The notes beneath the pieces are model-generated. The model was not told the DNA's origin, searched no databases, and saw only the letters and a list, made by a program, of their open reading frames with translations. A program made the translations under genes and the position numbers. A stretch of DNA of 64,000 bases from an uncultured Rhodopila sp. (GTDB taxonomy: Bacteria > Pseudomonadota > Alphaproteobacteria > Acetobacterales > Acetobacteraceae), in the NCBI GenBank assembly GCA_903851415.1, contig CAINOE010000084.1, positions 1-64,000 of the forward strand, written 5' to 3'. Within the stretch, counting starts at the first letter, position 1. Each line of letters opens with the position of its first letter. Shown here piece by piece: positions 1 to 64,000 of the stretch.

Positions 1-700
1 CCACGACTTGCGGCGGTCGGGCTGGCAAAGTCGTGGATGGCCGGGCCAAGCCCGGCCGTGACACGGGGGGACAGGGCGGCGACTCGGTCCCACCCTGCGT
101 GCCGCCCGGCAACTCACCCGGCGTGCCGTCCGGCCGCACCGACAGCCTCGGTCCGCACACCGGGCATGCAATCGGTTCGGCGTGGAAGCGCCGGTTCGCG
201 GGGTCCGCGTAGTCGGCGGCGCAGTCCGCGCACATCGCGAAACCCGCCATCGAGGTGTTCGCCCGGTCGTAGGGCGGCCGGCGGGTGATGGTGAAGCGCG
301 GGCCGCACTGCGTGCAGTTGACGAACGGGTAGCGGAAGAAGCGGCTCGCCGGATCGAACAGGTCGACCAGGCAGGCCGGGCAGGTCGCCGCATCCGGAAC
401 AATCCGCGTCGCCACAAGCCCGCCGGTGCTCTCGCGGATGGAGAACCCCGCCTCGCCCGACGGCGCCAGCGCGTCGATGCCGACTGCATCGATCGACGCC
501 AGCGGCGGCGCCTCGGCGGACAGACGGTCGAGGAAAGCGGCGATGCTGGCCCCCTCGACCTCGATCGTCACCCCGCCCGCGCCGTTATGCACGAAGCCGG
601 ACAAGCCACACTCATGCGCCAGCCGATGCACGAACGGCCGCATCCCGACGCCCTGCACGGCTCCGCTCAGACGCACGCGGATGCGTTGGGGGGCGCCCAT
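1..700 (-). CDS. hypF: HypF, carbamoyltransferase for hydrogenase maturation (N-terminal part, runs off the window)
   Basis: HypF takes carbamoyl phosphate and makes the thiocarboxamide that becomes the CN ligands of the [NiFe] centre. I see the acylphosphatase domain (residues 1-90, [14 protein letters not shown]). Two zinc-finger units follow: ATCPAC with NCTQCGPRF, then MCADCAADY with ACPVCGPRL. The start is the ATG at 700, just 3 bp after the hypB stop codon, so the two genes are coupled. After the second zinc finger the frame stays open but turns into Pro/Arg-rich sequence encoded by a dispersed palindrome. The YrdC and Kae1-like domains would lie outside the window, so I cannot tell whether the gene is intact. 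Confidence 0.9.
29..66. repeat. Dispersed palindromic repeat inside hypF
   Basis: A short inverted repeat (GGATGGCCGGGCC / GGCCCGGCC type arms) belongs to the family seen at 3.4, 5.5, 35.0, 42.8, 55.2 and 56.8 kb. Here it lies within the hypF reading frame, in the stretch between the zinc fingers and the next domain, and is read through without a stop. Confidence 0.65.
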
Positions 701-703
701 GCG

Positions 704-1570
704 TCAGGCCGTGACGCGCCGCGCCGCGCGGGCCTCGATCCAGGCGAGGAAGGCGGCCAGCCCGTCGCCGGTCTTCGCCGACACGGTCAGGATTTGCAGA
801 TGCGGGTTGACCCGCAAGGCGGCGGCCAGGCAGGCCCCGACGTCGAAGTCCAGGTGCGGCAGCAGGTCCGACTTGGTCAAAAGCATCAAATCCGCCGCGG
901 CGAACATATCCGGGTATTTCGCCGGTTTGTCCTCGCCCTCGGTCACCGACAGCACCACCACCTTGTGCGCCTCGCCCAGGTCGAACGCCGCGGGGCACAC
1001 CAGATTGCCCACATTCTCGATGAACAGCACGCCGCCTTGTTCCAGCCCCAGCCCGTCCAGGGCGTGCCCGACCATATGGGCGTCAAGGTGGCAGCCTTTG
1101 CCGGTATTGACCTGCACCGCCTTGACCCCCGTGGCGCGGATGCGCTCGGCGTCGTTGGAGGTCTGCTGGTCGCCCTCGATCACCGCTATCGGCAAACGCT
1201 GCTTCAGCGCCGCGATCGTCTGGCACAGCAGCGTGGTCTTGCCGGACCCGGGGCTGGAGACAAGGTTCAGCACGAAGGTGCCGGTGCGGGCGAAACGCTC
1301 GCGGTTTCGACGCGCGTAGTCGTTGTTCTTCGACAGGATGTCGCGCTCGATGCGGACGATCCGCTCCTGGCTGAGGCCGGGGACATGCACGCCCGCAAGC
1401 CCGGCGCCGGCATCGATCAGGCCGTTGCTTTCGTGCGCGTGGTCGTGGTGATGGTGCCCGTGGTCATGGTGATGGTCATGCTCGTGATCATGGTCGTGAT
1501 GATGGTGATGCGGCCCGGGTGCCGCCCGCCCCTCGATCGTTTCCGTGCCGCAGCCGCAGACAGTGCACAT
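704..1570 (-). CDS. hypB: HypB, GTPase for nickel insertion into hydrogenase
   Basis: HypB works with HypA to deliver nickel to the hydrogenase large-subunit precursor. The N-terminus has the CTVCGC high-affinity nickel motif (residues 2-7). Residues 21-46 form a histidine-rich nickel-storage stretch with 18 His in 26 residues. The P-loop SSPGSGKTT is near residues 105-113. The length (288 aa) fits the family. I chose the ATG at 1570 over the GTG one codon upstream because it overlaps the hypA stop as TGATG and starts at the nickel motif. The gene lies between hypA and hypF in the usual order. Confidence 0.96.
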
Positions 1571-1911
1571 CACTCAACCTCCAGTTCGCGAACCCTGAGT
1601 TCATCGCCCGACGTCATCTGCACGTGGTGCTGTCCGCAGTCCGGACAGGCGCCGAACCGTTCCTGCAAAGCCACCGTCTTGCCGCAGTCGAGGCACCAGC
1701 CGGCGCCGGGAGTCCGTTCGATGACCAGCGTCGCCCCCTCGGCGATCGTACCATGGCTGACCGCGTCGAAACAGAACAGCATCGCCTCCGGCGCGACATG
1801 CCCGAGCACCCCGATTTCCAGGGTGATCGACTTGACGCGCAAGAAACTTTGCTTGCGAGCCGCGTCCTCGACCAGGCCGACAACCCCCTCGCACAGCGCC
1901 ATTTCATGCAT
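1570..1911 (-). CDS. hypA: HypA, nickel metallochaperone
   Basis: This 113-aa protein begins MHEMALCEG, with the conserved His2 nickel ligand. It has the zinc-binding pair CLDC ... CPDC in its C-terminal half. It transfers nickel to HupL together with HypB. A longer frame exists upstream, but the conserved N-terminus fixes the start at 1911. The start overlaps the end of hupK by 8 bp, and the stop overlaps the hypB start by one base, so translation is coupled along the operon. Confidence 0.96.
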
Positions 1912-2920
1912 CGGCGGCGCTTTCAACCGAGACGCGCAGCGCGACGCAGGGATCGAAGGCGGCGGCGCGGCGGGTGATCGCGGCCACGGCATCGGTGCCC
2001 GGACGATATCCCGTCAGCGCGAGCACCAGCGGGCCGGCAGGATGGAAATTCCACTCCGTCGGGGCCAGCACCCGCGCGTCCAGAAGCTTGCCGTCTGCAT
2101 CCAACACGAGGCGATAGTAAAGCCGCCCACGCGGCGTTTCCACCGCCGCATAGCCCGCATCCGGTCCGGCGGAACCAGCCGAGATCCAACCGCCCGGGGA
2201 TGCGGCTTCCGGGTCGAGCAGCAGCGCGGCGGCCTCGCGAATTTCCGCCGCACGCGCTCCCGCCGCCGCTTCCGGTTCGGCCGCGGATATCCCGTGGCGA
2301 GCGGCGGGGCCGGTTTCGGGGACGCGGCCGGGCAGCTGCGGCGCCCGGATAAAACCTGTATCAGCGGCAAGCGCGGCGATGATCGCCTCATCGTCCGCAG
2401 GGGAAATCACGTCGGCAAGCCGGCCTGTACGCCCCGTCGTGGCGGCCGCAGGGCCGCCATCCACGCCTGGCGTAGCCAGCCGGGCGAGCCCGTCGGCGAG
2501 CCGGGAGGCAGCATCGGGGCGAACGGTTCCGCTCCTGGCCGCATTCTGTCCCGTCGCGATCGCATCGCGCAACGCAGCAAGGTTGCCGGCCCATCGGCTG
2601 GTCCGATGTTGGTCCGTAAACAGAGTGCGGAGATGCTCGGCCAGCCGTTCGCCGGCCAGCCGGATCATCCAGCGGCCGATCTCAGAGCGGGGCAGGGTGG
2701 CGCCCTTTGCCGCCGCGGCCGCAAAGTGGACCGAAGCGGCGTGCGACTGCCCGCACAGGCCATGCAAAGCGGCCATGGCCTCGGCGACGACCGCAGCCGG
2801 GCGGCCGATCATGGCCGAGGCGAGCGATACCGGGCGTTCCGAGGCGATGGCGACACGCCTGACCGTGTCACCGGCGAGGAACGCGGTGACGCATATTTCC
2901 CCTTCGCGAATCCCGCTCAT
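1904..2920 (-). CDS. hupK: HupK, hydrogenase large-subunit-like maturation scaffold
   Basis: This 338-aa protein is related to the [NiFe] large subunit. Its C-terminus (SFDPCVALRVSVESA) resembles the HupL motif DPCLACSTH but keeps only the first cysteine, as expected for a scaffold rather than an enzyme. HupK proteins assist assembly of the Fe(CN)2CO centre, by analogy with Rhizobium and Rhodobacter. The start MSGIREGEI at 2920 overlaps the hupJ stop in an ATGA junction. The frame extends further upstream, but that part reads hupJ out of frame. Confidence 0.85.
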   Translation of the reverse strand: MSGIREGEICVTAFLAGDTVRRVAIASERPVSLASAMIGRPAAVVAEAMAALHGLCGQSHAASVHFAAAAAKGATLPRSEIGRWMIRLAGERLAEHLRTLFTDQHRTSRWAGNLAALRDAIATGQNAARSGTVRPDAASRLADGLARLATPGVDGGPAAATTGRTGRLADVISPADDEAIIAALAADTGFIRAPQLPGRVPETGPAARHGISAAEPEAAAGARAAEIREAAALLLDPEAASPGGWISAGSAGPDAGYAAVETPRGRLYYRLVLDADGKLLDARVLAPTEWNFHPAGPLVLALTGYRPGTDAVAAITRRAAAFDPCVALRVSVESAADA

Positions 2921-3354
2921 CGACTGCCGAAAAACAGGCGGCGGCGGTCGAGCGCGGGGGCGGGCTCGTCCTGTAGGCCAAACAGTGCGTTCAGCGCGGC
3001 CAGAGCGGTGACTCCGGTGACCGCCGGGTCGTCGAACACGTCCATCGGCGAGAACAGCGATGCGCTGGCGATGCGGCCGAAGCCGTCGAGGTCCGAGACG
3101 GTCGCCTCGATCTCGGCACCCGGTAAGGCGATGGCCACGCTGCCGCCGGGCAACGGCACGGCTGCCGGATCGTCCGGGATGGCGACGACGTTCATGAACC
3201 AGGGGGTGACGGCCACGCCGACGGTCCAGGGACCGTGGCGACGGAACTCTGTCATCTGCACCGTCAGCTTTGGATTGTATATCGGCAGATCGGCCATGTG
3301 CGGCGCGATGGCTTGCCACAGCGCGGCCAGACGGGGGGCGGGATCGAGCGGCAC
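2917..3354 (-). CDS. hupJ: HupJ, HybE-family hydrogenase assembly chaperone
   Basis: The core APHMADLPIYNPKLTV ... WTVGVAVTPWFMNVV is characteristic of the HybE/HupJ chaperone family, which helps proofread the small or large subunit before export. The open frame reaches back to 3633, but its first 93 codons are translated repeat DNA. I therefore place the start at GTG 3354 (MPLDPAPRLAALW), preceded by AGAGGA about 12 nt upstream, giving 145 aa. The stop overlaps the hupK start. The exact start is an inference, and an N-terminus partly built from the repeat cannot be excluded. Confidence 0.8.
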   Translation of the reverse strand: MPLDPAPRLAALWQAIAPHMADLPIYNPKLTVQMTEFRRHGPWTVGVAVTPWFMNVVAIPDDPAAVPLPGGSVAIALPGAEIEATVSDLDGFGRIASASLFSPMDVFDDPAVTGVTALAALNALFGLQDEPAPALDRRRLFFGSR

Positions 3355-3371
3355 CGCGCGGGCCGATCCTC

Positions 3372-3614
3372 TTGTGTCATGGCCGGGCTTGTCCCCATAG
3401 CTGTCAGGATAAGGGGTCGTGCGGAGCACCGCTTTTCCCCCACCGTCATGGCCCGGCTTATCCGGGCCACCTATCGCGGCAGGGTGCTGGCATAGGTGGC
3501 CCGGACGAGCCGCGCCATGACGATGAAAGAGCGACGCCTCGGCCAAACTTTTCTCCGGCTGCACCCTATCCTGAGAGCTATGGGGCCTGGCTTGGCCCGG
3601 CCATGACACGGGGG
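3372..3614. repeat. Nested pair of palindromic repeats between hupI and hupJ
   Basis: Two inverted repeats lie one inside the other. The outer arms (about 3372-3420 and 3566-3614) pair TGTCATGGCCGGGC with its complement and share a CATAGCT-TCAGGATA tail. The inner element (about 3437-3532) has arms ACCGTCATGGCCCGGCTTAT / GAGCCGCGCCATGACG around a CACCTATCGCGGCAGG loop. RNA from this spot could fold into a long hairpin within the hup mRNA. Confidence 0.8.
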
Positions 3615-3622
3615 GGCGCGCC

Positions 3623-3808
3623 TCAACCATCATCCGTCACCCGCAGGAACTTCGTCCGCGGCGCATCGCAGTTCGGGCAGCACCACGCCTCGGGCAGTTC
3701 CTCGAACAGCGTGCCCGCCGGGATCTGCCACACCGGATCGCCGGCCTCCGGATTGTACTCCTGCCAGCAGACCCCGCATTCGAACCGGGATGCCGCGGTG
3801 GCGCTCAT
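3623..3808 (-). CDS. hupI: HupI, rubredoxin of the hydrogenase operon
   Basis: This 61-aa rubredoxin has the two iron-binding pairs CGVC (residues 11-14) and CPNC (44-47), and the family segment AGDPVWQIPAGTLFEELPEAWCCP. Rubredoxins of this type protect or reduce the HupS iron-sulfur clusters during maturation when oxygen is present. The start at 3808 overlaps the hupH stop in an ATGA junction. A longer frame upstream is a hupH shadow. The nested palindromes follow directly downstream. Confidence 0.95.
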   Translation of the reverse strand: MSATAASRFECGVCWQEYNPEAGDPVWQIPAGTLFEELPEAWCCPNCDAPRTKFLRVTDDG

Positions 3809-4662
3809 CGGAAATATGCCTCCTCGATCTCCCGCAGCCTGACCGCGGAATCGCGAAAATCCTCCTCCGCCGCGCACGCGACGATCGGAACGTCGCAGAT
3901 TTCCACGGTGTCGAGCAGGATGGTATCGGACGAATTGAAATACTGCACCGACCAGACGCCATGCACCGCCGTCGCCTGGATGCGGCAACTGCCATAGCCG
4001 TGCGAGGCGATCCGCACCGGGCCGGTGGCCAGCGAGTCCTGGAGGAACCCGATGTCCTCCGGCGTCATCGGCAGCAGCGATAAGGAAATCGTGTGCGCCT
4101 CGTCCCCCGGCTGCCGCCGCCGGACGCGGTCGCGGATTTCCGCCAGCACCGGCATGACGTTCATCGCGCCCTCGGGCGGTTCACCAAAGGCGAGATCCGC
4201 CAGCGTCATCGCCGCGGCGCGGCGGATCGCCTGCGGGATGGCGGAGACCTCGGCATAGTCGGCGATCAGCCTGCCGGTGGCATCGGTGAAGCGGACGCGC
4301 CAAAGGCCGGTCATCACGCTCTCCTGCACCTGCGCCAGGACTCCGTCCGGCAGGGCTGCCAGGGCGTTGACCTCGCCCTCCCCCAGCACTTCGCCGACGA
4401 GCGCCACCTCCTCGGGTCCGAGTTCGCCGAGATCGAACAGGATGCCGGGCGCGCTGGCGGTCTGATGCTCCAGCGCCTCGGCCAGACGCGGCAGCAGGGC
4501 CGCGACCCCCGGGCAGCGCGCGACCATCGCCTCGGCGCCGGTGGTGGCGAGGAAGGACAGCGCCCCCGTGCCGGTGGTGCCGGATTTCCTGTCGCCGGCC
4601 GCGGGCTGCAGCACGACGGGACTTTCCGCCCACTCCGGCGATACCTGGATACCCGGTTTCAT
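3805..4662 (-). CDS. hupH: HupH, HyaF-family hydrogenase maturation protein
   Basis: This 285-aa protein matches the HupH/HyaF family in length and in its C-terminal half, including ALPDGVLAQVQESVMTGLWRV-type sequence near the middle and SHGYGSCRIQATAVHGVWSVQYFNS near residues 225-249. HupH is needed for HupS maturation in rhizobia. The start at 4662 overlaps the hupG stop and the stop overlaps the hupI start, so it sits in a tightly coupled block. Confidence 0.9.
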   Translation of the reverse strand: MKPGIQVSPEWAESPVVLQPAAGDRKSGTTGTGALSFLATTGAEAMVARCPGVAALLPRLAEALEHQTASAPGILFDLGELGPEEVALVGEVLGEGEVNALAALPDGVLAQVQESVMTGLWRVRFTDATGRLIADYAEVSAIPQAIRRAAAMTLADLAFGEPPEGAMNVMPVLAEIRDRVRRRQPGDEAHTISLSLLPMTPEDIGFLQDSLATGPVRIASHGYGSCRIQATAVHGVWSVQYFNSSDTILLDTVEICDVPIVACAAEEDFRDSAVRLREIEEAYFR

Positions 4663-5105
4663 GCGCCGCCCCTGCCGTTGGTGTGCCGGAACTCGACCTG
4701 CGGACGCACCGGAGCCGCCATTTCCGGCGCGGCGGGGGCGAGCAGGGTCTGCAACGTCGCCACGTAATCGGACCAGTCTCGGATGCGCGGCAGGACGCCC
4801 AACGGCGCCGGCCCGCGGGTGACCACGAGGCTGGGTAAGATCTGAACATGGAAGCGCGTTTTCAGCGTGTCTTCGGCCGAGCGGGCAACGACCGCGGCAC
4901 GCAGGCGGCCCGGGAATGCGGCAAGCAGTTCCGGCAGCACGACGGCGACGTCGTGGCTTTCGCTGCGTTGCGCCGGGTCGCCGGTGAAGAACAGCAGCGT
5001 GTTCGGCGGTTCGCCCGCGGCGGGCGCCAGGAAGGCGTCGATGCTGTGCTCGTCCACCGTCGGGAGGCCGTGCCGGCTGGACAGGGAGGCGATCAGCGAT
5101 GACAT
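4659..5105 (-). CDS. hupG: HupG, thioredoxin-fold chaperone for the hydrogenase small subunit
   Basis: This 148-aa HyaE/HupG family protein has a thioredoxin-like fold without the CxxC active site (TLLFFTGDPAQRSESHDVAVVLPELL ... ILPSLVVTRG). These proteins bind the Tat signal of HupS and delay export until it is mature. I chose MSSLIASL at 5105. The frame continues upstream to 5417, but that part is a shadow of hupF. The stop overlaps the hupH start. Confidence 0.87.
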   Translation of the reverse strand: MSSLIASLSSRHGLPTVDEHSIDAFLAPAAGEPPNTLLFFTGDPAQRSESHDVAVVLPELLAAFPGRLRAAVVARSAEDTLKTRFHVQILPSLVVTRGPAPLGVLPRIRDWSDYVATLQTLLAPAAPEMAAPVRPQVEFRHTNGRGGA

Positions 5106-5125
5106 GCCGGGTGTTCCTCTGGTGG

Positions 5126-5419
5126 TCAGTCGCGCAAATGCGCGGGCAGTTCGGGTTCGCGGTCGATCAGGTCCTGGAACAGGTGCTCGAAAGCGCGGCC
5201 TTCGAGCGCGGCGGCGAGTCCTTCCAGCGCCCGGTCGATCGAGCCGGCTTCTTCTTCGTCCAGTACCCGGACGGCGGTGTCGATATGCACCAGCACCTTC
5301 GTGCCGGCCGGTTGCGGGCCGATGAGCATCAGCGAGACCTGGCGCAGCTCCTCGCCGCGTCCGCACAAGGCGCAGGCGTCGCTGCCGGTCAGCACGGTCA
5401 TGGGGAGGCCGAGGCACAT
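5126..5419 (-). CDS. hupF: HupF, HypC-family hydrogenase chaperone
   Basis: This 97-aa protein starts MCLGLPMTV. The Cys2 typical of HypC/HupF is the residue that binds the Fe(CN)2CO precursor or the large subunit. The protein is longer than HypC at its C-terminus, as is usual for HupF, which stabilises HupL when oxygen is present. It lies 20 bp before hupG. It is separated from hupD by about 190 bp that contain a palindromic repeat. Confidence 0.93.
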   Translation of the reverse strand: MCLGLPMTVLTGSDACALCGRGEELRQVSLMLIGPQPAGTKVLVHIDTAVRVLDEEEAGSIDRALEGLAAALEGRAFEHLFQDLIDREPELPAHLRD

Positions 5420-5452
5420 GTCAGCGGCTACCTTCCGGGGTCATGGCTGTTC

Positions 5453-5543
5453 CCCCTCGTCATGGCCCGGCTTGTCCGGGCCACCTGTCGCCCGCACCTA
5501 CCGCCATAGGTGGGTCGGACAAGCCGCGCCATGACGAGGAGGG
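5453..5543. repeat. Palindromic repeat between hupD and hupF
   Basis: Inverted arms CTCGTCATGGCCCGGCTTGT and ACAAGCCGCGCCATGACGAG flank a loop related to the other copies (CACCTGTCG ... CATAGGTGG). It fills much of the hupD-hupF gap and could fold in the operon mRNA. Confidence 0.8.
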
Positions 5544-5608
5544 CCCGCCGGGCCATGACTCGTGCGGGGGCAGGGGATGCCGTGCTGCCCGTTCCGCTGT
5601 CCACCTGT

Positions 5609-6172
5609 TCATGCGGAAGCCCGTTCGTACGCAGCGTGACCGATATCGTTACTCAGCAGCCCTTCGTCCTCCCGCAGCGGCACCGCCCGCATCCGCACCG
5701 CCAGACCCCATTCCGCTAGCACCGCCACCGCCGCCTCCACCGCGGCGCCGATCGCATCACGCACTGGCGGGGTCAGCGGACCGCCCCAGTCCTCCAGATC
5801 GACGGGCTGGCAGCCGATCAACGCCAGCCGTTTCGGATAGGCGCCGAGCAGGTCGGCGGCGGACAGCACTTCCTGGAAACCCGTCTGGTGCAGGCTCATT
5901 TTCTTCGCGCCGGTGAACTTCGGCACCTCCTTGTCCCGCACGATCTTCAGCGTGCCGGGCTCCAGCCCGTAGTCGATCGCGTCGAACACCAGCAGGTCAT
6001 CGGCGTCCTGCAGATAGTTCACCAAATACAGGCCCTGGGTGCCCCCGTCCAGCAGCACGGCATCATCCGGCAGTTCATACCGGCGGTGGAACGCCTCCAC
6101 CGCCCGCACGCCGAACCCTTCATCCGCCCACAGGATGTTGCCAATGCCGAGGACCAGCACCGTCACCGTCAA
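5609..6172 (-). CDS. hupD: HupD, hydrogenase maturation endopeptidase
   Basis: This 187-aa member of the HyaD/HybD peptidase family cuts the C-terminal tail of HupL after nickel insertion. I see the N-terminal LGIGNILWADEGFGVRAVEAF, in which Glu18 is the expected metal ligand. DAIDYGLEPGT and LIGCQPVDLEDWGGPLTP follow. The start at 6172 overlaps the hupC stop in ATGA. A 44-bp fossil of this gene is present downstream of hupC2. Confidence 0.96.
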   Translation of the reverse strand: MTVTVLVLGIGNILWADEGFGVRAVEAFHRRYELPDDAVLLDGGTQGLYLVNYLQDADDLLVFDAIDYGLEPGTLKIVRDKEVPKFTGAKKMSLHQTGFQEVLSAADLLGAYPKRLALIGCQPVDLEDWGGPLTPPVRDAIGAAVEAAVAVLAEWGLAVRMRAVPLREDEGLLSNDIGHAAYERASA

Positions 6173-6933
6173 TCCTCCCGGTCGTCGCGGAACTGCCGCT
6201 CACCGGAAATCATCGTCGAGATCATCGTCTGCCGGCTCATGATGTCCTCGCGGACCGCGGCATAGACGTGGAGGATGACGAAGGTGATGATCACCCACAT
6301 CCCCATATGGTGCCACGTGTGCACGTCCTGGCTGTTGGGAAACAGCCTGAACACCCAGCCGAACGCCTTCGCCTGCCAACTGTCGTTGCCCTCGCCCTGC
6401 GAATACAGCGCGAAGCCCGTGCAGATCATGCCGATGGTGATGGACGTCACCATCAGCACCATGAAGATATGCGCCAGCGGGTTGTGGCCGATGTATTTCT
6501 TCGGCTCCTTTTCCAGGAACAGGTACCAGCGCGCTTCCTGGCGCACTCCGCTCCACCATTTGCGGCTCCAGACCGGCAGGTAGAAAATCTGCCGTGCATG
6601 GATGTTGCCGACAAACGCCCAGTAGATCCGCATGGCAAACCCGATGGCCAGGATATAGCCCGCGGTGAAATGCGTCGTGCGGATATAGCCCATCAGGAAG
6701 TGGTCCGAAGCCTCCCCCGACAGCGTCGGCAACGGTTCGCCGATGAAATACCCGCTGACCGCCAGAACGATGATGCACAGCGCATTGACCCAGTGCCACA
6801 GCCGCACCGGCGCCTCATACACATAGATCGTCGGCCGGTTTATCGGCAGTTCCCGGTTCAGCGCGCCGCCGATATCGGCGACCCCGGCAAGCACCTGCTC
6901 CTGGAACTTGCTCGGACGCGTGGTAGTGGGCAA
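6169..6933 (-). CDS. hupC: HupC, membrane cytochrome b of the uptake hydrogenase
   Basis: HupC anchors HupSL in the membrane and passes electrons from hydrogen to quinone. This copy has 254 aa with four hydrophobic segments and haem-ligand histidines (WHWVNAL, TTHFTAGY, HTWHHMGMW, ILHVYAAV). I place the start at the TTG at 6933 (MPTTTRPSKFQEQVL), preceded by GGGGGA about 6 nt upstream. The longer upstream frame overlaps hupL and is not real. It is closely similar to HupC2 at 10.2 kb. Confidence 0.93.
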   Translation of the reverse strand: MPTTTRPSKFQEQVLAGVADIGGALNRELPINRPTIYVYEAPVRLWHWVNALCIIVLAVSGYFIGEPLPTLSGEASDHFLMGYIRTTHFTAGYILAIGFAMRIYWAFVGNIHARQIFYLPVWSRKWWSGVRQEARWYLFLEKEPKKYIGHNPLAHIFMVLMVTSITIGMICTGFALYSQGEGNDSWQAKAFGWVFRLFPNSQDVHTWHHMGMWVIITFVILHVYAAVREDIMSRQTMISTMISGERQFRDDRED

Positions 6934-6947
6934 GGCGAATCCCCCGC

Positions 6948-8747
6948 TTAACGGATGGTGACGGTCGCCATGTCCTGGCCATCCGGCGACATGACATGAG
7001 TGGAACAGGCCAGGCACGGATCGAACGAATGGATCGTACGCAAAATCTCCAGCGGCTTCTGCGGATCGGCCATCGGCGTATCCAGCAGCGCCGCCTCGAA
7101 TGCGCCGATGTTGCCGGCCGGATCGCGCGGCGAACCGTTCCAGGTTGTCGGCACGACGCACTGATAGTTGTCGATCCGGCCGTCCTTGATCTTCACCCAA
7201 TGCGCCAGCGACCCGCGCGGCGCCTCGGTGAAGCCAACGCCCTTGACGTCGCGCGGCCAACTGTCCGGACTCCACTTGTCGGTGTTCGCCGTGGACAGAT
7301 CGCCATTCTTGAGGCTGGTCATCAGCTTGTCCTGGAAGTAACGAAGCTGCCCTGCCGCCCACTGGCATTCCAGCCCGCGCGCCGCGGTGCGGCCGAGGGT
7401 CGAGAACAGCGCCGTCACCGGCAGCCCGAGATCCGTCAGCAGCTTGTCGGCCGGTTCCTTGAACTCCGGCTTGCCCTGCGCGTAACCGACGACCCAGCGG
7501 GCGAGGGGGCCGACCTCGACGGCGTTGCCCTTCCAGCGGGGCGCTTTGACGAAGGAATATTTCGCGGCTTCGTCCACCGCCTCGATCGACGTCCTCGTGC
7601 CCTTGGCGTTCGGACCGAGAACGTAATTCGGCTCGGTGACGCCATCATAGGGATGCAGCCCCTTCGACTCGTCGCTATATGTGTACCAGCTATGGCTGAC
7701 GAATTCCTGAACTTGCGACGGGTCGCCCAGATCGATCGGGTGGACTTCGTTCAGGTTGCCGTTCAGGATCACGCCGCGCGGCAGCTTGAGGTTGGCTGCG
7801 GAATAGTCGTTGGCGTGCTCCGGAATGTCGCCATACGACATCACCGACTTGCCCGACAGCCCGCCGCCGTAGGTCCAGTCCTTGTAGAACGACGCAATCG
7901 CCGCCAGATCCGGCAGGTAGACCTGGTTGGCGAACGTCACCATCCGGTCGATGACCTCGGACACCAGGTTCAGCCGCTCCATGTTGATCGCGCCGACGGC
8001 GCCGGTGCCGTCGAGGTTGATCGCGCAGGGAACGCCGCCGACAAGCCAATTCGGATGCGGATTCTTGCCGCCGTAGATGGTGTGGATCCGGACCATGTCC
8101 TTCTGGAAGTCGAGCGCCTCCAGGTAGTGCGCCACCGCCATCAGATTGGCTTCCGGCGGCAGCTTGTACGCCGGATGGCCCCAGTATCCGTTCTTGAACG
8201 GACCCAACTGTCCGCTGTCGACGAACTTTTTCAGCCGCGTCTGCAGATCCTTGAAGTAGCCGGGCGACGACAGCGGCCAGGGCGAAATCGACTGCGCCAG
8301 CGCGCTGGTCGCCTTCGGGTCCGCCGACAGGGCCGAAACGACATCGACCCAGTCCAGCGCGTGCAGATGGTAGAAATGCACGATATGGTCGTGCACCTGC
8401 AGCGTCAACTGCATGATGTTACGGATCGTGTTGGCGTTTTCCGGGATATTGATGGAAAGCGCGTTCTCCACCGCGCGCACCGAGGTCAGCGCATGGGTGC
8501 CGGTGCAGACGCCGCAAATTCGTTCTGTAAACGCCCAGGCGTCGCGCGGATCGCGGCCGCGCAAAATCACCTCGATGCCGCGCCACATCGTTCCGGTGGA
8601 CACGGCATTGCGGATGACGTTGTTGCTGTCCACGTTCACTTCGAGGCGCAGATGGCCCTCGATGCGGGTGACCGGATCGACGACGACCCGCTTGCCGGAG
8701 TTGTCGAGGTTGAAGCCGTTCGGGGTCTGGACGCCCATGTTATTCAT
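6948..8747 (-). CDS. hupL: HupL, large (nickel-iron) subunit of uptake hydrogenase
   Basis: This 599-aa catalytic subunit carries both nickel-binding pairs: RICGVC (residues 76-81) and DPCLAC (576-581). The DPCLACSTH motif ends at His584, so HupD should remove the last 15 residues ([15 protein letters not shown]). The start overlaps the end of hupS by 8 bp. It is the only complete large-subunit gene in the window, so any partner of HupS2 must be this protein or one encoded elsewhere. Confidence 0.98.
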
Positions 8748-9816
8748 CCCGTTTGGTGGAAAGCCGCTTCACGGCGGTGACACCGGCATGCACCGCCACG
8801 CCGGCCAGAACGACTCCGGCGATGGTGCCGCCGATCCTGTCGGCGTTGGCTTCGACGCCGAACTGATTGATGGTGGTGAGGCGGTCGTAGAACGATTCCT
8901 TGTCCCAGAACCCGTCCTCCGAACAGCCGATGCAGCCGTGACCGGATTGGATGGGGAACGACACGCCGTTATTCCAACGCACTGTCGAGCAGGCGTTGTA
9001 GGTCGTCGGTCCCTTGCAGCCCATCTTGTACAGGCAATAGCCCTTGCGCGCGCCCTCATCGTCCCAGGCTTCGACGAACTGCCCGGCGTCGAAATGCGGG
9101 CGGCGATAGCATTTGTCGTGGATGCGCTGCGAATAGAACATTTTCGGCCGCCCCTGGCGGTCGAGTTCGGGCAGGCGCCCGAAGGTGACGATGTATGAAA
9201 TCACCCCGGTCATCACCTCCGCGATCGGAGGGCACCCCGGCACCTTTATGATCGGCTTGTCGAGGATAACCTTGTCGATCGGCACTGCATGCGTCGGGTT
9301 GGGCTTGGCGGCTTGCACGCAGCCCCAGGACGCACACGCGCCCCAGGCAACAACCGCGGACGCGTCGGCGGCCATATATTTCAGCTTTTCAACGAACGGC
9401 TTGCCGCCATCGATGCAGTACATGCCGTCTTCATTCAGCGGCGGATTGCCTTCCACCGCGAGAATGTATTGGCCCTTGTACTTTTCCTTGGTTTCTTCCA
9501 GGATCGCTTCGGCCTGGTGGCCGGCGGCGGCCATGATCGTATCGTCATAATCCAGCGAGATCATCGACAGGATGACATCCTTGACCAGCGGATGCGCCGA
9601 CCGGATGAAGCTTTCGGAACAACAGGTGCATTCCAGGCCATGCATCCAGATCACCGGGACGCGGGGCTTGGTTTCGAGCGCGTGGGCCATTTGAGTGGCG
9701 GCGGCGGGGCTGAGGCCGAGGCTGGCGGCGGTCAGGCTGCAGAACTTCACGAAGCTGCGGCGGGAGATCCCCTGCCGACGGATAACGTCGTAGAAGGTTT
9801 CGGTGGCTAAACCCAA
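8740..9816 (-). CDS. hupS: HupS, small (iron-sulfur) subunit of uptake hydrogenase
   Basis: This 358-aa Tat-exported small subunit has the twin-arginine motif SRRSFVK at residues 18-24. The cluster-binding motifs [35 protein letters not shown] and GHGCIGCSE follow, with a C-terminal membrane anchor. I chose the TTG at 9816 ([10 protein letters not shown]) because AGGGGGAA stands just upstream. This also gives exactly the same length and register as hupS2 ([10 protein letters not shown]). An ATG-like start at 9879 would lie on top of the promoter and is less likely. Confidence 0.95.
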
Positions 9817-9872
9817 TGCTTCCCCCTGAACGATGCACGCTCGTTCGCTTGTCGTGTTGTCTCTGAGAGGAA

Positions 9873-9890
9873 ATAGCAAGGTTCATGCCG
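9873..9890 (-). promoter_or_regulatory. Sigma-54-type promoter of hupSLC...
   Basis: Read on the minus strand the sequence is CGGCATGAACCTTGCTAT. This has the -24 GG and -12 GC separated by exactly 10 bases, close to the consensus TGGCACG-N4-TTGC. Transcription would start near 9864, about 48 nt before the hupS start. A block just upstream (GGCGCCAGTGCAAAA on the plus strand) is shared with the hupS2 promoter. Confidence 0.6.
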
Positions 9891-10119
9891 GGGCGCCAGT
9901 GCAAAAGCGCTTCGAAAAGACCCGCATTTCAAGGCTATAGCCGGGCGGCGATGGGCCTTTCCGGAGCACGGGATTGTCGGAAACACCACATCAGTGTAAG
10001 CAATCCGACGATAAGTGTTGCACCTTCGGGTGCCGGTGCAAGGCGGGCCGAACGACCCGGAACCGGCACCGCCCTCTCCCGGTCATGGTCAGCCTCCCGG
10101 AGGAGAGGGGGGCAGACCA

Positions 10120-10163
10120 GATGGAACGCCTCCACCACCCGCACGCCCGAACCCCTCATCCGC
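10120..10163 (-). pseudogene. Fossil of a second hupD
   Basis: On the minus strand 44 bp align with hupD codons for ADEGFGVRAVEAFH. There is one extra G that shifts the frame (ADEGFG, then VRVVEAFH in the next frame). The first 14 codons and everything after about codon 30 are gone. It begins 13 bp after the hupC2 stop, the place hupD has in the intact operon. The rest of 9891-10119 has no gene; it holds the conserved promoter-upstream block and otherwise nothing I recognise. Confidence 0.7.
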
Positions 10164-10176
10164 GCATTGAGCAGTG

Positions 10177-10944
10177 CTAAACCTCCCGGTCGTCGCGGAA
10201 CTGGCGCTCGCCGGAGAACATGGTGGAGATCATGGTCTGCCGGCTCATGATGTCCTCGCGCAGCCCGGCGTAGACATGGATGATAATGAACGTGACGATG
10301 ACCCACATGCCCAGGCGGTGTAAGGTATGCACGTCCTGACTGTTGGGAAACAACAGAAACACCCAACCGAAAACCTTGGCCTGCCAACTGTCCGCGCCTT
10401 CCCCCTGAGAGTAGAGCGCAAAGCCGGTCACGATCATCGCCACGGAGAAGAACGTGAACATCGTTACCATCGAGATTTGAGCCAGCGGGTTATGGCCGAT
10501 GTATTTCTTCGGCTCCTCTTCCAGGAACGCATACCAGCGCGCTTCGTGGATCACGCCGCGCCACCATTTCTTGCTCCACAACGGCAGATAGAAGATCCGG
10601 CGCGCATGGTGGTTGCCGACGAAGCCCCAATAGAGACGCAGCAGAAAGCCAATGGCCATCACGTACGCCGCGGTGAAATGGGTGAAGCGGATATAGCCCA
10701 TCAGGAAATGATCGGAGGCTTCGCCCGGCACGTTGAACAAAGGCCTGCCAATCAGGAAGCCCGTTGCGACCAGAACCATGACCGCCAGCGCATTCACCCA
10801 GTGCCACACGCGGACTGGCGCCTCATAGACGTAAACCGTCGAGCGGGTGATCACCATTTCGCCGTTCAGGTCGCCGCCCAGATCGGCGACGCCCGGGATG
10901 ATCTGTTCCTGGAATCGGAATGGATAAGAGGTTGAATCAGGCAC
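10177..10944 (-). CDS. HupC2, second cytochrome b subunit
   Basis: This 255-aa protein is a close paralogue of HupC with the same four membrane segments and haem histidines (WHWVNAL, FTHFTAAY, HTLHRLGMW, IIIHVYAG). I chose the GTG at 10944 (MPDSTSYPFRFQEQ) because GGAGGA lies 6 nt upstream. The frame stays open further upstream only because the hupL scar happens to be in the same frame. Its histidines and length are preserved, so it may still be functional, perhaps with HupS2 or as a second anchor for HupSL. Confidence 0.9.
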   Translation of the reverse strand: MPDSTSYPFRFQEQIIPGVADLGGDLNGEMVITRSTVYVYEAPVRVWHWVNALAVMVLVATGFLIGRPLFNVPGEASDHFLMGYIRFTHFTAAYVMAIGFLLRLYWGFVGNHHARRIFYLPLWSKKWWRGVIHEARWYAFLEEEPKKYIGHNPLAQISMVTMFTFFSVAMIVTGFALYSQGEGADSWQAKVFGWVFLLFPNSQDVHTLHRLGMWVIVTFIIIHVYAGLREDIMSRQTMISTMFSGERQFRDDREV

Positions 10945-10959
10945 GGCGAGTCCTCCCTG

Positions 10960-11056
10960 GCAATTCATAACGCCGGCCGAGTCCCGGCGAACCGGCGACA
11001 CGACTTCCTTGAAGCAAAGGCACGGGCCGAAAGAGCGGATCGTCCGCGTTATTCAT
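10960..11056 (-). pseudogene. Scar of a deleted second hupL
   Basis: Directly after hupS2 the sequence keeps the first three hupL codons (ATG AAT AAC) overlapping the hupS2 stop. It then jumps to sequence aligning with the last 28 codons of hupL. Translated, it gives RTIRSFGPCLCFKEVVSP, against [19 protein letters not shown] in HupL. About 570 codons are missing, and the nickel motif DPCLAC is changed to GPCLCF. The scar therefore no longer encodes a large subunit. Confidence 0.85.
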
Positions 11057-12125
11057 CCCGCTTGGTGGACATCCGCTTCACGACGGTGACTCCGGCATGC
11101 ACCGCCACGCCCGCAAGGACGACACCGGCGATGGTACCGCCTATTTGGTCGGCGTTGGCCTCGATGCCGAACTGGTTGATCGTGGTCAGGCGGTCGTAGA
11201 ACGTTCCCTTGTCCCAGAATCCGTCCTCCGAACAGCCGATGCAGCCGTGGCCGGACTGGATCGGGAACGACACGCCGTTGTTCCACCGCACCGTGGAGCA
11301 GGCGTTGTAGGTCGTCGGCCCCTTGCAGCCCATTTTGTACAGGCAATGACCCTTGCGCGCGCCCTCATCGTCCCAGGCTTCGACGAACTGTCCGGCGTCG
11401 AAATGCGGGCGTCGGTAGCATTTGTCGTGGATGCGCTGGGAATAGAACATTTTCGGCCGACCCTGGCGGTCGAGTTCGGGCAGCCGGCCAAATGTGGTTA
11501 TGTAGGTGATAACCCCTGTCATCACCTCGGCAATTGGAGGGCACCCCGGCACCTTGATGATCGGCTTGTCGAGAATGACCTTGTCGATCGGCACGGCCTG
11601 CGTCGGGTTCGGCTTGGCGGCCTGCACGCAGCCCCAGGATGCGCAGGCGCCCCAGGCGACAACCGCCGAGGCGTCGGCCGCCATCCATTTCAGTTTTTCG
11701 ACGAACGGCCTGCCGCCGTCGATGCAGTACATGCCATCCTCATTCAGCGGCGCATTGCCCTCGACGGCCAGAATGTATTGGCCCTTGTACTTTTCCTTGG
11801 TTTCTTCCAGGATCGCTTCGGCCTGATGGCCGGCGGCGGCCATGATGGTGTCGTCGTAGTCCAGCGATACCATCGACAGGATGACGTCCTTGACCAGCGG
11901 ATGCGCGGATCGGATGAAGCTTTCGGAACAACAGGTGCATTCCAGCCCGTGCATCCAGATCACCGGCGTCCGGGGCCTGGTTTCCAGCGCATGTGCCATT
12001 TCGCTGGCGGCGGCGGAACCAAGGCCGAGGCTCGCGGCGGTCAGGCTGCAGAACTTCACGAAGCTGCGGCGGGATATACCCTGCCGACGGATAACGTCAT
12101 AGAATGTTTCGGTACCCACAGCCAT
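11049..12125 (-). CDS. HupS2, second hydrogenase small subunit without its own HupL
   Basis: This 358-aa protein is nearly identical to HupS. The Tat motif SRRSFVK, all cluster cysteines ([43 protein letters not shown]) and the C-terminal anchor are kept. The substitutions I see are conservative (for example NPP to NAP, YMAAD to WMAAD), which suggests it is still under selection. The start ATG at 12125 follows GGGGGGAAA. It is transcribed towards hupC2 from its own sigma-54-type promoter, and read-through could reach the main operon. Confidence 0.95.
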
Positions 12126-12180
12126 TTTCCCCCCGAGGGAATGCGCCTTTGTTCGCATTTAATTTTTTAGCTAGGAGCAA

Positions 12181-12199
12181 TTTAGCAAGAATAGTCCCG
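12181..12199 (-). promoter_or_regulatory. Sigma-54-type promoter of hupS2
   Basis: The minus strand reads CGGGACTATTCTTGCTAAA, with GG and GC separated by 10 bases and a TTGCTA -12 element. Its distance to the hupS2 start matches the hupS promoter (about 48 nt from the predicted start site). The shared block GGCGCCAGTGCAAAA stands just upstream (12200-12214 on the plus strand). Confidence 0.55.
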
Positions 12200-12366
12200 C
12201 GGCGCCAGTGCAAAATGGGTTCGAAAAAATTATTCTCCGGACGTTTCAGGCGGCCGGCTGTCCGGCAAGCCGTACATGTGGGAAATACAAACTCGGTGTG
12301 GGATGCGATGATGCATGTTAAATGCTTTTGGTGTGCTTTCCGAACATCGCAGGACACGCCCGCCGC

Positions 12367-13254
12367 ATGAATCTCAAGCAACTCGAATACTTTGTGCAGG
12401 TTGCCGAGATCGGCAGCTTCAGTAAAGCCGCCAGTGTTATCGATATCGCGCAGCCGGCGCTCAGCCGGCATGTGCGCAGCCTGGAAACCGAACTCAACAC
12501 CTACCTGTTCGTCCGCAATGGACGCGGCGTCGCGCTGACCGAAGCGGGCAAGCGCCTGTTCGACCACAGCGTGGCGATCCTGCGGCTGATCGAGCAGGCC
12601 CGCGAGGACTTGGGCGCATCCCGGGACGAACCCTCCGGGCAGGTCACCATCGCCCTGCCGCCAAGCGCCGGCCGGCAGCTGACCGTCGCCCTGGTTGAAG
12701 GCTTCAAGACCCGCTTCCCCGCCGCGCGGCTCGCCATCGTCGAGGGCCTGTCCACCCACATCGTCGAATGGGTCACCACTGGCCGGGTCGATGTCGGTCT
12801 GATCTACAACCCGGAGGCGCAGCCGGGCCTGGAGATCACGCCGTTGCTGCAGGAACCCCTCGGCCTTGTCGGCCCGGCCGGCGAGGGGGCCTCCGGCGCG
12901 CCGCTGCCGATGCGGGAGATATCAGGCTACAAGCTGATCGTGCCGGAGCGGTTCCATGCGATCCGCCGCCTGCTGGAAACCCGCGCGGCGCTCGCCGGCA
13001 TCAGGCTCGACATCGCCTGGGAGGTGTCGAGCGTGCCATCAATCATTGACCTGGTGTGTGCGGGCTACGGCCACGCGGTGCTCAGCGCCAGCGGCGTGGC
13101 CGCCTCGGCCCGCGCCGCGGAGCTTGCGTTCCGCCCGATCGTGGACCCGGCGCTGGTGACCGTGCTGTGCGTGGCGGTCTCCGCGACCAAGCGGCCGACG
13201 CCTCTGGCGCAACAGGTCATACGGCTGGTGACGGAGTTGGTGTCGCAGCTTTGA
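12367..13254 (+). CDS. LysR-family transcription regulator (Nac/Cbl-like), divergent from hupS2
   Basis: This 295-aa LysR regulator has an N-terminal winged helix-turn-helix (MNLKQLEYFVQVAEIGSFSKAASVIDIAQPALSRHVRSLE) and a C-terminal substrate-binding domain. The start is placed at MNLKQLEYF (12367); an upstream ATG at 12322 would add 15 residues with no family match. It is transcribed away from hupS2, with 241 bp between the two starts. LysR proteins often act on divergent neighbours, so it may influence hupS2, but the sigma-54-type promoter would need a different kind of activator. Confidence 0.9.
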   Translation: MNLKQLEYFVQVAEIGSFSKAASVIDIAQPALSRHVRSLETELNTYLFVRNGRGVALTEAGKRLFDHSVAILRLIEQAREDLGASRDEPSGQVTIALPPSAGRQLTVALVEGFKTRFPAARLAIVEGLSTHIVEWVTTGRVDVGLIYNPEAQPGLEITPLLQEPLGLVGPAGEGASGAPLPMREISGYKLIVPERFHAIRRLLETRAALAGIRLDIAWEVSSVPSIIDLVCAGYGHAVLSASGVAASARAAELAFRPIVDPALVTVLCVAVSATKRPTPLAQQVIRLVTELVSQL

Positions 13255-13379
13255 CGGTCATGGCAAACCGGCCGAATCCGGTGTTTCAGGGCGAAACGCA
13301 CTCACCATTGAACCAAACCGGGTTCAGAGCCACATTGCGGGCGCTAAGGTCGCTTTCCTGACCTGGAGGGGATACCTCA

Positions 13380-14234
13380 ATGACGAACGAAGAACGCGAC
13401 ATCATCTCCCAGTTCATCGCCCGTGTCGGCGGCGGGTCGCCGCAATCCGGCTTCGCGACCGGCTCGGTGCCGGCAACGCAGCCGGCGCTGCCGCCGGTAG
13501 ACCGGGACGCCGATGCCTTCATCGGCCAGGCGTTCACGCAGTATCCGGAGGCCCGTTACCGCATCACCCAGCTTGCCTTCGTGCAGGAGCATGCGCTGGT
13601 CGAAGCGCAGAACCGCATCAAGCGCCTGGAATGGGAGCTGCAGCAGGCCCAGCAGGCGGTGCAACAGGCGCAGGCGGCAGCCCGGCAGGGCGGCGGGGCT
13701 CCCTCCGGTGGAGGCGGTTTCTTCAGCGGCCTGTTCGGCGGCGGGCGGCAGCAGCAGGCGGGACCGCCTCCCGGAGCCGGCCCGTGGAACCAGGGCGGAC
13801 AGCCGCAGCAAGGATATTATCCGCAATCGGCGCCGCCTCCGCCGCAGTATCCGCCGAATTACCAACAGGGCGTGTTTCAGCGCCAGGGCTCCGGCTTCCT
13901 CGGTTCGGCCTTGACCACGGCGGCGGGCGTCGCCGGCGGCGTCGTGGCCGGCAACGCGCTCATGAGCCTGTTCTCCCCGCATCAGAGCAGCTTTGGCGGC
14001 GGCGGGTTCGGCGGCGGGGCGGCGAGCCCGTGGGCGACTCCGGCGCCGGATCAGGGCTACGCCGATACCGGAAGCTGGGACCAGGGCGGCGGCGCCGCGC
14101 CGGTGGCCAACCAGGACTACGTTGACAACGGCACCTGGGACCAGCCCAGCCAGCCGGACAACTCGTCGTGGTCGGATAACGGCGGCGGAAGCTGGGATAG
14201 CGGCGGTGGTGGCGGTTCCGACGATACGTTCTAG
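13380..14234 (+). CDS. DUF2076 family protein
   Basis: This 284-aa protein starts MTNEERDIISQFIARV and contains the DUF2076 core PPVDRDADAFIGQAFTQYPEARYRITQLAFVQEHALVEAQNRIKRLEWEL (residues about 40-88), followed by a short coiled coil. The remaining two thirds are low complexity, rich in Gly, Gln, Pro and Ser with repeated Trp-Asp units (SWDQGG, TWDQ, SWSDNG, SWDSGG). It is preceded by GGAGGGGA. The family is described as periplasmic or surface related, but I see no signal peptide. Function unknown. Confidence 0.88.
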   Translation: MTNEERDIISQFIARVGGGSPQSGFATGSVPATQPALPPVDRDADAFIGQAFTQYPEARYRITQLAFVQEHALVEAQNRIKRLEWELQQAQQAVQQAQAAARQGGGAPSGGGGFFSGLFGGGRQQQAGPPPGAGPWNQGGQPQQGYYPQSAPPPPQYPPNYQQGVFQRQGSGFLGSALTTAAGVAGGVVAGNALMSLFSPHQSSFGGGGFGGGAASPWATPAPDQGYADTGSWDQGGGAAPVANQDYVDNGTWDQPSQPDNSSWSDNGGGSWDSGGGGGSDDTF

Positions 14235-14246
14235 CCAGATCTGAAC

Positions 14247-14275
14247 ATGGCCCGGCATCGCCCGGGCCATTTTTT
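14247..14275 (+). terminator. Rho-independent terminator after the DUF2076 gene
   Basis: The stem ATGGCCCGG / CCGGGCCAT with a 6-nt loop is followed by six T, starting 12 bp after the stop codon. Confidence 0.8.
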
Positions 14276-14292
14276 CATGCTGCTCCGGACGT

Positions 14293-14375
14293 AAAAAAAC
14301 GGCGGTGCCCGAAAGCACCGCCGAAGTTTAGGGAGGAAACGTCCAAGAAAGCAGTGCGCCTAAGCGCGGTCTGCG
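14293..14375 (-). ncRNA. Small RNA 1 with anti-Shine-Dalgarno motif (alpha-r8/MmgR-like)
   Basis: Read on the minus strand, a candidate promoter TTGCAT-N17-CATTCT is followed about 7 nt later by a transcript of roughly 83 nt. The transcript carries GGACGTTTCCTCCC and ends in a strong GC hairpin (14300-14323) plus seven T. The pyrimidine-rich TTTCCTCCC complements ribosome binding sites. The layout (single-stranded CCTCC motif, terminal hairpin, about 80 nt) resembles the alphaproteobacterial alpha-r8/MmgR family, which controls phasin and storage genes. The family name is from memory and needs a covariance search. Confidence 0.65.
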
Positions 14376-14461
14376 AGAGGGAGAATGGCCTTCGCGATCG
14401 CGGCATGCAAGCGTTTTTTGCTGCACCGCACAATTTTTTGAGTCCTGTGACATCCGGACGC

Positions 14462-14543
14462 AAAAAAACGGCGGCGCCCGAAGGCACCGCCGAAGTTTAG
14501 GGAGGAAACGTCCAAGAAAGCAGCACGCCAACGGCGCAGACTG
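14462..14543 (-). ncRNA. Small RNA 2, tandem homologue of small RNA 1
   Basis: This second copy lies about 170 bp upstream on the same strand. A promoter TTGAAT-N17-CACTAT, the same CTGCTTTCTTGGACGTTTCC core and the same terminator type (hairpin 14469-14492, then seven T) define it. The 3-prime 55 nt are nearly identical to copy 1, while the 5-prime parts and the spacing sequence differ. The separate promoters suggest different regulation of two RNAs with a shared target motif. Confidence 0.65.
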
Positions 14544-14700
14544 CTGCCTAAATAGTGACCTGTGCAGGTGCAGCATTCAAGAGATTTCCGCCGAGGCGCA
14601 TCGTATATAAGCAATCTCGGGTGTTCCTGTTGCCGATCCGCCACATCGGACCTTTCCGGGGCGTCATAGGCCGGCTTGTCGGGGCCAAGACGACCCGAAC

Positions 14701-15474
14701 TTACGGCACGTCCACCCGAGTCGCCCGCGACAGCGCGACGACCGAGCCCAGGCTGCTGGCCATGTCGGTCGGAATCAGCACCGTCGTTCCCCGCTCCTTG
14801 TTCATCTCATACAGCAGGTTCATCTGCCGCAGTTTCAGCGCGTTCGGGTCGGTGCCATACAGCTTGGCCGCGTCCAGGATCTGCTCGGCGATCGCCTTTT
14901 CGGCTGATGCCAGGGTTACCCGGGCGTCCTTTTCCCGCTCCGCCTGCGCCTGCCGGCTCATGGCGTCCTGCAATTCGCGGGGGATCGAGACGTCCTTGAT
15001 CTCCACGCTGCGGGCGGTGACGCCCCAGGTCGAGGTCTTGTCCGTGATCGTCCGGCGCAGTTGCTCGTCCGCGGTCTTGCGGTCGGACAGCAGCCTGGAC
15101 AGGTCGGTCGCGCCGATCATCTCGCGCAGGCTGGTCTGGGCGACCTGCTCGATGGCCTGCTGGTAGTCGGCGATTCGCACCGCGGCGGTTTCGGCGTTCT
15201 CGACCTGCCAGAACACGATCGCATCCACCCCGACGGCGACGGTATCGCGGGTCAAAGCTTGTTCGGCGGTGATGACCGTGGTGCGGATGCGCAGATCGAT
15301 GACCTGGGCGACCGCGTCGATGACCGGGAAGACCAGGTAGAGGCCGGGACCGGCCACATGGTCGAACCGGCCGAGGCGCAGGATGACCGCGCGTTGCCAT
15401 TCGGAGGCGATCCGGATGGAGCGTGCCAGGATGATCAGCACGATGACGGCAATGACGGCGAACGCGATACCCAT
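14701..15474 (-). CDS. Slipin / SPFH (band 7) membrane protein
   Basis: This 257-aa protein has one N-terminal transmembrane helix (MGIAFAVIAVIVLIILA), then a band-7 domain (SEWQRAVILRLGRFDHVAGPGLYLVFPVIDAVAQVIDLRIRTT) and a C-terminal coiled coil (QAQAEREKDARVTLASAEKAIAEQIL). Slipins organise membrane microdomains. The start at 15474 puts the helix at the N-terminus; the longer upstream frame adds only unconserved sequence. No NfeD partner is adjacent, although many slipins have one. Confidence 0.9.
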   Translation of the reverse strand: MGIAFAVIAVIVLIILARSIRIASEWQRAVILRLGRFDHVAGPGLYLVFPVIDAVAQVIDLRIRTTVITAEQALTRDTVAVGVDAIVFWQVENAETAAVRIADYQQAIEQVAQTSLREMIGATDLSRLLSDRKTADEQLRRTITDKTSTWGVTARSVEIKDVSIPRELQDAMSRQAQAEREKDARVTLASAEKAIAEQILDAAKLYGTDPNALKLRQMNLLYEMNKERGTTVLIPTDMASSLGSVVALSRATRVDVP

Positions 15475-15693
15475 GGGTAGTCTCCGGCTGGTGGTGGCCG
15501 GTGTATAAGCCGATCCCCCGCGCGCGGGCGTTTGTTTTGTCATGACAATAACGGCGCTCCCGATGGGGCGGCCACCGCCTGCGCCACGGCGTACCGCCGG
15601 TGTAAAGCTTATAGAGTCATTGGGTAGCGGTTGCAGACCCGGGCTGCCTCGGCCAGTCTCGATAGCCATGCCCGTCTGGCCGAGGAAGCGAAC

Positions 15694-16107
15694 ATGAATG
15701 ATTCAGGCACCAAAATCAGACAGATAAACCCGCCCGAACTTGGCGCCCCGCCAGGCTATTCGCAGGTGGTCGAAGTGCGCGCCGGCCGGATCGTTTTCAT
15801 CGCGGGGCAGACGGCGCTCGATCAAGACGGCGAACTGGTCGGCAGGGGTGATTTTGCCGCCCAGGTCGAGCAGGTTTTTCGGAACCTCGGCTGTGCTCTC
15901 CGATCGGTCGGGTGCACGGCCGGTAACCTGGTCAAGCTGACCGTGTTTCTACGGGACATGGATAGTCTGTCGTCGTATCGAGAGGCGCGAAACCGGTTCT
16001 TTGCGACGACCTCCCCACCGGCCGCGCCCGCGGTGACGCTGGTCGAAGTCTCAAAGCTATACGGCCCGGATTTCCTCATCGAAATTGAGGCTGTCGCGGC
16101 GGCCTGA
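15694..16107 (+). CDS. RidA family (YjgF/YER057c/UK114) protein
   Basis: This 137-aa protein shows the RidA fold pattern: VFIAGQTALDQDGELVGRGDFAAQVEQVFRNLGCAL, then VKLTVFLRDMDSLSSYREARNRFF and the C-terminal PAVTLVEVSKLYGPDFLIEIEAVA. RidA proteins hydrolyse reactive enamines and imines. Instead of the catalytic Arg in the usual 'R-(A/T)' context I see PAAPAVTLVEVSKL, so this may belong to a subgroup without deaminase activity. The start ATG is at 15694, after a GAGGAAG. Confidence 0.85.
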   Translation: MNDSGTKIRQINPPELGAPPGYSQVVEVRAGRIVFIAGQTALDQDGELVGRGDFAAQVEQVFRNLGCALRSVGCTAGNLVKLTVFLRDMDSLSSYREARNRFFATTSPPAAPAVTLVEVSKLYGPDFLIEIEAVAAA

Positions 16108-16234
16108 CGGAAGGCAATCGGTTCGAACGCGGCGGCCGCGCCGGGCGAGCCGCCGAAACCGAGGGCGCCGGAGTCCCCCGGTCCCGGCCTGCGGCCGCCG
16201 TCACCCGGGTGCGTGCGACCCCGTCTCGCCGGTG

Positions 16235-16567
16235 TTACGAACCGGGCGCGCGGTAATGCACACCACCGTTCTTGACCTGCCGCATCGCGGCCTGTGCCTC
16301 CTCCGCGGTCAGCAGCGGCGTGGTCTCGAAACGGGCGAACGCGCCACTGGACGCGGCTTTCAATGAGAACGCCGCGGCCGAGCCATTGTCGGGAAACTCG
16401 CAGATCCCCAGTCCATCGTACTCGCCGAACGAGAAGTAGTAGCACAGCAATGTGCCGCCGAAGCCTTCCACCACTTCGCGGGCGGGACCCGTGCGGTCCT
16501 GCGGCGTCTCGGTCAGCGCCTTGGTGGATATGTCTTTCCACTGCCAACGGTAAAGGTAGTGCGACAT
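16235..16567 (-). CDS. GYD domain protein
   Basis: This 110-aa protein starts MSHYLYRWQW and contains the GYD-like region (TGPAREVVEGFGGTLLCYYFSFGEYDGLGICEFPDN), a dimeric alpha-beta barrel family. The start at 16567 follows GGAGGAAATC. The function of the family is not established. It stands alone, convergent with the RidA gene. Confidence 0.8.
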   Translation of the reverse strand: MSHYLYRWQWKDISTKALTETPQDRTGPAREVVEGFGGTLLCYYFSFGEYDGLGICEFPDNGSAAAFSLKAASSGAFARFETTPLLTAEEAQAAMRQVKNGGVHYRAPGS

Positions 16568-16834
16568 GATTTCCTCCATTTGTCTTCGCTCGTTGAATGT
16601 TTGGTCGCCGGCGCTCCGTGTTTGGTCCTATATTGCCCGGATGCCCGGACCGTCCGTCCGTCCATCCGGCGGGGCAAATATCCGCCACCTCGTGGCGCTT
16701 TACAACGTTGGGCCCTTTTCAACGTTGGGTTGGACAGGTCGGCTGGCTATGACGGGGAGCACCGGGCCGCCGGTCCGGCAGCGCCTCGTGGCACGGATGG
16801 CGCTCCGGCCGAAGCTTATGTATGAACCGTTGCG

Positions 16835-17935
16835 ATGTCCTCAGCCTTCCCCCTTGTCGCCGTCGTGCTGCCGCCGCGGGAAGGTTTCGGACCCGGCCGC
16901 ACCGGGGCCATCGGCCTGCTCGCCCGCCGCCTCGTGCAGACGCCGGGGTTCAGCACCGTCGTTTTCGGCGGCAGGCAGGATGGGGTCGTCTTCCCCGGCA
17001 TCGATTTTCGCTCCGTCGCCCCGACACTCCGGGCGCTGGGCAATACCAATATCCGCTATGCCGTCGCGGTCGCCAGGACACTGAAGACGCTGAAGCCGGC
17101 GTTGGTCGAGGTGCATAACCGCCCGGAGATCGCCCTGGCAATCGCCGCCCGGTTGCCCGCGACTCCGGTGACGCTCATTCTCAACAACGACCCGCAGGGG
17201 ATGCGCGAGGCGGTCACGCCGGCCGAACGCACGGGCATGCTGCGGCGGCTGGCGCTGGTCCTGACCTCCTCGGAGTATCTGCGCGGACGGCTGCTGGAAG
17301 GGGTCACGGTGCCCGCCAGGCCGCCGGCAGTCCTGCTGAATTGCCTGGACCTGAGCGAGCTTCCGCGCCCGGGCAAGCGCGAGCGGCTGATCCTGTTCGC
17401 CGGCCGGGTCGTCCGCGACAAGGGTCCGGACGCCTTTGTCGCCGCCTGCGCCGAGGCGCTGCCGCATCTGCCCGGCTGGATCGCGGAAATCATCGGCGCC
17501 GACAGGTTCAGCTACGACAGTCCCGACACCGCGTTCGTCCACATCGTCCGCGGCGCGGCCGAGCGTGCCGGCGTCCGCATGCTGGGCTATCGCGACCACC
17601 CGGACGTGCTGGCCGCCATGACCCGCGCCGCGATTGTGGTGGTGCCGAGCCGCTGGCCGGAACCGTTCGGCCTGGTCGCGCTGGAGGCGATGGCGAGCGG
17701 CGCCGCGCTGATCTGCTCCCCCCGCGGCGGCCTGCCCGAGGTCGCCGGCGACACCGCCCTCTACGCCGACGCCGATCGGCCGGCGGAGATCGCGGCGGCG
17801 ATCCGGGCGCTGGCCACGGACGAACCGCGCCAGGCGGCCTTGGCGGAGGCCGGGCGGCAGCGCGCGAAGCAGTTCGACGTGCCGGCGATCGCGGCGCGAC
17901 TGGCAGGGCTGCGCCGGGAGGTGCTGAGTGGTTGA
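16835..17935 (+). CDS. Glycosyltransferase family 4 protein
   Basis: This 366-aa two-Rossmann-domain glycosyltransferase has the C-terminal donor-binding part LILFAGRVVRDKGPDAFVAACAEALP and the GT4 signature VVVPSRWPEPFGLVALEAMASGAALICSPRGGLPEVAG (E-x7-E type). The N-terminal domain has VLPPREGFGPGRTGAIGLLARRL, as in sugar transferases acting on lipid-linked or surface glycans. The neighbours give no pathway clue. Confidence 0.88.
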   Translation: MSSAFPLVAVVLPPREGFGPGRTGAIGLLARRLVQTPGFSTVVFGGRQDGVVFPGIDFRSVAPTLRALGNTNIRYAVAVARTLKTLKPALVEVHNRPEIALAIAARLPATPVTLILNNDPQGMREAVTPAERTGMLRRLALVLTSSEYLRGRLLEGVTVPARPPAVLLNCLDLSELPRPGKRERLILFAGRVVRDKGPDAFVAACAEALPHLPGWIAEIIGADRFSYDSPDTAFVHIVRGAAERAGVRMLGYRDHPDVLAAMTRAAIVVVPSRWPEPFGLVALEAMASGAALICSPRGGLPEVAGDTALYADADRPAEIAAAIRALATDEPRQAALAEAGRQRAKQFDVPAIAARLAGLRREVLSG

Positions 17936-17988
17936 CGGGTGGCATGACACCTATATTGCTCGGTTAAACAGCGAAGGAGCCTGCCATC

Positions 17989-18963
17989 ATGGCTGACGCG
18001 ACTATTCAGGTGCCGGTGACGGTGCTCACCGGCTACCTGGGCGCCGGCAAGACCACTCTGCTGAACCGCATCCTGAGCGAGAACCATGGCCGCAAATATG
18101 CGGTGGTTATCAACGAGTTCGGCGAACTCGGCGTGGATAACGACCTCGTCGTGGACAGCGACGAGGAAGTGTTCGAGATGAACAACGGCTGCATCTGCTG
18201 CACCGTGCGCGGCGACCTGATCCGCATCGTCGGCGGGTTGATGAAGCGGCGCGACAAGTTCGACGGCATCATCATCGAGACGACCGGGTTGGCCAACCCG
18301 GCTCCGGTGGCGCAGACGTTCTTTGTCGATGACAACGTCAGGGCGAAGACAAGGCTGGACGCGATCGTGACCGTGGTGGACGCGAAGCACCTGCCGGCGC
18401 GGCTGGCCGACAGCCACGAGGCGGCGGACCAGATCGCCTTTGCCGACGTCATCGTGCTGAACAAAACCGATCTGGTGACCCCCGAGGAATTGGAGGCGGT
18501 CGAGGCGACCATCCGAGGCATCAACCGTTTCGCGGTGATCCACCGGACCGAACGGGCGGCGTTGCCGATAGAGCAGGTGCTGGACCGCGGGTCGTTCGAC
18601 CTGGCTCGCATCCTGGAGTTGCATCCGGATTTCCTCGACGGGGACGACGCGCACGAGCACAACGAAGATGTGTCGTCCATGAGCTTCGAGGTCGAAAAGC
18701 CGATTGATCCGGAGAAGTTCAACGCCTGGATTGCGGTGCTGCTGCAGGACAAGGGGGCCGACCTGCTGCGGACCAAAGGCATCCTGCATTACGCCGGCGA
18801 GGATCGGCGGTTCGCGTTCCAGGCGGTGCATATGATCGCGGACGGGGATTTCATCGGTCCGGCGAAGGAGGGCGAGCCGAAGACCAGCCGGCTGGTGTTC
18901 ATCGGCCGCAACCTGAACCGCCCGCAGTTGCGGCGCGGGTTCGAGAGTTGCGCAGTGGATTGA
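17989..18963 (+). CDS. CobW/COG0523 family G3E GTPase
   Basis: This 324-aa metal-chaperone GTPase has the P-loop GYLGAGKTTLL (residues 15-25), NEFGELGVDN, the metal-binding motif GCICC (67-71) and the guanine motif NKTD. A short His/Asp segment DGDDAHEHNED lies near residue 220, and the C-terminal CobW domain follows. Family members deliver zinc or cobalt. I see no Zur site or cobalamin genes nearby, so the metal is unknown. The start ATG follows AAGGAG. Confidence 0.93.
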   Translation: MADATIQVPVTVLTGYLGAGKTTLLNRILSENHGRKYAVVINEFGELGVDNDLVVDSDEEVFEMNNGCICCTVRGDLIRIVGGLMKRRDKFDGIIIETTGLANPAPVAQTFFVDDNVRAKTRLDAIVTVVDAKHLPARLADSHEAADQIAFADVIVLNKTDLVTPEELEAVEATIRGINRFAVIHRTERAALPIEQVLDRGSFDLARILELHPDFLDGDDAHEHNEDVSSMSFEVEKPIDPEKFNAWIAVLLQDKGADLLRTKGILHYAGEDRRFAFQAVHMIADGDFIGPAKEGEPKTSRLVFIGRNLNRPQLRRGFESCAVD

Positions 18964-18981
18964 CGTCCTAAATGGGCGTAG

Positions 18982-18995
18982 CTACAATGTTGTAG
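18982..18995. promoter_or_regulatory. Palindromic operator candidate upstream of brnTA
   Basis: CTACAATGTTGTAG is an inverted repeat (arms CTACAA / TTGTAG) located 21 bp before the brnT start. BrnA-type antitoxins repress their own promoter, so this is a plausible binding site. Confidence 0.5.
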
Positions 18996-19016
18996 TACAA
19001 GGGGGGGCCGACGAGG

Positions 19017-19313
19017 GTGCCGGAGTGGACCTGGGATCCTCAAGAGGACGGGCTCAACCGGCGAAATCACAAAGGCCTTTCGTTGGCCGACGGTATTGCG
19101 GCGCTCTCCGATCCGCTTGCGGTTTCCAGGCCGGATCCTCACCCGGACGGCGATCGTTGGCAATTGATCGGTTCGGCGGCGGGCGTCGTCTTGCTGTTCG
19201 TTGTGTATACTGACCCGGTGGAACTTGCGGATGGCCGCGAAGTCGGTCGGATTGTCAGCGTCAGAAACGCCACCTCCCACGAAAGGAAGGCTTATGAGCA
19301 AGGTGACTTCTAA
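19017..19313 (+). CDS. brnT: BrnT-family toxin (ribonuclease)
   Basis: This 98-aa protein shows the BrnT pattern: WTWDPQEDGLNRRNHKGLSLADGIAAL near the start, VYTDPVELADGREVGRIVSVRNATSHERKAYEQ at the end. BrnT is a RelE-fold ribonuclease that blocks translation. The start is GTG at 19017. The 3-prime end overlaps brnA by 20 bp, the usual toxin-first order of this family. Confidence 0.85.
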   Translation: MPEWTWDPQEDGLNRRNHKGLSLADGIAALSDPLAVSRPDPHPDGDRWQLIGSAAGVVLLFVVYTDPVELADGREVGRIVSVRNATSHERKAYEQGDF

Positions 19314-19617
19314 GCCTCGTGCCATGACTCCCGAGGATCTTGACCCGGCATCGTTGGCTCGGTTGCGTGCCGTAGCTTCGTTGCCTGATGATCAGATCAA
19401 CCTCTCAGATCCGGATGCGCCTGAGGTTCTTGACTGGTCGGGCGCGGTCCGCGGGCGGTTTTACAAGCCGATCAAAAAGCTCAAGAGTCTACGCATCGAT
19501 GCCGACGTGCTAGCGTATTTCGAGGCTCAGGGACCCGGCTACCAGACCCGGATCAACAAGGTTCTGCGCGAGTCCATGCTTCAGGAACTGCGGCGTTTGA
19601 AGACCGAGCGAGCATAG
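19294..19617 (+). CDS. brnA: BrnA-family antitoxin
   Basis: This 107-aa protein has a C-terminal ribbon-helix-helix-like part (GRFYKPIKKLKSLRIDADVLAYFEAQGPGYQTRINKVLRESM). This is the DNA-binding and dimerisation region of BrnA. The ATG at 19294 has GGAAGG upstream and lies inside the end of brnT. It is expected to neutralise BrnT and repress the pair's promoter. Confidence 0.85.
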   Translation: MSKVTSKPRAMTPEDLDPASLARLRAVASLPDDQINLSDPDAPEVLDWSGAVRGRFYKPIKKLKSLRIDADVLAYFEAQGPGYQTRINKVLRESMLQELRRLKTERA

Positions 19618-19620
19618 ATC

Positions 19621-20667
19621 ATGAGCGCAGCCATCCGACCCGGTTTCATGCTGCAAACCCGCGGCACCTCGCGCGAACTGGACGCGTTCGTCGTGGCCGC
19701 GCGCTTCTCCCGCGATGGCCGCACGGCCGGGTTCGCGCTGGGGGACGGGACGGTGCGGCTGGCGCCGGTGCGATCGTCGGAGGACTGGACGTCCGTCCCC
19801 GTGCATGACGGCGCGGTGCTGGACTTCGCGCCCGATCCCTCGGGCGATGGCTTCATCTCCGGCGGCGACGACGGCAAGCTGCGGCGCATCGGAGCCGACG
19901 GCAGCGTGTCCGACATCGCCGGGTTCGGCATGAAGTGGGTGGAGCGCGTCGCGACCTACCCTCTGGACAAAGGCAGGGGCCTGATCGCCGCCAGTGCCGG
20001 CAAGCTGGTGAGGCTGTTCGATCAGTCGGGGACTCTGCTGAAGGAGTTGACTCATCCCTCCACCGTCACCGGGCTGGTGTTCGACGGGAAGGGCAAGCGC
20101 ATCGGGGCGTCGCACTACAATGGTGCCTCGCTCTGGTTCGTCGCGGCGAAGACCGACACGCCGCGCAAGCTGGAATGGAAGGGCAGCCACACCGCCATCC
20201 TGATCCATCCCGAGGGCGAAGCCGTCGTGACGGCTATGCAGGAGAACGCGCTGCACGGCTGGAAACTGCCGGATGGCCAGCACATGCGCATGAGCGGCTA
20301 CCCGTCCAAGACCGAAAGCCTGTCGTTCACCCGCACCGGCAAATGGTTGGCGACCAGCGGCGCCGACACGATGGTGCTTTGGCCGTTCTTTGGCGGCGGC
20401 CCGATGGGCAAGTCTCCGATCGAACTGGCGGGGGGCGACAGCATTCTCTGCACCCGGGTCGCCTGCAATCCGAAGGATGAGGTCGTTGCCGGGGGATTTG
20501 CCGGCGGGCTGGTGGTGGTGGCGGATATCGATTCCGCCCGGATACTGCCGGTGGTGCCGCCGGAGCACGGGCCGATCAGCGCGCTGGCCTGGAGCGCGGA
20601 CGGGACGCAGCTCGCTGTCGGCAGCGAGACCGGGTTTGCCGCCGTGATCGACTTCGCCTCACGCTGA
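19621..20667 (+). CDS. WD40 repeat protein
   Basis: This 348-aa beta-propeller protein has repeated units such as VVAARFSRDGRTAGFALGDGTVRL, DFAPDPSGDGFISGGDDGKLRRI, TGLVFDGKGKRIGASHYNGASLW, LSFTRTGKWLATSGADTMVLW and ALAWSADGTQLAVGSETGFAAVI. There is no signal peptide, so it probably acts as a cytoplasmic scaffold. It starts 3 bp after brnA and ends overlapping the next gene by one base, so it is co-transcribed with the GNAT gene. The partner is unknown. Confidence 0.87.
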   Translation: MSAAIRPGFMLQTRGTSRELDAFVVAARFSRDGRTAGFALGDGTVRLAPVRSSEDWTSVPVHDGAVLDFAPDPSGDGFISGGDDGKLRRIGADGSVSDIAGFGMKWVERVATYPLDKGRGLIAASAGKLVRLFDQSGTLLKELTHPSTVTGLVFDGKGKRIGASHYNGASLWFVAAKTDTPRKLEWKGSHTAILIHPEGEAVVTAMQENALHGWKLPDGQHMRMSGYPSKTESLSFTRTGKWLATSGADTMVLWPFFGGGPMGKSPIELAGGDSILCTRVACNPKDEVVAGGFAGGLVVVADIDSARILPVVPPEHGPISALAWSADGTQLAVGSETGFAAVIDFASR

Positions 20668-21164
20668 TGCCGGGCGGCATCTCGATCCGGCACGCTGTCG
20701 CGGCGGATACTCCGGCGGTCGCGGCGCTGTTTCGCGAGTATGCCGCGGCGCTCGGCGTGGACCTGTGCTTCCAGGGGTTCGAAGCCGAGCTGGCGGGATT
20801 GCCCGGCGCATATGCGGCGCCCGCAGGCGTGTTGCTGATCGCGGTGTCCGCCGCGGGCGAGGCCATCGGCTGCGTCGGTGTCCGCAAGCTCTCCGATCCC
20901 GGGACCTGCGAGATGAAGCGGCTGTATGCCAGGTCCGGCCAGCGTGGCGGCGGTGTCGGCCGGGCGCTGGCAGTCGCGGCGATCGAGGCCGCGAGGAGCA
21001 TGGGTTACGCGCGGATGTGCCTCGACACCCTGCCGGAGATGAATGCGGCGCAGGGCCTGTACCGGTCGCTCGGGTTTGAGACCGTACAGCCGTACTATGA
21101 GACACCGCTGGGAGGGACGATCTTCATGCAAAAGTCTCTGGGACCGCCGGAATCGCGGCCATAG
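20667..21164 (+). CDS. GNAT family N-acetyltransferase
   Basis: This 165-aa GNAT protein has the acetyl-CoA site in KRLYARSGQRGGGVGRALAVAAIEAARSMGYARMCLDTLPEMNAAQGLYRSLGFE, with the usual (R/Q)-x-x-G-x-(G/A) loop. It is coupled to the WD40 gene by a one-base overlap. The substrate is unknown. Confidence 0.88.
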   Translation: MPGGISIRHAVAADTPAVAALFREYAAALGVDLCFQGFEAELAGLPGAYAAPAGVLLIAVSAAGEAIGCVGVRKLSDPGTCEMKRLYARSGQRGGGVGRALAVAAIEAARSMGYARMCLDTLPEMNAAQGLYRSLGFETVQPYYETPLGGTIFMQKSLGPPESRP

Positions 21165-21185
21165 TAGACGGATGGAGACCGAATC

Positions 21186-22097
21186 ATGACCCTGCTCGCC
21201 CCATTCGCCGCGCCCGGACGCTTCTACAAGGGCAATCTGCATACGCATTCGACGCGCTCGGACGGGGCCCTCGATCCGGTTGATGTTTGCGCGGCCTATC
21301 GCGAGGCCGGCTACGACTTCCTCGCCTTGACCGACCATTTTCTCGAGAAATTCGGCTTTCCGATCACCGATACGCGGCCCTTCCGCAGCAAGGGCTTCAC
21401 GACGCTGATTGGCGCGGAAGTGCATGCGCCGGCAACCGAGTTTGGCGAACTCTGGCACATCCTGTCGGTGGGCCTGCCGCTGGATTTCGAGCCGACCGCG
21501 ACGGGCGAGAGCGGGCCGGCGCTGGCCGCGCGCTGCGCCGCGGCCGGGGCGTTCGTCACCATCGCCCATCCGGCGTGGTACGGCCTGACAATCGCGGACG
21601 CGGAAACGATCCCGGGCGCACATGCGATCGAGGTCTACAACCATACCAGCGCTGTGCGCACCGATCGCGGCGACGGCTGGGGATTGCTGGACGCGATGCT
21701 GGCCCGCGGTCATCGGCTGACCGCCTGCGCGACGGACGACGCGCACTTCAAGTGCAACGACTACTTCGGCGGCTGGATGATGGTGAAGGCCGATTCGCTG
21801 GAGCCGGAGGCATTGCTTGCCGCGCTGCTCGCCGGGCATAGCTATGCGACTCAAGGTCCCGAGATCCATGCCATTGCGATCGACGGCGAGGATGTCACCA
21901 TCGAATGCAGTCCGGCCAGTTCCGTGATCCTGCTCGGCCGGGCGACGGCCACCGCCGTTGTGTTCGGCTCGGAGTTGCGGCAGGCGCGGCTGAAGCTGGA
22001 TTGCCTGAAGCCAGGCGGATACGGCCGCATCGTCGTGACGGATGCGGTGGGCAGGCGCGCCTGGAGCAGCCCGTTCTGGCCTGCCGAAGGCGGCTGA
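21186..22097 (+). CDS. PHP domain phosphoesterase
   Basis: This 303-aa protein has the PHP metal motif GNLHTHSTRSDGALDP at residues 15-30, followed by FLALTDHF, GAEVHAP, VTIAHPAWYGL and CATDDAH. All four PHP motifs with their histidines and aspartates are therefore present. Such proteins hydrolyse phosphoesters; the substrate here is unknown. It has a GGAGACCGAATC leader and may share a transcript with the GNAT gene. Confidence 0.9.
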   Translation: MTLLAPFAAPGRFYKGNLHTHSTRSDGALDPVDVCAAYREAGYDFLALTDHFLEKFGFPITDTRPFRSKGFTTLIGAEVHAPATEFGELWHILSVGLPLDFEPTATGESGPALAARCAAAGAFVTIAHPAWYGLTIADAETIPGAHAIEVYNHTSAVRTDRGDGWGLLDAMLARGHRLTACATDDAHFKCNDYFGGWMMVKADSLEPEALLAALLAGHSYATQGPEIHAIAIDGEDVTIECSPASSVILLGRATATAVVFGSELRQARLKLDCLKPGGYGRIVVTDAVGRRAWSSPFWPAEGG

Positions 22098-22118
22098 CGA
22101 AGCGAGGCACGGCCGATT

Positions 22119-22330
22119 TTGTTGCGGTTGCTGGCGGCGCAGCCTTCGGCGGAGGTCATCCACGCGGTTCAGGCATTGCGGACGACGCATGCATCGTGCT
22201 GCTGGGCCGGATCGCCCAGAAGCGGATCGGCCTCGCCGCCGATGCAATCGAGGCGCTGCGCGACATGGACGACCCGAGGGCCGCCGCGACCGTTGCAGCA
22301 ATCGAGACCGCGGCGGCTCGCTTGCCGTGA
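22119..22330 (+). pseudogene. Small frameshifted gene, possible HEAT-repeat-like remnant
   Basis: Frame 1 begins LLRLLAAQPSAEVIHAVQALR. One base later, frame 3 continues ADDACIVLLGRIAQKRIGLAADAIEALRDMDDPRAAATVAAIE. Joined at about 22185, the two give a plausible 70-residue alpha-helical repeat protein. Each frame alone gives only half. A one-base indel, a sequencing error or chance are all possible. Confidence 0.4.
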
Positions 22331-22341
22331 CGCCGGCGCGG

Positions 22342-22623
22342 CTATTGTGCCGAACCTTCCGCCGCGGTTTCGTGCCCGCCCGATGCCGAACCGGTCAGGG
22401 CGTGAAATGCGTCCCCGAGGCTCCCGGGCTGATCGGGCAATCCGTTTCCGGCGATTTTGGTCCCGCAGCCCGTACCCTCGGCGCAGGCGGGATTGGCATT
22501 CCCCGGGAGCGTCATGCGGGAGGCGGCCATTTCGGCGAGCGGAACCGCGGCGCAGCCGCTCAGAGCAAAAGCAAGACTGCACGCAATGGCGGGCAGGCGG
22601 GACGACGGATTGGTTAGCGGCAT
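22342..22623 (-). CDS. Small lipoprotein
   Basis: This 93-aa protein has a signal sequence and lipobox ending LSGC (residues about 10-23), then AAVPLAEMAASRM and a low-complexity tail with three further cysteines (NPACAEGTGCGT). I chose MPLTNPSSRLPAIACSLAFA at 22623 because it gives a normal type II signal; the longer frame reaching 22902 lacks one. Probably anchored in the outer membrane. Function unknown. Confidence 0.6.
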   Translation of the reverse strand: MPLTNPSSRLPAIACSLAFALSGCAAVPLAEMAASRMTLPGNANPACAEGTGCGTKIAGNGLPDQPGSLGDAFHALTGSASGGHETAAEGSAQ

Positions 22624-22906
22624 CGCACGGTTCCTGGTCGATGGAGCGTTGGGCTGGCGTTGATGCCGCCCTCGCGGTGGAGTTACGGGAACCGGAGCGC
22701 CGTAACGGTTTTCGTTGCCAGCGGTCCCCGGCGGAGGGAGTTTGTCCTGGAATGGTGAAAATTCGGTTAACGACGGGCGGATTTTTGTGTCCCTTATCTC
22801 CGCCGGGCCGGCGAAGCGTGATCCGGCCGATCCCTCTGGACCGGGGGCGCCCTCCGTGCTCTTATAGCGATCTTGAAACGGAGTTCGCCCCATTAGCGAC
22901 AAGAAT

Positions 22907-23458
22907 ATGCTTTCCGCGGACGACGAAGCGGGACTGGATGCAACGCTTCAGCAAATCGCTGACATCCGGGGCTTTGTTCCAAACCTGATGCAGACGCTGG
23001 CGCTGGCACCGCACGGTCTGGCCGCGTTCGCCGCGCTGGACACTTATACAAGGCGTGACTCCGGGCTGACCGAACGGCAGAGGCAACTCGCCATCGTCAT
23101 CGCGGTGCGGGACGCTCCTTACGGTTGGACGCATCATGCACCGCTGGCCCGTGGCGTCGGGGTGACGGACGACCAGTTGGAGCGGATGAGGGAAGGCCGC
23201 ACGCCGCGCGACCTGCCGGAGTCCGAACGGGCGCTATGCGAGTATGCGTTCGAGATCACCTCGGGACGCCGGGTGCCCCCGCGGGTGGCGGAGCAGATGC
23301 ATACTCATTTCGCGCCGCCACAGATCGTCGATATCGCCCTGCTTGTCGCGCACAGCATGTCCATGGCGGCGCTGGCGATGGGGCTGGACGTGCAAATCGA
23401 AACGCCCGATGTCCTGCAGCTCGAACTGGACTGGCAGCGGAACAAGGTGGCGGATTAG
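22907..23458 (+). CDS. Carboxymuconolactone decarboxylase / AhpD-like protein
   Basis: This 183-aa all-helical protein is of the AhpD-like fold (FVPNLMQTLALAPHGLAAFAALDTYTRRDSGLTERQRQLAIVIAVRDAPYGWTHHAPLARGVGV). The CxxC of true AhpD is replaced by YGWTHH, as in the carboxymuconolactone decarboxylase subgroup where a His is kept. It converges with the SDR gene, and their ends overlap by 4 bp. The substrate is unknown. Confidence 0.85.
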   Translation: MLSADDEAGLDATLQQIADIRGFVPNLMQTLALAPHGLAAFAALDTYTRRDSGLTERQRQLAIVIAVRDAPYGWTHHAPLARGVGVTDDQLERMREGRTPRDLPESERALCEYAFEITSGRRVPPRVAEQMHTHFAPPQIVDIALLVAHSMSMAALAMGLDVQIETPDVLQLELDWQRNKVAD

Positions 23459-24216
23459 CCGCCGCCGTCGATCGTCAGGACCGTTCCGGTGGTGTAGCCC
23501 GACAGCGGGCTGGCGAGGAAGGCGACGGCGTTGCCGATCTCCCGCGGGGTGGCGGCGCGGCCGAAGGGCATGGTGGCGGTCAGGTCGCGCCATTTCTCGG
23601 GGTCGCCGAATTTTTGCGCCGCCTCCGCGCGGCGCAGCATGATCAATCGGTCGGTTTCCACCGGGCCGGGGTTGATCGCGACGACGCGCAGGCCGTCGGC
23701 CGGGGCGCCTTTTCCCAGCGCCCGGGTGAACGCCATCAGCGAGGCGTTGCCGGCCGCGCCGGCAATATAGTTGGTGGGGAATTTCTCGCCCGCGGCGCCG
23801 ATGACGTTGACGATCACGCCGGTTCCGCGGGCCTTCATTTGCGCGTAAATCACGCGGCAGAACGAGATGTAGCCGAAGACTTTCAGGTCCCAGGCTTGGC
23901 GCCATGTCTCGTCATCGACCGACAGCACGTCGCCGGGAGGAATTGCGCCGGCGTTGTTGACCAGGATGTCGATCTCGCCCGCCTCCGCCGCGACCTGCCG
24001 GACCGTTGCGTCGCGGGACAGATCCGCCGGGATGGTGCGGACGTTGACCTGGCGTTTGGCGCGGATCGCGGCAGCGGTCTCGTCCAGCAGTGTCGCGTCG
24101 CGCGCGACCAGGATGAGGTTGCAGCCTTCCTCAGCCAGCACGTCCGCGGTTGCTCGGCCGATGCCTTTCGAGCCGCCGGTGATCAGGACCGTCTTGCCGG
24201 TTAGTTGCAGATCCAT
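23455..24216 (-). CDS. Short-chain dehydrogenase/reductase lacking the usual active-site lysine
   Basis: This 253-aa SDR has the cofactor motif TGGSKGIG (residues 13-20), NNAG, and the NPGPVETD and C-terminal GYTTGTVLTIDGG segments. Where SDRs have Ser ... Tyr-x3-Lys it reads VNVIGAAGEKFPTNYIAGAAGNASL. The tyrosine is present, but the lysine position is Ala and the serine position is Gly or Ala. It lies 3 bp from the glutamine-amidotransferase-like gene and is probably co-transcribed with it and the MFS gene. Confidence 0.9.
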   Translation of the reverse strand: MDLQLTGKTVLITGGSKGIGRATADVLAEEGCNLILVARDATLLDETAAAIRAKRQVNVRTIPADLSRDATVRQVAAEAGEIDILVNNAGAIPPGDVLSVDDETWRQAWDLKVFGYISFCRVIYAQMKARGTGVIVNVIGAAGEKFPTNYIAGAAGNASLMAFTRALGKGAPADGLRVVAINPGPVETDRLIMLRRAEAAQKFGDPEKWRDLTATMPFGRAATPREIGNAVAFLASPLSGYTTGTVLTIDGGG

Positions 24217-24219
24217 GTG

Positions 24220-24942
24220 CTATCCTTTTGCCGCCCGGCAGGCATCGCCGAAAGCGCTGAAGATGGCAAGGCTGTGCGGGTTGGCGGCATAGGACCACTC
24301 GGGATGCCATTGCAGGCCCAGTACAAATCCGGGCGCGTCCGGCATTGAAACGGCCTCGATGGTGCCGTCAGGCGCGCTGGCTTCGGCGACCAGTCCGGGG
24401 GCAAGGCGATCGATCGCCTGGCCGTGGATGGAGTTGACGATGATGATGGCTGTGCCGAGGATTTTTTCCAGTTGGCCGGTGACCGCGACCGGATGCTTGG
24501 GGCCGTAACGAACCTCCAGTTCCCCCGCACCGCCGCGATGGTCCAGCCGCCCGTCGCGGCTATGCACGCGCTGGATCAGCGTGCCGCCGAGGGCCACGTT
24601 CAGCTCCTGGATGCCGCGGCAGATCGCCAGCAGCGGTATGCCGCGGGCGATGGCGGCGCGGATCAGCGGCAGGGTGGTGCGGTCACGCTCCAGGTCATGG
24701 AAATCGGGGGTTTCCGACTCGCCGCCTTCGTAATGGTCCGGGTGCACGTTGCTCGGGCTGCCAGGGACCAGCAGGCCATCGATGCTGTCGAGCAGCCCCA
24801 GCATGCGCTCCCCGAGCGGCGGGATCAGCACCGGCAGGGCACCCACCGCGTTCAGCACGGCCTCCGCATATCGTGCCGGAGTCCGGTGGATCGGCATACG
24901 ATCGTCGGTTTTCAGGCAGACGGGTATTCCCACGATCATCAA
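24220..24942 (-). CDS. PuuD-like gamma-glutamyl hydrolase (class I glutamine amidotransferase fold)
   Basis: This 240-aa protein is of the peptidase C26 family. The nucleophile elbow is PLLAICRGIQELNVALGG and the catalytic His/Glu pair is in LGLQWHPEWS. Family members cleave gamma-glutamyl bonds, as in gamma-glutamyl-GABA in putrescine breakdown. It overlaps the MFS stop by 4 bp and precedes the SDR gene, so the three genes are likely one transcript. Confidence 0.92.
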   Translation of the reverse strand: MMIVGIPVCLKTDDRMPIHRTPARYAEAVLNAVGALPVLIPPLGERMLGLLDSIDGLLVPGSPSNVHPDHYEGGESETPDFHDLERDRTTLPLIRAAIARGIPLLAICRGIQELNVALGGTLIQRVHSRDGRLDHRGGAGELEVRYGPKHPVAVTGQLEKILGTAIIIVNSIHGQAIDRLAPGLVAEASAPDGTIEAVSMPDAPGFVLGLQWHPEWSYAANPHSLAIFSAFGDACRAAKG

Positions 24943-26123
24943 CGGAACCTATCGGCTATGACGGCCCCCAGCATGCCACAAGCCATCAGCGCCGCCATCC
25001 CGCGCGGCGTGCCGTCCGTCAGCCAGCCGGCCAGAATCCCGGCCAGAGCGCCGAGGCTGTATTGCAGCGTGCCCAGCAACGCCGCCGCGCTGCCGGCGTG
25101 CGCGGCGTGGCGGGACATCGCCCCCGCCGTGGTGTTCGCGCTGGTGAAACCCTGGCTGCCGATGACCAGCACCGGCGGCGCCGCCACCGCCCACAGCACG
25201 TGCACCCGGGCGAACGCCACCGCCACCAGGGTGATGGTGCCGCCCAGGCCGATCAGCGGGATCGCCGTCAGCATGCGCGACAGCCCGAAGCGCGGCAGCA
25301 GCATCGCGTTCAGTTGCGAGCACGCCACCATCGCGCAGGCGCAGAGCCCGAAGATCAGCGCGAACCCGGACGGGCTGAGGCCGAACCCGTCCTCGAACAC
25401 CGGGGCGCAGCCGGCGAGGTAGGCGAACAGACAGAACGTGCCGCCTCCGCCCATGGCGGCGTGGGTGAGAAAGCTTCTCTCCCGCAGGATCGTCCAGTAG
25501 CGTGTTGCCTGGCCGCCGAAGCCGAGGCGGACCCGGCGGCCGCCCGGCAAAGTCTCCGGCAGCAGCGTCCAGGCCATCAGCACGCAGACCGCGCCGTAGG
25601 CGGTCAGCACCCAGAACATCACCCGCCATTGCGCCACCAGCAGGATCGCGCCGCCCATACTCGGCGCGAGGATCGGCGCCAGGCCCATGATCAGCACCAG
25701 GCGGGACATCATGATCGCGGCTTGTTCGCCGTCGGCGAGGTCGCGGACCGTGGCGCGGGCGATCACCATGCCGGCGGAGGCGCCGAATGCGGCAATGGTG
25801 CGGAAGACGGCCAGCGCGGTGAGGCTGGGGGCGAGGGCGCAGCCGATGTTGCCCAGGGTGAACAAGGCGAAGCCCGCGATCAGCGGCGGGCGGCGGCCGT
25901 AGCGGTCGGACAGGCTGCCCTGGGTCATCTGGCCGAGGGCGAGGCCGGCGAACCAGGTTGCGAGGGTGAGCTGCGCGGTGCCGGGCGCGGTGCCAAAGGC
26001 GGCTTCGACGGCGGGGAAGGCGGGGAGGTAGAGGTCGGTTGCCGCCGGGCCGACGGCGATGAACAGGCCGAGCAGGGTGGGCAGCCAACTGGGGTGGGCG
26101 CGGGTGGTGGTGAGGCTGCTCAT
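24939..26123 (-). CDS. MFS transporter, Bcr/CflA drug-efflux family
   Basis: This 394-aa protein has 12 predicted membrane helices. The MFS loop motif is GSLSDRYGRRPPLIAGF after helix 2, and the Bcr/CflA signature is VGPAATDLYLPAFPAV in helix 1. The start at MSSLTTTRAHP (26123) is right for the family; the frame continues upstream through the tRNA region to 26408, which cannot be coding. It probably exports a small molecule or drug by proton antiport. Confidence 0.92.
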   Translation of the reverse strand: MSSLTTTRAHPSWLPTLLGLFIAVGPAATDLYLPAFPAVEAAFGTAPGTAQLTLATWFAGLALGQMTQGSLSDRYGRRPPLIAGFALFTLGNIGCALAPSLTALAVFRTIAAFGASAGMVIARATVRDLADGEQAAIMMSRLVLIMGLAPILAPSMGGAILLVAQWRVMFWVLTAYGAVCVLMAWTLLPETLPGGRRVRLGFGGQATRYWTILRERSFLTHAAMGGGGTFCLFAYLAGCAPVFEDGFGLSPSGFALIFGLCACAMVACSQLNAMLLPRFGLSRMLTAIPLIGLGGTITLVAVAFARVHVLWAVAAPPVLVIGSQGFTSANTTAGAMSRHAAHAGSAAALLGTLQYSLGALAGILAGWLTDGTPRGMAALMACGMLGAVIADRFR

Positions 26124-26284
26124 GGATGGGGAGGGGGCGCCGATGCGTGGGGTGGCAGGAGGTTGGTTGGTTTCCCCGTCGTTTTCGGCAGGTGGCGGGA
26201 AAAGGCGGGACGGGTCAAGGGGAGGGACGCGAGTCTCGCGTTGACACGGGAGGGGGTTTGGCTTTAGTCCCCGCTTCCCGGTTC

Positions 26285-26370
26285 GGAGGGGTGCCCGAGA
26301 GGCTAAAGGGGGCGGACTGTAAATCCGCTGGCGTGCGCCTACGTTGGTTCGAATCCAACCCCCTCCACCA
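26285..26370 (+). tRNA. tRNA-Tyr (GTA)
   Basis: This 86-nt class II tRNA has acceptor GGAGGGG pairing with CCCCTCC, anticodon GTA in ACTGTAAATCC, a long variable arm, the T-loop GGTTCGAATCC and an encoded CCA end. A lower-GC gene follows 238 bp downstream, as is common when tRNA genes act as integration points. Confidence 0.97.
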
Positions 26371-26608
26371 GGCTGTATCCCGACAATTAGCGGCGTTTGT
26401 TGACCCACCTGGACTGGTTAGCTGGCCGGCTGCTGGTCTCTCAAAGCTGACCGCGAATACCAGGATATGAGCGGAGTCCCTCTCACGAACAAAGCGTGTA
26501 CAAATTACCGCCTACGCGGTTCGCGATCATCCCAAGGAGCTTGACGAGCAGCCGTTCAAGAGTTCATTCCAGAATGATAAATTCTTAGTCCGATTCGGGT
26601 GCGTATAT

Positions 26609-28786
26609 ATGGAGACCAGCTTGAAGCGCCTCACCGTGTTGCAACCGACGCTTGAATCGACTCTTGGCCTCTCCGACTGGATCGGACAGGTCCGTCTCGG
26701 CGATGCATACGATCTGTTTGACCAGCTCCCGGCGGAGTCTATCGATCTCGTTATCACATCTCCTCCCTATTGGGGCCATCGCGAGTACGGACTTGAGCAT
26801 AATTGGGATTTGTTTAACAACATAGCCACGATTAAGCGCGATTTTGCGGTCAGATCGCCTGGCTATGCGTCGTATAGATCCCAGAATGGTGTACTTGGAC
26901 TTGAACCATATCCTGAGTGGTACGTACAGCACCTATCTGAGATCCTCATGAAAGCATGGCGATGCCTGAAACCGAGCGGGTCCATGTGGATCAACATCGG
27001 AGACACCTATTTCGCCCGGTGGGCTAGCATACGCGAAAACGGCCGCCAGGGTTTGGCTGACGAAGGGCGCTTGCGCCGAAAGACCCCGATGGGCGGGTTC
27101 CGCCAGGAGAAGCAGCTGCTTCTTATACCGTCCCGCTTCGCCATCGCGATGCAGGACTCAGATTGGATACTGCGCAACGACTTGATCTGGTTCAAACCGA
27201 ACGCTACTCCCAGGCCCGAAGGCGACCGGCTAAAAATGACACACGAACACCTGTTTCATTTCGTTAAAAAACCGAAAGACGGGCGCGCGACCTATTTCTA
27301 TGACGCCCGCGCGACAGAACCGAGGCAGGCCGACGTAGTTACGGTCAACGTCGCTCCGGGTGAGGAAGGTCATACGGCTACTTTTCCAAGAAATCTCATT
27401 ATTCCTCGTATATTGTCCTCGTCACCGCCCGGTGGTGTTGTCCTCGACCCGTTCTGCGGCACTGGGCGCGCCCTGGAGATCGCCCAGGAATTCGGTCGTC
27501 GAAGTGTTGGCTTTGAAAAATTCTCCGGGTTCCAAAAGGGTGCCCAAATTAAGGTGGATGTGATGGCTCGGACGGCAAAAAAAGAGGCGCGGGACACAGG
27601 TAACTATATAAGCGAGTGGTTTGGCAGGCGAATATATCCCGTTGTGCGGCTCAACGGAACGACCGGCATCGCCGGTGTAAACAAGGATATGTGCCCGTTC
27701 CTTAGCGATATGCTGTCAACAAAAACTGATTGTTGGAAGGCTGCAAACTCAAGAGGTGTTTGCACGATTAGCGCCGTAAGCAACGGTCTCCGTCAGGACT
27801 GGCTGGCGTGTCCTCATCGGGTAATTCACACCTCCATTGTGAAGGAGAGCTGTGCCAAGATATTTGGTGCCGATGGTGCTGGTAAGTTCCCAGTCCCTGT
27901 CTCAGCTCTGGCGGATCAATCCAAACTCGAGATTCTCAAGAGGGAAGTGCGGGAAACCGGCCGGGGCTTCATTTTTTTCCAGGACAGATTGGGCGGCGAA
28001 ATTTCGTTAAGCGGGACTACCAAAAGTCCCGAGATGTCGTTTGATGTCACGATCGTCGAAGTCCTGCAAAATGCGAACGGGAAATTTGGCTTGGGTCGCT
28101 ACGGCATTATGGAAGTCCAGACAATGGATTTCCACGGCAGCTACAAAGGTGCGGTTTCCGCACTCAATAATGCCCTGGATCTCCATGGCGACGATTTTCC
28201 CGCGACTCTGCAGCAGAATCCGTCCTGGGCAGGACGAGGCGTTGAGGGTCCTAACATAGCGAATGTGTTCAAACGGACTTTTTATCAGATGCTTGTTAAG
28301 TTTCAGCTGTCTGGTGGAGGCGCCGCGGCTGGAACCGTTTTGGCTCTGCCCCGTGCGGTGTGGGATAGCTGGCAACCATTTCTCGGGGCTCCGAAGCTTT
28401 TGTCTACAGACAGCGATTTTAGCGTTCTGGAGGGGGCCCCGGCAAGTTCCCTGAACGCCTTTATTTGCGTGTTCGATATAGACAATTCGACCGGGCCTGC
28501 CAGGCCGGACGAGACTGGCGTAGCAGGGGCACGGGACATCTCGCCCGTGCGAATCGAAACCTTTATTCGCGTTGATCCCGAGACGCTCTCGCGATACGCG
28601 TTCACGGAAGTCCCTCGTGAAATTCTGAGCTCGATTGCCGGTACCGACCATATCATGCTAAGCATCCGGAGTCGGCTTGCTCGGTGGTGGCCGGAGATTG
28701 CGCTTGCCTCTGAGGACGGCGATCCCAGCGATGCCCGCAGTTCGCCCCGAACGAAGAAGCCACGTTCTGCCCTGAGAGACGGTTGA
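26609..28786 (+). CDS. Fused DNA methyltransferase and NotI-like endonuclease
   Basis: This is a 725-aa protein. Residues 28-310 are a beta-class N4-cytosine or N6-adenine methyltransferase with TSPPYWGHREYG (50-61) before DPFCGTG (280-286). The remaining 400 residues resemble the NotI endonuclease family. There are four cysteines (362, 375, 385, 401) suited to a metal site. A catalytic set follows: Asp479 and Glu502-Val-Gln504 (MEVQTMDFHGSYKGA), like the D...ExQ of NotI. It would be a one-gene type II restriction-modification system. GC content and codon use are clearly lower than in its neighbours, and it follows tRNA-Tyr, so it was probably acquired. The endonuclease assignment is an inference from motifs. 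Confidence 0.8.
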   Translation: METSLKRLTVLQPTLESTLGLSDWIGQVRLGDAYDLFDQLPAESIDLVITSPPYWGHREYGLEHNWDLFNNIATIKRDFAVRSPGYASYRSQNGVLGLEPYPEWYVQHLSEILMKAWRCLKPSGSMWINIGDTYFARWASIRENGRQGLADEGRLRRKTPMGGFRQEKQLLLIPSRFAIAMQDSDWILRNDLIWFKPNATPRPEGDRLKMTHEHLFHFVKKPKDGRATYFYDARATEPRQADVVTVNVAPGEEGHTATFPRNLIIPRILSSSPPGGVVLDPFCGTGRALEIAQEFGRRSVGFEKFSGFQKGAQIKVDVMARTAKKEARDTGNYISEWFGRRIYPVVRLNGTTGIAGVNKDMCPFLSDMLSTKTDCWKAANSRGVCTISAVSNGLRQDWLACPHRVIHTSIVKESCAKIFGADGAGKFPVPVSALADQSKLEILKREVRETGRGFIFFQDRLGGEISLSGTTKSPEMSFDVTIVEVLQNANGKFGLGRYGIMEVQTMDFHGSYKGAVSALNNALDLHGDDFPATLQQNPSWAGRGVEGPNIANVFKRTFYQMLVKFQLSGGGAAAGTVLALPRAVWDSWQPFLGAPKLLSTDSDFSVLEGAPASSLNAFICVFDIDNSTGPARPDETGVAGARDISPVRIETFIRVDPETLSRYAFTEVPREILSSIAGTDHIMLSIRSRLARWWPEIALASEDGDPSDARSSPRTKKPRSALRDG

Positions 28787-29048
28787 TGCTCATAGCCGAC
28801 GCGGGCGGTCGCCTCACGCTGCTCGCCTCATCGGCATGAATGACCACATTCCTTAAAGGATTTGGCCTTAAAGGATTTGGAACGCATACGACCGTATCCG
28901 CCGCCGCGCCTGACCGAGGCCGCGATATAGGCGGCCGAGGCGGGGTCGAAGCAAACGCGGTCGTTCAACTGCCGACGCCGGAAACCATGGCAACCGCCCG
29001 GCCTGAAGCAGCCCACCAAACCGCGCCCCATGCGGCGGTTTCTGTGTC

Positions 29049-29144
29049 TCAATACTGCTTCGTATGCCGAACCGCATCCGTCAGCCACCCGGCCGCGCCG
29101 ATGACGGCGGAGATGGCGAGGACTGTGAGGAAGAAGGTTAGCAT
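29049..29144 (-). CDS. Possible 31-aa membrane peptide
   Basis: ATG at 29144 with GGAG 7 nt upstream encodes MLTFFLTVLAISAVIGAAGW followed by LTDAVRHTKQY, one membrane helix with a charged tail. Support is only the hydrophobic pattern and the ribosome binding site. The rest of the 28787-29362 gap holds no convincing gene; two near-identical 14-bp units (CTTAAAGGATTTGG) stand in tandem at about 28852-28880. Confidence 0.35.
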   Translation of the reverse strand: MLTFFLTVLAISAVIGAAGWLTDAVRHTKQY

Positions 29145-29362
29145 CGGGGTCTCCATATGCCCGCGTCGGCAGGGAGGGCTTTGAATCTGTGCATTCTTTG
29201 CACGCCTTCGCACCTGCAACATGGGCCTCAACCGAGGCGCCTTCAAGCAACACACATCTGCTATTCGCCAGGCTGGCGACTCCCCCGGCCGCTTCGCCGC
29301 CGGCACCGCCCCAATAGCTCGGCTTGGCGGAGCGGCGCGTGCCCTCGGACCCACCCAAGCCC

Positions 29363-30103
29363 TCACACCATCGGCGCCAGCTCCGGCCCCAGCCGGATCT
29401 GCTCATACGCCGGCGCGAACAAATCCGGCATCGCCTGCTCCCGCAGCATATACCCGCGGCCCCAGATCGTGCCGATGATCCCGTCCGCCCCTGCCCGGGC
29501 CAGCTTTTTTCGCAATTTGCATACAAAAACGTCGATGATCTTAACCTCCGGTTCATCCATCCCGCCGTAAAGATGGTTCAGGAACGCCTCCTTCGTCAGG
29601 ACCATCCCCTTGCGCAGAACCAGCAGCTCCAGGATCGCATACTCCTTCCCGGTCAGGTGCACATCGCGGCCATCGACCGAGACCTCCCGGCTGTCCAGAT
29701 TCAGCGCCAGCCGCCCCATCCGCACCGTCGGCTGGCTGAACCCCTTGCTGCGCCGGACGATCGCCTGCATCCGCGCCAGCAATTCCGCCTTGTCATACGG
29801 CTTGATGATGAAATCATCCGCCCCCAGACTAAGGGCCTTCACCCGCGCCTGCGGCATCGTCAGCCCCGACAGCACCAGAACCGGCGTGTCGTTGCGGGAA
29901 ATCCGCATGCGCCGCACGACCTCCAGGCCCTCGATATCCGGCAGCGCCAGATCCAGGACAACGATGTCGTACTCATAATGGCGCAGCAGCTCGAGTGCGT
30001 CCTCACCGCCCTCGGTCAGGTCCGCCACCGCGCCGGCCGCTTTCAGCATCTGCATGATGGTCCGAGCCGCGACGGGATCGTCTTCAACGAGCAGGACGCG
30101 CAT
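29363..30103 (-). CDS. ctrA: CtrA, cell-cycle response regulator
   Basis: This 246-aa OmpR-family regulator has a receiver (MRVLLVEDDPVAARTI, phospho-Asp in VVLDLALPDIEG) and a winged-helix output domain (LTGKEYAILELLVLRKGMVLTKEAFLNHLYGGMDEPEVKIIDVFVCKLRKKL), which is characteristic of CtrA. In alphaproteobacteria CtrA controls motility, division and other functions. The location beside fliI fits a motility role. AAGGAGG precedes the start. Confidence 0.96.
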   Translation of the reverse strand: MRVLLVEDDPVAARTIMQMLKAAGAVADLTEGGEDALELLRHYEYDIVVLDLALPDIEGLEVVRRMRISRNDTPVLVLSGLTMPQARVKALSLGADDFIIKPYDKAELLARMQAIVRRSKGFSQPTVRMGRLALNLDSREVSVDGRDVHLTGKEYAILELLVLRKGMVLTKEAFLNHLYGGMDEPEVKIIDVFVCKLRKKLARAGADGIIGTIWGRGYMLREQAMPDLFAPAYEQIRLGPELAPMV

Positions 30104-30112
30104 AGCCCCTCC

Positions 30113-30127
30113 TTAATCAAAAGTGAA
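30113..30127. promoter_or_regulatory. Possible CtrA binding site at the ctrA start
   Basis: TTAATCAAAAGTGAA fits the CtrA box TTAA-N7-TTAA with one mismatch and lies just upstream of the ctrA ribosome binding site. It could serve autoregulation. The match is short, so this is tentative. Confidence 0.35.
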
Positions 30128-30269
30128 TCAATGAATACCACCATAGCGTGTCTTTTGCTATTTAATTTTCATCCTACACGGGTATTTCTCTCGGAATACA
30201 GACGTATTCGCGCGTTTAGATACAAATCAGGCACGAAATCCCGTATAAAGAGATGAAAGTATATAAATA

Positions 30270-31622
30270 ATGTGTCCGAGTCTCGATGAACGAGTAATCG
30301 CTGCCAAAGCCCGCCTGCGCCGCCTGGAAACCGCTCACCACACGGGCGAAGTCACCAACCTTCTGGGTCTCCGCGTGGACATCGACGGCCTCACCAACGC
30401 CGCCGCCATTGCCGATCGGCTGGTGCTGGAGGCACGCGACGGGCGCAGCATTCCGGCGGAGGTCATCGGCTTCTCGGACGGTGCACTGCAGGCGATGGCG
30501 TTCGCTCCGCTGGACGGACTCGCGCACGGCGCCCGCGCCACACTGGTCAATCAGTACAGTGGCATGCTCGACGTCGCGCCCTCCTGGCTCGGCCGGGTGA
30601 TCGACCCGCTCGGCGCGCCGCTCGACGGCAAAGGCATCCTGCTCGGCGGCGCAAAACTGCGCCCGACACGCGTGGCGCCGCCGGAGGCCACCTTGCGCGC
30701 CCGCCTCGGCCCCCGCATCGACCTCGGCGTGCGGGCGCTGAACTGTTTCGCGACCTGCCGGGAGGGCCAGCGCCTAGGCCTCTTCGCCGGGTCCGGCGTC
30801 GGCAAGTCCACCTTGCTGGCGATGCTGACCCGTGGCACCGCCTGCGATGTCGTGGTGCTCGCGCTTGTCGGCGAACGCGGACGCGAGGTGCGCGAGTTCA
30901 TCGAGGACGACCTCGGGGAGAATGGCCTGGCGCGCGCCGTGGTCGTCGTCGCCACCTCCGACGCGCCGCCGCTGATGCGCCGGCAATGCGCCTACACCGC
31001 GATGACCATCGCCGAGCATTTCCGCGACGAGGGCAAATCCGTTCTCCTCCTCATGGACTCCATCACCCGCTTCTGCCTCGCCCTCCGGGAGATCGGCCTG
31101 TCCCTCGGCGAACCGCCGGCGACGCGCGGCTATCCGCCCGGGGTTTTCGCCGAACTGCCGCGCCTGCTGGAGCGCGCCGGCCCGGGCCTGCCGCTGCCGG
31201 ACGGCCGCGCCGGCCAGATCACCGGGCTGTTCACCGTGCTGGTCGAGGGCGACGACCATAACGAGCCGGTGGCCGACGCGGTGCGCGGGATTCTCGACGG
31301 GCACATCGTGATGGACCGCCGCATCGCCGAGGGCGGCCGCTACCCGGCCATCGACGTGCTGCGCAGCCTGTCGCGCACCGCCGCCTCGATCCTGGACCCT
31401 GATGAAGCCGATATGGTGCGCCGGGCCCGCGCGGTCCTGGCGCTGCAGGCCGACATGGCCGACATGGTGCGGCTCGGCGCCTACCGCGCCGGCACCGACG
31501 CGGCGGTGGACGAGGCGCTGCGCCTGACACCGCTGATCGAGGACGTGCTGCGGCAGGCAAGGGACGAGACCACCGGGTTTGCCGACTCCTTCCAACGCCT
31601 GAAGCGCGCGCTGGGCGCCTAA
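30270..31622 (+). CDS. fliI: FliI, flagellar export ATPase
   Basis: This 450-aa ATPase powers the flagellar type III export apparatus. The Walker A motif is GLFAGSGVGKSTLLAML (near residue 175) and the Walker B region is SVLLLMDSITRFCLALREIGL. LVNQYSGMLDVAPSWLGRVIDPLGAPLDG is typical of FliI. It is followed 3 bp later by a FliJ-like gene and is divergent from ctrA. Confidence 0.96.
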   Translation: MCPSLDERVIAAKARLRRLETAHHTGEVTNLLGLRVDIDGLTNAAAIADRLVLEARDGRSIPAEVIGFSDGALQAMAFAPLDGLAHGARATLVNQYSGMLDVAPSWLGRVIDPLGAPLDGKGILLGGAKLRPTRVAPPEATLRARLGPRIDLGVRALNCFATCREGQRLGLFAGSGVGKSTLLAMLTRGTACDVVVLALVGERGREVREFIEDDLGENGLARAVVVVATSDAPPLMRRQCAYTAMTIAEHFRDEGKSVLLLMDSITRFCLALREIGLSLGEPPATRGYPPGVFAELPRLLERAGPGLPLPDGRAGQITGLFTVLVEGDDHNEPVADAVRGILDGHIVMDRRIAEGGRYPAIDVLRSLSRTAASILDPDEADMVRRARAVLALQADMADMVRLGAYRAGTDAAVDEALRLTPLIEDVLRQARDETTGFADSFQRLKRALGA

Positions 31623-31625
31623 GGC

Positions 31626-32048
31626 ATGCCCCGCGACGCACTGAAGGCTCTGCACGAACTGCGCCGGCGGGAGGTCGATCGCCAGCGTCTGGAGCTGGCG
31701 GATTGCAGGGCGGTGGAGACCGAAGCCGCCGGGACGGTTCGCTCGATCGACGCGGCGATCGCGCGGGACCGGGACAGCGACGCCGCCCTGGCGGACCCGA
31801 TGCTGTTTCGCGACATTTTCCTGGCGACCCGGCAGCATCTTTGGGCGGAACGGCAGCGCGCCGTGGTGGCGCTGGCCGAAGCGGAAGCACGCTCGGAGGC
31901 AGCGCGCGGGCGGCTTGCCGCGGCCCGGCTGGCGGCCGAGACGGTCGATCGCCTCATCCTCGAACGCACCGCCGCCGCCCGCGCCGAAGCCGATCGGCGG
32001 GCGCAACACGAACTGGATGACGTCGCTGGGCGGCGGCGAAAATACTGA
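31626..32048 (+). CDS. FliJ-like flagellar export stalk protein
   Basis: This 140-aa protein is almost entirely alpha-helical coiled coil, rich in Ala, Arg and Glu (REVDRQRLELADCRAVE ... RQRAVVALAEAEARSEAARGRLAAARLAAETVDRLI). Sequence identity to FliJ is normally weak. The call rests on length, coiled coil and position directly after fliI, where FliJ couples the ATPase to the export gate. Confidence 0.7.
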   Translation: MPRDALKALHELRRREVDRQRLELADCRAVETEAAGTVRSIDAAIARDRDSDAALADPMLFRDIFLATRQHLWAERQRAVVALAEAEARSEAARGRLAAARLAAETVDRLILERTAAARAEADRRAQHELDDVAGRRRKY

Positions 32049-32113
32049 GGCATCACGACAAGTTGCCGCCCGCGTACCCCCATTCGGGGGGGGCCGCTCT
32101 TAGATCTGCGGCT

Positions 32114-32521
32114 ATGAATATGATGACCATGCCCAACCACACCAATTCGACACACCAGAGCATGCCGACCGTCCTCGTCGTCGAGGACGAGTTGATGGTG
32201 CGGATGCCGATCGCCGAATACCTTCGGGATTGCGGATACAACGTTCTGGAGGCAGGCGACGCCGCGGAGGCGATCGCGGCGGTTGGCGAAGCCGGCCCGG
32301 TCAACGTGGTGTTCAGCGACGTGCGCATGCCGGGCCGGATGGACGGCTTCGGCCTGGCGGAATGGTTCCGGGCGCATTACCCGGACGTGCCGGTTTTGTT
32401 GACCTCCGGTTATAATGCCAGCCGCGGCGTTGCGATCAAGGTTCCCGGCGTGAAGCTTATCGATAAGCCGTACTCGCAACTCCAGGTTGCCAGACGGATC
32501 GCCGCCCTGCTGGAACGCTAG
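32114..32521 (+). CDS. Single-domain response regulator
   Basis: This 135-aa protein is a lone receiver domain: PTVLVVEDELMVRMPIAEYLRDCGYNVLEA, phospho-Asp in VVFSDVRMPGRMDGF, switch Thr/Ser in LLTSGYNA and Lys in LIDKPY. There is no output domain, so it probably acts through a phosphorelay or protein contact. I chose the ATG at 32114; MPTVLVVED at 32162 is an alternative that still gives the whole domain. Confidence 0.87.
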   Translation: MNMMTMPNHTNSTHQSMPTVLVVEDELMVRMPIAEYLRDCGYNVLEAGDAAEAIAAVGEAGPVNVVFSDVRMPGRMDGFGLAEWFRAHYPDVPVLLTSGYNASRGVAIKVPGVKLIDKPYSQLQVARRIAALLER

Positions 32522-32754
32522 GTCCGGGGCTGCCTGAGGCGTTCCGCCTTACCATCTTTTCCGGACTGGTGCTCCGCGCTTCGCGGGTCGTTTCCGGCGA
32601 GTGTGGACACACGCACGGGAATGACGGTAAGTGCGCGCGCCGCATTATCACGGGTCTTTGAAACTTGCGCGACAGCCCCGGGCAGAACTTTCATCAATTT
32701 GGCGGATGTCGGACACGATTAAAACACTTGGCTCAGCTTTAACGCTGTGGCAAC

Positions 32755-32782
32755 AAAGCGTGCGGCTTTCGCACGCTTTTTA
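32755..32782 (+). terminator. Rho-independent terminator upstream of the glycosyltransferase gene
   Basis: The stem AAAGCGTGCG / CGCACGCTTT with a 5-nt loop runs into a T-tract. It lies 235 bp after the response-regulator stop and 27 bp before the next start. It may end the regulator transcript or an unrecognised small RNA in 32522-32755, where I see no coding gene. Confidence 0.7.
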
Positions 32783-32808
32783 ATCATCAGGCCCAGAATC
32801 AGCTCTTT

Positions 32809-34386
32809 ATGATGTCCGATCGCAGCCGGACTACCGGCCAGCCAAGTCCTGCTCCAGGGTGGCAAACGTCTGTCATCAGCATGCTCGTGCTGGCGGCCGT
32901 GCTCGGGGTGGTGATGTTCATTGCCCTGCGGTCGCCGCTGAAGGACGACATCGCCTGGCTGTTGTATGTCGCGCGGCGCTGGATGGCTGGGCGGGAGCTT
33001 TACGTCGATGTCGTCGAGGTCAACCCGCCGCTGATCGTCTGGATTTCAGCGGTGCCGCTGGAAATCGCCCGCTGGCTCGACGGGCCGCCGCAGTTCACTG
33101 CGATTCCGGTGTTCGTCGCCGCGGTGCTCGGGTGCGCATGGTGGACCGCGGAGCTGTTGCGCGACAGGGGCGGGATCTTCGCCGCCCGGCTGCCGGTTTT
33201 CGCGGTCATTGGCTCGCTGTTGCTGCTGTTGCCGGCGGCCGATCTGGGGCAGCGGGAACACCTTTTGGTTGCCGCCTTTCTGCCCTACCTCGCAATCTTC
33301 GCCCGCTCGCTGGATGGCAAGCGTCCGTCGCTGACCGCCGCGCTTGCGGCCGGGGTCCTGGCCGGGTTGGGATGCGCGTTGAAGCCTCGCTATGCCGGGA
33401 TGTTCGCGGTACTGGAATGCCTGGCGCTGGCATACGGATTAAGGCCGTGGCGGGCTTTGCCCCTGGCGGCCGGCACAACTCTGCTGGGTTATGCCGGGTT
33501 GGTGGCGATTGTCTGTCCGGCCTATCTGGGACGGGCCGTGCCGCTGGCTTTGGCTTTGTATGAGGCGACCGACGTTCCGTTCCTGGCACTGCTGCAAGCC
33601 AGCGCGGTGCTGCTCACCGGTCTGGCGGTGGCGATCTTCCTGTTGTGGCTGCGCCGCCGGAGCCTTCATGACTACAGCCTGATGCTAACTTTAGTGCTGT
33701 TTGCCGCGGTCAGCACGGTGATTTGTTTCGTCGATGGTAAGGACTGGTACTACCATCGTCTGCCGGCCATCGTAGCCACGGCCCTGGCGCTCGTATTGTG
33801 GGGCGTTACGGATCTGACGCACAAGCGTTCGGCGATCAGGCGGCTGCCGTTGGCGGCCGCCGGCCTCGCGGTCGCGGTATTCTGCGCGTCCGCAATCCAG
33901 CGGCTGGGACCCGAAGCCATTGATGCGGTCGAACCGCAAAAGACCACGGTCGATCGCCTGGAGCAGATCATCCGTGATGAGCATGCGCGGACTTATATCG
34001 CGTTCTCGGAGTGGATCGCCCTCGGCTTCCCGGTGGTGAACAACACGGGCGTAAGCTGGGCGTCGCGGTTCGATTCCATGTGGGCGCTGAAGGGGGAGAT
34101 CTGGCGCGCCCGGTTCGATCCGGCGACCGACAAGGAATGGCCGATCGCGCGCTGGGTGGCGCATGATTTCATCGCGGGGTGCCCGGACGTTGCGGTGGTG
34201 GATACGCGTGAGACGACGAAGTACATCAAGGTGCTCAGTGCATCGGATCCCGCCTTCGCCCGGGCCTGGACGCGCTACCGGCCGATAGCGGCATTCGATG
34301 GGCTGGTGGTGTACCGCCGCCGCGCGGCAGGATGTCTAGACGTGTGGGTGGCGACCGAGGCGCGGCCCGCGTTGAAGGTCCGGTAG
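32809..34386 (+). CDS. Polytopic membrane protein, probable lipid-linked-sugar glycosyltransferase
   Basis: This 525-aa protein has about 10 hydrophobic helices. The first periplasmic loop is LKDDIAWLLYVARRWMAGRELYVDVVEVNPPLIVWIS. The Asp-Asp after helix 1 and the tyrosine-rich loop resemble GT-C type (PMT/ArnT-like, GT39/83) transferases. A soluble C-terminal part follows residue 370. The substrate is unknown and the neighbours do not help. Confidence 0.75.
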   Translation: MMSDRSRTTGQPSPAPGWQTSVISMLVLAAVLGVVMFIALRSPLKDDIAWLLYVARRWMAGRELYVDVVEVNPPLIVWISAVPLEIARWLDGPPQFTAIPVFVAAVLGCAWWTAELLRDRGGIFAARLPVFAVIGSLLLLLPAADLGQREHLLVAAFLPYLAIFARSLDGKRPSLTAALAAGVLAGLGCALKPRYAGMFAVLECLALAYGLRPWRALPLAAGTTLLGYAGLVAIVCPAYLGRAVPLALALYEATDVPFLALLQASAVLLTGLAVAIFLLWLRRRSLHDYSLMLTLVLFAAVSTVICFVDGKDWYYHRLPAIVATALALVLWGVTDLTHKRSAIRRLPLAAAGLAVAVFCASAIQRLGPEAIDAVEPQKTTVDRLEQIIRDEHARTYIAFSEWIALGFPVVNNTGVSWASRFDSMWALKGEIWRARFDPATDKEWPIARWVAHDFIAGCPDVAVVDTRETTKYIKVLSASDPAFARAWTRYRPIAAFDGLVVYRRRAAGCLDVWVATEARPALKVR

Positions 34387-34413
34387 GCGCCCGGACCTTG
34401 CCGCACCGGCAGC

Positions 34414-34959
34414 CTATGCGTCGACCAGCGCGGGCGCGGTCGCCCGTTCGGCGTCGAGTGTCGCGGCCACGGCATGCACCACGGCGGCGATGCGGACCGT
34501 GGCCTGCACCTGTTCCGCTGTTATTCCGTGCTGGCGCACGGCGCGCTCATGGCTTTCCATGCACATGCCGCAGCCGTTGATGGCGGAGACGGCGAGCGAC
34601 CACAGTTCGAAGGTCGCCTTGTCCACCCCGGGCTTGGCCATGACGTTCATCCGCAGCTTCGCCGGCAGCGACGGGTAGTCGCCGCCCACGAGGTGGGTAA
34701 AGCGGTAGTAGACGTTGTTCATCGCCATGATCGAGGCGGCGGCCTTGGCGGCATTCAGCGCCTCGGGCGACAGGCGGGGGCCGAATTCGGCGATGATCGC
34801 TTCGGTGACAACGGGACTGCGCGAGGCGAGGGCGGAGACGACGAACGCGCCGGCGCGCTGTTCCTCGGACAACACCGGTTCGGTCGCGAGGGAGCCGAGG
34901 TTCAGGCGGATGTCCTTCGCGTAGTCGGGGAGGGCGGATTTCAGGTGTTCGAGGGACAT
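34414..34959 (-). CDS. ahpD: AhpD, alkylhydroperoxidase
   Basis: This 181-aa protein contains the AhpD active site [21 protein letters not shown] with CxxC and the following His. AhpD reduces AhpC or peroxides using thiols. I chose [21 protein letters not shown] at 34959 after a GGAGG-like site; the longer upstream frame reads the palindrome. It lies downstream of ahpC, separated by a palindromic repeat. Confidence 0.95.
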
Positions 34960-34998
34960 GGGAGGTCTTTCGGTATGACTGGCGGGCGAAAACGGATA

Positions 34999-35087
34999 CT
35001 CACCGTCATGGCCGGGCTTGTCCCGGCCATCTGCGCATCCCCGTCGAAGCGTGGATGGCCGGGACACGCCCGGCGATGACGGTGAGG
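34999..35087. repeat. Palindromic repeat between ahpC and ahpD
   Basis: Arms CTCACCGTCATGGCCGGGC and its complement at about 35068-35087, each continuing into a GTCCCGGCCATC / GATGGCCGGGAC half, flank a 20-nt loop. It could set the relative amounts of ahpC and ahpD mRNA, as REP elements do elsewhere. Confidence 0.85.
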
Positions 35088-35163
35088 GTTTGGCCGGCTG
35101 ATGACGGCAACGGCATGGTGGCCCGCCGAGACGCAACGGGCCACCCTGGTTATGCGGAGGAAA

Positions 35164-35718
35164 TCAAGCCGCGGGGCGCAGAACCTCTTCGCCCTTGTTC
35201 CAGTTGCACGGGCACAGTTCATCGGTCTGCAGCGCGTCGAGCACGCGCAGCACCTCGGCGGGGTTGCGGCCGACGGAAAGGTCGTTCACCGCGGCGTAGC
35301 GGATGATGCCCTCGGGATCGACCAGGAAGGTCGCGCGCAGCGCCACGCCTTCGGTTTTGTCCAGCACGCCCGTCGCCGTGGACAGTTCGCGCCGCACGTC
35401 CGCCAGCATCGGAATCTCCAGGCCACGCAGATCCTCGTGGTGCAGGCGCCAGTTCAGGTGGACGAACTCGCTGTCGATCGAAACGCCGTACACCACCGTG
35501 TCGCGGTCCGCGAAGTCGCCCGCCAGCTTGCTGAACGCAACGATTTCGGTCGGGCAAACGAACGTGAAATCCTTCGGCCAGAAAAATACCAGCTTCCACT
35601 TGCCGGCATCGGAGTCCGAGGTGATCTCGGTGAACGCGGTGTTCAGTTTCAGGCCATCCGGACCGCCCTTGACGGCTTTGACGGCAAACGAAGGAAACGT
35701 ATCGCCAACAGTCAACAT
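35164..35718 (-). CDS. ahpC: AhpC-type peroxiredoxin
   Basis: This 184-aa two-cysteine peroxiredoxin has the peroxidatic Cys55 in FFWPKDFTFVCPTEIVAF and resolving cysteines in DELCPCNW (169/171). It reduces hydrogen peroxide and organic peroxides, recycled here probably by AhpD since no AhpF is adjacent. The ATG at 35718 has GGAGAAACCTC upstream. It is divergent from oxyR. Confidence 0.95.
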   Translation of the reverse strand: MLTVGDTFPSFAVKAVKGGPDGLKLNTAFTEITSDSDAGKWKLVFFWPKDFTFVCPTEIVAFSKLAGDFADRDTVVYGVSIDSEFVHLNWRLHHEDLRGLEIPMLADVRRELSTATGVLDKTEGVALRATFLVDPEGIIRYAAVNDLSVGRNPAEVLRVLDALQTDELCPCNWNKGEEVLRPAA

Positions 35719-35759
35719 GTGAGGTTTCTCCAAGAGGATGATTGCTTGCCAGACAGTTG

Positions 35760-35784
35760 TGGCACAGCGTGTATGTTTGTGCCA
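35760..35784. promoter_or_regulatory. LysR-type inverted repeat in the ahpC-oxyR divergent promoter
   Basis: TGGCACA-N11-TGTGCCA is a perfect 7-bp inverted repeat, with arms spaced as LysR-type sites require. It lies 42 bp before the ahpC start and 36 bp before the oxyR start, and is the best candidate OxyR site. It does not match the E. coli ATAG consensus. Confidence 0.6.
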
Positions 35785-35819
35785 ATGGACGAAATTGGAG
35801 ATTTTGATCGAGAAAGCCG

Positions 35820-36740
35820 ATGACTCCGCTGCCCAGCCCGCAACAGCTCCGCTACCTCGTGGCACTCGCCGAGAGCCGCCATTTCGGCCGCGCCGCGCAA
35901 GCCTGCTCGGTCACCCAGTCCACCCTGTCGGCCGGCCTGCTGGCGCTGGAGCGGCAACTGGATACGCATATTCTCGATCGCGCCGCCGGGCGTCACGTGG
36001 TCTTCACGCCGCTGGGGCTGGAACTGGTGGAGCGCGCGCGCACCGCGCTGGCGTCGCTGGAGGCGGTGGCGGAAGCGGTCATGGCGGCGCGCGAGCCGAT
36101 GGGCGGGCCGTTGCGGATGGGGGTCATCCCGACCATCGGCCCGTTCCTGCTGCCGCGGCTGATGCCGGCGTTGCGCCACGCCTTCCCCCGCCTCAAGCTC
36201 TACCTGCGCGAAGACACCACCGCGCAACTGGCCGATCGGCTGAGCACGAGCCGGCTGGATCTGCTGCTGCTGGCGCTGCCGTGCGATTGCTCGGGGGCGG
36301 AGGCGATGCCGGTGGCGCGCGATGCCTTCTTGGTGGCGCTGCCGCCCGGGCATCGTCTGGCGGGCGAGGCGGAGATTCCTGCCTCCGCCCTGACGACTGA
36401 GCGCCTGCTGCTGCTGGAGGACGGGCACTGCCTGCGCGACCAGGCGCTCGCGGTTTGCGGCCTGCTGGGGCGGGACCGCGGCGACCAGGACGGGTTTGCG
36501 GCCACCAGCCTGCATACGCTGGTGCAGATGGTGGCGAGCGGGCTGGGCGTGACCTTGCTGCCGCGCCTGGCGGTCGCGGCCGGCATCGCAGAGGACACCG
36601 GCGTGGTGCTGCGGCCGCTGGCGGGGGCGGGGGCCTGGCGGACGCTCGGGCTGGCATGGCGGCCGAACGCGCCGCGGGCGGCGGATTATCGGGCGCTGGC
36701 CTCGCATCTGGCTGAGATCTGCCGGGAGGCGCTGCTTTGA
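35820..36740 (+). CDS. oxyR: OxyR, peroxide-sensing LysR regulator
   Basis: This 306-aa protein has an N-terminal helix-turn-helix (PQQLRYLVALAESRHFGRAAQACSVTQSTLSAGLLALE). The redox loop LEDGHCLRDQALAVC places Cys204 and Cys213 at the same spacing as C199/C208 of E. coli OxyR. Peroxide should form the disulfide and switch on ahpC. It is divergent from ahpC over a 101-bp promoter region. Confidence 0.95.
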   Translation: MTPLPSPQQLRYLVALAESRHFGRAAQACSVTQSTLSAGLLALERQLDTHILDRAAGRHVVFTPLGLELVERARTALASLEAVAEAVMAAREPMGGPLRMGVIPTIGPFLLPRLMPALRHAFPRLKLYLREDTTAQLADRLSTSRLDLLLLALPCDCSGAEAMPVARDAFLVALPPGHRLAGEAEIPASALTTERLLLLEDGHCLRDQALAVCGLLGRDRGDQDGFAATSLHTLVQMVASGLGVTLLPRLAVAAGIAEDTGVVLRPLAGAGAWRTLGLAWRPNAPRAADYRALASHLAEICREALL

Positions 36741-36822
36741 CCAGGCCATCACGCAGGAACGATTTGCTTTCGGATGCCGCAAGCGCGCACTTCGCAGCTG
36801 GGTTTGGCCCGGGAGAGGCTCG

Positions 36823-37227
36823 ATGAAGGCTTGGATTTTGGTCGCTTCGGTGCTGGCGGCGGGCGCGGCGATGCCGGCATTGGCACAGACCGAGACTTAC
36901 GAGACGCCGCAATACGCGCCGGCGCAACCGTCCGTGCTTGATCCGAATTACGGGCTGCCGTCGTTCGGCATGCCGGGCTCCGAACTGCCTCAGCAGCGAA
37001 CCCAGGCGCCGGAGCCGGTGGCGCCGGAGAAGCCGGACTTCTTCAAGTTTCAGACTGATTTTACCCTGCCCCAAGCCGCGGGTGCGACGGATTTCACTTT
37101 CCCGAAAGCCGCGGGCTCGACGGCGGGCGACACCCCTGCTGCCGCGACCATGGAGACGCCGCAGTATACTACGACGGAGGGTGGCACCACCGGCAGCGAC
37201 ACGATCGCCGACGACGATACGAAGTAG
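36823..37227 (+). CDS. Secreted Pro/Thr-rich protein, function unknown
   Basis: This 134-aa protein has a clear Sec signal (MKAWILVASVLAAGAAMPALAQ) and a low-complexity mature part. Two units of the type ETYETPQY / METPQYTTT occur, as do DFTLPQAAGATDFTFPKAAGST repeats. No known domain. It is probably periplasmic or exported. Confidence 0.7.
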   Translation: MKAWILVASVLAAGAAMPALAQTETYETPQYAPAQPSVLDPNYGLPSFGMPGSELPQQRTQAPEPVAPEKPDFFKFQTDFTLPQAAGATDFTFPKAAGSTAGDTPAAATMETPQYTTTEGGTTGSDTIADDDTK

Positions 37228-37288
37228 GCAGCGACCCCGTCGGCCAAATTCAGCAACGAGATCGGCCTGATCCGACCGGACAGGATCC

Positions 37289-37858
37289 CTATTTCGGCGC
37301 CTGCGGCCCCGTGCCGGCCGTGACATCGACAGGCCGGTGCGGATATATCGGCCAGTGAATGGCCTTGAACGGCAGCCCGCCGACACGACCGGCGGCATGC
37401 AGAAGCGACCAGGCGATCCCGCAGACCAGCAGGATCACGATGATTGTCTCCGCCGGCGAACCGGTGCGGCAGACCGGCAATCCCCAGGTTCGGCGCATGG
37501 GCCAGGCCAGCCTCAACCCGCGCGGGGTGAGCATGTCCGCCGCCAAATGCGACAGGTAGCCGATCGCCAGGGCGGACACCGCGCCTCGGCGGCTGCCCGC
37601 GTGTGCCAGCAGCGCGATCAGCACGACCACCGCCACCGCGGAATGGGTGATGCCGCGATGGCCCAGCACCGCTGCGATCACGGACGACACCGGCCGCGCC
37701 CGCCGGCCGACCCAGGATTGCGGATGGTCGATGTCCGGCAGCAGCGAGCCGGCGGCGGCCAGGCCGAGATAGACCGGATCTGCCGGCGACAGGTGCAGGA
37801 CGGGCGCCGCCGCTATCCACGCCGCAAGGCCGACGATCACATGTGACCTTGCCATCAT
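37289..37858 (-). CDS. YdjM-family membrane metal-dependent hydrolase
   Basis: This 189-aa membrane protein shows the YdjM/DUF457 pattern. It has an N-terminal MMARSHVIVGL, then GSLLPDIDHPQSWVG, HRGITHSA and YLSHLAADMLTPRGL with His and Asp metal ligands. Several hydrophobic helices are present. Family members are predicted membrane-bound hydrolases with unclear substrates. Divergent from the next membrane protein. Confidence 0.88.
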   Translation of the reverse strand: MMARSHVIVGLAAWIAAAPVLHLSPADPVYLGLAAAGSLLPDIDHPQSWVGRRARPVSSVIAAVLGHRGITHSAVAVVVLIALLAHAGSRRGAVSALAIGYLSHLAADMLTPRGLRLAWPMRRTWGLPVCRTGSPAETIIVILLVCGIAWSLLHAAGRVGGLPFKAIHWPIYPHRPVDVTAGTGPQAPK

Positions 37859-38009
37859 GAGGCGGAGCTACACGGGCTGCCTCGGCAAGGCAACGGCCGG
37901 ACCTGCCGTTCGCGGCATCGGGTCTGCCAGAGTGCAACCTGAACGCATTCCGCGTGTTGTCGTCGGCACTCAAGGATCAAGTTTCGCTCACATCAGGGAG
38001 TTTGCCGCC

Positions 38010-38597
38010 GTGGATGGAATGGTCGAATCCGCTTCGCTGTCCGAACACCCGTACGCGGGTGAGAACACCGAACCCGTCATCCAGCCCCGGACCCGGGCGG
38101 GTATCGGCCGCTTCATCCTGCGGGAATCACCGCATATCGCCATGCTTCTGCTGGCGTTCGCCGGCATCAGCTTCCCGGTGCCGGCCAATTACTGGCTGAT
38201 CGTGACGCCGATATTCGGGCTTATCAGCATTGTTTCCGGCTGGTCGCATTTCGCCAGCGCTCAGGCGAAGCTGCGCATGGTCTGCCTGCAGGCACTGAGC
38301 TGGAGCGCACTCGTTCTGGCGATCTACGCGCTTTACAACAACGGCTCGCAGGGTGTTCTGAACGCCAACGGTATTTCCCTGGCAATGATCACGCTGCTGG
38401 CGCTGGGCACCTTCCTCGCCGGCCTGCACGCTCATTCCTGGCGCACCTGCGTCGTCGGCATCATCCTGTTCATCACGGTTCCGGCGCTCGGCTGGATCGA
38501 CCAGGTCTCGATCCTTCTGGTTGTCGGCGCGCTGCTGATCGTGGCTGTGGCCGCCGGGACCTGGTTCATTTCCGAGCGCAACGCGGCGGAAGTCTAA
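38010..38597 (+). CDS. Inner-membrane protein, function unknown
   Basis: This protein of about 195 aa has a soluble N-terminus of about 45 residues, then six hydrophobic segments (for example IAMLLLAFAGISFPVPANYW, VSILLVVGALLIVAVAAGTWF). I prefer the GTG at 38010 because AGGGAG lies 9 nt upstream; ATG 38019 is possible. The frame is open back to 37857, but that part lacks features. No known domain recognised. Confidence 0.65.
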   Translation: MDGMVESASLSEHPYAGENTEPVIQPRTRAGIGRFILRESPHIAMLLLAFAGISFPVPANYWLIVTPIFGLISIVSGWSHFASAQAKLRMVCLQALSWSALVLAIYALYNNGSQGVLNANGISLAMITLLALGTFLAGLHAHSWRTCVVGIILFITVPALGWIDQVSILLVVGALLIVAVAAGTWFISERNAAEV

Positions 38598-38665
38598 CTC
38601 CGGCTGCGTTGGCGCGGGATTCTTTGGTGGCCGGAACGGGCGGAGCGTGACACGGTGCGGCCGCC

Positions 38666-40315
38666 ATGCTCCGTCTTACCGAACTGAAGCTACCGCTCGA
38701 CCATCCGCCCGAGGCTTTGCGCGGCGCCATTCTGGTTCGGCTGGGAGTCGCGGCGGAGGATCTTCTGTCCTTCACGGTGGTCCGCCGCGGTTATGACGCA
38801 CGGCGGCGGTCCGCGATAAGCCTGGTGTATGCGGTGGATGCGTCGCTGCGGGACGAGGCCGCCGCGTTGGCCCACTGCGCCGGCAATCCGCGGGTCAACC
38901 CGGCGCCCGGCACGCAGTATCGCCTCCCTTTTCATGTGGACTTTCCGCCGGAGCGGCCGGTGGTCGTCGGCACCGGTCCGTGCGGTCTGATGGCGGCGCT
39001 GACCCTGGCGCAGATGGGGTTCCGGCCGCTGATCCTGGAACGCGGTAAGCTGGTCCGCGAACGCACCCGCGATACCTGGGGCCTGTGGCGCCGCGGCGTG
39101 CTCGACCCCGAATCAAACGTGCAGTTCGGCGAGGGCGGTGCCGGCACGTTCTCCGACGGCAAGCTGTATTCCGGCATCAAAGATCACCGCGGCCTCGGGC
39201 GGCGGGTGCTGACGGAGTTCGTCGAGGCGGGCGCGCCGGAGGAAATCCTGTGGGTCTCCAAGCCGCACATTGGCACTTTCCGGCTGGTCACGGTGGTGGA
39301 GGGCATCCGGGCGAAGATCGAGGCGCTTGGCGGCGAGTATCGCTTCGGCGCGCGGGTGGACGATGTTGTGTTGGACGGGCAGCGGCGGGTGCGCGGCGTG
39401 GTGCTCGCCGACGGGTCGGAGATCTCAGCGTCGGCGGTGGTGCTGGCGATCGGGCACAGCGCGCGGGACACGTTCGGGATGCTGCACCGGCGGGGGGTGC
39501 ATATCGAGCCGAAGCCGTTCTCCGTCGGGGTGCGGATCGAGCATCCGCAATCTCTGATCGACCGCGCCCGGTTCGGCGGGTTCGCCGGGCATCCGCTGCT
39601 GGGCGCGGCGGACTACAAACTGGTGCACCATGCGAGCAACGGCCGTTCCGTCTATAGCTTTTGTATGTGCCCGGGAGGCCGGGTGGTCGCGGCGACGTCG
39701 GAGGCCGGGTGCGTCGCCACCAACGGCATGAGCCAGTATTCGCGCGCCGAGTTCAACGCCAATGCCGGGATCGTCTGCGGGATCACACCGGCGGACTATC
39801 CGGGCGATGCGCTGGCAGGAGTGGCGTATCAGCAGGAATGGGAGCGGCGCGCGTTCGAGGCCGGCGGTCGGTCGTATGCCGCCCCCGTGCAGACCGTCGG
39901 CGATCTGCTGGAGGGGCAGGCGTCGCGGGCGCTGGGGTCGGTTGTGCCGTCGTATAAGCCGGGAGTGGCGGTGGCGGATATGGCGGCGTGCCTGCCCGGG
40001 TTCGCGGTGGAGGCGATCCGGGAGGCTGTGGGGCGGTTTGCCCGGGAGATCCCCGGGTTCGCAATGCATGACGCCGTGCTGACGGGGGTGGAGACGCGGA
40101 CGTCGTCGCCGATACGGATCGTCCGGGGCGCGGATGGGCACAGCGTGAACACGCCCGGGCTGTTTCCGGCGGGGGAGGGGGCCGGGTACGCCGGGGGGAT
40201 TTTGTCGGCGGGGGTGGACGGGATTCGGGTGGCGGAGGCGGTGGCGTGCTGTTTGACCGGGGTTCCGGTGGTGGAGCGGATGACGCGGGGGGAGGGGGTT
40301 GGGGTTTATGGGTAG
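38666..40315 (+). CDS. NAD(P)/FAD-dependent dehydrogenase (COG2509-like)
   Basis: This 549-aa flavoprotein has the dinucleotide motif VVVGTGPCGLMAALTLAQMGF near residue 97, an EGGAGTFSDGKLYSGI substrate-side motif, and the C-terminal FPAGEGAGYAGGILSAGVDGIRVAEAV FAD segment. The N-terminal 90 residues form a small alpha-beta domain (LKLPLDHPPEALRGAILVRLGV). This architecture fits the COG2509 group of uncharacterised dehydrogenases. The physiological substrate is not known. Confidence 0.88.
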   Translation: MLRLTELKLPLDHPPEALRGAILVRLGVAAEDLLSFTVVRRGYDARRRSAISLVYAVDASLRDEAAALAHCAGNPRVNPAPGTQYRLPFHVDFPPERPVVVGTGPCGLMAALTLAQMGFRPLILERGKLVRERTRDTWGLWRRGVLDPESNVQFGEGGAGTFSDGKLYSGIKDHRGLGRRVLTEFVEAGAPEEILWVSKPHIGTFRLVTVVEGIRAKIEALGGEYRFGARVDDVVLDGQRRVRGVVLADGSEISASAVVLAIGHSARDTFGMLHRRGVHIEPKPFSVGVRIEHPQSLIDRARFGGFAGHPLLGAADYKLVHHASNGRSVYSFCMCPGGRVVAATSEAGCVATNGMSQYSRAEFNANAGIVCGITPADYPGDALAGVAYQQEWERRAFEAGGRSYAAPVQTVGDLLEGQASRALGSVVPSYKPGVAVADMAACLPGFAVEAIREAVGRFAREIPGFAMHDAVLTGVETRTSSPIRIVRGADGHSVNTPGLFPAGEGAGYAGGILSAGVDGIRVAEAVACCLTGVPVVERMTRGEGVGVYG

Positions 40316-40505
40316 GGATAACAGAGTGCGGGATGAGGCCCCTCAATACGGCCCTCGTCTGATGTTTGTGGGAAATCAGATTGGCCCGTGGCGAATGGCC
40401 GTGAGCACGACCAACTCAGTCCGCACAGATCGAGCACGGTCAACAGCGATGCCGCTCGCGACTGCGAAGGCGTCCGGCAAGCCCAAACGGCTGCGCAGCA
40501 CGGAC

Positions 40506-41570
40506 TTAATGATCAAGCCACGTGTCAAAGCGCTGGCGCAATTTGGGGTGGTTGTCGTGCCAGAAACCGGAATCGATGCGAAGGGCGCCGTTTTGGTTGG
40601 CCGGGTTTGCCGGTGATATCGCCAGCAGATCGGGCGGCAGTCCGTCATTCAGCCCCTTGACCAGCCCGGAGTCGCCGCTTTGCCGCAGCAGGCGCGCCTC
40701 GATCGCCGGCATGCCCGTGAAGTACAGGAATTCCTCCGCCTGGCGCAGCGCGGCACTGCCCTTGGCGATCACCCAACTGTCCATCTCATACAGGCTGCCG
40801 GCGAACTGCAGCCCGAAGCTGCGGTGCCCGGTCTCCCCGGCGGTGGCGATCTGGCCGCTCGGCGCGCTGGTCATCAGCACATCGCCGGAGGCGAGGATCT
40901 TCGCCGCGTCCGGCTCGGACGACCACCAGACGATATACGGCTTGAGTTGGTCGAGCTTGCGGAAAGCGCGGTCCTGGCCGTCGGCCGAGGCCAGGGTCCG
41001 GTAGACATCGCCCGCCGCGACGCCGTCCGCCATCAGCGCGATCTCGAGGTTGCCGCGCACGCTTTTGCGCAGGCCGCGCTTGCCGGGATATTTCGCCACG
41101 TCCCAGAAATCCGTCCAGGACGGCGTTATCGGCAGCTTGTCCTTGTCCCAGGCCAGCGCGGTGTCGATGACGACCGCGCCCAGCCCGCAATCGCTGACCG
41201 CCTGCGGCGCGTAATGCTCCTTGCCGCCGATGGCGGACCAGTCGAGCTTCTCGAACAGGCCGCCGTCGCATCCCGCGGCGAGCTCGTCCGGGTCCACCAT
41301 GATCAGATCCCAGCCGTTGCCGGGCGCCTTGAGGCGGGTGCGCAGGGCATCCAGCCCGCCCTCCCAGACCTGCTGCACGACATGCACCTGGGTGGCCGCG
41401 GTGAAGGGCTGCACATAAGCGGCCTGGATCGACCGCTGCAGCGAGTCGTCCCGGGTGACGATGGTCAGGTGGTCCGTGCCGGCTTGGGAAGGCGGGCTGG
41501 CCAGGAGGGGGGTGGCGGCCGATGGCGCGGCAAGGAGCACCATGGCGGCCAGGAGCGTGCGGGCGGGCAT
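40506..41570 (-). CDS. Periplasmic substrate-binding protein, ABC transporter (polyamine/iron type)
   Basis: This 354-aa protein has a Sec signal (MPARTLLAAMVLLAAPSAATPLLA). The fold pattern is that of spermidine/putrescine-binding proteins (LTIVTRDDSLQRSIQAAYVQPFTAAT, WDLIMVDPDELAAGCDGGLFEKLDW, PKLRQRFDTWLDH). No permease or ATPase genes are next to it, so it is an orphan component or works with a distant transporter. The region 40316-40505 downstream holds no gene I recognise. Confidence 0.85.
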   Translation of the reverse strand: MPARTLLAAMVLLAAPSAATPLLASPPSQAGTDHLTIVTRDDSLQRSIQAAYVQPFTAATQVHVVQQVWEGGLDALRTRLKAPGNGWDLIMVDPDELAAGCDGGLFEKLDWSAIGGKEHYAPQAVSDCGLGAVVIDTALAWDKDKLPITPSWTDFWDVAKYPGKRGLRKSVRGNLEIALMADGVAAGDVYRTLASADGQDRAFRKLDQLKPYIVWWSSEPDAAKILASGDVLMTSAPSGQIATAGETGHRSFGLQFAGSLYEMDSWVIAKGSAALRQAEEFLYFTGMPAIEARLLRQSGDSGLVKGLNDGLPPDLLAISPANPANQNGALRIDSGFWHDNHPKLRQRFDTWLDH

Positions 41571-41742
41571 GAACAGTCTGATATCCGGCTTCCTGATGTC
41601 AGATAACGCTACAGGGCGCAGCCCTTTCGGGCAACGACCCCCCGTTAATTCCATCCGGGCAATTCGATCCGCGCGCCCCGGCGCTAACGGAATGTTAAGT
41701 TTTGCCCCGCATCATGCGGCTTTCCAGACGGAGAGACCGCCG

Positions 41743-43482
41743 ATGCCTGCGACCGACCTGATTGCCGCCACCTTCCAGTTGCTGCACGCCGGAAGCTGGC
41801 TCCAGGCCGAGGCGTCGGCGCAGGCGGTCCGGGAGGCCGAACCCGGGGATGCACAGGGGGATTTACTGGCGGGGCTGGCCATCGCGGCGATGGGTGAAGC
41901 GGAGCGCGCCGCCCCGCTGCTCGCCGCGGCCGCCGCGGCCCGGCCGGAGGCGGAGCATCCCTGCCGGGAGCTCGCGCGGCTGCGGCTGCCCTTGCCGCGG
42001 GCGCTGGTGGCGCGGCAGTTCCGCGCCTGCCTCGATCTGGCGCCCGCCGACAGCCGCCTGCGCCGCGCCTTTGCCGGGTTCCTGCTGGAGGCGGACGACC
42101 CGGAAGCGGCGGAGGCGGTGCTGGGGGGCATGCCGGGGGATGCGGCGGCGCAGCATTTGAAGGGTATGGCACGGACGGAGCTGAACCGGTTCGCCTCGGC
42201 GATCAGCAGCTTCAAGATCGCGGTGGCGCTGAACCCGTCGGCGGCGGCGAGCTGGTCGAATCTCGGCATCGTGCTGAAGGTGGAAGGCGAATTCCAGAAG
42301 GCGATCATCGCGCATGACCGCGCGGTGGCGCTGGAGCCGGAGAACCCGCAATTCCGCGTCAACCGGGCGGTGGCGCTGCTGCAGGCCGGGGCGTGGGAAC
42401 GGGCATGGCAGGATTACGAATACCGCATGGAATTGGCAGCGGTGCCGGGATTCGACCGGTCCCGCCTGCTGCCGACACTGGCGGGGGGCTTTCGACTGGC
42501 CGGCCGCACCGTGCTGGCGCTGCATGAGGAAGGCTTCGGCGACACGCTGCAATTCCTGCGCTACCTGCCGCTTCTGGCGGAACTCGGCGCACGGGTGATC
42601 GCCTGCGTGCCGCGGGAGCTTGTGCGGGTGATGGGCCTGGTCCCGGGAGTGGCCGAGGTGGTGACCGACGCCGCTGCGCTGCCGGCACATGATTATGTCT
42701 GCCCGATGTTCAGCCTGCCACGGGTCTTCAGCACCACCGTCGCGACCATCCCGCCGGTGCCGGATATGGCGTTCGATGGGGCGCTACCCCCTGCCCCGAC
42801 CCCGGACCGTCATTTCCCGGCCTGTCCGGGCCACCTATTGCGGCAGGTGCCTGCGGAGGTGGCCCGGGCAAGCCGGGCCATGACGGCCGGCGTCAACCCG
42901 GGCGACGAGGCCGCTGTTATCGGCGAAGATGCGGTCGACGGCGACGCTGCCGATGCGGAAACGCCCCGGCAGCCGCCGGGTCCGCCGCGGCGCATCGGTC
43001 TCGTCTGGGCCGGGCAGGCCCGGCCCACCGCTCCCGGCTTCCGCACGCTCGATCGGCGGCGCAGCGCGGGGCTGGCGGCGTTCGCGCCGCTCGCGCAGCT
43101 GCCCGGCATGACCTTCGTCAGTCTGCAGGCGGGGCCGCCCGCGCGGCAGCCGGCACCCGAGGGGCTGGTGCTGGAGGACGCGATGCCCGGGGTGACCGAT
43201 TTCCTCGACACCGCCGCGATCATCGCCACGCTGGACGCGGTGGTCAGCGTCGACACCAGCGTGGTGCATCTGGCCGGCCTGATGGGCAAGCCGGTGCTGC
43301 TGGCCGATCGCTACGACGGCTGCTGGCGCTGGCTGCACGGCCGCACCGACAGCCCATGGTACCCCCGTCTGCGCATTTTCCGTCAGGACAACCCCGGCGA
43401 CTGGTCCGGTCCCATGGCGCGCATCGCCGCTGCGCTGGACGCGGGGACCGTGTTCAGCGAGATTGTCACCGAACTGGCTTGA
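41743..43482 (+). CDS. TPR protein with C-terminal glycosyltransferase-9-like domain, interrupted in frame by a palindrome
   Basis: This 579-aa protein has tetratricopeptide repeats in the first half (for example AAASWSNLGIVLKVEGEFQKAIIAHDRAVALEPENPQFRVNRAVALL). The second half resembles ADP-heptose-type glycosyltransferases (LHEEGFGDTLQFLRYLPLLAELGARVIA ... VDTSVVHLAGLMGKPVLLADRY). Between the halves of the transferase, about 30-50 residues are encoded by a dispersed palindrome without breaking the frame. I chose ATG 41743. Such proteins often modify flagellin or surface glycans. Confidence 0.85.
   Translation: MPATDLIAATFQLLHAGSWLQAEASAQAVREAEPGDAQGDLLAGLAIAAMGEAERAAPLLAAAAAARPEAEHPCRELARLRLPLPRALVARQFRACLDLAPADSRLRRAFAGFLLEADDPEAAEAVLGGMPGDAAAQHLKGMARTELNRFASAISSFKIAVALNPSAAASWSNLGIVLKVEGEFQKAIIAHDRAVALEPENPQFRVNRAVALLQAGAWERAWQDYEYRMELAAVPGFDRSRLLPTLAGGFRLAGRTVLALHEEGFGDTLQFLRYLPLLAELGARVIACVPRELVRVMGLVPGVAEVVTDAAALPAHDYVCPMFSLPRVFSTTVATIPPVPDMAFDGALPPAPTPDRHFPACPGHLLRQVPAEVARASRAMTAGVNPGDEAAVIGEDAVDGDAADAETPRQPPGPPRRIGLVWAGQARPTAPGFRTLDRRRSAGLAAFAPLAQLPGMTFVSLQAGPPARQPAPEGLVLEDAMPGVTDFLDTAAIIATLDAVVSVDTSVVHLAGLMGKPVLLADRYDGCWRWLHGRTDSPWYPRLRIFRQDNPGDWSGPMARIAAALDAGTVFSEIVTELA
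42807..42887. repeat. Palindromic repeat inside the TPR-glycosyltransferase gene
   Basis: Arms CCGTCATTTCCCGGCCTGTC and GGCAAGCCGGGCCATGACGG flank the family loop (CACCTATTGCGGCAGG ... GGAGGTGG). In the gene frame it encodes DRHFPACPGHLLRQVPAEVA and the following residues, with no stop codon. Confidence 0.85.
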
Positions 43483-43532
43483 CCGGAGTGTCCATTGCCT
43501 GGAGACAGGCAGCTCCGGCCTGGCTCGGATGA

Positions 43533-44576
43533 ATGGACGTTAACATGAAACGGTTTTTGCGAAGTCTCGACGGGGAGGCGGTCTGGCCGCCGCCGGTTTG
43601 GCTGATGCGGCAGGCGGGGCGCTACCTGCCTGAATACCGCAAGGTGCGCGCCGCGGTCCCCGATTTTGTCGCGCTGTGCGTCAACCCGGAACTGGCGACC
43701 GAGGTTACACTGCAGCCGATACGCCGCTACGGCTTCGATGCGGCGATCCTGTTCAGCGACATCCTGATGCTGCCCTGGGCGCTCGGGCACGGTCTGGAAT
43801 TCAAGGAAGGCGAAGGCCCGGTATTGCCGCCGCTTCGCGATGAGGCGGCGGTCGCTGCCCTGGACCCGTCTCGCGTCATCGACCGGGTGCAGCCCATCAT
43901 GGAGACGGTGCGCCGCATCCGCGCGGGCCTGCTGGCCGAGGGATTCGCCGACACCGCGCTGATCGGCTTTGCCGGCGCGCCGTTCACCGTCGCCTGCTAC
44001 ATGATCGAAGGCGGCGGATCGAAGGATTTTGCCAACGTCCGCACCATGGCGTACGGCCAGCCGGCGTTGTTCCAGCGGCTGATCGACACGCTGACGGATG
44101 CGACGATCGAGTATTTGTCGGCCCAGGTGCTCGCCGGGGCGGAAGCGCTCATGCTGTTCGATTCCTGGGCCGGCGTGCTGTCGGCCTTGCAGTTCCGGGC
44201 GCATGTGATCGCTCCGGCCGCGAAGATCGTCTCCGCACTTCGGGCGCGGCATCCGGGGGTCAAGCTCATCGGCTTTCCCCGCCTCGCCGGCGTCATGGTC
44301 GGCGAATACGGCGCCACCGGGGTGGACGGTGTCGGGATCGATACCGGCGCCGATATCGCCGTGGCGGCGGAGCTCTTGCCGGCGCATATCGCGGTGCAGG
44401 GGAACCTCGACCCCCTGGCGGTCGTTGCCGGTGGGGCGGCGTTGAAGACGGAGGCGGAGAGCATCCTGGACGCGATGCGCGGACGGCCGTTCATTTTCAA
44501 CCTCGGCCATGGCATCGTGCCGCAGACGCCGCCGGAGCATGTCGCGGCGCTTTTGGAGATCGTGCGTGCCGGATAG
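43533..44576 (+). CDS. hemE: Uroporphyrinogen decarboxylase
   Basis: This 347-aa enzyme decarboxylates uroporphyrinogen III to coproporphyrinogen III in haem and bacteriochlorophyll synthesis. The N-terminal signature PPVWLMRQAGRYLPEYRKVR and the motifs AAILFSDILMLPWALG and GFAGAPFTVACYMIEG are present. ATG 43533 is used; ATG 43545 (MKRFLRSL) is equally possible. It overlaps hemH, forming a two-gene unit. Confidence 0.97.
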   Translation: MDVNMKRFLRSLDGEAVWPPPVWLMRQAGRYLPEYRKVRAAVPDFVALCVNPELATEVTLQPIRRYGFDAAILFSDILMLPWALGHGLEFKEGEGPVLPPLRDEAAVAALDPSRVIDRVQPIMETVRRIRAGLLAEGFADTALIGFAGAPFTVACYMIEGGGSKDFANVRTMAYGQPALFQRLIDTLTDATIEYLSAQVLAGAEALMLFDSWAGVLSALQFRAHVIAPAAKIVSALRARHPGVKLIGFPRLAGVMVGEYGATGVDGVGIDTGADIAVAAELLPAHIAVQGNLDPLAVVAGGAALKTEAESILDAMRGRPFIFNLGHGIVPQTPPEHVAALLEIVRAG

Positions 44577-45726
44577 TGCATTCGGACGATTTGAACGCAA
44601 CTTCATCGCGGGCGACAGCCTGCCCTCCGCATTGCCGGAGACCGGCGGCGATCCGGACGTGCCGGCGTCCGGCCGCCGCCGACGGGTGGCGATCGTCCTG
44701 TTCAACCTGGGCGGTCCGGACTCGCCGGAGGCGATCCGGCCGTTCCTGCTGAACCTGTTCCAGGACCCGGCGATTCTGCGGGTACCGTTCTTCATCCGCC
44801 CGTTCCTCGCGCGGATGATCGCGAAAGCCCGGGTGCCGGGGGCGACGGCGAATTACGCCCTGCTGGGGGGCAAGTCTCCGCTGCTGGGGCTGACCCGGGA
44901 GCAGGCGTCGGCGCTGGAGGCGGCGCTGCCGGAGCTGGATGCGAAATGCTTCATCGCCATGCGCTACTGGCATCCGTTCAGCCTGGAGACGGCGCTGGCG
45001 GTGAAGGCGTGGGACCCGGACGAGATCGTCCTGCTGCCGCTGTATCCGCATTTCTCCACCACGACGACCGGGAGTTCGGTGGCGGCGTGGCGGGAGGCGT
45101 CGCTGAAGGCCCGGCTGCTGGTGAAGTCGACGATGCTGTGCTGCTACCCGACGGATGACGGGTATATCAAGGCGACGACGGCGCTGGTGAAGGCGTCTTA
45201 CGCGCGTGCGCGGGCGGAGCTGGATCCGGCGGTGCCGCTGCGGGTGCTGTTTTCGGCGCACGGGCTGCCGGAGATCATCATCAAGAACGGCGATCCGTAT
45301 CAGTGGCAGGTGGAGCAGACCGTCGGCGCGGTGGTGGCGGCGTGGGGTTCGGAGGTGGATTGGAGCGTCTGCTACCAGTCGCGGGCGACGCCGCAGAAAT
45401 GGATCGATCCGTCGACGGAGTCCGAGATCGAGCGGGCGGCGAAGGACAAGACGGCTGTCCTGGTGGTGCCGATCGCTTTTGTGTCGGAACATACCGAGAC
45501 GCTGGTGGAGCTGGATGTGGAGTACCGGGACCTGGCGGTCGAGCTGGGGGTGCCGGGGTATTTCCGGGTGCCGACGCAGAACTCGGATGCCGGGTTTATC
45601 GCGTCGCTGGGGGATCTGGTGCGGCGGACGCTGGAGGGCGGGTCGGGGCTGTGCAGCCAGTCGGGGGGGCGGATTTGCGCTGACCCGTTCGGGGATTGCC
45701 CGTTCCGGGTGGCGGGGTTGGGGTAG
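44566..45726 (+). CDS. hemH: Ferrochelatase
   Basis: This 386-aa enzyme inserts iron into protoporphyrin IX. I see LFNLGGPDSPEAIRPFLLNLFQD, LYPHFSTTTTGSS, the catalytic FSAHGLPE and FVSEHTETLVELDVEY. The C-terminal tail has several cysteines (GLCSQSGGRICADPFGDCPF), as in alphaproteobacterial ferrochelatases that bind a [2Fe-2S] cluster. The GTG at 44566 overlaps the end of hemE by 11 bp. The last 90 bp are duplicated about 1.2 kb downstream. Confidence 0.95.
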   Translation: MPDSAFGRFERNFIAGDSLPSALPETGGDPDVPASGRRRRVAIVLFNLGGPDSPEAIRPFLLNLFQDPAILRVPFFIRPFLARMIAKARVPGATANYALLGGKSPLLGLTREQASALEAALPELDAKCFIAMRYWHPFSLETALAVKAWDPDEIVLLPLYPHFSTTTTGSSVAAWREASLKARLLVKSTMLCCYPTDDGYIKATTALVKASYARARAELDPAVPLRVLFSAHGLPEIIIKNGDPYQWQVEQTVGAVVAAWGSEVDWSVCYQSRATPQKWIDPSTESEIERAAKDKTAVLVVPIAFVSEHTETLVELDVEYRDLAVELGVPGYFRVPTQNSDAGFIASLGDLVRRTLEGGSGLCSQSGGRICADPFGDCPFRVAGLG

Positions 45727-45754
45727 GGTTGATGCGGGTAGCGGATTTACGGTA
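45635..45754 (+). repeat. Left copy of the hemH 3-prime direct repeat
   Basis: The last part of hemH and about 28 bp beyond its stop recur at 46857-46952. The best matched block is CCGTTCCGGGTGGCGGGGTT with GGAGGGCGGGTCGGGG upstream of it. The copies bracket three small genes. Confidence 0.75.
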
Positions 45755-45954
45755 GCAACCGATTACTTCCACTGCGCCAAGAAGCCTATTCCCGGGCGGA
45801 AAGCGTTAGAATTAAGGAATGAAGAAGCTTCAAATAGGAGCGCTTATTTCGTCCATGCGCACAAGCCGGGAGGCGGTGGTTTCCTTCTTCGAGAGGAGGC
45901 CGGCGTAAGGCATGGCTCAGGCATCGGGCGGAGTGGCTCGCCCGCTACAATGCG

Positions 45955-46452
45955 ATGCGGGAAGCGGCCCTCACGGACGCCCAGGAGCGGCTCCGCGCCA
46001 GGATTTCCGCCATAGGCATTCCCATCAGGCTCTCGTTGATTGACGAAGCGGCATTGCAGGCATGGGAAGAGCAATGGAGGCCCCGCTCCGGCCGGCCCGG
46101 CGGATGGAATTGGCGCGAGCAACGGCTTGCTTTACGTTCAACCCTCAACCGCTTCGAGGTGGCGCTCTGGAGCGGCCCTGTTCTCTGCGGGCTGGCAATC
46201 GGGAAGCCGTCAAAGGGGCCAAGTCACCTGGCGTTGCAGCTCCTGGAGGGAAACCCGGCCGAGAGCCACCCGCTCAAGGGATTCGTGGCGGAATGCGCGG
46301 TAGAAGCGGGTATCAGCTACGGGCGGTTGCTCGAGAAAGCGGAGATCCGGCTCCTTCGGCCTCTTCCGGCGGCGCTCCTGACATATCGGCGACTCGGATT
46401 TAAGGTTGAGCCGGAGAGCCCGGAGCCCCCATATTGCTTCTTGGAGATATGA
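45955..46452 (+). CDS. Probable GNAT-like protein of the hemH-adjacent cassette
   Basis: This 165-aa protein ends with a pattern like an acyltransferase (RFEVALWSGPVLCGLAIGKPSKGPSHLALQLLEGNP ... AALLTYRRLGFKV). The start is uncertain; the frame stays open upstream through KAWLRHRAEWLARYN, which may belong to the protein through a non-ATG start. I do not know its function. It is followed 4 bp later by the next cassette gene, which suggests a mobile two- or three-gene unit. Confidence 0.6.
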   Translation: MREAALTDAQERLRARISAIGIPIRLSLIDEAALQAWEEQWRPRSGRPGGWNWREQRLALRSTLNRFEVALWSGPVLCGLAIGKPSKGPSHLALQLLEGNPAESHPLKGFVAECAVEAGISYGRLLEKAEIRLLRPLPAALLTYRRLGFKVEPESPEPPYCFLEI

Positions 46453-46456
46453 GCCG

Positions 46457-46678
46457 ATGGCAGCGAAGAGCATAACGATGGGGTTTATGGCGGCACGGCC
46501 TCGTTTGGAGGCCCCGTCTCGCCATGCGTTACTTGTGGCAGGCTTTCGAGCCAAGCTTGCCGGTAGGAAAGGCCCCCTCGATAGCATCCCGGCCGAACAG
46601 CTCGAGCAAGCCCGCAAGGAATTCCGGGAGCTTCCCGAGGTGGCGGGCGAGCCGCTACCGGCCCCGAAGCGCGGTTAG
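46457..46678 (+). CDS. Small hypothetical protein of the cassette
   Basis: This 73-aa protein begins MAAKSITMGFMAARPRLEAPSRHALLVAGFRAKLAGRKGP and ends in a Pro/Arg tail. No known domain. It begins 4 bp after the preceding gene, so the pair is coupled. The 36 bp from its stop codon onward recur at 49797-49833 with a few differences. Confidence 0.5.
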   Translation: MAAKSITMGFMAARPRLEAPSRHALLVAGFRAKLAGRKGPLDSIPAEQLEQARKEFRELPEVAGEPLPAPKRG

Positions 46679-46714
46679 GCTGGCCTACATCGTGCTCGGG
46701 AGGCTTCGGGCATC

Positions 46715-46840
46715 ATGAGCTTTGAAACCTATTGGCTGGTCATCGCTCCGGCGGCCATACTCGGCCTGTCGGGTATCGCATGGGCGGGTTTGTGGCTCAC
46801 GCGCAGCCACTGTCACGCTCCGGCAAAGCCGCTGCGGTAA
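46715..46840 (+). CDS. 41-aa membrane protein of the cassette
   Basis: ATG at 46715 encodes MSFETYWLVIAPAAILGLSG and a second half with one membrane helix and a basic tail (WLTRSHCHAPAKPLR). Its place in the cassette supports it. The ribosome binding site (GGGAGG, about 20 nt upstream) is distant, so it may be poorly translated or use a closer weak site. Confidence 0.45.
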   Translation: MSFETYWLVIAPAAILGLSGIAWAGLWLTRSHCHAPAKPLR

Positions 46841-46856
46841 CGCAGGCAGCGAAACG

Positions 46857-46952
46857 GGAGGGCGGGTCGGGGTTGTGCTGATCCGTTTGGAGATTACCCG
46901 TTCCGGGTGGCGGGGTTGGGGTGAGACTTGCGGCTAGTACCTGATTTTGGTA
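46857..46952 (+). repeat. Right copy of the hemH 3-prime direct repeat
   Basis: It matches the end of hemH with a few mismatches and lacks a 26-bp piece present in the left copy (the part encoding SQSGGRICA). The similarity continues about 28 bp past the stop. The inserted segment between the copies is about 1.1 kb. Confidence 0.75.
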
Positions 46953-46975
46953 TTTTGGTCATGGAGGGCATGATC

Positions 46976-47227
46976 ATGGGCAAGAGCACGTCTGTCAGCC
47001 TGGGCGAGCATTTTACCGGGTTTATTGAGGAGCAGGTTGCCGGGGGCCGGTATGGCAACGCGAGCGATGTCGTTCGCGCGGGCCTGCGGCTGCTGGAGGA
47101 CCAGGAGACGAAGCTGGCGGCGCTGCGGGCGGCTTTGATCGAGGGTGAAGAGAGCGGCGAGCCGGAGGCATTCGATTTTGAGGCGTTTATTGCTCGCAAG
47201 CGCGGGGCTGGAACGTCGGGGGAGTGA
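46976..47227 (+). CDS. parD: ParD-family antitoxin
   Basis: This 83-aa protein has a ribbon-helix-helix ([41 protein letters not shown]) and an acidic C-terminal tail that wraps the toxin. ATG 46976 is preceded by GGAGG. The stop overlaps the parE start. Confidence 0.92.
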
Positions 47228-47514
47228 GCGGTTACCGGGTTCCGCCTCGGGCGCAGGCGGACCTTGAGGACATCTGGGATTGCACGGTTGATCGCTGGGG
47301 CGGCGGACAGGCGGAGCGGTATGTCCGGGACATTTATCTGGCGGTTGAGAGCTTGGTGGCTACGCCCGGTCTTGCCCGTTCGTGCGACGACATCCGGCGG
47401 GGATATTGGAAGTATCCGGTTGGGTCGCATATGATTTTCTTCACGCGGTATTCTTACCGGATTGATGTCGTTCGGATTTTGCACAGCCGGATGGATTTCG
47501 AACGGCGTCTTTAG
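47224..47514 (+). CDS. parE: ParE-family toxin
   Basis: This 96-aa RelE/ParE-fold protein reads [31 protein letters not shown] ... [34 protein letters not shown]. ParE toxins usually inhibit gyrase. It starts at GTG 47224, overlapping parD. A fragment of a similar N-terminus is found at 49836. Confidence 0.92.
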
Positions 47515-47663
47515 GGCGCCGGGCGACCCGGAGATAGTGGTTCCTGTGCACGCTTCGGGGTAGGCTACCAACATATCTTGACACTGATCCAGTCAGCCCC
47601 CCGTTTCGTCCGGTCGGCGGGGCGTTGTAATATCGAAAAGGGATTGCGTGGCCAGGAAGGTCG

Positions 47664-47969
47664 ATGGCGTGTTTTACCGTTGTTGGTGCGACAGCGGCCG
47701 AGGCGCCGACCGCGGCAGCCGCGGTGGAAGCGGCTAAAGCCGCGTTCGCCCGTCAGGACTATAAGTCTGGCATCCCACTCGTTCGCCGTTGGGCCGAAAA
47801 TGGTAACGCAGCAGCGCAGTATCTGATGCGGGAAGCAGCGTTAGGGAACTACGGCGGTCCCCGGAATGAAGCGGAGGCCCTGCGCTGGTATCGAAAGGCT
47901 GCCCATCTTGAAAATGCCGACGCAGCTCGCGCGGCGGCAACGGTCTTGAGGGCTCTGCCGTTGCGCTAG
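47664..47969 (+). CDS. Sel1-repeat small protein
   Basis: This 101-aa protein has one to two Sel1-like repeats (AAFARQDYKSGIPLVRRWAENGNAAAQYLMREAALGNYGGPRNEAEALRWYRKAAHLENADA). The short N-terminal hydrophobic stretch may be part of a signal peptide; the start is unsure. Function unknown. Confidence 0.6.
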   Translation: MACFTVVGATAAEAPTAAAAVEAAKAAFARQDYKSGIPLVRRWAENGNAAAQYLMREAALGNYGGPRNEAEALRWYRKAAHLENADAARAAATVLRALPLR

Positions 47970-48007
47970 GCACGCAACAGGCACAAACCAACGCCGCCGC
48001 TGGTATG

Positions 48008-48619
48008 TCACTGAGTTGAAACCGGTGTGCCTTTGTCAATCGTCGCCATCAGATGTAGCTCTGGCAGGAGGTTGGGAGCGTCGGTATGGGGCTTTGACGT
48101 GATGGACAGCACCCAATGTTTCTGACCGAACTCCGCTCGAAACATGTGCTGCGTCGATCTGCCATCCGGTTCTGACCGTTCCAAAGAGGGCGTTACGGTA
48201 ACGCCTTCGCCGCTTAGCTTATTCAGCAACATCTGCTGCACTGATCTCAGATCACCCGACAGAGCGATCACCTGACACGCTCCACTATCATAAGACACCA
48301 GTGAATGTTTGCCTGACGCCGTGCTGGCACCGAATACCTGACCAGAGCTAATCGCGCCCAAAAACGATGCAGCTTGAGGCTCAGGAACTGGCGGAAGATG
48401 GTGCGAGGCGATCCAATCTCGTAATGCCACTGTGTCCCCTGTGAAACGCATACAGGTTTGGAAAAGTCCGACGACCTGTGGTGTATCTGGGTCGGGCGCG
48501 GTCACTTGCGCACCTGCCGGAGCGGCGCCCCATAGAAGTAAGCCCACGGTTGCACGGAGACAGGTCGACCGAAAGCGGCTGGCTCGGGCGGCGGCGAAGG
48601 TCATCACGATATTGCACAT
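48008..48619 (-). CDS. Exported hypothetical protein
   Basis: This protein of about 203 aa has a hydrophobic signal (STCLRATVGLLLWGAAPAGAQ) and a mature domain with paired cysteines (FQTCMRF, SGACQVI). I set the start at MCNIVMTFAAARASR (48619) so that the signal is near the N-terminus; ATG 48604 is also possible. It resembles a family of small neisserial/alphaproteobacterial secreted proteins, but I cannot name it with confidence. The gap 48620-48922 holds nothing I recognise. Confidence 0.6.
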   Translation of the reverse strand: MCNIVMTFAAARASRFRSTCLRATVGLLLWGAAPAGAQVTAPDPDTPQVVGLFQTCMRFTGDTVALRDWIASHHLPPVPEPQAASFLGAISSGQVFGASTASGKHSLVSYDSGACQVIALSGDLRSVQQMLLNKLSGEGVTVTPSLERSEPDGRSTQHMFRAEFGQKHWVLSITSKPHTDAPNLLPELHLMATIDKGTPVSTQ

Positions 48620-48922
48620 AACCGTTGTTTGCCTGATCGGCAATGAGTGGTCAACGGGCAGTGTTAGCCGCGTCTGTATCGGCTCGTATGCCGGAGCCAA
48701 TAATGCCTTGAACGCTTGCACACTGCATGAAAGCCCGTCTAACTCCGTTCAACGAATGTTTAACCGCTGCGCGTTTTAGTTGCGGCAGCGCTAATTCTTA
48801 TCCATGGCAGGAACACTTCGCCACCAAATTGCCGGAAGTTCCGTCGCTGCTACTCGACCCCTCATGTGTGGATAGCGTCTCGACCCATGCACCGGATTGG
48901 GGCATCCGTCGAAGGCCCGGGC

Positions 48923-49369
48923 TCAACCCGCACTGGCCGGCAGAAACTCAAACGGGTCATGCGCCGCAACCCCAAGCACCCGGAAATGCCGCAGAGTCCG
49001 CGTCAGCACGCTAAACCCCCGAAGCTGCGCGGTCGCCGCAATCGTCAGATCAGCCAATTCCGGAGCATGCCCCGCCCCGCGCGCCTGATCGGCCAGCCGA
49101 CCCACCAACCGCGCCACCGGAACGTCCAGCGGCAAAACTCGCGCACTATACAGATGCAGCACCGTCTCCAGCCACCCATCCAGCCGATCGGCCTTCCGAG
49201 AGGCACCCTCGCGCCGGGCCTTGGCGATCCCGTCCTCGATCTCCGCGACGGTAACCACCGAGAGAAATAGATGCCCGCTGTTCCGGTCCATCCAATCCAT
49301 CAGCGCCGGCGCCGCCCTGGCTTTGGTGGGTGCCCCGGCCGACAGCACGTTGGTGTCGACCAGGTACAC
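48923..49369 (-). CDS. VapC-type PIN-domain ribonuclease toxin
   Basis: This 148-aa PIN protein has the acidic residues in MYLVDTNVLS, TVAEIEDGI and GHAPELADLTIAATA. It should cut tRNA or rRNA. Its antitoxin gene lies 4 bp upstream and is shared in one transcript. Confidence 0.92.
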   Translation of the reverse strand: MYLVDTNVLSAGAPTKARAAPALMDWMDRNSGHLFLSVVTVAEIEDGIAKARREGASRKADRLDGWLETVLHLYSARVLPLDVPVARLVGRLADQARGAGHAPELADLTIAATAQLRGFSVLTRTLRHFRVLGVAAHDPFEFLPASAG

Positions 49370-49373
49370 GCCG

Positions 49374-49616
49374 CTACAGATCCGCCTCGCGCAACGAGCC
49401 GGAGTTCCGCTCCGGCAGGTCGCCCGGTTCGAGCGGCGCCTCCATCAGCAGGCGGCCGAACGAGGGCACCCGGGACAGGCGTTGCCACTCCTCGAAACTC
49501 AGCACGACAGCCTCCTTCCGGCCGCGCCGGGTGATGATCGAGGGTTGCCCATGCCGAGCGTCGTCGATGACCTTGGACAAAGTCGCCTTGGCGTCGCGGA
49601 GCTGGATTTCAATCAT
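49374..49616 (-). CDS. Phd/YefM-type antitoxin
   Basis: This 80-aa protein has the Phd/YefM N-terminal DNA-binding fold (MIEIQLRDAKATLSKVIDDARHGQPSIITRRGRKEAVVLSFEEWQRL) and a C-terminal toxin-binding tail. The operator-like palindrome at 49629 stands 13 bp upstream of the start. Confidence 0.9.
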   Translation of the reverse strand: MIEIQLRDAKATLSKVIDDARHGQPSIITRRGRKEAVVLSFEEWQRLSRVPSFGRLLMEAPLEPGDLPERNSGSLREADL

Positions 49617-49628
49617 GGGATCACCCGG

Positions 49629-49643
49629 TGACTACTGTAGTCA
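49629..49643. promoter_or_regulatory. Perfect palindrome upstream of the Phd-VapC pair
   Basis: TGACTACTGTAGTCA is a perfect inverted repeat (7-bp arms, one central base), 13 bp before the antitoxin start. This is typical of a Phd/YefM operator. Confidence 0.65.
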
Positions 49644-49796
49644 TCATAAGGCTTATAGGCATGGAATGCAAACCCGGCAGCTCGGGCTCGACAACCTTCC
49701 TCGATCCTCGCAGGGATTGTGGCACCGATGATCCGGAGCGATATCAATGCGCTGACGTCGTTTGGGATCCGGTTGCTGGCCGGCTTAGATTTCTTG

Positions 49797-49860
49797 TGGC
49801 TGGCCTACATCCAGCTCGGGAGGATTCGGCTATCGCCCCGGGCGCAGGCGGATCTGGAAG
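49797..49860 (+). other. Mosaic remnant of cassette and parE sequence
   Basis: The first 36 bp repeat 46678-46713 (GGCTGGCCTACAT ... CTCGGGAGG-TTCGG). They run straight into DNA encoding [11 protein letters not shown], like the ParE N-terminus [11 protein letters not shown]. There is no complete gene. It looks like a leftover from another cassette that recombined with a ParE-type toxin gene. Confidence 0.5.
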
Positions 49861-49943
49861 TTCGCTCCAAAGGTGATCGAGACGCCGCTAAAGGCATTCG
49901 CTTCGGCGATAATCCGACCGCGAGACAATCTGCCGCGACACGC

Positions 49944-50367
49944 TCACCCCCGGGCAGTGAACCCGTGCCGGAGGTCGTGTAAGTCCCCGAAACGAACGAT
50001 CCGGGTGTCATATGTGATGAGAGGGCAGGCTCGTTCGATCGCCGTTGCGATGAGCAGGCGGTCGGCCCGGTCTCGGCGCTCAAGAGGGTCCAGCCGATAG
50101 GAACGCAACGCAGCGCGGTGGCCCAAAGGCAAGATTTCAACACCGGGCCGATCGGCGAAGCGCTCGATCCAGTCGTCAAGCGGACGAACCAACTCTATCC
50201 GACCGTAGTAGACCGATTGTGCGATCTCCCAAACGGTGATCGCGCTGATCAGCACGGTGCCGCCGTCCCGCCAGCAGGCTTCGATCAGGCCGAGAGTCTC
50301 CGGGCGCAACCGAGCAACCTTCCAGCCACAAAGCGATATGCGTGTCAAACAGGATCTCGTCCGTCAA
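49944..50367 (-). pseudogene. Frameshifted VapC-type PIN toxin
   Basis: One frame starts MTDEILFDTHIALWLEG (from 50367). The next frame continues ARLRPETLGLIEACWRDGG ... VWEIAQSVYYGRIEL ... RADRLLIATAIERACPLITYDTRIVRF to 49944. Joined near 50313 they form a full PIN domain, so a single-base indel separates them. The antitoxin gene upstream is intact. A sequencing error is possible. Confidence 0.75.
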
Positions 50368-50618
50368 TGCTCCAACTCGCGACCGGTTTCGGCATCAGCC
50401 GGTTCATCAAAAGCCGGAGCGGTCAGGTCGACCCCGTCGCGAACGCGAACGGATCCCGGCTGGTGGGCGAATAAGGTTCCCGTTCGCGCATTCTGGTCGA
50501 GCAGGCGGCGCATGGCCATGGCGCCAGCCTCGGTCTTGTTCCCCTGTTTCAGCCGCTCGGCCGCCGCCTCGATCAAAGCGACGACATCGGGACGATTGAT
50601 CGTAACCACCGCCACCAC
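50364..50618 (-). CDS. VapB-like antitoxin (PSK/Rv0623 type)
   Basis: This 84-aa protein reads VAVVTINRPDVVALIEAAAERLKQGNKTEAGAMAMRRLLDQNAR, a ribbon-helix-helix-like antitoxin of the PSK group, with an acidic C-terminus. It starts at GTG 50618 and overlaps the start of the frameshifted toxin. It may persist without an active toxin. Confidence 0.75.
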   Translation of the reverse strand: MVAVVTINRPDVVALIEAAAERLKQGNKTEAGAMAMRRLLDQNARTGTLFAHQPGSVRVRDGVDLTAPAFDEPADAETGRELEH

Positions 50619-50630
50619 ATGACCCTCCTG

Positions 50631-50648
50631 ATCATTAAGGCTAATGAT
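50631..50648. promoter_or_regulatory. Inverted repeat upstream of the VapB-like gene
   Basis: ATCATTAAGGCTAATGAT has 7-bp arms around AGGC, 13 bp before the antitoxin start. It is a likely autoregulatory operator. The remaining 50649-50921 holds no gene I recognise. Confidence 0.6.
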
Positions 50649-50921
50649 GAGATCATTCGCCCCGAACGGCGACCTCGCATCGGTCTGGCCGCGGACGTCT
50701 TTCCTCGGATGATCGCCTATCGCATCGACGAAACAGCATGTGAAAACCAGCGCGAAGATGCCCGCTGCCTTTGCGGCACTCTGCCCGATTCCCCTACGGC
50801 GGCTCCGGCATCAACGCTTGGCGACCGGGCCGCGAAGGAGGCGGCTGAACCGGCCCGATTCCGGGTCGGGACGGGCCATTTTGCAGCCTCTCGTTGTCAT
50901 GAACCCGCGCCAGCCTCGAGC

Positions 50922-52037
50922 CTACCCCCCGACAGCCGCCCGCTGCCGCAGGCGGGTGTGGTTGGCGGCCTGGCGCAGCAACCCGGGGAACCAGCTCGCC
51001 GCCAGGGTCGCCGCGGCCTGCGTCAGGCCGCCCATGCCGGCATGGTGCAGCCATCCCGCCAGCCGCATCTGCGGCGCCAGTGTCCGCAACAGATCGCGTT
51101 GATAGGCAGCCGAATCACCGCCCGACAGCCATGCCTCGGCCGCGGCGCGCCCGCTATGAGTCGCGATCGCCATGCCGTCGCCGGTCAAAGACGGGATGAC
51201 CGCCGCCTGGTCGCCCAGCCGGAACAAGCCGTTCGCCGGAGCCGCGGGCGCCTGATACCCGTACGGAATCCCGGCCACCGCCAGCGGACGCGGCAGCAAC
51301 GGCGCGGCCCCCGCCAGCATCGCCGCGAACCGCCGGCTGGTCGCTTCGATGGCGGCCAGCAGCCCGGCCCAGCCGCCGCCGCAGGCGTGAAACTCCAGGC
51401 GGCGGACGGCGATGCACAGCACCGCGCGGCCATCCTCCACCGGCTGCAGCCCGGCATAGCCGCCCGGAAACAACGTCAACTCGGTCGTGCCGTCCAGCTC
51501 CCGCGCCCGCTCGGAGCGGAGCGACAAATACATCTTCATCCCGATGGCACCGCCGCCGGGGCGAGGGCGGGGCAGGTCGCGCAAATCGTGCTTGCCCGTC
51601 GCCAGGAACACGGTCTCGGTCATCCATGCCGCGCCCGCATCGTCGGTCGCCGTCCACAAGCCGTCCTCGAACCCGATGCGGCGGATGCTGCGGCCGGCGC
51701 GAAGCTCGGCGCCCGCCGCCTGCGCCCGCCGCAGCAGCGCGTCGTCCAGCACGCGGCGGGACAGGCTCATCGCCGGGAACGGCAGCGCAGCCTCGGCGAC
51801 GCGCTCGCCATGGATCAGCCGGACCCGGCGGATCGCCGCGCCCCCCAGCGCCGCCGGATCGACCCCGAGGCCGCCCAGCCGCTGGATCGTGTCGGCGCTG
51901 AGGAAATCGCCGCATACCTTGTCAGTCGGCCCGGTGGTCCGCTCGATCAGATTGGGCTGATGCCCGGCGCGCGCCAGGGTGATCGCGGCGGCGCAGCCAG
52001 CCGGGCCAGCGCCGATGATCAGCGGCTGGCGACGCAT
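50922..52037 (-). CDS. FAD-dependent oxidoreductase of the polyketide operon
   Basis: This 371-aa flavoprotein has IIGAGPAGCAAAITLARAGH (residues 7-26), KVCGDFLSAD and the FAD segment RLGDQAAVIPSLTGDGMAIATHSGRAAAEAW. It resembles geranylgeranyl-reductase or hydroxylase-type monooxygenases. It is the third gene of an operon with a methyltransferase (overlap 19 bp) and a type III polyketide synthase. It probably oxidises or reduces the polyketide product. Confidence 0.9.
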   Translation of the reverse strand: MRRQPLIIGAGPAGCAAAITLARAGHQPNLIERTTGPTDKVCGDFLSADTIQRLGGLGVDPAALGGAAIRRVRLIHGERVAEAALPFPAMSLSRRVLDDALLRRAQAAGAELRAGRSIRRIGFEDGLWTATDDAGAAWMTETVFLATGKHDLRDLPRPRPGGGAIGMKMYLSLRSERARELDGTTELTLFPGGYAGLQPVEDGRAVLCIAVRRLEFHACGGGWAGLLAAIEATSRRFAAMLAGAAPLLPRPLAVAGIPYGYQAPAAPANGLFRLGDQAAVIPSLTGDGMAIATHSGRAAAEAWLSGGDSAAYQRDLLRTLAPQMRLAGWLHHAGMGGLTQAAATLAASWFPGLLRQAANHTRLRQRAAVGG

Positions 52038-52702
52038 AGCCGGAACGGAAAATACCAGGCGATCTCCGCCTGTTCAGAAGTGATCCCGGCCTGTTGCAGA
52101 TACGCTTCCCAGTCCGCGCGGACGAACGAGCGAGCGACGGAGATCTGCCCGTCCTCGCGGATGAAGCGGTGCCAGAACATCAGCCGCGCCAGGATCGGGA
52201 AGCCGTAATACGCTATAATGCTGCGCTCAACGTCGCCGATGAACCAGCCGCGCCCGGCATTGGCGCGCAGCCAGACGAGGAATTCCACCACCTGCTCGTC
52301 GGTCAAATGGTGGGTGAACTGCGAGCAGATGATGAAGTCGAAGGGCTTGTCCGGCTTGTAGGCGAACGCGTCATCAGTGATGAATGCGATTTTGTCCGCC
52401 GGATCGGTTGCCGCCTCGGCCGCCCGTTTGGCCCAGGGGTTGAGGTCGATGCCGGTCAGCGCCGCCTCCGGAAAGCGGCGCCTGATCCGCCGCAGCGCAT
52501 CGCCATGGCCGCAGGCGATGTCGAGCAGGGTGAAGCCGGGACACTCCTTCGCCTGCTTCGCCAGCCAGCCAAGCATCGCCCGGTGCGTCAGGGTGACGAC
52601 ATTGACGCGCGACAGATCGCGCAGACACCGGGAATAATCGTCGAAATCGGCGCAGTCGGTGTCCATCCGCTCCGCCCGGGTGCTGCGCTGGGACAGCATC
52701 AT
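52019..52702 (-). CDS. SAM-dependent methyltransferase of the polyketide operon
   Basis: This 227-aa class I methyltransferase has the SAM motif LLDIACGHGDALRRI, the acidic loop GIDLNPWA, and IICSQFTHHLTDEQVVEFLVWLRANAG. It overlaps the polyketide synthase stop by 4 bp (ATGA) and the flavoprotein start by 19 bp, so it is translationally coupled. It probably methylates the polyketide. Confidence 0.9.
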   Translation of the reverse strand: MMLSQRSTRAERMDTDCADFDDYSRCLRDLSRVNVVTLTHRAMLGWLAKQAKECPGFTLLDIACGHGDALRRIRRRFPEAALTGIDLNPWAKRAAEAATDPADKIAFITDDAFAYKPDKPFDFIICSQFTHHLTDEQVVEFLVWLRANAGRGWFIGDVERSIIAYYGFPILARLMFWHRFIREDGQISVARSFVRADWEAYLQQAGITSEQAEIAWYFPFRLCVASR

Positions 52703-53754
52703 GGGCGGTGGAACGCGAAGGTTTCGACCGTCAGCCCCGGACCGAACGCCATCGCCATGCCGGGACCGCGCGCGTCGGGATCGTTCAGGATCGCGCTCAG
52801 CACGAAGACCAGCGTGGCCGAGGACATGTTGCCGTGGTTGCGCAGCACGTCGCGCGAGAAGCGCAGCGCCTCCGGCGGCAGATGCAACCCCTGCTGCACC
52901 GCATCCAGGATCGAGCGGCCGCCGGCATGCACCGCCCAGACCACCGGATGCTGCGGCGGCAGCAGGGCAGGGCCGCCGTCGGGCAGCCAGCGGCGGATGC
53001 GGCCGGGCACCTGCCCGGACAAATGCATCAGGAAGCCGGAATCGCCGATGTGCCAGGTGATCAGCTCGGCGCTGCGCGGAATAACCGCCACCTGGAAGCG
53101 GCCAAGGGCGATGCCGTGCGGGTCCGCCGTCACCAGCGCGGCGGAGGCGCCGTCGCCGAACAGCAGGAAGCTCAGCATCTTGGGCACGTCCTGGAAATCC
53201 TCCTGCAAGTGCAGGCTGGACAGCTCCACGTTCACGACCAGGACGCGCGCCCTGTCATCCGCCCGGACGATCTGATCGGCCAGTTTCAGCGCGTTGACGG
53301 CGGCGAAGCAGCCCATGAAGCCGACGAGGGTGCGCTGCGTGCTGTCGCGCAGCCCAGCCGCCTGCATGATCTGGAAATCGAGACCCGGCGCGGAGAACCC
53401 GGTGCAGCTCGCGACGATCAAATGCGTCACCCGCCCCGGATCGGCGTCCAGCGCGCGGACCGCACGCAACGCCAGTTGCAGCGCATGCGGCTCATACAGC
53501 GCCATCCGCGCGGCGGTGGTCGGAAACGCGCCGCGGCGGTAGATGCCGCTGGTGTCCAGCACCGTCTCGCGCGGGCGGGGGGCGGCATCGAAAATGGCGT
53601 AGCGGTGTTCGATATCGGCCAGGCCGGCCATGCGGTCGAACAGAGCGCGCTTGTGGTCTTCGGCGATCGTGTCGCGGCCGAACTCGATGAACGCGCCGTG
53701 GATATCGTAGGGAGGAACCGCGGTGCCGATTCGGTTCAGCCAGGCCTGCGTCAC
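52699..53754 (-). CDS. Type III polyketide synthase
   Basis: This 351-aa chalcone-synthase family enzyme has the catalytic triad Cys149 (GFMGCFAAVN), His276 (WAVHAGG) and Asn307 (NHGNMSSAT). It also has LLFGDGASAALV and the C-terminal GMAMAFGPGLTVETF. It condenses malonyl-CoA units onto a starter without an acyl carrier protein. The operon suggests an alkylpyrone, alkylresorcinol or similar product, modified by methylation and oxidation. Confidence 0.95.
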   Translation of the reverse strand: MTQAWLNRIGTAVPPYDIHGAFIEFGRDTIAEDHKRALFDRMAGLADIEHRYAIFDAAPRPRETVLDTSGIYRRGAFPTTAARMALYEPHALQLALRAVRALDADPGRVTHLIVASCTGFSAPGLDFQIMQAAGLRDSTQRTLVGFMGCFAAVNALKLADQIVRADDRARVLVVNVELSSLHLQEDFQDVPKMLSFLLFGDGASAALVTADPHGIALGRFQVAVIPRSAELITWHIGDSGFLMHLSGQVPGRIRRWLPDGGPALLPPQHPVVWAVHAGGRSILDAVQQGLHLPPEALRFSRDVLRNHGNMSSATLVFVLSAILNDPDARGPGMAMAFGPGLTVETFAFHRP

Positions 53755-54126
53755 GGGCGGTCCCTTCTGATACGGGCCAAAGGTGGGGCGGGTGGGACGT
53801 CTGCCCGGGGTTGCGGACGGCTATGTTATCCGGTAGGTGCATTCCGGTGGGGTTACGGTTTGCCGGATGATACTGTCATTGCGGCGAGTGAGCGGCAAGG
53901 GAGGGCGGCGAATGTTCTCGCGAACACGTGAAATTTCCGCCGGCTAAAATGCGGTTTCGCAATTTTCATGGCTTGATGCTGCGAGGCAGGGCGATTATCG
54001 TACCAGGGTCACAGGACTGTGAGCCGGTGGCCGCCTGCGGCTGCTCGTTTCGCTTCTCCACGTCGACGACCAGTCACACCTGCCGGGGTCCCGCCCCGGC
54101 GCTCAAGACCAAAAGGATAATGCGTT
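53755..54126. other. Intergenic region before the phasin gene
   Basis: No gene is visible. A weak promoter TTGATG-N16-TTATCG (53973-54000) points towards the phasin gene. Its leader contains a GC hairpin (GCCGGGG / CCCCGGC, about 54084-54103) and an AAAAGGAT ribosome binding site. Confidence 0.4.
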
Positions 54127-54459
54127 ATGGCCAAGATTGAGAATGCCGTTAAAGCCAGCACGGATGCGCTGTCCGAAAGCGCCGCCCATTCCACCGCGGC
54201 GTTCCAGGAGCTGACCAAAGCCTATCAGGAGCTTGCGGCCCGCAACGCCAAGAACCTGGCCGACGCGATTCATGCCCTGTCGGGTGTGAAGAATCCCTCC
54301 GAGTTCATCGAGGTGCAGCAGAAGCTGATCCACGAAGGCGTGCAGGCCGCCGTCGCTGACAGCCAGAACATCGCCAAGCTGACGACGGCCGTGTTTACCG
54401 CGGCATTCGAGCCGGTGAAGAAGCAGATCGAGGCAGTGCACAAGTCCGTTGCGAACTAA
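54127..54459 (+). CDS. Phasin, polyhydroxyalkanoate granule protein
   Basis: This 110-aa helical protein belongs to the phasin_2 type (AFQELTKAYQELAARNAKNLADAIHALSGVKNPSEFIEVQQKLIHEGVQAAVADSQNIAKL). Phasins coat storage granules and set their number and size. It is a single gene with its own leader. It may be a target of the CCTCC-bearing small RNAs at 14.3 and 14.5 kb, since its ribosome binding site AAGGA fits their motif; this is inference. Confidence 0.93.
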   Translation: MAKIENAVKASTDALSESAAHSTAAFQELTKAYQELAARNAKNLADAIHALSGVKNPSEFIEVQQKLIHEGVQAAVADSQNIAKLTTAVFTAAFEPVKKQIEAVHKSVAN

Positions 54460-54468
54460 GACGGGCGG

Positions 54469-55212
54469 TTATTGCCGGGGCCGCACGCCGTTGCCGGGGT
54501 GCGGCCTCGTTCCGTTCCGCCGCGCGGCGAGAACGTCTGCATGGAGTTCCAGCGCGCTTTGCCCGGACGGCGTGACAGCGTAGGTGCCGCGGGCGATTTT
54601 TTCGAACCAGCCATAGACATTGTTGCCGAGGATTGCACCGGCGGTGGCGATGCCGGTTGCGTCCCGCACCGCGGCGGCTTGCATCGCTCCGTTCGCCGCC
54701 AGCAGGCTGGCGCAGGCCAGGGCGTCCTCGCGGTAGGCGGTCATGCGCGGGCGCCTGGTGGTGCCACCGAGGTTGTGGTCCCCGCTGCGGCGGTTGAATT
54801 CGCTGAGCAGCCGCGCCCGTTGCTTGTGCTGCTTGCGCGGCTGGTAGGGACCGGGGTCCGCGTGCGCAATGATCGAGCCGTCGCGCACCGATAACAGGCC
54901 GAGGCCGAGCATGCGGCACAGGCGCACCGCATCCGGCACGCGCGCATCCCAGTTGCGGCGGGCGGCGCGGCCTTCGGGGACCGCGACGGCGACATAGACC
55001 AGATCGACGGAGGGCTGGCGCTGTAGCGCCTGGTACAGCACGGGCAGCCCGAAGTTCAGCTTGAGCTCGACGGCGAGCATCGTTTCTCCACTGACGGCGA
55101 GCATGTCGCAGCGGCCGACTTCGCCGCGAACGCTGTAGCCGAGGGATTCGAGGTGCAACTTCAACGGAGCGTAGAGGTCGCTTTCGCGCTGCGGGGTAAC
55201 CGCGTCTCCCAT
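54469..55212 (-). CDS. DUF2161 family PD-(D/E)XK-like nuclease
   Basis: This 247-aa protein has SDLYAPLKLHLESLGYSVRGEVGRCDMLAVSGETMLAVELKLNFGLPVLYQALQR, with the D ... E-x-K nuclease core (DMLAV ... AVELKLN). A predicted winged-helix C-terminus follows (DATGIATAGAILGNNVYGWFEKIARGTYAVT). The start at 55212 excludes upstream palindrome-coded sequence. Usually annotated as a putative phosphodiesterase or nuclease; the role is unknown. Confidence 0.85.
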   Translation of the reverse strand: MGDAVTPQRESDLYAPLKLHLESLGYSVRGEVGRCDMLAVSGETMLAVELKLNFGLPVLYQALQRQPSVDLVYVAVAVPEGRAARRNWDARVPDAVRLCRMLGLGLLSVRDGSIIAHADPGPYQPRKQHKQRARLLSEFNRRSGDHNLGGTTRRPRMTAYREDALACASLLAANGAMQAAAVRDATGIATAGAILGNNVYGWFEKIARGTYAVTPSGQSALELHADVLAARRNGTRPHPGNGVRPRQ

Positions 55213-55217
55213 CTGCC

Positions 55218-55316
55218 TCTCCCCCACCGTCATGGTCCGGCTTGCCCGGGCCACCCATGCCAGCATGGTGCCGCGACAGGTGGCCCCGACAAGCCGGACC
55301 ATGACGGTGGGGGAGG
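55218..55316. repeat. Palindromic repeat between DUF2161 and the FAD-linked oxidase
   Basis: Long arms of about 36 bp (CTCCCCCACCGTCATGGTCC and its complement near 55297-55316) flank the family loop. It fills the gap between the two minus-strand genes completely. Confidence 0.9.
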
Positions 55317-55323
55317 GGTCATC

Positions 55324-56754
55324 TCAACGCGGGCTGGCACAAGGCAGCACCTTCCCGGGGTTCATGATTCCGCCGGGGTCGATCGCCGCCTTGATGCGTT
55401 GCATCAACGCAAGTTCGGCCCCGCCGCGCCAATCCGGCATCATGTAGGGCTTCAGCCGGCCGATGCCGTGCTCGGCCGAGAAGCTGCCGTCGAACTCCCG
55501 CACAACATCGTTCACCGCATCCATGATGGCGTGGTCCCGGCCGAGGAACCATGCCGCGTCCGACCCGATCGGCTGTTCGAGATTGAAATGAATATTCCCG
55601 TCTCCCATATGGCCGAACGGCACCGCCCGCACGCCCGGGATCAGCGCCTCGCAGGCGGCGGTGGCCTTGCGGATGAACGCCGGCACTTTCGAAACCGGAA
55701 CGGAAACGTCGTTCTTGACGCTGGCGCCTTCGCGCTTCTGCGCCTCGGCATGTTCCTCGCGCAGCTTCCAGATGGCGGCGCGTTGCGATCCCGACTCCGC
55801 AATCACCGCGTCCTGCACGGTTCCCGCTTCCAGCGCCTGTTCCAGCACCTGTTCCAGCATGCCGCGGAGATTCGCCCCGGGCCGCGGCGTGGCGAGTTCC
55901 ACCAGCACGTAGAACGGGGCGGGGTTTTCCAACGGCAGCGCGGCGCCGGGAATGTGCCGTAGAACAAACGACATCCCGAGGCCGGACATCAGCTCGAACG
56001 CATTGACCGACGCCGGGTCATGCGCCTGGAAGCGGGTGAACAGGTCCAAAGCGGCCTCGGGCGACGCGACGCCGCACAGCGCCACGGCGGTTTCCTTCGG
56101 CTGCGGCACGAGTTTCAGCACGGCGGCGGTGATGATGCCGAGCGTCCCTTCCGATCCGACGAACAACTGGCGCAGGCAGTAGCCGGTGTTGTCCTTGCGC
56201 AGCCGTCGCAATCCATTCCAGATCGTGCCGTCGGGCAAGACGACCTCCAGCCCCAGCACGAGGTCGCGGGCGTTGCCGTAGCGCAGCGTGTTGTTGCCGC
56301 CCGCGTTGGTTGCCAGGACGCCGCCGATTTGCGCGCTGCCTTCCGAGGAGATTGACAGCGGCAGCAGGCAGTTCCGCTCCGCCGCGGCGAGTTGCGCGGC
56401 TTGCAGGGTGACGCCGGCTTCCAGCGTCAGGGTCATGTCCACCGGATCGATATCGCGGATGCGGTTGAGCCGAGCGGTGCAGACGATCAGTTCGGAGCCG
56501 TCCTCGTTCGGCACCGCGCCGCCGACCATGGAGGTGTTGCCGCCCTGGGGGACGATCGGCGTCGCGGCGGCGGCGCACAGGCGGACGACCTCGGCGAGTT
56601 CCTGCGTTGTGCCCGGGCGGATGACGGCGCTGGTGCGGCCTTGATAGAGGCGGCGCCAGTCCTCGGTGTAGGCGGCGGTGTCGGCGCTGTCCGTCAGGAT
56701 GCCGCGGTCGCCGACAATGGCGCGGATGGCGTCGAGCGGGGCGGAATCGGGCAT
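55324..56754 (-). CDS. FAD-linked oxidase, D-2-hydroxyacid (hydroxyglutarate-like) dehydrogenase
   Basis: This 476-aa enzyme has the FAD_binding_4 domain (AVIRPGTTQELAEVVRLCAAAATPIVPQGGNTSMVGGAVP) and the C-terminal FAD-oxidase domain (GHMGDGNIHFNL, FSAEHGIGRLK). It oxidises a D-2-hydroxyacid; D-2-hydroxyglutarate, lactate or glycolate are possible. The start MPDSAPLDAIRAIVG at 56754 follows GGAAACG. Confidence 0.92.
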   Translation of the reverse strand: MPDSAPLDAIRAIVGDRGILTDSADTAAYTEDWRRLYQGRTSAVIRPGTTQELAEVVRLCAAAATPIVPQGGNTSMVGGAVPNEDGSELIVCTARLNRIRDIDPVDMTLTLEAGVTLQAAQLAAAERNCLLPLSISSEGSAQIGGVLATNAGGNNTLRYGNARDLVLGLEVVLPDGTIWNGLRRLRKDNTGYCLRQLFVGSEGTLGIITAAVLKLVPQPKETAVALCGVASPEAALDLFTRFQAHDPASVNAFELMSGLGMSFVLRHIPGAALPLENPAPFYVLVELATPRPGANLRGMLEQVLEQALEAGTVQDAVIAESGSQRAAIWKLREEHAEAQKREGASVKNDVSVPVSKVPAFIRKATAACEALIPGVRAVPFGHMGDGNIHFNLEQPIGSDAAWFLGRDHAIMDAVNDVVREFDGSFSAEHGIGRLKPYMMPDWRGGAELALMQRIKAAIDPGGIMNPGKVLPCASPR

Positions 56755-56825
56755 GGGCGTTTCCTTTCCGGTGAAGCAGTAGAGCATGTTGCGGCTGACT
56801 GGAAAGGCGACGGAAGCTTCAAAAC

Positions 56826-56868
56826 CGTCATGGCCCTTCCCCGGATAAGCCGGGGGAGGGCCATGACG
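56826..56868. repeat. Short palindromic repeat upstream of the FAD-linked oxidase
   Basis: The arms CGTCATGGCCCT and AGGGCCATGACG enclose CCCCGG-ATAAG-CCGGGG. It is a compact member of the same family. The rest of 56755-56992 holds nothing else I recognise. Confidence 0.8.
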
Positions 56869-56992
56869 ATTAGACTAAGGTCGCCCGCCGTCGTCATTCA
56901 AGGCGAAACCCCGCCTCCACGCCCTTGTTTTCGCACGGAAACGCGTGGATGCCGACCTCCGTCGACATGACGGGGCTGCCCGGACGACGCGG

Positions 56993-57193
56993 TCAACAGC
57001 AGCCGCGGAAACGCCCTTTACCAACAGAGTAACGAGCTTCCTGGCGTTCGCGGAAAAACGCTTCGTAGCTCATGATCTCCTTGCCCGGATGCGTCGCCTC
57101 CCGGTGCGCCACGTAAGTCTTGTAGTCGGGAACGCCGACCATGAGGCGGGCGGTTTCGGCGACCCGCTCGCAGACCAGTTTCAGTCTAGTCAT
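56993..57193 (-). CDS. YbdD/YjiX family small protein
   Basis: This 66-aa protein (KLVCERVAETARLMVGVPDYKTYVAHREATHPGKEIMSYEAFFRERQEARY) belongs to the DUF466 family. It is regularly found directly downstream of cstA and is needed for peptide or pyruvate uptake by that family. It overlaps the cstA end by 8 bp. Confidence 0.92.
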   Translation of the reverse strand: MTRLKLVCERVAETARLMVGVPDYKTYVAHREATHPGKEIMSYEAFFRERQEARYSVGKGRFRGCC

Positions 57194-59246
57194 CGCCAGC
57201 TCCCCTGACTGCCCCGTCGATCTCCACTGCCGACACGCGCGGCTCGGTCAGCGCGCGCAGGCAGGCGCTGCCGCCGAACCAGACCATCAGGATGACGATC
57301 ATCGCGAATACTCCAGCAAGACTGGCATCGACATAGTCGTTGAAGACAACGCGGCTCATTTCGGCAAGGCTTTTGGCCGGGGCGAGCACCCTGCCCGCGT
57401 CGATCGACTCGCTGAAGCGCTGAGCGTGGGCGAGAAAGCCGATGGTCGGGTTCGGGCTGAGCACTTTCTGCGTGCCGGCCGTTACTGTGCAGACCACCAG
57501 CCAGGTGGTCGGGATCAAGGTGACCCAGGCGTAGCGCTGCCGTTTCATTTTGAACAGAACCGTGGTGCAGAAGATCAACGCGATCGCCGCCAGCATCTGG
57601 TTGGCGGTGCCGAACAGCGGCCACAGGGTCCAGATGCCGCCCAGCGGGTCGAGGACGCCCTGATACAGGAAATACCCCCATAGCAGGCAGGCCAGCGCGG
57701 AGCCGATAAGGTTGTTGGCCCAGGATTCCGTCGCGCGGAACGCCGGCACGACGTTGCCGGCAAGATCCTGGATCATGAAGCGGCAAACCCGTGTCCCGGC
57801 ATCGACGGTGGTCAGGATGAACAGAGCCTCGAACAGGATGGCGAAGTGATACCACAGTCCCATCAGCCATTTGCCGCCGATAAGGCCGGACAGGATGCTC
57901 GCCATGCCGACGGCCAGCGTCGGCGCGCCGCCGGTGCGCGACAGGATGGTGGTTTCGCCAACGTCATGCGCGATCTGCGTCAGCATGTCGGGGGTGACGG
58001 TGAAGCCCCAGTTGCTGATCACCTGCGCGGCATGCACCGGCTCCGTGCCGATGATCCCGGCGGCGCTGTTCATCGCGAAGTAGACGCCGGGGTGAATCGA
58101 AGACGCCGCGATCAGCGCGATGATGGCGACGAAGGACTCCATCAGCATCGCGCCGTAGCCGATGAAGCAAAGCTGGTTCTCGTTCTCGATCATCTTCGGC
58201 GTGGTGCCGGAGGCGATCAGCGCGTGCCAGCCGGAGACGGCGCCGCAGGCGATGGTGATGAACAGGAACGGGAAGACGCTGCCGGCCCAGACCGGTCCGC
58301 TGCCGTCGATGAAGCGCGTCACCGATGGCATCTGCAAATTCGGCTGCACGACGATGACGCCGATGGCCAGCAGGGTGATGGTGCCGATTTTCAGGAACGT
58401 GGACAAATAGTCGCGCGGCGCCAGCAGCAGCCATATCGGCAATACGGAGGCGACGAAGCCGTAGCCGATGACGATCAGCGCCAGCGTGGGCGCGGTCAGG
58501 TTGAAGAACCCGCCCCAGACCGGGTCCGCGGCGACATACTGGCCTCCGACCAGAGCGCCGAGCAACAGGACCACGCCGATAGCGGACATCTCGCCGATGC
58601 GGCCGGGACGGATGAAGCGGCTGTAAACTCCCATGAGCAGGGCGATCGGGATGGTGCACGCGACGGTGAACGTGCCCCACGGGCTGCCTTTCAGCGCCAT
58701 CACGACGACCAAAGCCAGCACGGACAGCACGATAATGCAGATCAGCAGGATGCCGATGCCGGCGATCGCCCCGGGTATCGGCCCAAGCTCCCCGCGGATC
58801 ATGTCGCCGAGGGAACGGCCGTCGCGCCGTGTCGAGAGGAACAGGACGGTCAGGTCCTGCACGGCGCCGGCGAAGACGACTCCCGCCAGGATCCACAGCG
58901 TGCCGGGCAGGTAGCCCATCTGCACCGCCAGGACCGGGCCTACGAGCGGCCCCGCCCCGGCGATGGCCGCGAAATGGTGGCCGAACAGCACGTATTTGTT
59001 GGTCGGGACGTAGTCCAGCCCGTCATTGTGGCGATACGCCGGAGTCGGCCGCGCCGGATCGATGCGGAACACCTTGTTGACGATGAACAGCCCGTAGAAC
59101 CGGTAGGCGATGACGTAGATGCAGACCGCGGCGACGACCAGCCAGGCGGCGTTGACCGGCTCGCCTCGGGCCAGGGCGACGATGCCGAAAGAGACCGTCC
59201 CCAGCAGGGTAACGGCGAGCCAGAGAAGCCGGTTGGTTAGCGTCAT
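57186..59246 (-). CDS. cstA: CstA, carbon-starvation membrane transporter
   Basis: This 686-aa protein has about 16-18 membrane helices and family sequence YVPTNKYVLFGHHFAAIAGAGPLVGPVLAVQMGYLPG and CGAVSGWHALIASGTTPKMI. CstA/BtsT proteins import peptides or pyruvate during nutrient stress. The start MTLTNRLL is at 59246; an upstream ATG at 59258 is possible. It is divergent from proA. Confidence 0.96.
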   Translation of the reverse strand: MTLTNRLLWLAVTLLGTVSFGIVALARGEPVNAAWLVVAAVCIYVIAYRFYGLFIVNKVFRIDPARPTPAYRHNDGLDYVPTNKYVLFGHHFAAIAGAGPLVGPVLAVQMGYLPGTLWILAGVVFAGAVQDLTVLFLSTRRDGRSLGDMIRGELGPIPGAIAGIGILLICIIVLSVLALVVVMALKGSPWGTFTVACTIPIALLMGVYSRFIRPGRIGEMSAIGVVLLLGALVGGQYVAADPVWGGFFNLTAPTLALIVIGYGFVASVLPIWLLLAPRDYLSTFLKIGTITLLAIGVIVVQPNLQMPSVTRFIDGSGPVWAGSVFPFLFITIACGAVSGWHALIASGTTPKMIENENQLCFIGYGAMLMESFVAIIALIAASSIHPGVYFAMNSAAGIIGTEPVHAAQVISNWGFTVTPDMLTQIAHDVGETTILSRTGGAPTLAVGMASILSGLIGGKWLMGLWYHFAILFEALFILTTVDAGTRVCRFMIQDLAGNVVPAFRATESWANNLIGSALACLLWGYFLYQGVLDPLGGIWTLWPLFGTANQMLAAIALIFCTTVLFKMKRQRYAWVTLIPTTWLVVCTVTAGTQKVLSPNPTIGFLAHAQRFSESIDAGRVLAPAKSLAEMSRVVFNDYVDASLAGVFAMIVILMVWFGGSACLRALTEPRVSAVEIDGAVRGAGDD

Positions 59247-59336
59247 TGTTTCCTCCACGTCGCCCGCAGGTTATCGCATTGATCGGCACCGGCGAATAGC
59301 CTAAGCACAGTTCTCTTTTGACTGAACCACAGTGCA

Positions 59337-60587
59337 GTGATGGATGAAACCGAACATTTGAAAGCCGCCGCGGTTGCAGCACGCGCCGCCAGCCGGGTGC
59401 TGGCGCGCAGTTCCGCCGAGACCCGCAATGCGGCGTTGCGCGCGATGGCCGATGCGCTGCGCCTCGGCCTGCGCGACATCCTGTCCGCCAACGCCGCCGA
59501 TGTGGCGGCATACAAGGGGACGGCGGCGTTCCTCGACCGCCTGACCTTGACGGAAGCGCGGGTCGAGGCGATGGCGCGCGGGCTGGAGGCGATCGCCGCG
59601 CTGCCGGACCCGCTGGCGCGCACGCTGGCGGACTGGACGCGACCGAACGGGCTGCGCATCCGGCGGATCGCCTCGCCCATCGGTGTGATCGGCATGATCT
59701 ATGAAAGCCGCCCGAATGTCGGCGCGGACGCTGCCGGGCTGTGCCTGAAATCGGGCAATGCGGTGATCCTGCGCGGCGGCTCGGACAGCACGCACAGCGC
59801 CCGGGCGATCCATCAGGCGTTGCGCTCGGGTCTGATGGCGGCCGGGTTGCCGGAGGCGTGCATCCAGGTCGCTCCGAACGCCGACAGGGCGTTTGTGGCG
59901 GCGATGCTGGCCGGGGCAGGGCTGCTTGATTTGATCATTCCCCGCGGCGGCAAGTCGCTGGTGGAGCGGGTCCAGCGTGAGGCCCGGGTGCCGGTGCTGG
60001 CGCATGCCGAGGGGCTGAACCACACCTACGTTCACGCAGCAGCGGACCCGGCGATGGCGCGGGCGATCCTGGCGAACGCCAAGATGCGGCGCACTGGGAT
60101 TTGCGGCGCCACGGAGACCCTGCTGATTGATCGTGGCATCGCCGCCTCGTTGCTGCCCCTGCTGGTGGCGGACCTGCGGGCGCTCGGGTGCGCGTTCCGG
60201 GCGGATGCGGCGGCGCGCGACATCGTGCCGGACCTGCCGGCGGCGAGCGCCGGGGACTTCGACACCGAGTGGCTGGATTCGGTGCTGTCCGTCGCCGTGG
60301 TGGACGGCGTGGATGCCGCCCTGGCGCATATCGTCGCGCATGGTAGCGAGCATACCGAGGCGATCGTCACCGAGGACGCCGCGGCGGCGGAGCAATTCCT
60401 GCGCGGCGTGGACAGCGCGGTGGCGCTGTGGAACGCCTCCACCCAGTTCTGCGACGGCGGCGAATTCGGCTTCGGCGCCGAGATCGGCATTGCCACCGGC
60501 CGTATCCATGCCCGCGGACCGGTCGGGCTGGAGCAACTGACGACCTACCGCTACATCGTGGTTGGCTCCGGCCAGGTGCGTCCCTGA
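59337..60587 (+). CDS. proA: Gamma-glutamyl phosphate reductase
   Basis: This 416-aa enzyme is the second step of proline synthesis. I see [43 protein letters not shown] and the catalytic Cys in [16 protein letters not shown]. The length is typical. It overlaps nadD by 4 bp, a combination widely seen in alphaproteobacteria. Confidence 0.96.
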
Positions 60588-61201
60588 GCCACTTTGATCC
60601 GATCCCCCGGTTCGGCGACCGGCGGCGGATCCGGGTCGGGTTGTTGGGGGGATCGTTCAACCCGGCGCATGATGGGCATCGGCACATTGCTTTGCTGGCC
60701 GCAAGGTGCCTGCGGCTGGATCAGGTCTGGCTGCTGGTTTCGCCCGGCAATCCGTTGAAGCCGCGCGACGGGATGGCTCCATTCGCCCAGCGGCTGGCGG
60801 GGGCGCGGCGGATCGCGGACGGGCGGCGTGTGGTGGCGAGCGGGATCGAGTCGGTGCTCGGCACGCGCTTCACGCTGGACACGCTGCGCCTGCTGAGGCG
60901 GCTGTTCCCGCTTGTGCGGTTCGTCTGGATCATGGGGGCGGACATTCTGGTCGAGATGCCGCGCTGGCGGCGCTGGACCGAGATCGCCCGGCTGATGCCG
61001 TTCGCGGTGCTGCCGCGGCCGGATTATAACCGGCGGGCGCTTGCGGGACAGGCGGCGTATCGGCTACGGGCAGGGCGCCGGTTGGCTCGGGAGGCTTGCC
61101 TGCTGCCGGGCGCCGCGCCGGGGTGGGTGTTTCTGCCGGTGCGACAGACCGCCGCTTCCGCCACCGCGATACGCAATGCCGCGAAAGGACCTGTATCATA
61201 A
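60584..61201 (+). CDS. nadD: Nicotinate-nucleotide adenylyltransferase
   Basis: This protein of about 205 aa belongs to the nucleotidyltransferase family. It has [23 protein letters not shown], the PLKPRDG loop, [18 protein letters not shown] and the C-terminal TAASATAIR. It makes deamido-NAD from nicotinate mononucleotide. No ATG, GTG or TTG stands in frame at a suitable place; the best start is the CTG at 60584 overlapping the proA stop (CTGA). The start is therefore uncertain. Confidence 0.9.
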
Positions 61202-61356
61202 CCAAGCCGCCGACACAGTCATCGTCCCCCGCCAGGCATAAGCCGGCGCCGCGCAAGAAGGCGGTGAAGCCGGTTTTGGCCGATACCGCGCTGGTGCCGG
61301 GGAGTCCGCGCAAGAAGACGATCGCCGCCGGGCCGAAGAAGGCCGCGGGGACGCGC

Positions 61357-61719
61357 ATGAAGAAGGTCAAGACCGAGGCATCGGAGCTTGATCGCCTGCA
61401 GGCGGTGATCGTGACGAGCCTTGAGGACGACAAGGCGGAGAATGTGGTCGCGATGGACCTGGCCGGGAAGGCGATGTTCTGCGACCGAATGGTAATCGCC
61501 TCCGGCCTGGCGGACCGCCAGATCAGCGCGATGGCGGAGCATCTGAGCGAGAAGCTGAAGGATGCCGGGCTGAAGCGGGTGCAGATCGAGGGGAAGGGCG
61601 GCTCGGACTGGGTGCTGATCGACGCGGGCGACATCGTGGTGCATCTGTTCAAGCCGGAGGCCCGGACGATGTATGCGCTGGAGAAGATGTGGGGGGAGGA
61701 TTTGGACGAGGCGGTTTGA
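61357..61719 (+). CDS. rsfS: Ribosome silencing factor RsfS
   Basis: This protein of about 120 aa contains the RsfS domain (VVAMDLAGKAMFCDRMVIASGLADRQISAMAEHLSEKL ... SDWVLIDAGDIVVHLFKPEARTMYALEKMWG). It binds ribosomal protein L14 and blocks subunit joining in starvation. The open frame extends about 50 residues upstream with a basic, disordered sequence (KPAPRKKAVKPV). The true start could be earlier through a rare codon. It sits after nadD, as usual. Confidence 0.9.
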   Translation: MKKVKTEASELDRLQAVIVTSLEDDKAENVVAMDLAGKAMFCDRMVIASGLADRQISAMAEHLSEKLKDAGLKRVQIEGKGGSDWVLIDAGDIVVHLFKPEARTMYALEKMWGEDLDEAV

Positions 61720-61790
61720 TGGCAAACTGCATGGTTGCCAACCGATAATAGTTATGGCAGGGTCTTGGAAACCCATGATCTGAGTCCGCC

Positions 61791-62891
61791 ATGAATCCTC
61801 CTCCCATGAACCGTCTGCAAGTGCGCAGCCGTGAATTTGAGCAACTTTGTGCAGACCTTCTGAAGGTGATGGGCTACGCCGTAAAGAGCGAAGCGCTGAT
61901 CCAAACGGACCATCTCGTTACGGTGGTTGACATTGCTGCTACCAAGGAAAATGAAGCGTCGCTTTACGCAGACGTCAAATGGACCCGCATCGACCCAGTG
62001 AGTCTTCAGCAACTGCGCGATTGGGCTGGGCCCTTTTCGGGATATGTCCGACTCAATCCCGGCTATCGATTTATTTTGATGGTTTCCGGTCGTGTTGAAA
62101 AAGTCCATCGGGATTGGCTGCGCGAGGAATTCTGTTTAGAGATATGGGATCGGAATGACCTGATCGCTCACGCTAAAACCGACGACGAACTTTCAGGAAA
62201 GTTCGTGGAGTTATTCAAAGAAACGAATAAGCTACAAAAAGAAAGAGAATTATCGCTGCGGACGAATACGCTTCTGCCGGAGGATGAACTGGAGCGAAAC
62301 AAGTCCTCGACGGAGTCTTGCCAAGTTCGCGGAGCTGAACTGATTGGTAGGCTCAAAAATGTGCAGCCTGGAAAAGATGACGCCAAACAATATGAAATCA
62401 TCTGTCTCGACATTATTGATTATCTTTTTAGTCAATCTTTGCTAGAAGCGCAGACTCAATGTCGCAGCGAAGACGGGCTCAATATATTCGACATCGTTTA
62501 CCGAGTTAACCCTTCTCATGCTTTTTGGGAAACACTAACTCGTGATTTCCGGGCTCGAGTCATAGTGTTTGAATGCAAAAACTACGGTGATGAGATCGGG
62601 CCAGGTCAGGTCTATACAACAGAACGCTATATGAGTACTAAAGCCCTGCGTTCAATATGCTTTTTGTTGAGTAGGAAGGGACCTAACGAGCATGCCCGAC
62701 TTGCGGCCGCTGGTGCCATGCGCGATTCCGGAAAGTTAATGATATTTCTTAGTGATGGAGATTTAGAAAGAATGATCTCGGCCAAGGACGTACAAAACGC
62801 CAAGACATCCTCGTCTGAAGCGCGAGAAAATGATCCCACCATTATTCTTGATCGAAAGATCTATGACTTTATAGCCCGACTCCCGCGGTAG
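61791..62891 (+). CDS. Protein with two restriction-endonuclease-like domains
   Basis: This is a 366-aa protein. The first domain (residues 15-130) looks like an Mrr-type nuclease: FEQLCADLLKVMGYAV, Asp47 (TVVDIAA), then DVK61-63 in ASLYADVKWTR. A helical linker rich in Lys and Glu follows (about 133-185). The second domain (195-330) has YEIICLDIIDYLF, Asp234 (NIFDIVY) and ECK261-263 in VFECKNYG, with QVYTTERYM after it. Both fit the D ... (D/E)-x-K pattern. The GC content is much lower than in the neighbours, which suggests horizontal transfer. A defence or nucleic-acid repair role is inferred. Confidence 0.75.
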   Translation: MNPPPMNRLQVRSREFEQLCADLLKVMGYAVKSEALIQTDHLVTVVDIAATKENEASLYADVKWTRIDPVSLQQLRDWAGPFSGYVRLNPGYRFILMVSGRVEKVHRDWLREEFCLEIWDRNDLIAHAKTDDELSGKFVELFKETNKLQKERELSLRTNTLLPEDELERNKSSTESCQVRGAELIGRLKNVQPGKDDAKQYEIICLDIIDYLFSQSLLEAQTQCRSEDGLNIFDIVYRVNPSHAFWETLTRDFRARVIVFECKNYGDEIGPGQVYTTERYMSTKALRSICFLLSRKGPNEHARLAAAGAMRDSGKLMIFLSDGDLERMISAKDVQNAKTSSSEARENDPTIILDRKIYDFIARLPR

Positions 62892-63204
62892 GCGCAGGGA
62901 CCGAGATCCGATGGCAATGTCCGTGACCGGATTTCTGCACTTACCTGAGACACCGGGCGAAGCCTGGCGCAAATAATCGAAGCAGTCGCGGCGCGAAAAT
63001 TCGCTTGATCCGTCTCTGCCGATCACCCACGCTACGCGTTATCGACCGCACCGTCGTCATCGCCTTGATCGGCGCAACGACCATCCAGGCCGGGATCATC
63101 GCAGCGTCACGGTTCGGGTCCCTGTTTGCGAGGGATATATCCCGGATACCCCCGCACACTCCCGAGCGCTAACCCCTATCGACCGATGTTCGTGCTGGTT
63201 GGTG
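62892..63204. other. Intergenic region without a recognisable gene
   Basis: About 310 bp. I see no coding pattern, RNA gene or strong hairpin. Base composition rises back to that of the chromosome. It separates the low-GC nuclease gene from the toxin-antitoxin pair. Confidence 0.5.
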
Positions 63205-63633
63205 TCAGTAGCCAGCCAGGTCTCCAACCCAAACCATCCGCTTGCCCAAGTCCGCGTCTGCCACCAACCGCCGGACAAGCCGCTCATCGGCCGTGACCAA
63301 CGGAATGTCCCGCTGCTCCGCCAAAGCGACATACAGCGAATCATAGATCGTTACTGAATGCGCCACCGAGATCGCGAAGGCCCGCGACACCAACCCCGCA
63401 ATCGCAGCATCCACAACCGGCGCGCGGCTCAGGACCTGTACGCGTTCCTCGGCGTCCGCCGCGGTCAGATCGCCCCTGAACACCTTCGCCCACAGCACAT
63501 TCACCGCTTCCGCCCGCCAGTGCGCAGGGGCGTGAAGCGTGTCGTAATCGAGCAGCAAGGCGGCGTTGGCGCTGTAATCCTCCTCGACAACCCATTTGGC
63601 GGCGACCGAGGCGTCGATCACAGCCTCCCTCAC
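63205..63633 (-). CDS. FitB/VapC-type PIN-domain toxin
   Basis: This 142-aa PIN protein has acidic residues in MREAVIDASVAAKWVVEE, HWRAEAVNVLWAK and VTIYDSLYVALAEQRDIPLVTADERLVRRL. A ribonuclease toxin by family. It overlaps the antitoxin stop by 4 bp. Confidence 0.93.
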   Translation of the reverse strand: MREAVIDASVAAKWVVEEDYSANAALLLDYDTLHAPAHWRAEAVNVLWAKVFRGDLTAADAEERVQVLSRAPVVDAAIAGLVSRAFAISVAHSVTIYDSLYVALAEQRDIPLVTADERLVRRLVADADLGKRMVWVGDLAGY

Positions 63634-63884
63634 CGGTTCACGCCGGCATGATCCCTATCCCTATCCCGATCCTGGCGGATGATATCGGCCGCGTTCGTCG
63701 TCTGCCGAGGTGTCCGCGCCCGCAGCCGAGCGGCCGCTTCAGCGAACGTCTCCGTCTCCGGACCCAGAACCTGCTCCAGAATGATCCGATGCTCAGCCTC
63801 CGCGGACCGTCCAGCCCTGGCCGCCCTTTGCTTGAGCGTCTGGATCAACCGGCCATCCAGACCCCGAACGATCAGTTGGCCCAT
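63630..63884 (-). CDS. FitA-type antitoxin (Arc fold)
   Basis: This 84-aa protein starts MGQLIVRGLDGRLIQTLKQRAARAGRSAEAEHRIILEQVL, the ribbon-helix-helix of FitA-like antitoxins, and has a C-terminal tail that binds the toxin. A perfect operator lies upstream at 63902. Confidence 0.93.
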   Translation of the reverse strand: MGQLIVRGLDGRLIQTLKQRAARAGRSAEAEHRIILEQVLGPETETFAEAAARLRARTPRQTTNAADIIRQDRDRDRDHAGVNR

Positions 63885-63901
63885 AATAACCCTTTCGATT
63901 T

Positions 63902-63920
63902 GCTATCACGTATTGATAGC
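63902..63920. promoter_or_regulatory. FitA-type operator
   Basis: GCTATCA-CGTAT-TGATAGC is a perfect inverted repeat of 7-bp arms, 17 bp before the antitoxin start. The half-site TATCA resembles operators bound by FitAB-like proteins. The final 80 bp of the window show nothing further. Confidence 0.75.
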
Positions 63921-64000
63921 ATACGCCGCGCCCGGGTTCAACAAAACTAATTTGACAAAATCACAATCCCGCCCCAGCGGATCTGGACCGAGCGCCGGAG

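Follow-up and report, generated by a model that had tools for sequence, protein, structure and literature searches.

The genome of an uncultured Rhodopila species (Acetobacteraceae), here G000, harbors a second hup locus that has lost the gene for its catalytic subunit and has kept intact genes for a hydrogenase small subunit (hupS2) and a cytochrome b (hupC2). The locus lies in the window, the whole stretch of 64,000 nucleotides that was analyzed, upstream of hupS of a complete operon and on the same (minus) strand; G000 is the genome of the window and the own genome in all searches of relatives. Judged by their sequence, hupS2 and hupC2 are typical of the families to which the small subunits and cytochromes b of oxygen-tolerant uptake [NiFe]-hydrogenases belong, a type that we take to be group 1d, and the unusual feature is a maintained pair without its catalytic gene. 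A tentative reading, to which we give slightly less than even chances, is that HupS2 pairs with the HupL that the complete operon encodes and hands its electrons on to HupC2. The features of the two loci are as follows.

12126 to 12245, minus strand: upstream region of hupS2, related by alignment to the regions that precede the three hupS genes and the hupS2 stub of the congener G006
11049 to 12125, minus strand: hupS2, encoding a small subunit that has a Tat leader, the full set of cluster ligand motifs, and the C-terminal segment (TIGR00391, 556.9 bits, above the family cut-off of 179.5)
10945 to 11056, minus strand: hupL scar, with start codons at 11056-11048 and a degenerate tail alignable over 11047-10976 and more weakly to about 10945
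10177 to 10944, minus strand: hupC2, diverged hydrogenase cytochrome b subunit with a GTG start (TIGR02125, 231.5 bits, above the family cut-off of 121.5)
10122 to 10166, minus strand: hupD stub, the start of a maturation protease gene with one inserted base
8740 to 9816, minus strand: hupS of the complete operon, with a TTG start assigned from comparison with G006
6948 to 8747, minus strand: hupL of the complete operon, whose product is the putative partner of HupS2
6169 to 6933, minus strand: hupC of the complete operon
5609 to 6172, minus strand: hupD of the complete operon, maturation protease (TIGR00140, 213.4 bits)
4659 to 5417, minus strand: HyaE-like gene (PF07449/PF04809 matches for this and the next gene as a pair)
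3805 to 4662, minus strand: HupH-like gene

The complete operon runs hupS-hupL-hupC-hupD and is followed by the HyaE-like and HupH-like genes, which could serve both small subunits. The original prediction claimed the order hupS2, (hupL), hupC2, (hupD) for the second locus, as in the main operon, and this order is confirmed by the two intact genes, the hupL remnant, and the hupD stub alongside a complete hupSLCD; hupC2, the stub, and hupS of the complete operon then follow one another. The open frame of hupS2 spans 369 codons (11049-12158), with an ATG at 12125 that matches the predicted end of the gene. From hupS2 to the start of hupC2 there are 104 bases, and hupC2 has a GGAGGA ribosome-site-like motif of its own. 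A sigma-54 type pattern, sought as a promoter for hupS2, matches 19 times in the window against 28.8 expected, and a sigma-70 scan of 9700-12400 found none.

The stop codon of hupS2 overlaps ATG AAT AAC (11056-11048), which are the first three codons of hupL. The segment 11047-10976 matches the hupL tail, with an 85-base core whose score of 57 exceeds the highest of 2000 base shuffles (35) and whose best match in the window, the locus itself excluded, is the hupL tail. Over the aligned part, 11 of 48 first and second codon positions are changed and three bases are missing, the tail is out of frame with the remaining hupL start, and the nickel-binding DPCxxC motif is broken, as one codon inside it is missing and its first residue is changed. 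The start overlap, the tail alignment, and the broken motif bear out the proposal that hupL was reduced to its first three and last codons with the nickel motif degraded. In an uptake [NiFe]-hydrogenase operon, the locus includes a gene for the large subunit in which both nickel motifs are present; the second locus has three start codons and a broken tail only. For the hupD stub, the score is 70, and shuffled sequences reach 45 at most. Taken together, the start and tail remnants of hupL, the hupD stub, and the related upstream region indicate that the duplicated unit comprised at least hupSLCD with its upstream region.

An arrangement of this kind could also be produced by an assembly error that collapsed two full operons into one locus, which the original prediction had named as a refuting outcome, and the genome is a draft of 215 contigs with 6.15% contamination. 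Such a collapse would not produce a hupL tail this diverged, nor a hupD stub; hupS and hupS2 are separated by 122 substitutions in 361 codons, and hupC2 of G006 occupies the same position, flanked by hupS and a LysR gene. Given the diverged remnant and the syntenic congener, collapse is rejected as exceedingly improbable and the locus stands.

HupS2 and HupS are identical at 93% of residues, and hupS2 with its upstream region is 87% identical in DNA to hupS with its upstream region. All 14 cysteines of HupS are kept in HupS2 and all seven cluster motifs looked for are present, as predicted for the cluster cysteines; the roles of these Cys and His residues as ligands of the proximal (six Cys), medial, and distal clusters are assumed from the HoxK structure. 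Only one of 174 columns invariant in 30 other HupS rows is changed in HupS2, which carries a Tat leader (TIGR01409, 22.3 bits; cut-off 16.7) and has its best structure matches in HoxK chains (5mdj_S, E 5.8e-185). HupC2 and HupC share 73% of residues and 77% of DNA positions, and HupC2 matches the E. coli HyaC chain 4gd3_A with E 1.2e-65. Five histidines invariant in 29 of 29 other rows (48, 89, 151, 209, and 223) are all kept in HupC2, in line with the predicted retention of the haem histidines, the presumed haem ligands being among these five. The HupC2 proteins of both G000 and G006 change two other invariant positions, 70 and 227.

Selection was assessed by pairwise Nei-Gojobori comparison and by codon models. 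The pairwise omega is 0.085 for hupS and hupS2 (dS 0.46) and 0.21 for hupC and hupC2 (dS 0.85); between G000 and G006 it is 0.097 for hupC2 (dS 0.55), compared with 0.27 for hupC (dS 0.28). In the codon models, run with our own script on a fixed tree of 10 to 14 rows chosen by the analyst, the hupS2 branch has an omega of 0.048 versus 0.039 elsewhere, with omega = 1 worse by 12.2 lnL, and the branches also span time before the loss of hupL2. The hupC2 stem has an omega of 0.33, not distinguishable from 1, and the hupC2 tips have an omega of 0.046 (omega = 1 worse by 81 lnL), individually 0.036 for G000 (worse by 10.4 lnL) and 0.065 for G006 (worse by 3.6 lnL). A ratio near 1, which would have spoken against the original prediction, was found neither on the hupS2 branch nor at the hupC2 tips, where omega lies far below it. 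The faster early change of HupC2 and the constraint thereafter are as expected for a somewhat different role.

The hupL remnant, which is short and was counted in its alignable part alone, provides a reference within the locus: the 11 of 48 first and second codon positions changed in G000 compare with 29 of 722 for hupS and hupS2 (p = 1e-5), and 22 of 103 changed in G006 compare with 29 of 508 between the two hupC2 genes (p = 3e-6). Since the remnant is more changed at these positions than either pair, hupS2 and hupC2 appear to have kept their sequence while the remnant drifted. There are no stop codons or frameshifts in hupS2 or hupC2 of the window. An old conversion of hupS2 by hupS may lower the omega of the hupS2 branch, and dS between hupS and hupS2 is about half that between hupC and hupC2. 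Recent conversion is not supported: the derived states shared by hupS and hupS2 of G000 number five sites, against five and 12 for two incompatible patterns, and the longest identical run of hupS and hupS2 is 56 bases, below the 95% point of 59 for scattered differences. The differences found in hupS2 only are unevenly distributed along the gene, with 12, 15, 3, 7, 3, 6, 4, 4, and 12 per 120 bases.

A search of the genus (32 other genomes and the own, 33 in all) found any HupS match at E <= 0.001 in five genomes, the own included. A hup operon of this type is present in G000, G006, and G008, a more distant one in G030, and only a 45% relative in G010. The rows for trees and alignments were drawn from a 61-locus set and from same-genus loci; they comprise 29 loci, 28 of that set and L098, picked by the analyst for readable hupC and for spread. 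Three rows with a stop inside the extracted frame (L041_C, L047_C, and L051_C) were kept in the tree of the small subunit (S) and cytochrome b (C) sequences of the three congeners, and left out of the invariant-histidine count, the hupC residue list, the G373 trees, and the Cys-motif and sharing comparisons; L083, with a long branch, was left out of the G373 trees and of the latter two comparisons. In the protein trees, the S sequences of the three species group without S2 (96/88) and the C sequences group without C2 (100/98), which joins them at 94/89. These groupings place the duplication, as far as the trees can tell, before the split of the three congeneric species.

The second copy has since met a different fate in each species. 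G006 keeps hupC2 and only the start of hupS2, and its scar, in which the first hupS2 codons are joined to a hupL tail of about 50 codons, has end points that differ from those in G000. The expectation that relatives carry the same scar therefore did not hold, and the differing end points imply that each of the two lineages lost hupL2 in a step of its own or that an initial deletion grew later. In G008 the operon is complete, and the gap before it shows no trace of hupS2 or hupC2; the second copy was lost there or the region replaced. A short palindromic repeat that resembles a dispersed intergenic repeat occurs in this G008 gap before hupS (L097, about 5647-5718) and in the window at 1-71 and about 2430-2493. 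Between G006 (hupC at L096, 6572-7336) and G008 (hupC at L097, about 8883-9638), dS is 0.12 for hupC, lower than the 0.24 for hupS and 0.26 for hupL, which could reflect recombination. The predicted history, in which the operon was duplicated, hupL (and hupD) disappeared, and hupS2 and hupC2 remained, is thus well supported in G000, but the pair is not uniformly kept, as G006 lacks hupS2 and G008 lacks both genes.

Stepwise loss of this kind speaks against an essential role and, on the gene content of the congeners, looks like decay of a dispensable copy. If the locus were a dispensable duplicate in slow decay, hupL and hupD would have gone first, hupS2 next (G006), and then all (G008). The three congeners would then represent three stages, and the dS of hupC2 between G000 and G006 (0.55), larger than that of hupC (0.28), and the raised omega of the hupC2 stem agree with such a course. 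An omega far below 1 on the hupS2 branch and the hupC2 tips, the freedom of both genes from stops and frameshifts while the hupL remnant drifted, and a constrained pair in the genome G373 described below make slow decay unlikely as the explanation.

The gene content of G006 also suggests that HupC2 can be useful without HupS2; there, hupC2 alone would serve the ordinary HupSL dimer. Selection in G000 could likewise act on hupC2 alone, whose product would be a second choice of cytochrome b for the ordinary HupSL dimer and would anchor it in the membrane, with hupS2 a passenger that has not yet decayed or was once refreshed by conversion from hupS. Beyond the retention of hupC2 without hupS2 in G006, where its tip omega is 0.065 and omega = 1 is worse by 3.6 lnL, the raised stem omega (0.33) with subsequent constraint and a dS between hupS and hupS2 much below that between hupC and hupC2 fit this account. 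A passenger hupS2 is at odds with its branch omega of 0.048, at which omega = 1 is rejected, with site patterns and identical runs that give no sign of recent conversion, and with G373, which keeps hupS together with hupC. Selection on hupC2 alone is for these reasons considered rather unlikely.

Searches beyond the genus revealed one further hupL-less pair. In the order (395 genomes; HupC threshold E <= 1e-40), 27 genomes have a HupC match, and a hupC copy without adjoining hupL is found in G000, G006, and G373, while the other fetched loci have hupL followed by hupC. G373 belongs to the same family and another genus, with 7.4 Mb in nine contigs. Its pair (L146) consists of hupS, a 40-base gap, and hupC, both genes intact, with no hupL, hupD, or detectable remnant in the locus, and lies about 1.96 Mb from the complete hupSLCD of G373 on the same contig. 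This genome has a third hydrogenase locus, L148, which was left out of the Cys-motif and sharing comparisons. Two of the six other genomes of its genus have a hupC match, both with hupL. In trees, the small subunit of the G373 pair groups with that of G373's own operon (93/84, on a long branch) and its cytochrome b falls within a clade of G373, L038, and L039 (98/95), each apart from its counterpart in the window, which points to an apparently independent origin. Omega is 0.10 for hupS of the pair, looser than the background of 0.043 and with omega = 1 worse by 25 lnL, and 0.11 for hupC (worse by 14.7 lnL).

Such pairs are rare among the sampled relatives. The family search (397 genomes; HupS threshold E <= 1e-140) found HupS in 22 genomes at 25 places, at 23 of which hupL follows; the two exceptions are hupS2 of the window and the G373 copy. 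In the phylum search (398 genomes; E <= 1e-120), 23 genomes have HupS, and hupL follows at 22 of 23 places outside the own genome. The remaining locus, L179 (G1140:C16), encodes a small subunit at 51% identity, is preceded by a hupD-like gene, and shows no hupL match within 1.5 kb downstream. The class search at E <= 1e-120 found HupS in eight of 385 genomes, the own included. Direct succession of hupS by hupC was seen in none of the 61 loci of one set, in which hupS or hupL is unreadable at weak or short loci.

The two hupL-less small subunits have P136A in common, in a column invariant in 30 other rows. This change is ruled out as a mark of hupL-less copies, since six of 23 phylum-search loci carry A or S there, each with hupL adjoining hupS. 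In these ordinary hupS-hupL operons, A (L170, L171, L172, L173, and L175) or S (L159) replaces the otherwise invariant Pro after the EGN motif of HupS. The number of states shared uniquely by the window and G373 copies is high and not exceptional, being reached by two of 450 pairs for S and six of 428 pairs for C, the tested pair included. Convergent change in the two small subunits is accordingly rejected.

The pairing of HupS2 with HupL draws on the published behavior of small subunits, which reportedly depend on the large subunit for their export across the membrane (PMC7294309) and are lost if it fails to mature (PMC3283652). One HupL of this type is found in G000; a search for a second found only other large-subunit matches, partial and at 28-39% identity. 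Given the export requirement and this single HupL, HupS2 would most likely pair with it, a reading that is helped by the apparently independent hupL-less pair of G373. A 49-52% relative was found in G006, G008, and G010 and not in G000, where it may lie in an assembly gap. Two contigs of G000, C125 and C128 (L149 and L150), are 89-91% alike over about 9.7 kb of 12 kb, and each carries, equally far from the contig end, a 46%-identical small subunit, whose large-subunit counterpart is missing in G000 and present in G006 and G008. These contigs may represent a duplicated locus or, given the 6.15% contamination, a second strain in the assembly.

As the sequences support, an operon for an oxygen-tolerant-type uptake [NiFe]-hydrogenase, hupSLCD, was duplicated before the three congeneric species split, and the second copy lost hupL and hupD while hupS2 and hupC2 stayed intact and, in this species, constrained. 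In the most likely mechanism, HupS2 would acquire its iron-sulphur clusters, bind mature HupL from the complete operon, be exported with it by the Tat system, and dock on HupC2. One catalytic subunit would then have two front ends, HupS/HupC and HupS2/HupC2, which perhaps differ in when they act or in which step the diverged cytochrome b serves.

HupS2 and HupC2 could instead form an iron-sulphur/cytochrome b relay without any large subunit, an idea in keeping with the intact cluster ligands and haem histidines and with the retention of the hupL-less genes as a pair in G000 and G373. It is hard to reconcile with the reported need of small subunits for the large subunit in crossing the membrane (PMC7294309) and with their reported loss if it cannot mature (PMC3283652), with the nearly complete conservation in HupS2 of the columns invariant in HupL-bound relatives, and with the retention of hupC2 alone in G006; we consider it improbable. 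A broader possibility, about which we remain doubtful, is that hupS-hupC without hupL is a recurrent functional cassette derived from the hydrogenase, either as an exchangeable front end (one catalytic subunit with two electron exits) or as a relay free of a large subunit.

The large subunit, small subunit, and cytochrome b of uptake hydrogenases are commonly regarded as a set of three that does not vary. Here a duplicated operon has shed the catalytic gene and the protease while its electron-transfer pair is under selection, with an apparent second origin in the family, which suggests that duplication and divergence can affect the electron exit independently of the active site. If so, two small subunits would compete for one large subunit, and the two cytochromes b would have different partners or potentials; if not, the three congeners still provide a clear case of the stepwise loss of a duplicated hydrogenase operon.

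The closest known relatives are the oxygen-tolerant membrane-bound uptake [NiFe]-hydrogenases, HoxKG of Ralstonia eutropha and HyaABC of E. coli, in which hupS2 corresponds to HoxK and hupC2 to HyaC, and whose six-Cys proximal cluster motifs are kept; the second locus differs from them in that the gene for the large subunit is missing and the protease gene is reduced to a stub. The Isp-type hydrogenases are arranged as hynS-isp1-isp2-hynL in Thiocapsa, and have in common with the second locus that the small subunit gene adjoins a cytochrome b gene. There, the large subunit gene follows isp1-isp2; here it is gone, the remnant between hupS2 and hupC2 marks its old place, and hupC2 is followed by the hupD stub and hupS of the complete operon. 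A search of open-licence literature yielded no published hupL-less hupS-hupC locus. Bradyrhizobium diazoefficiens likewise carries two hup loci, one of them complete, but its second cluster, hupS2L2, retains the large subunit, with hupL2 and hupCD kept (PMC4791120). The nearest parallel is the G373 pair, which differs in its apparently independent origin, its 40-base gap without a detected hupL remnant, and its distance of about 1.96 Mb from the complete operon, and which shares with the second locus adjacent, intact, and constrained hupS and hupC genes without hupL or hupD in a genome that carries a complete hupSLCD.
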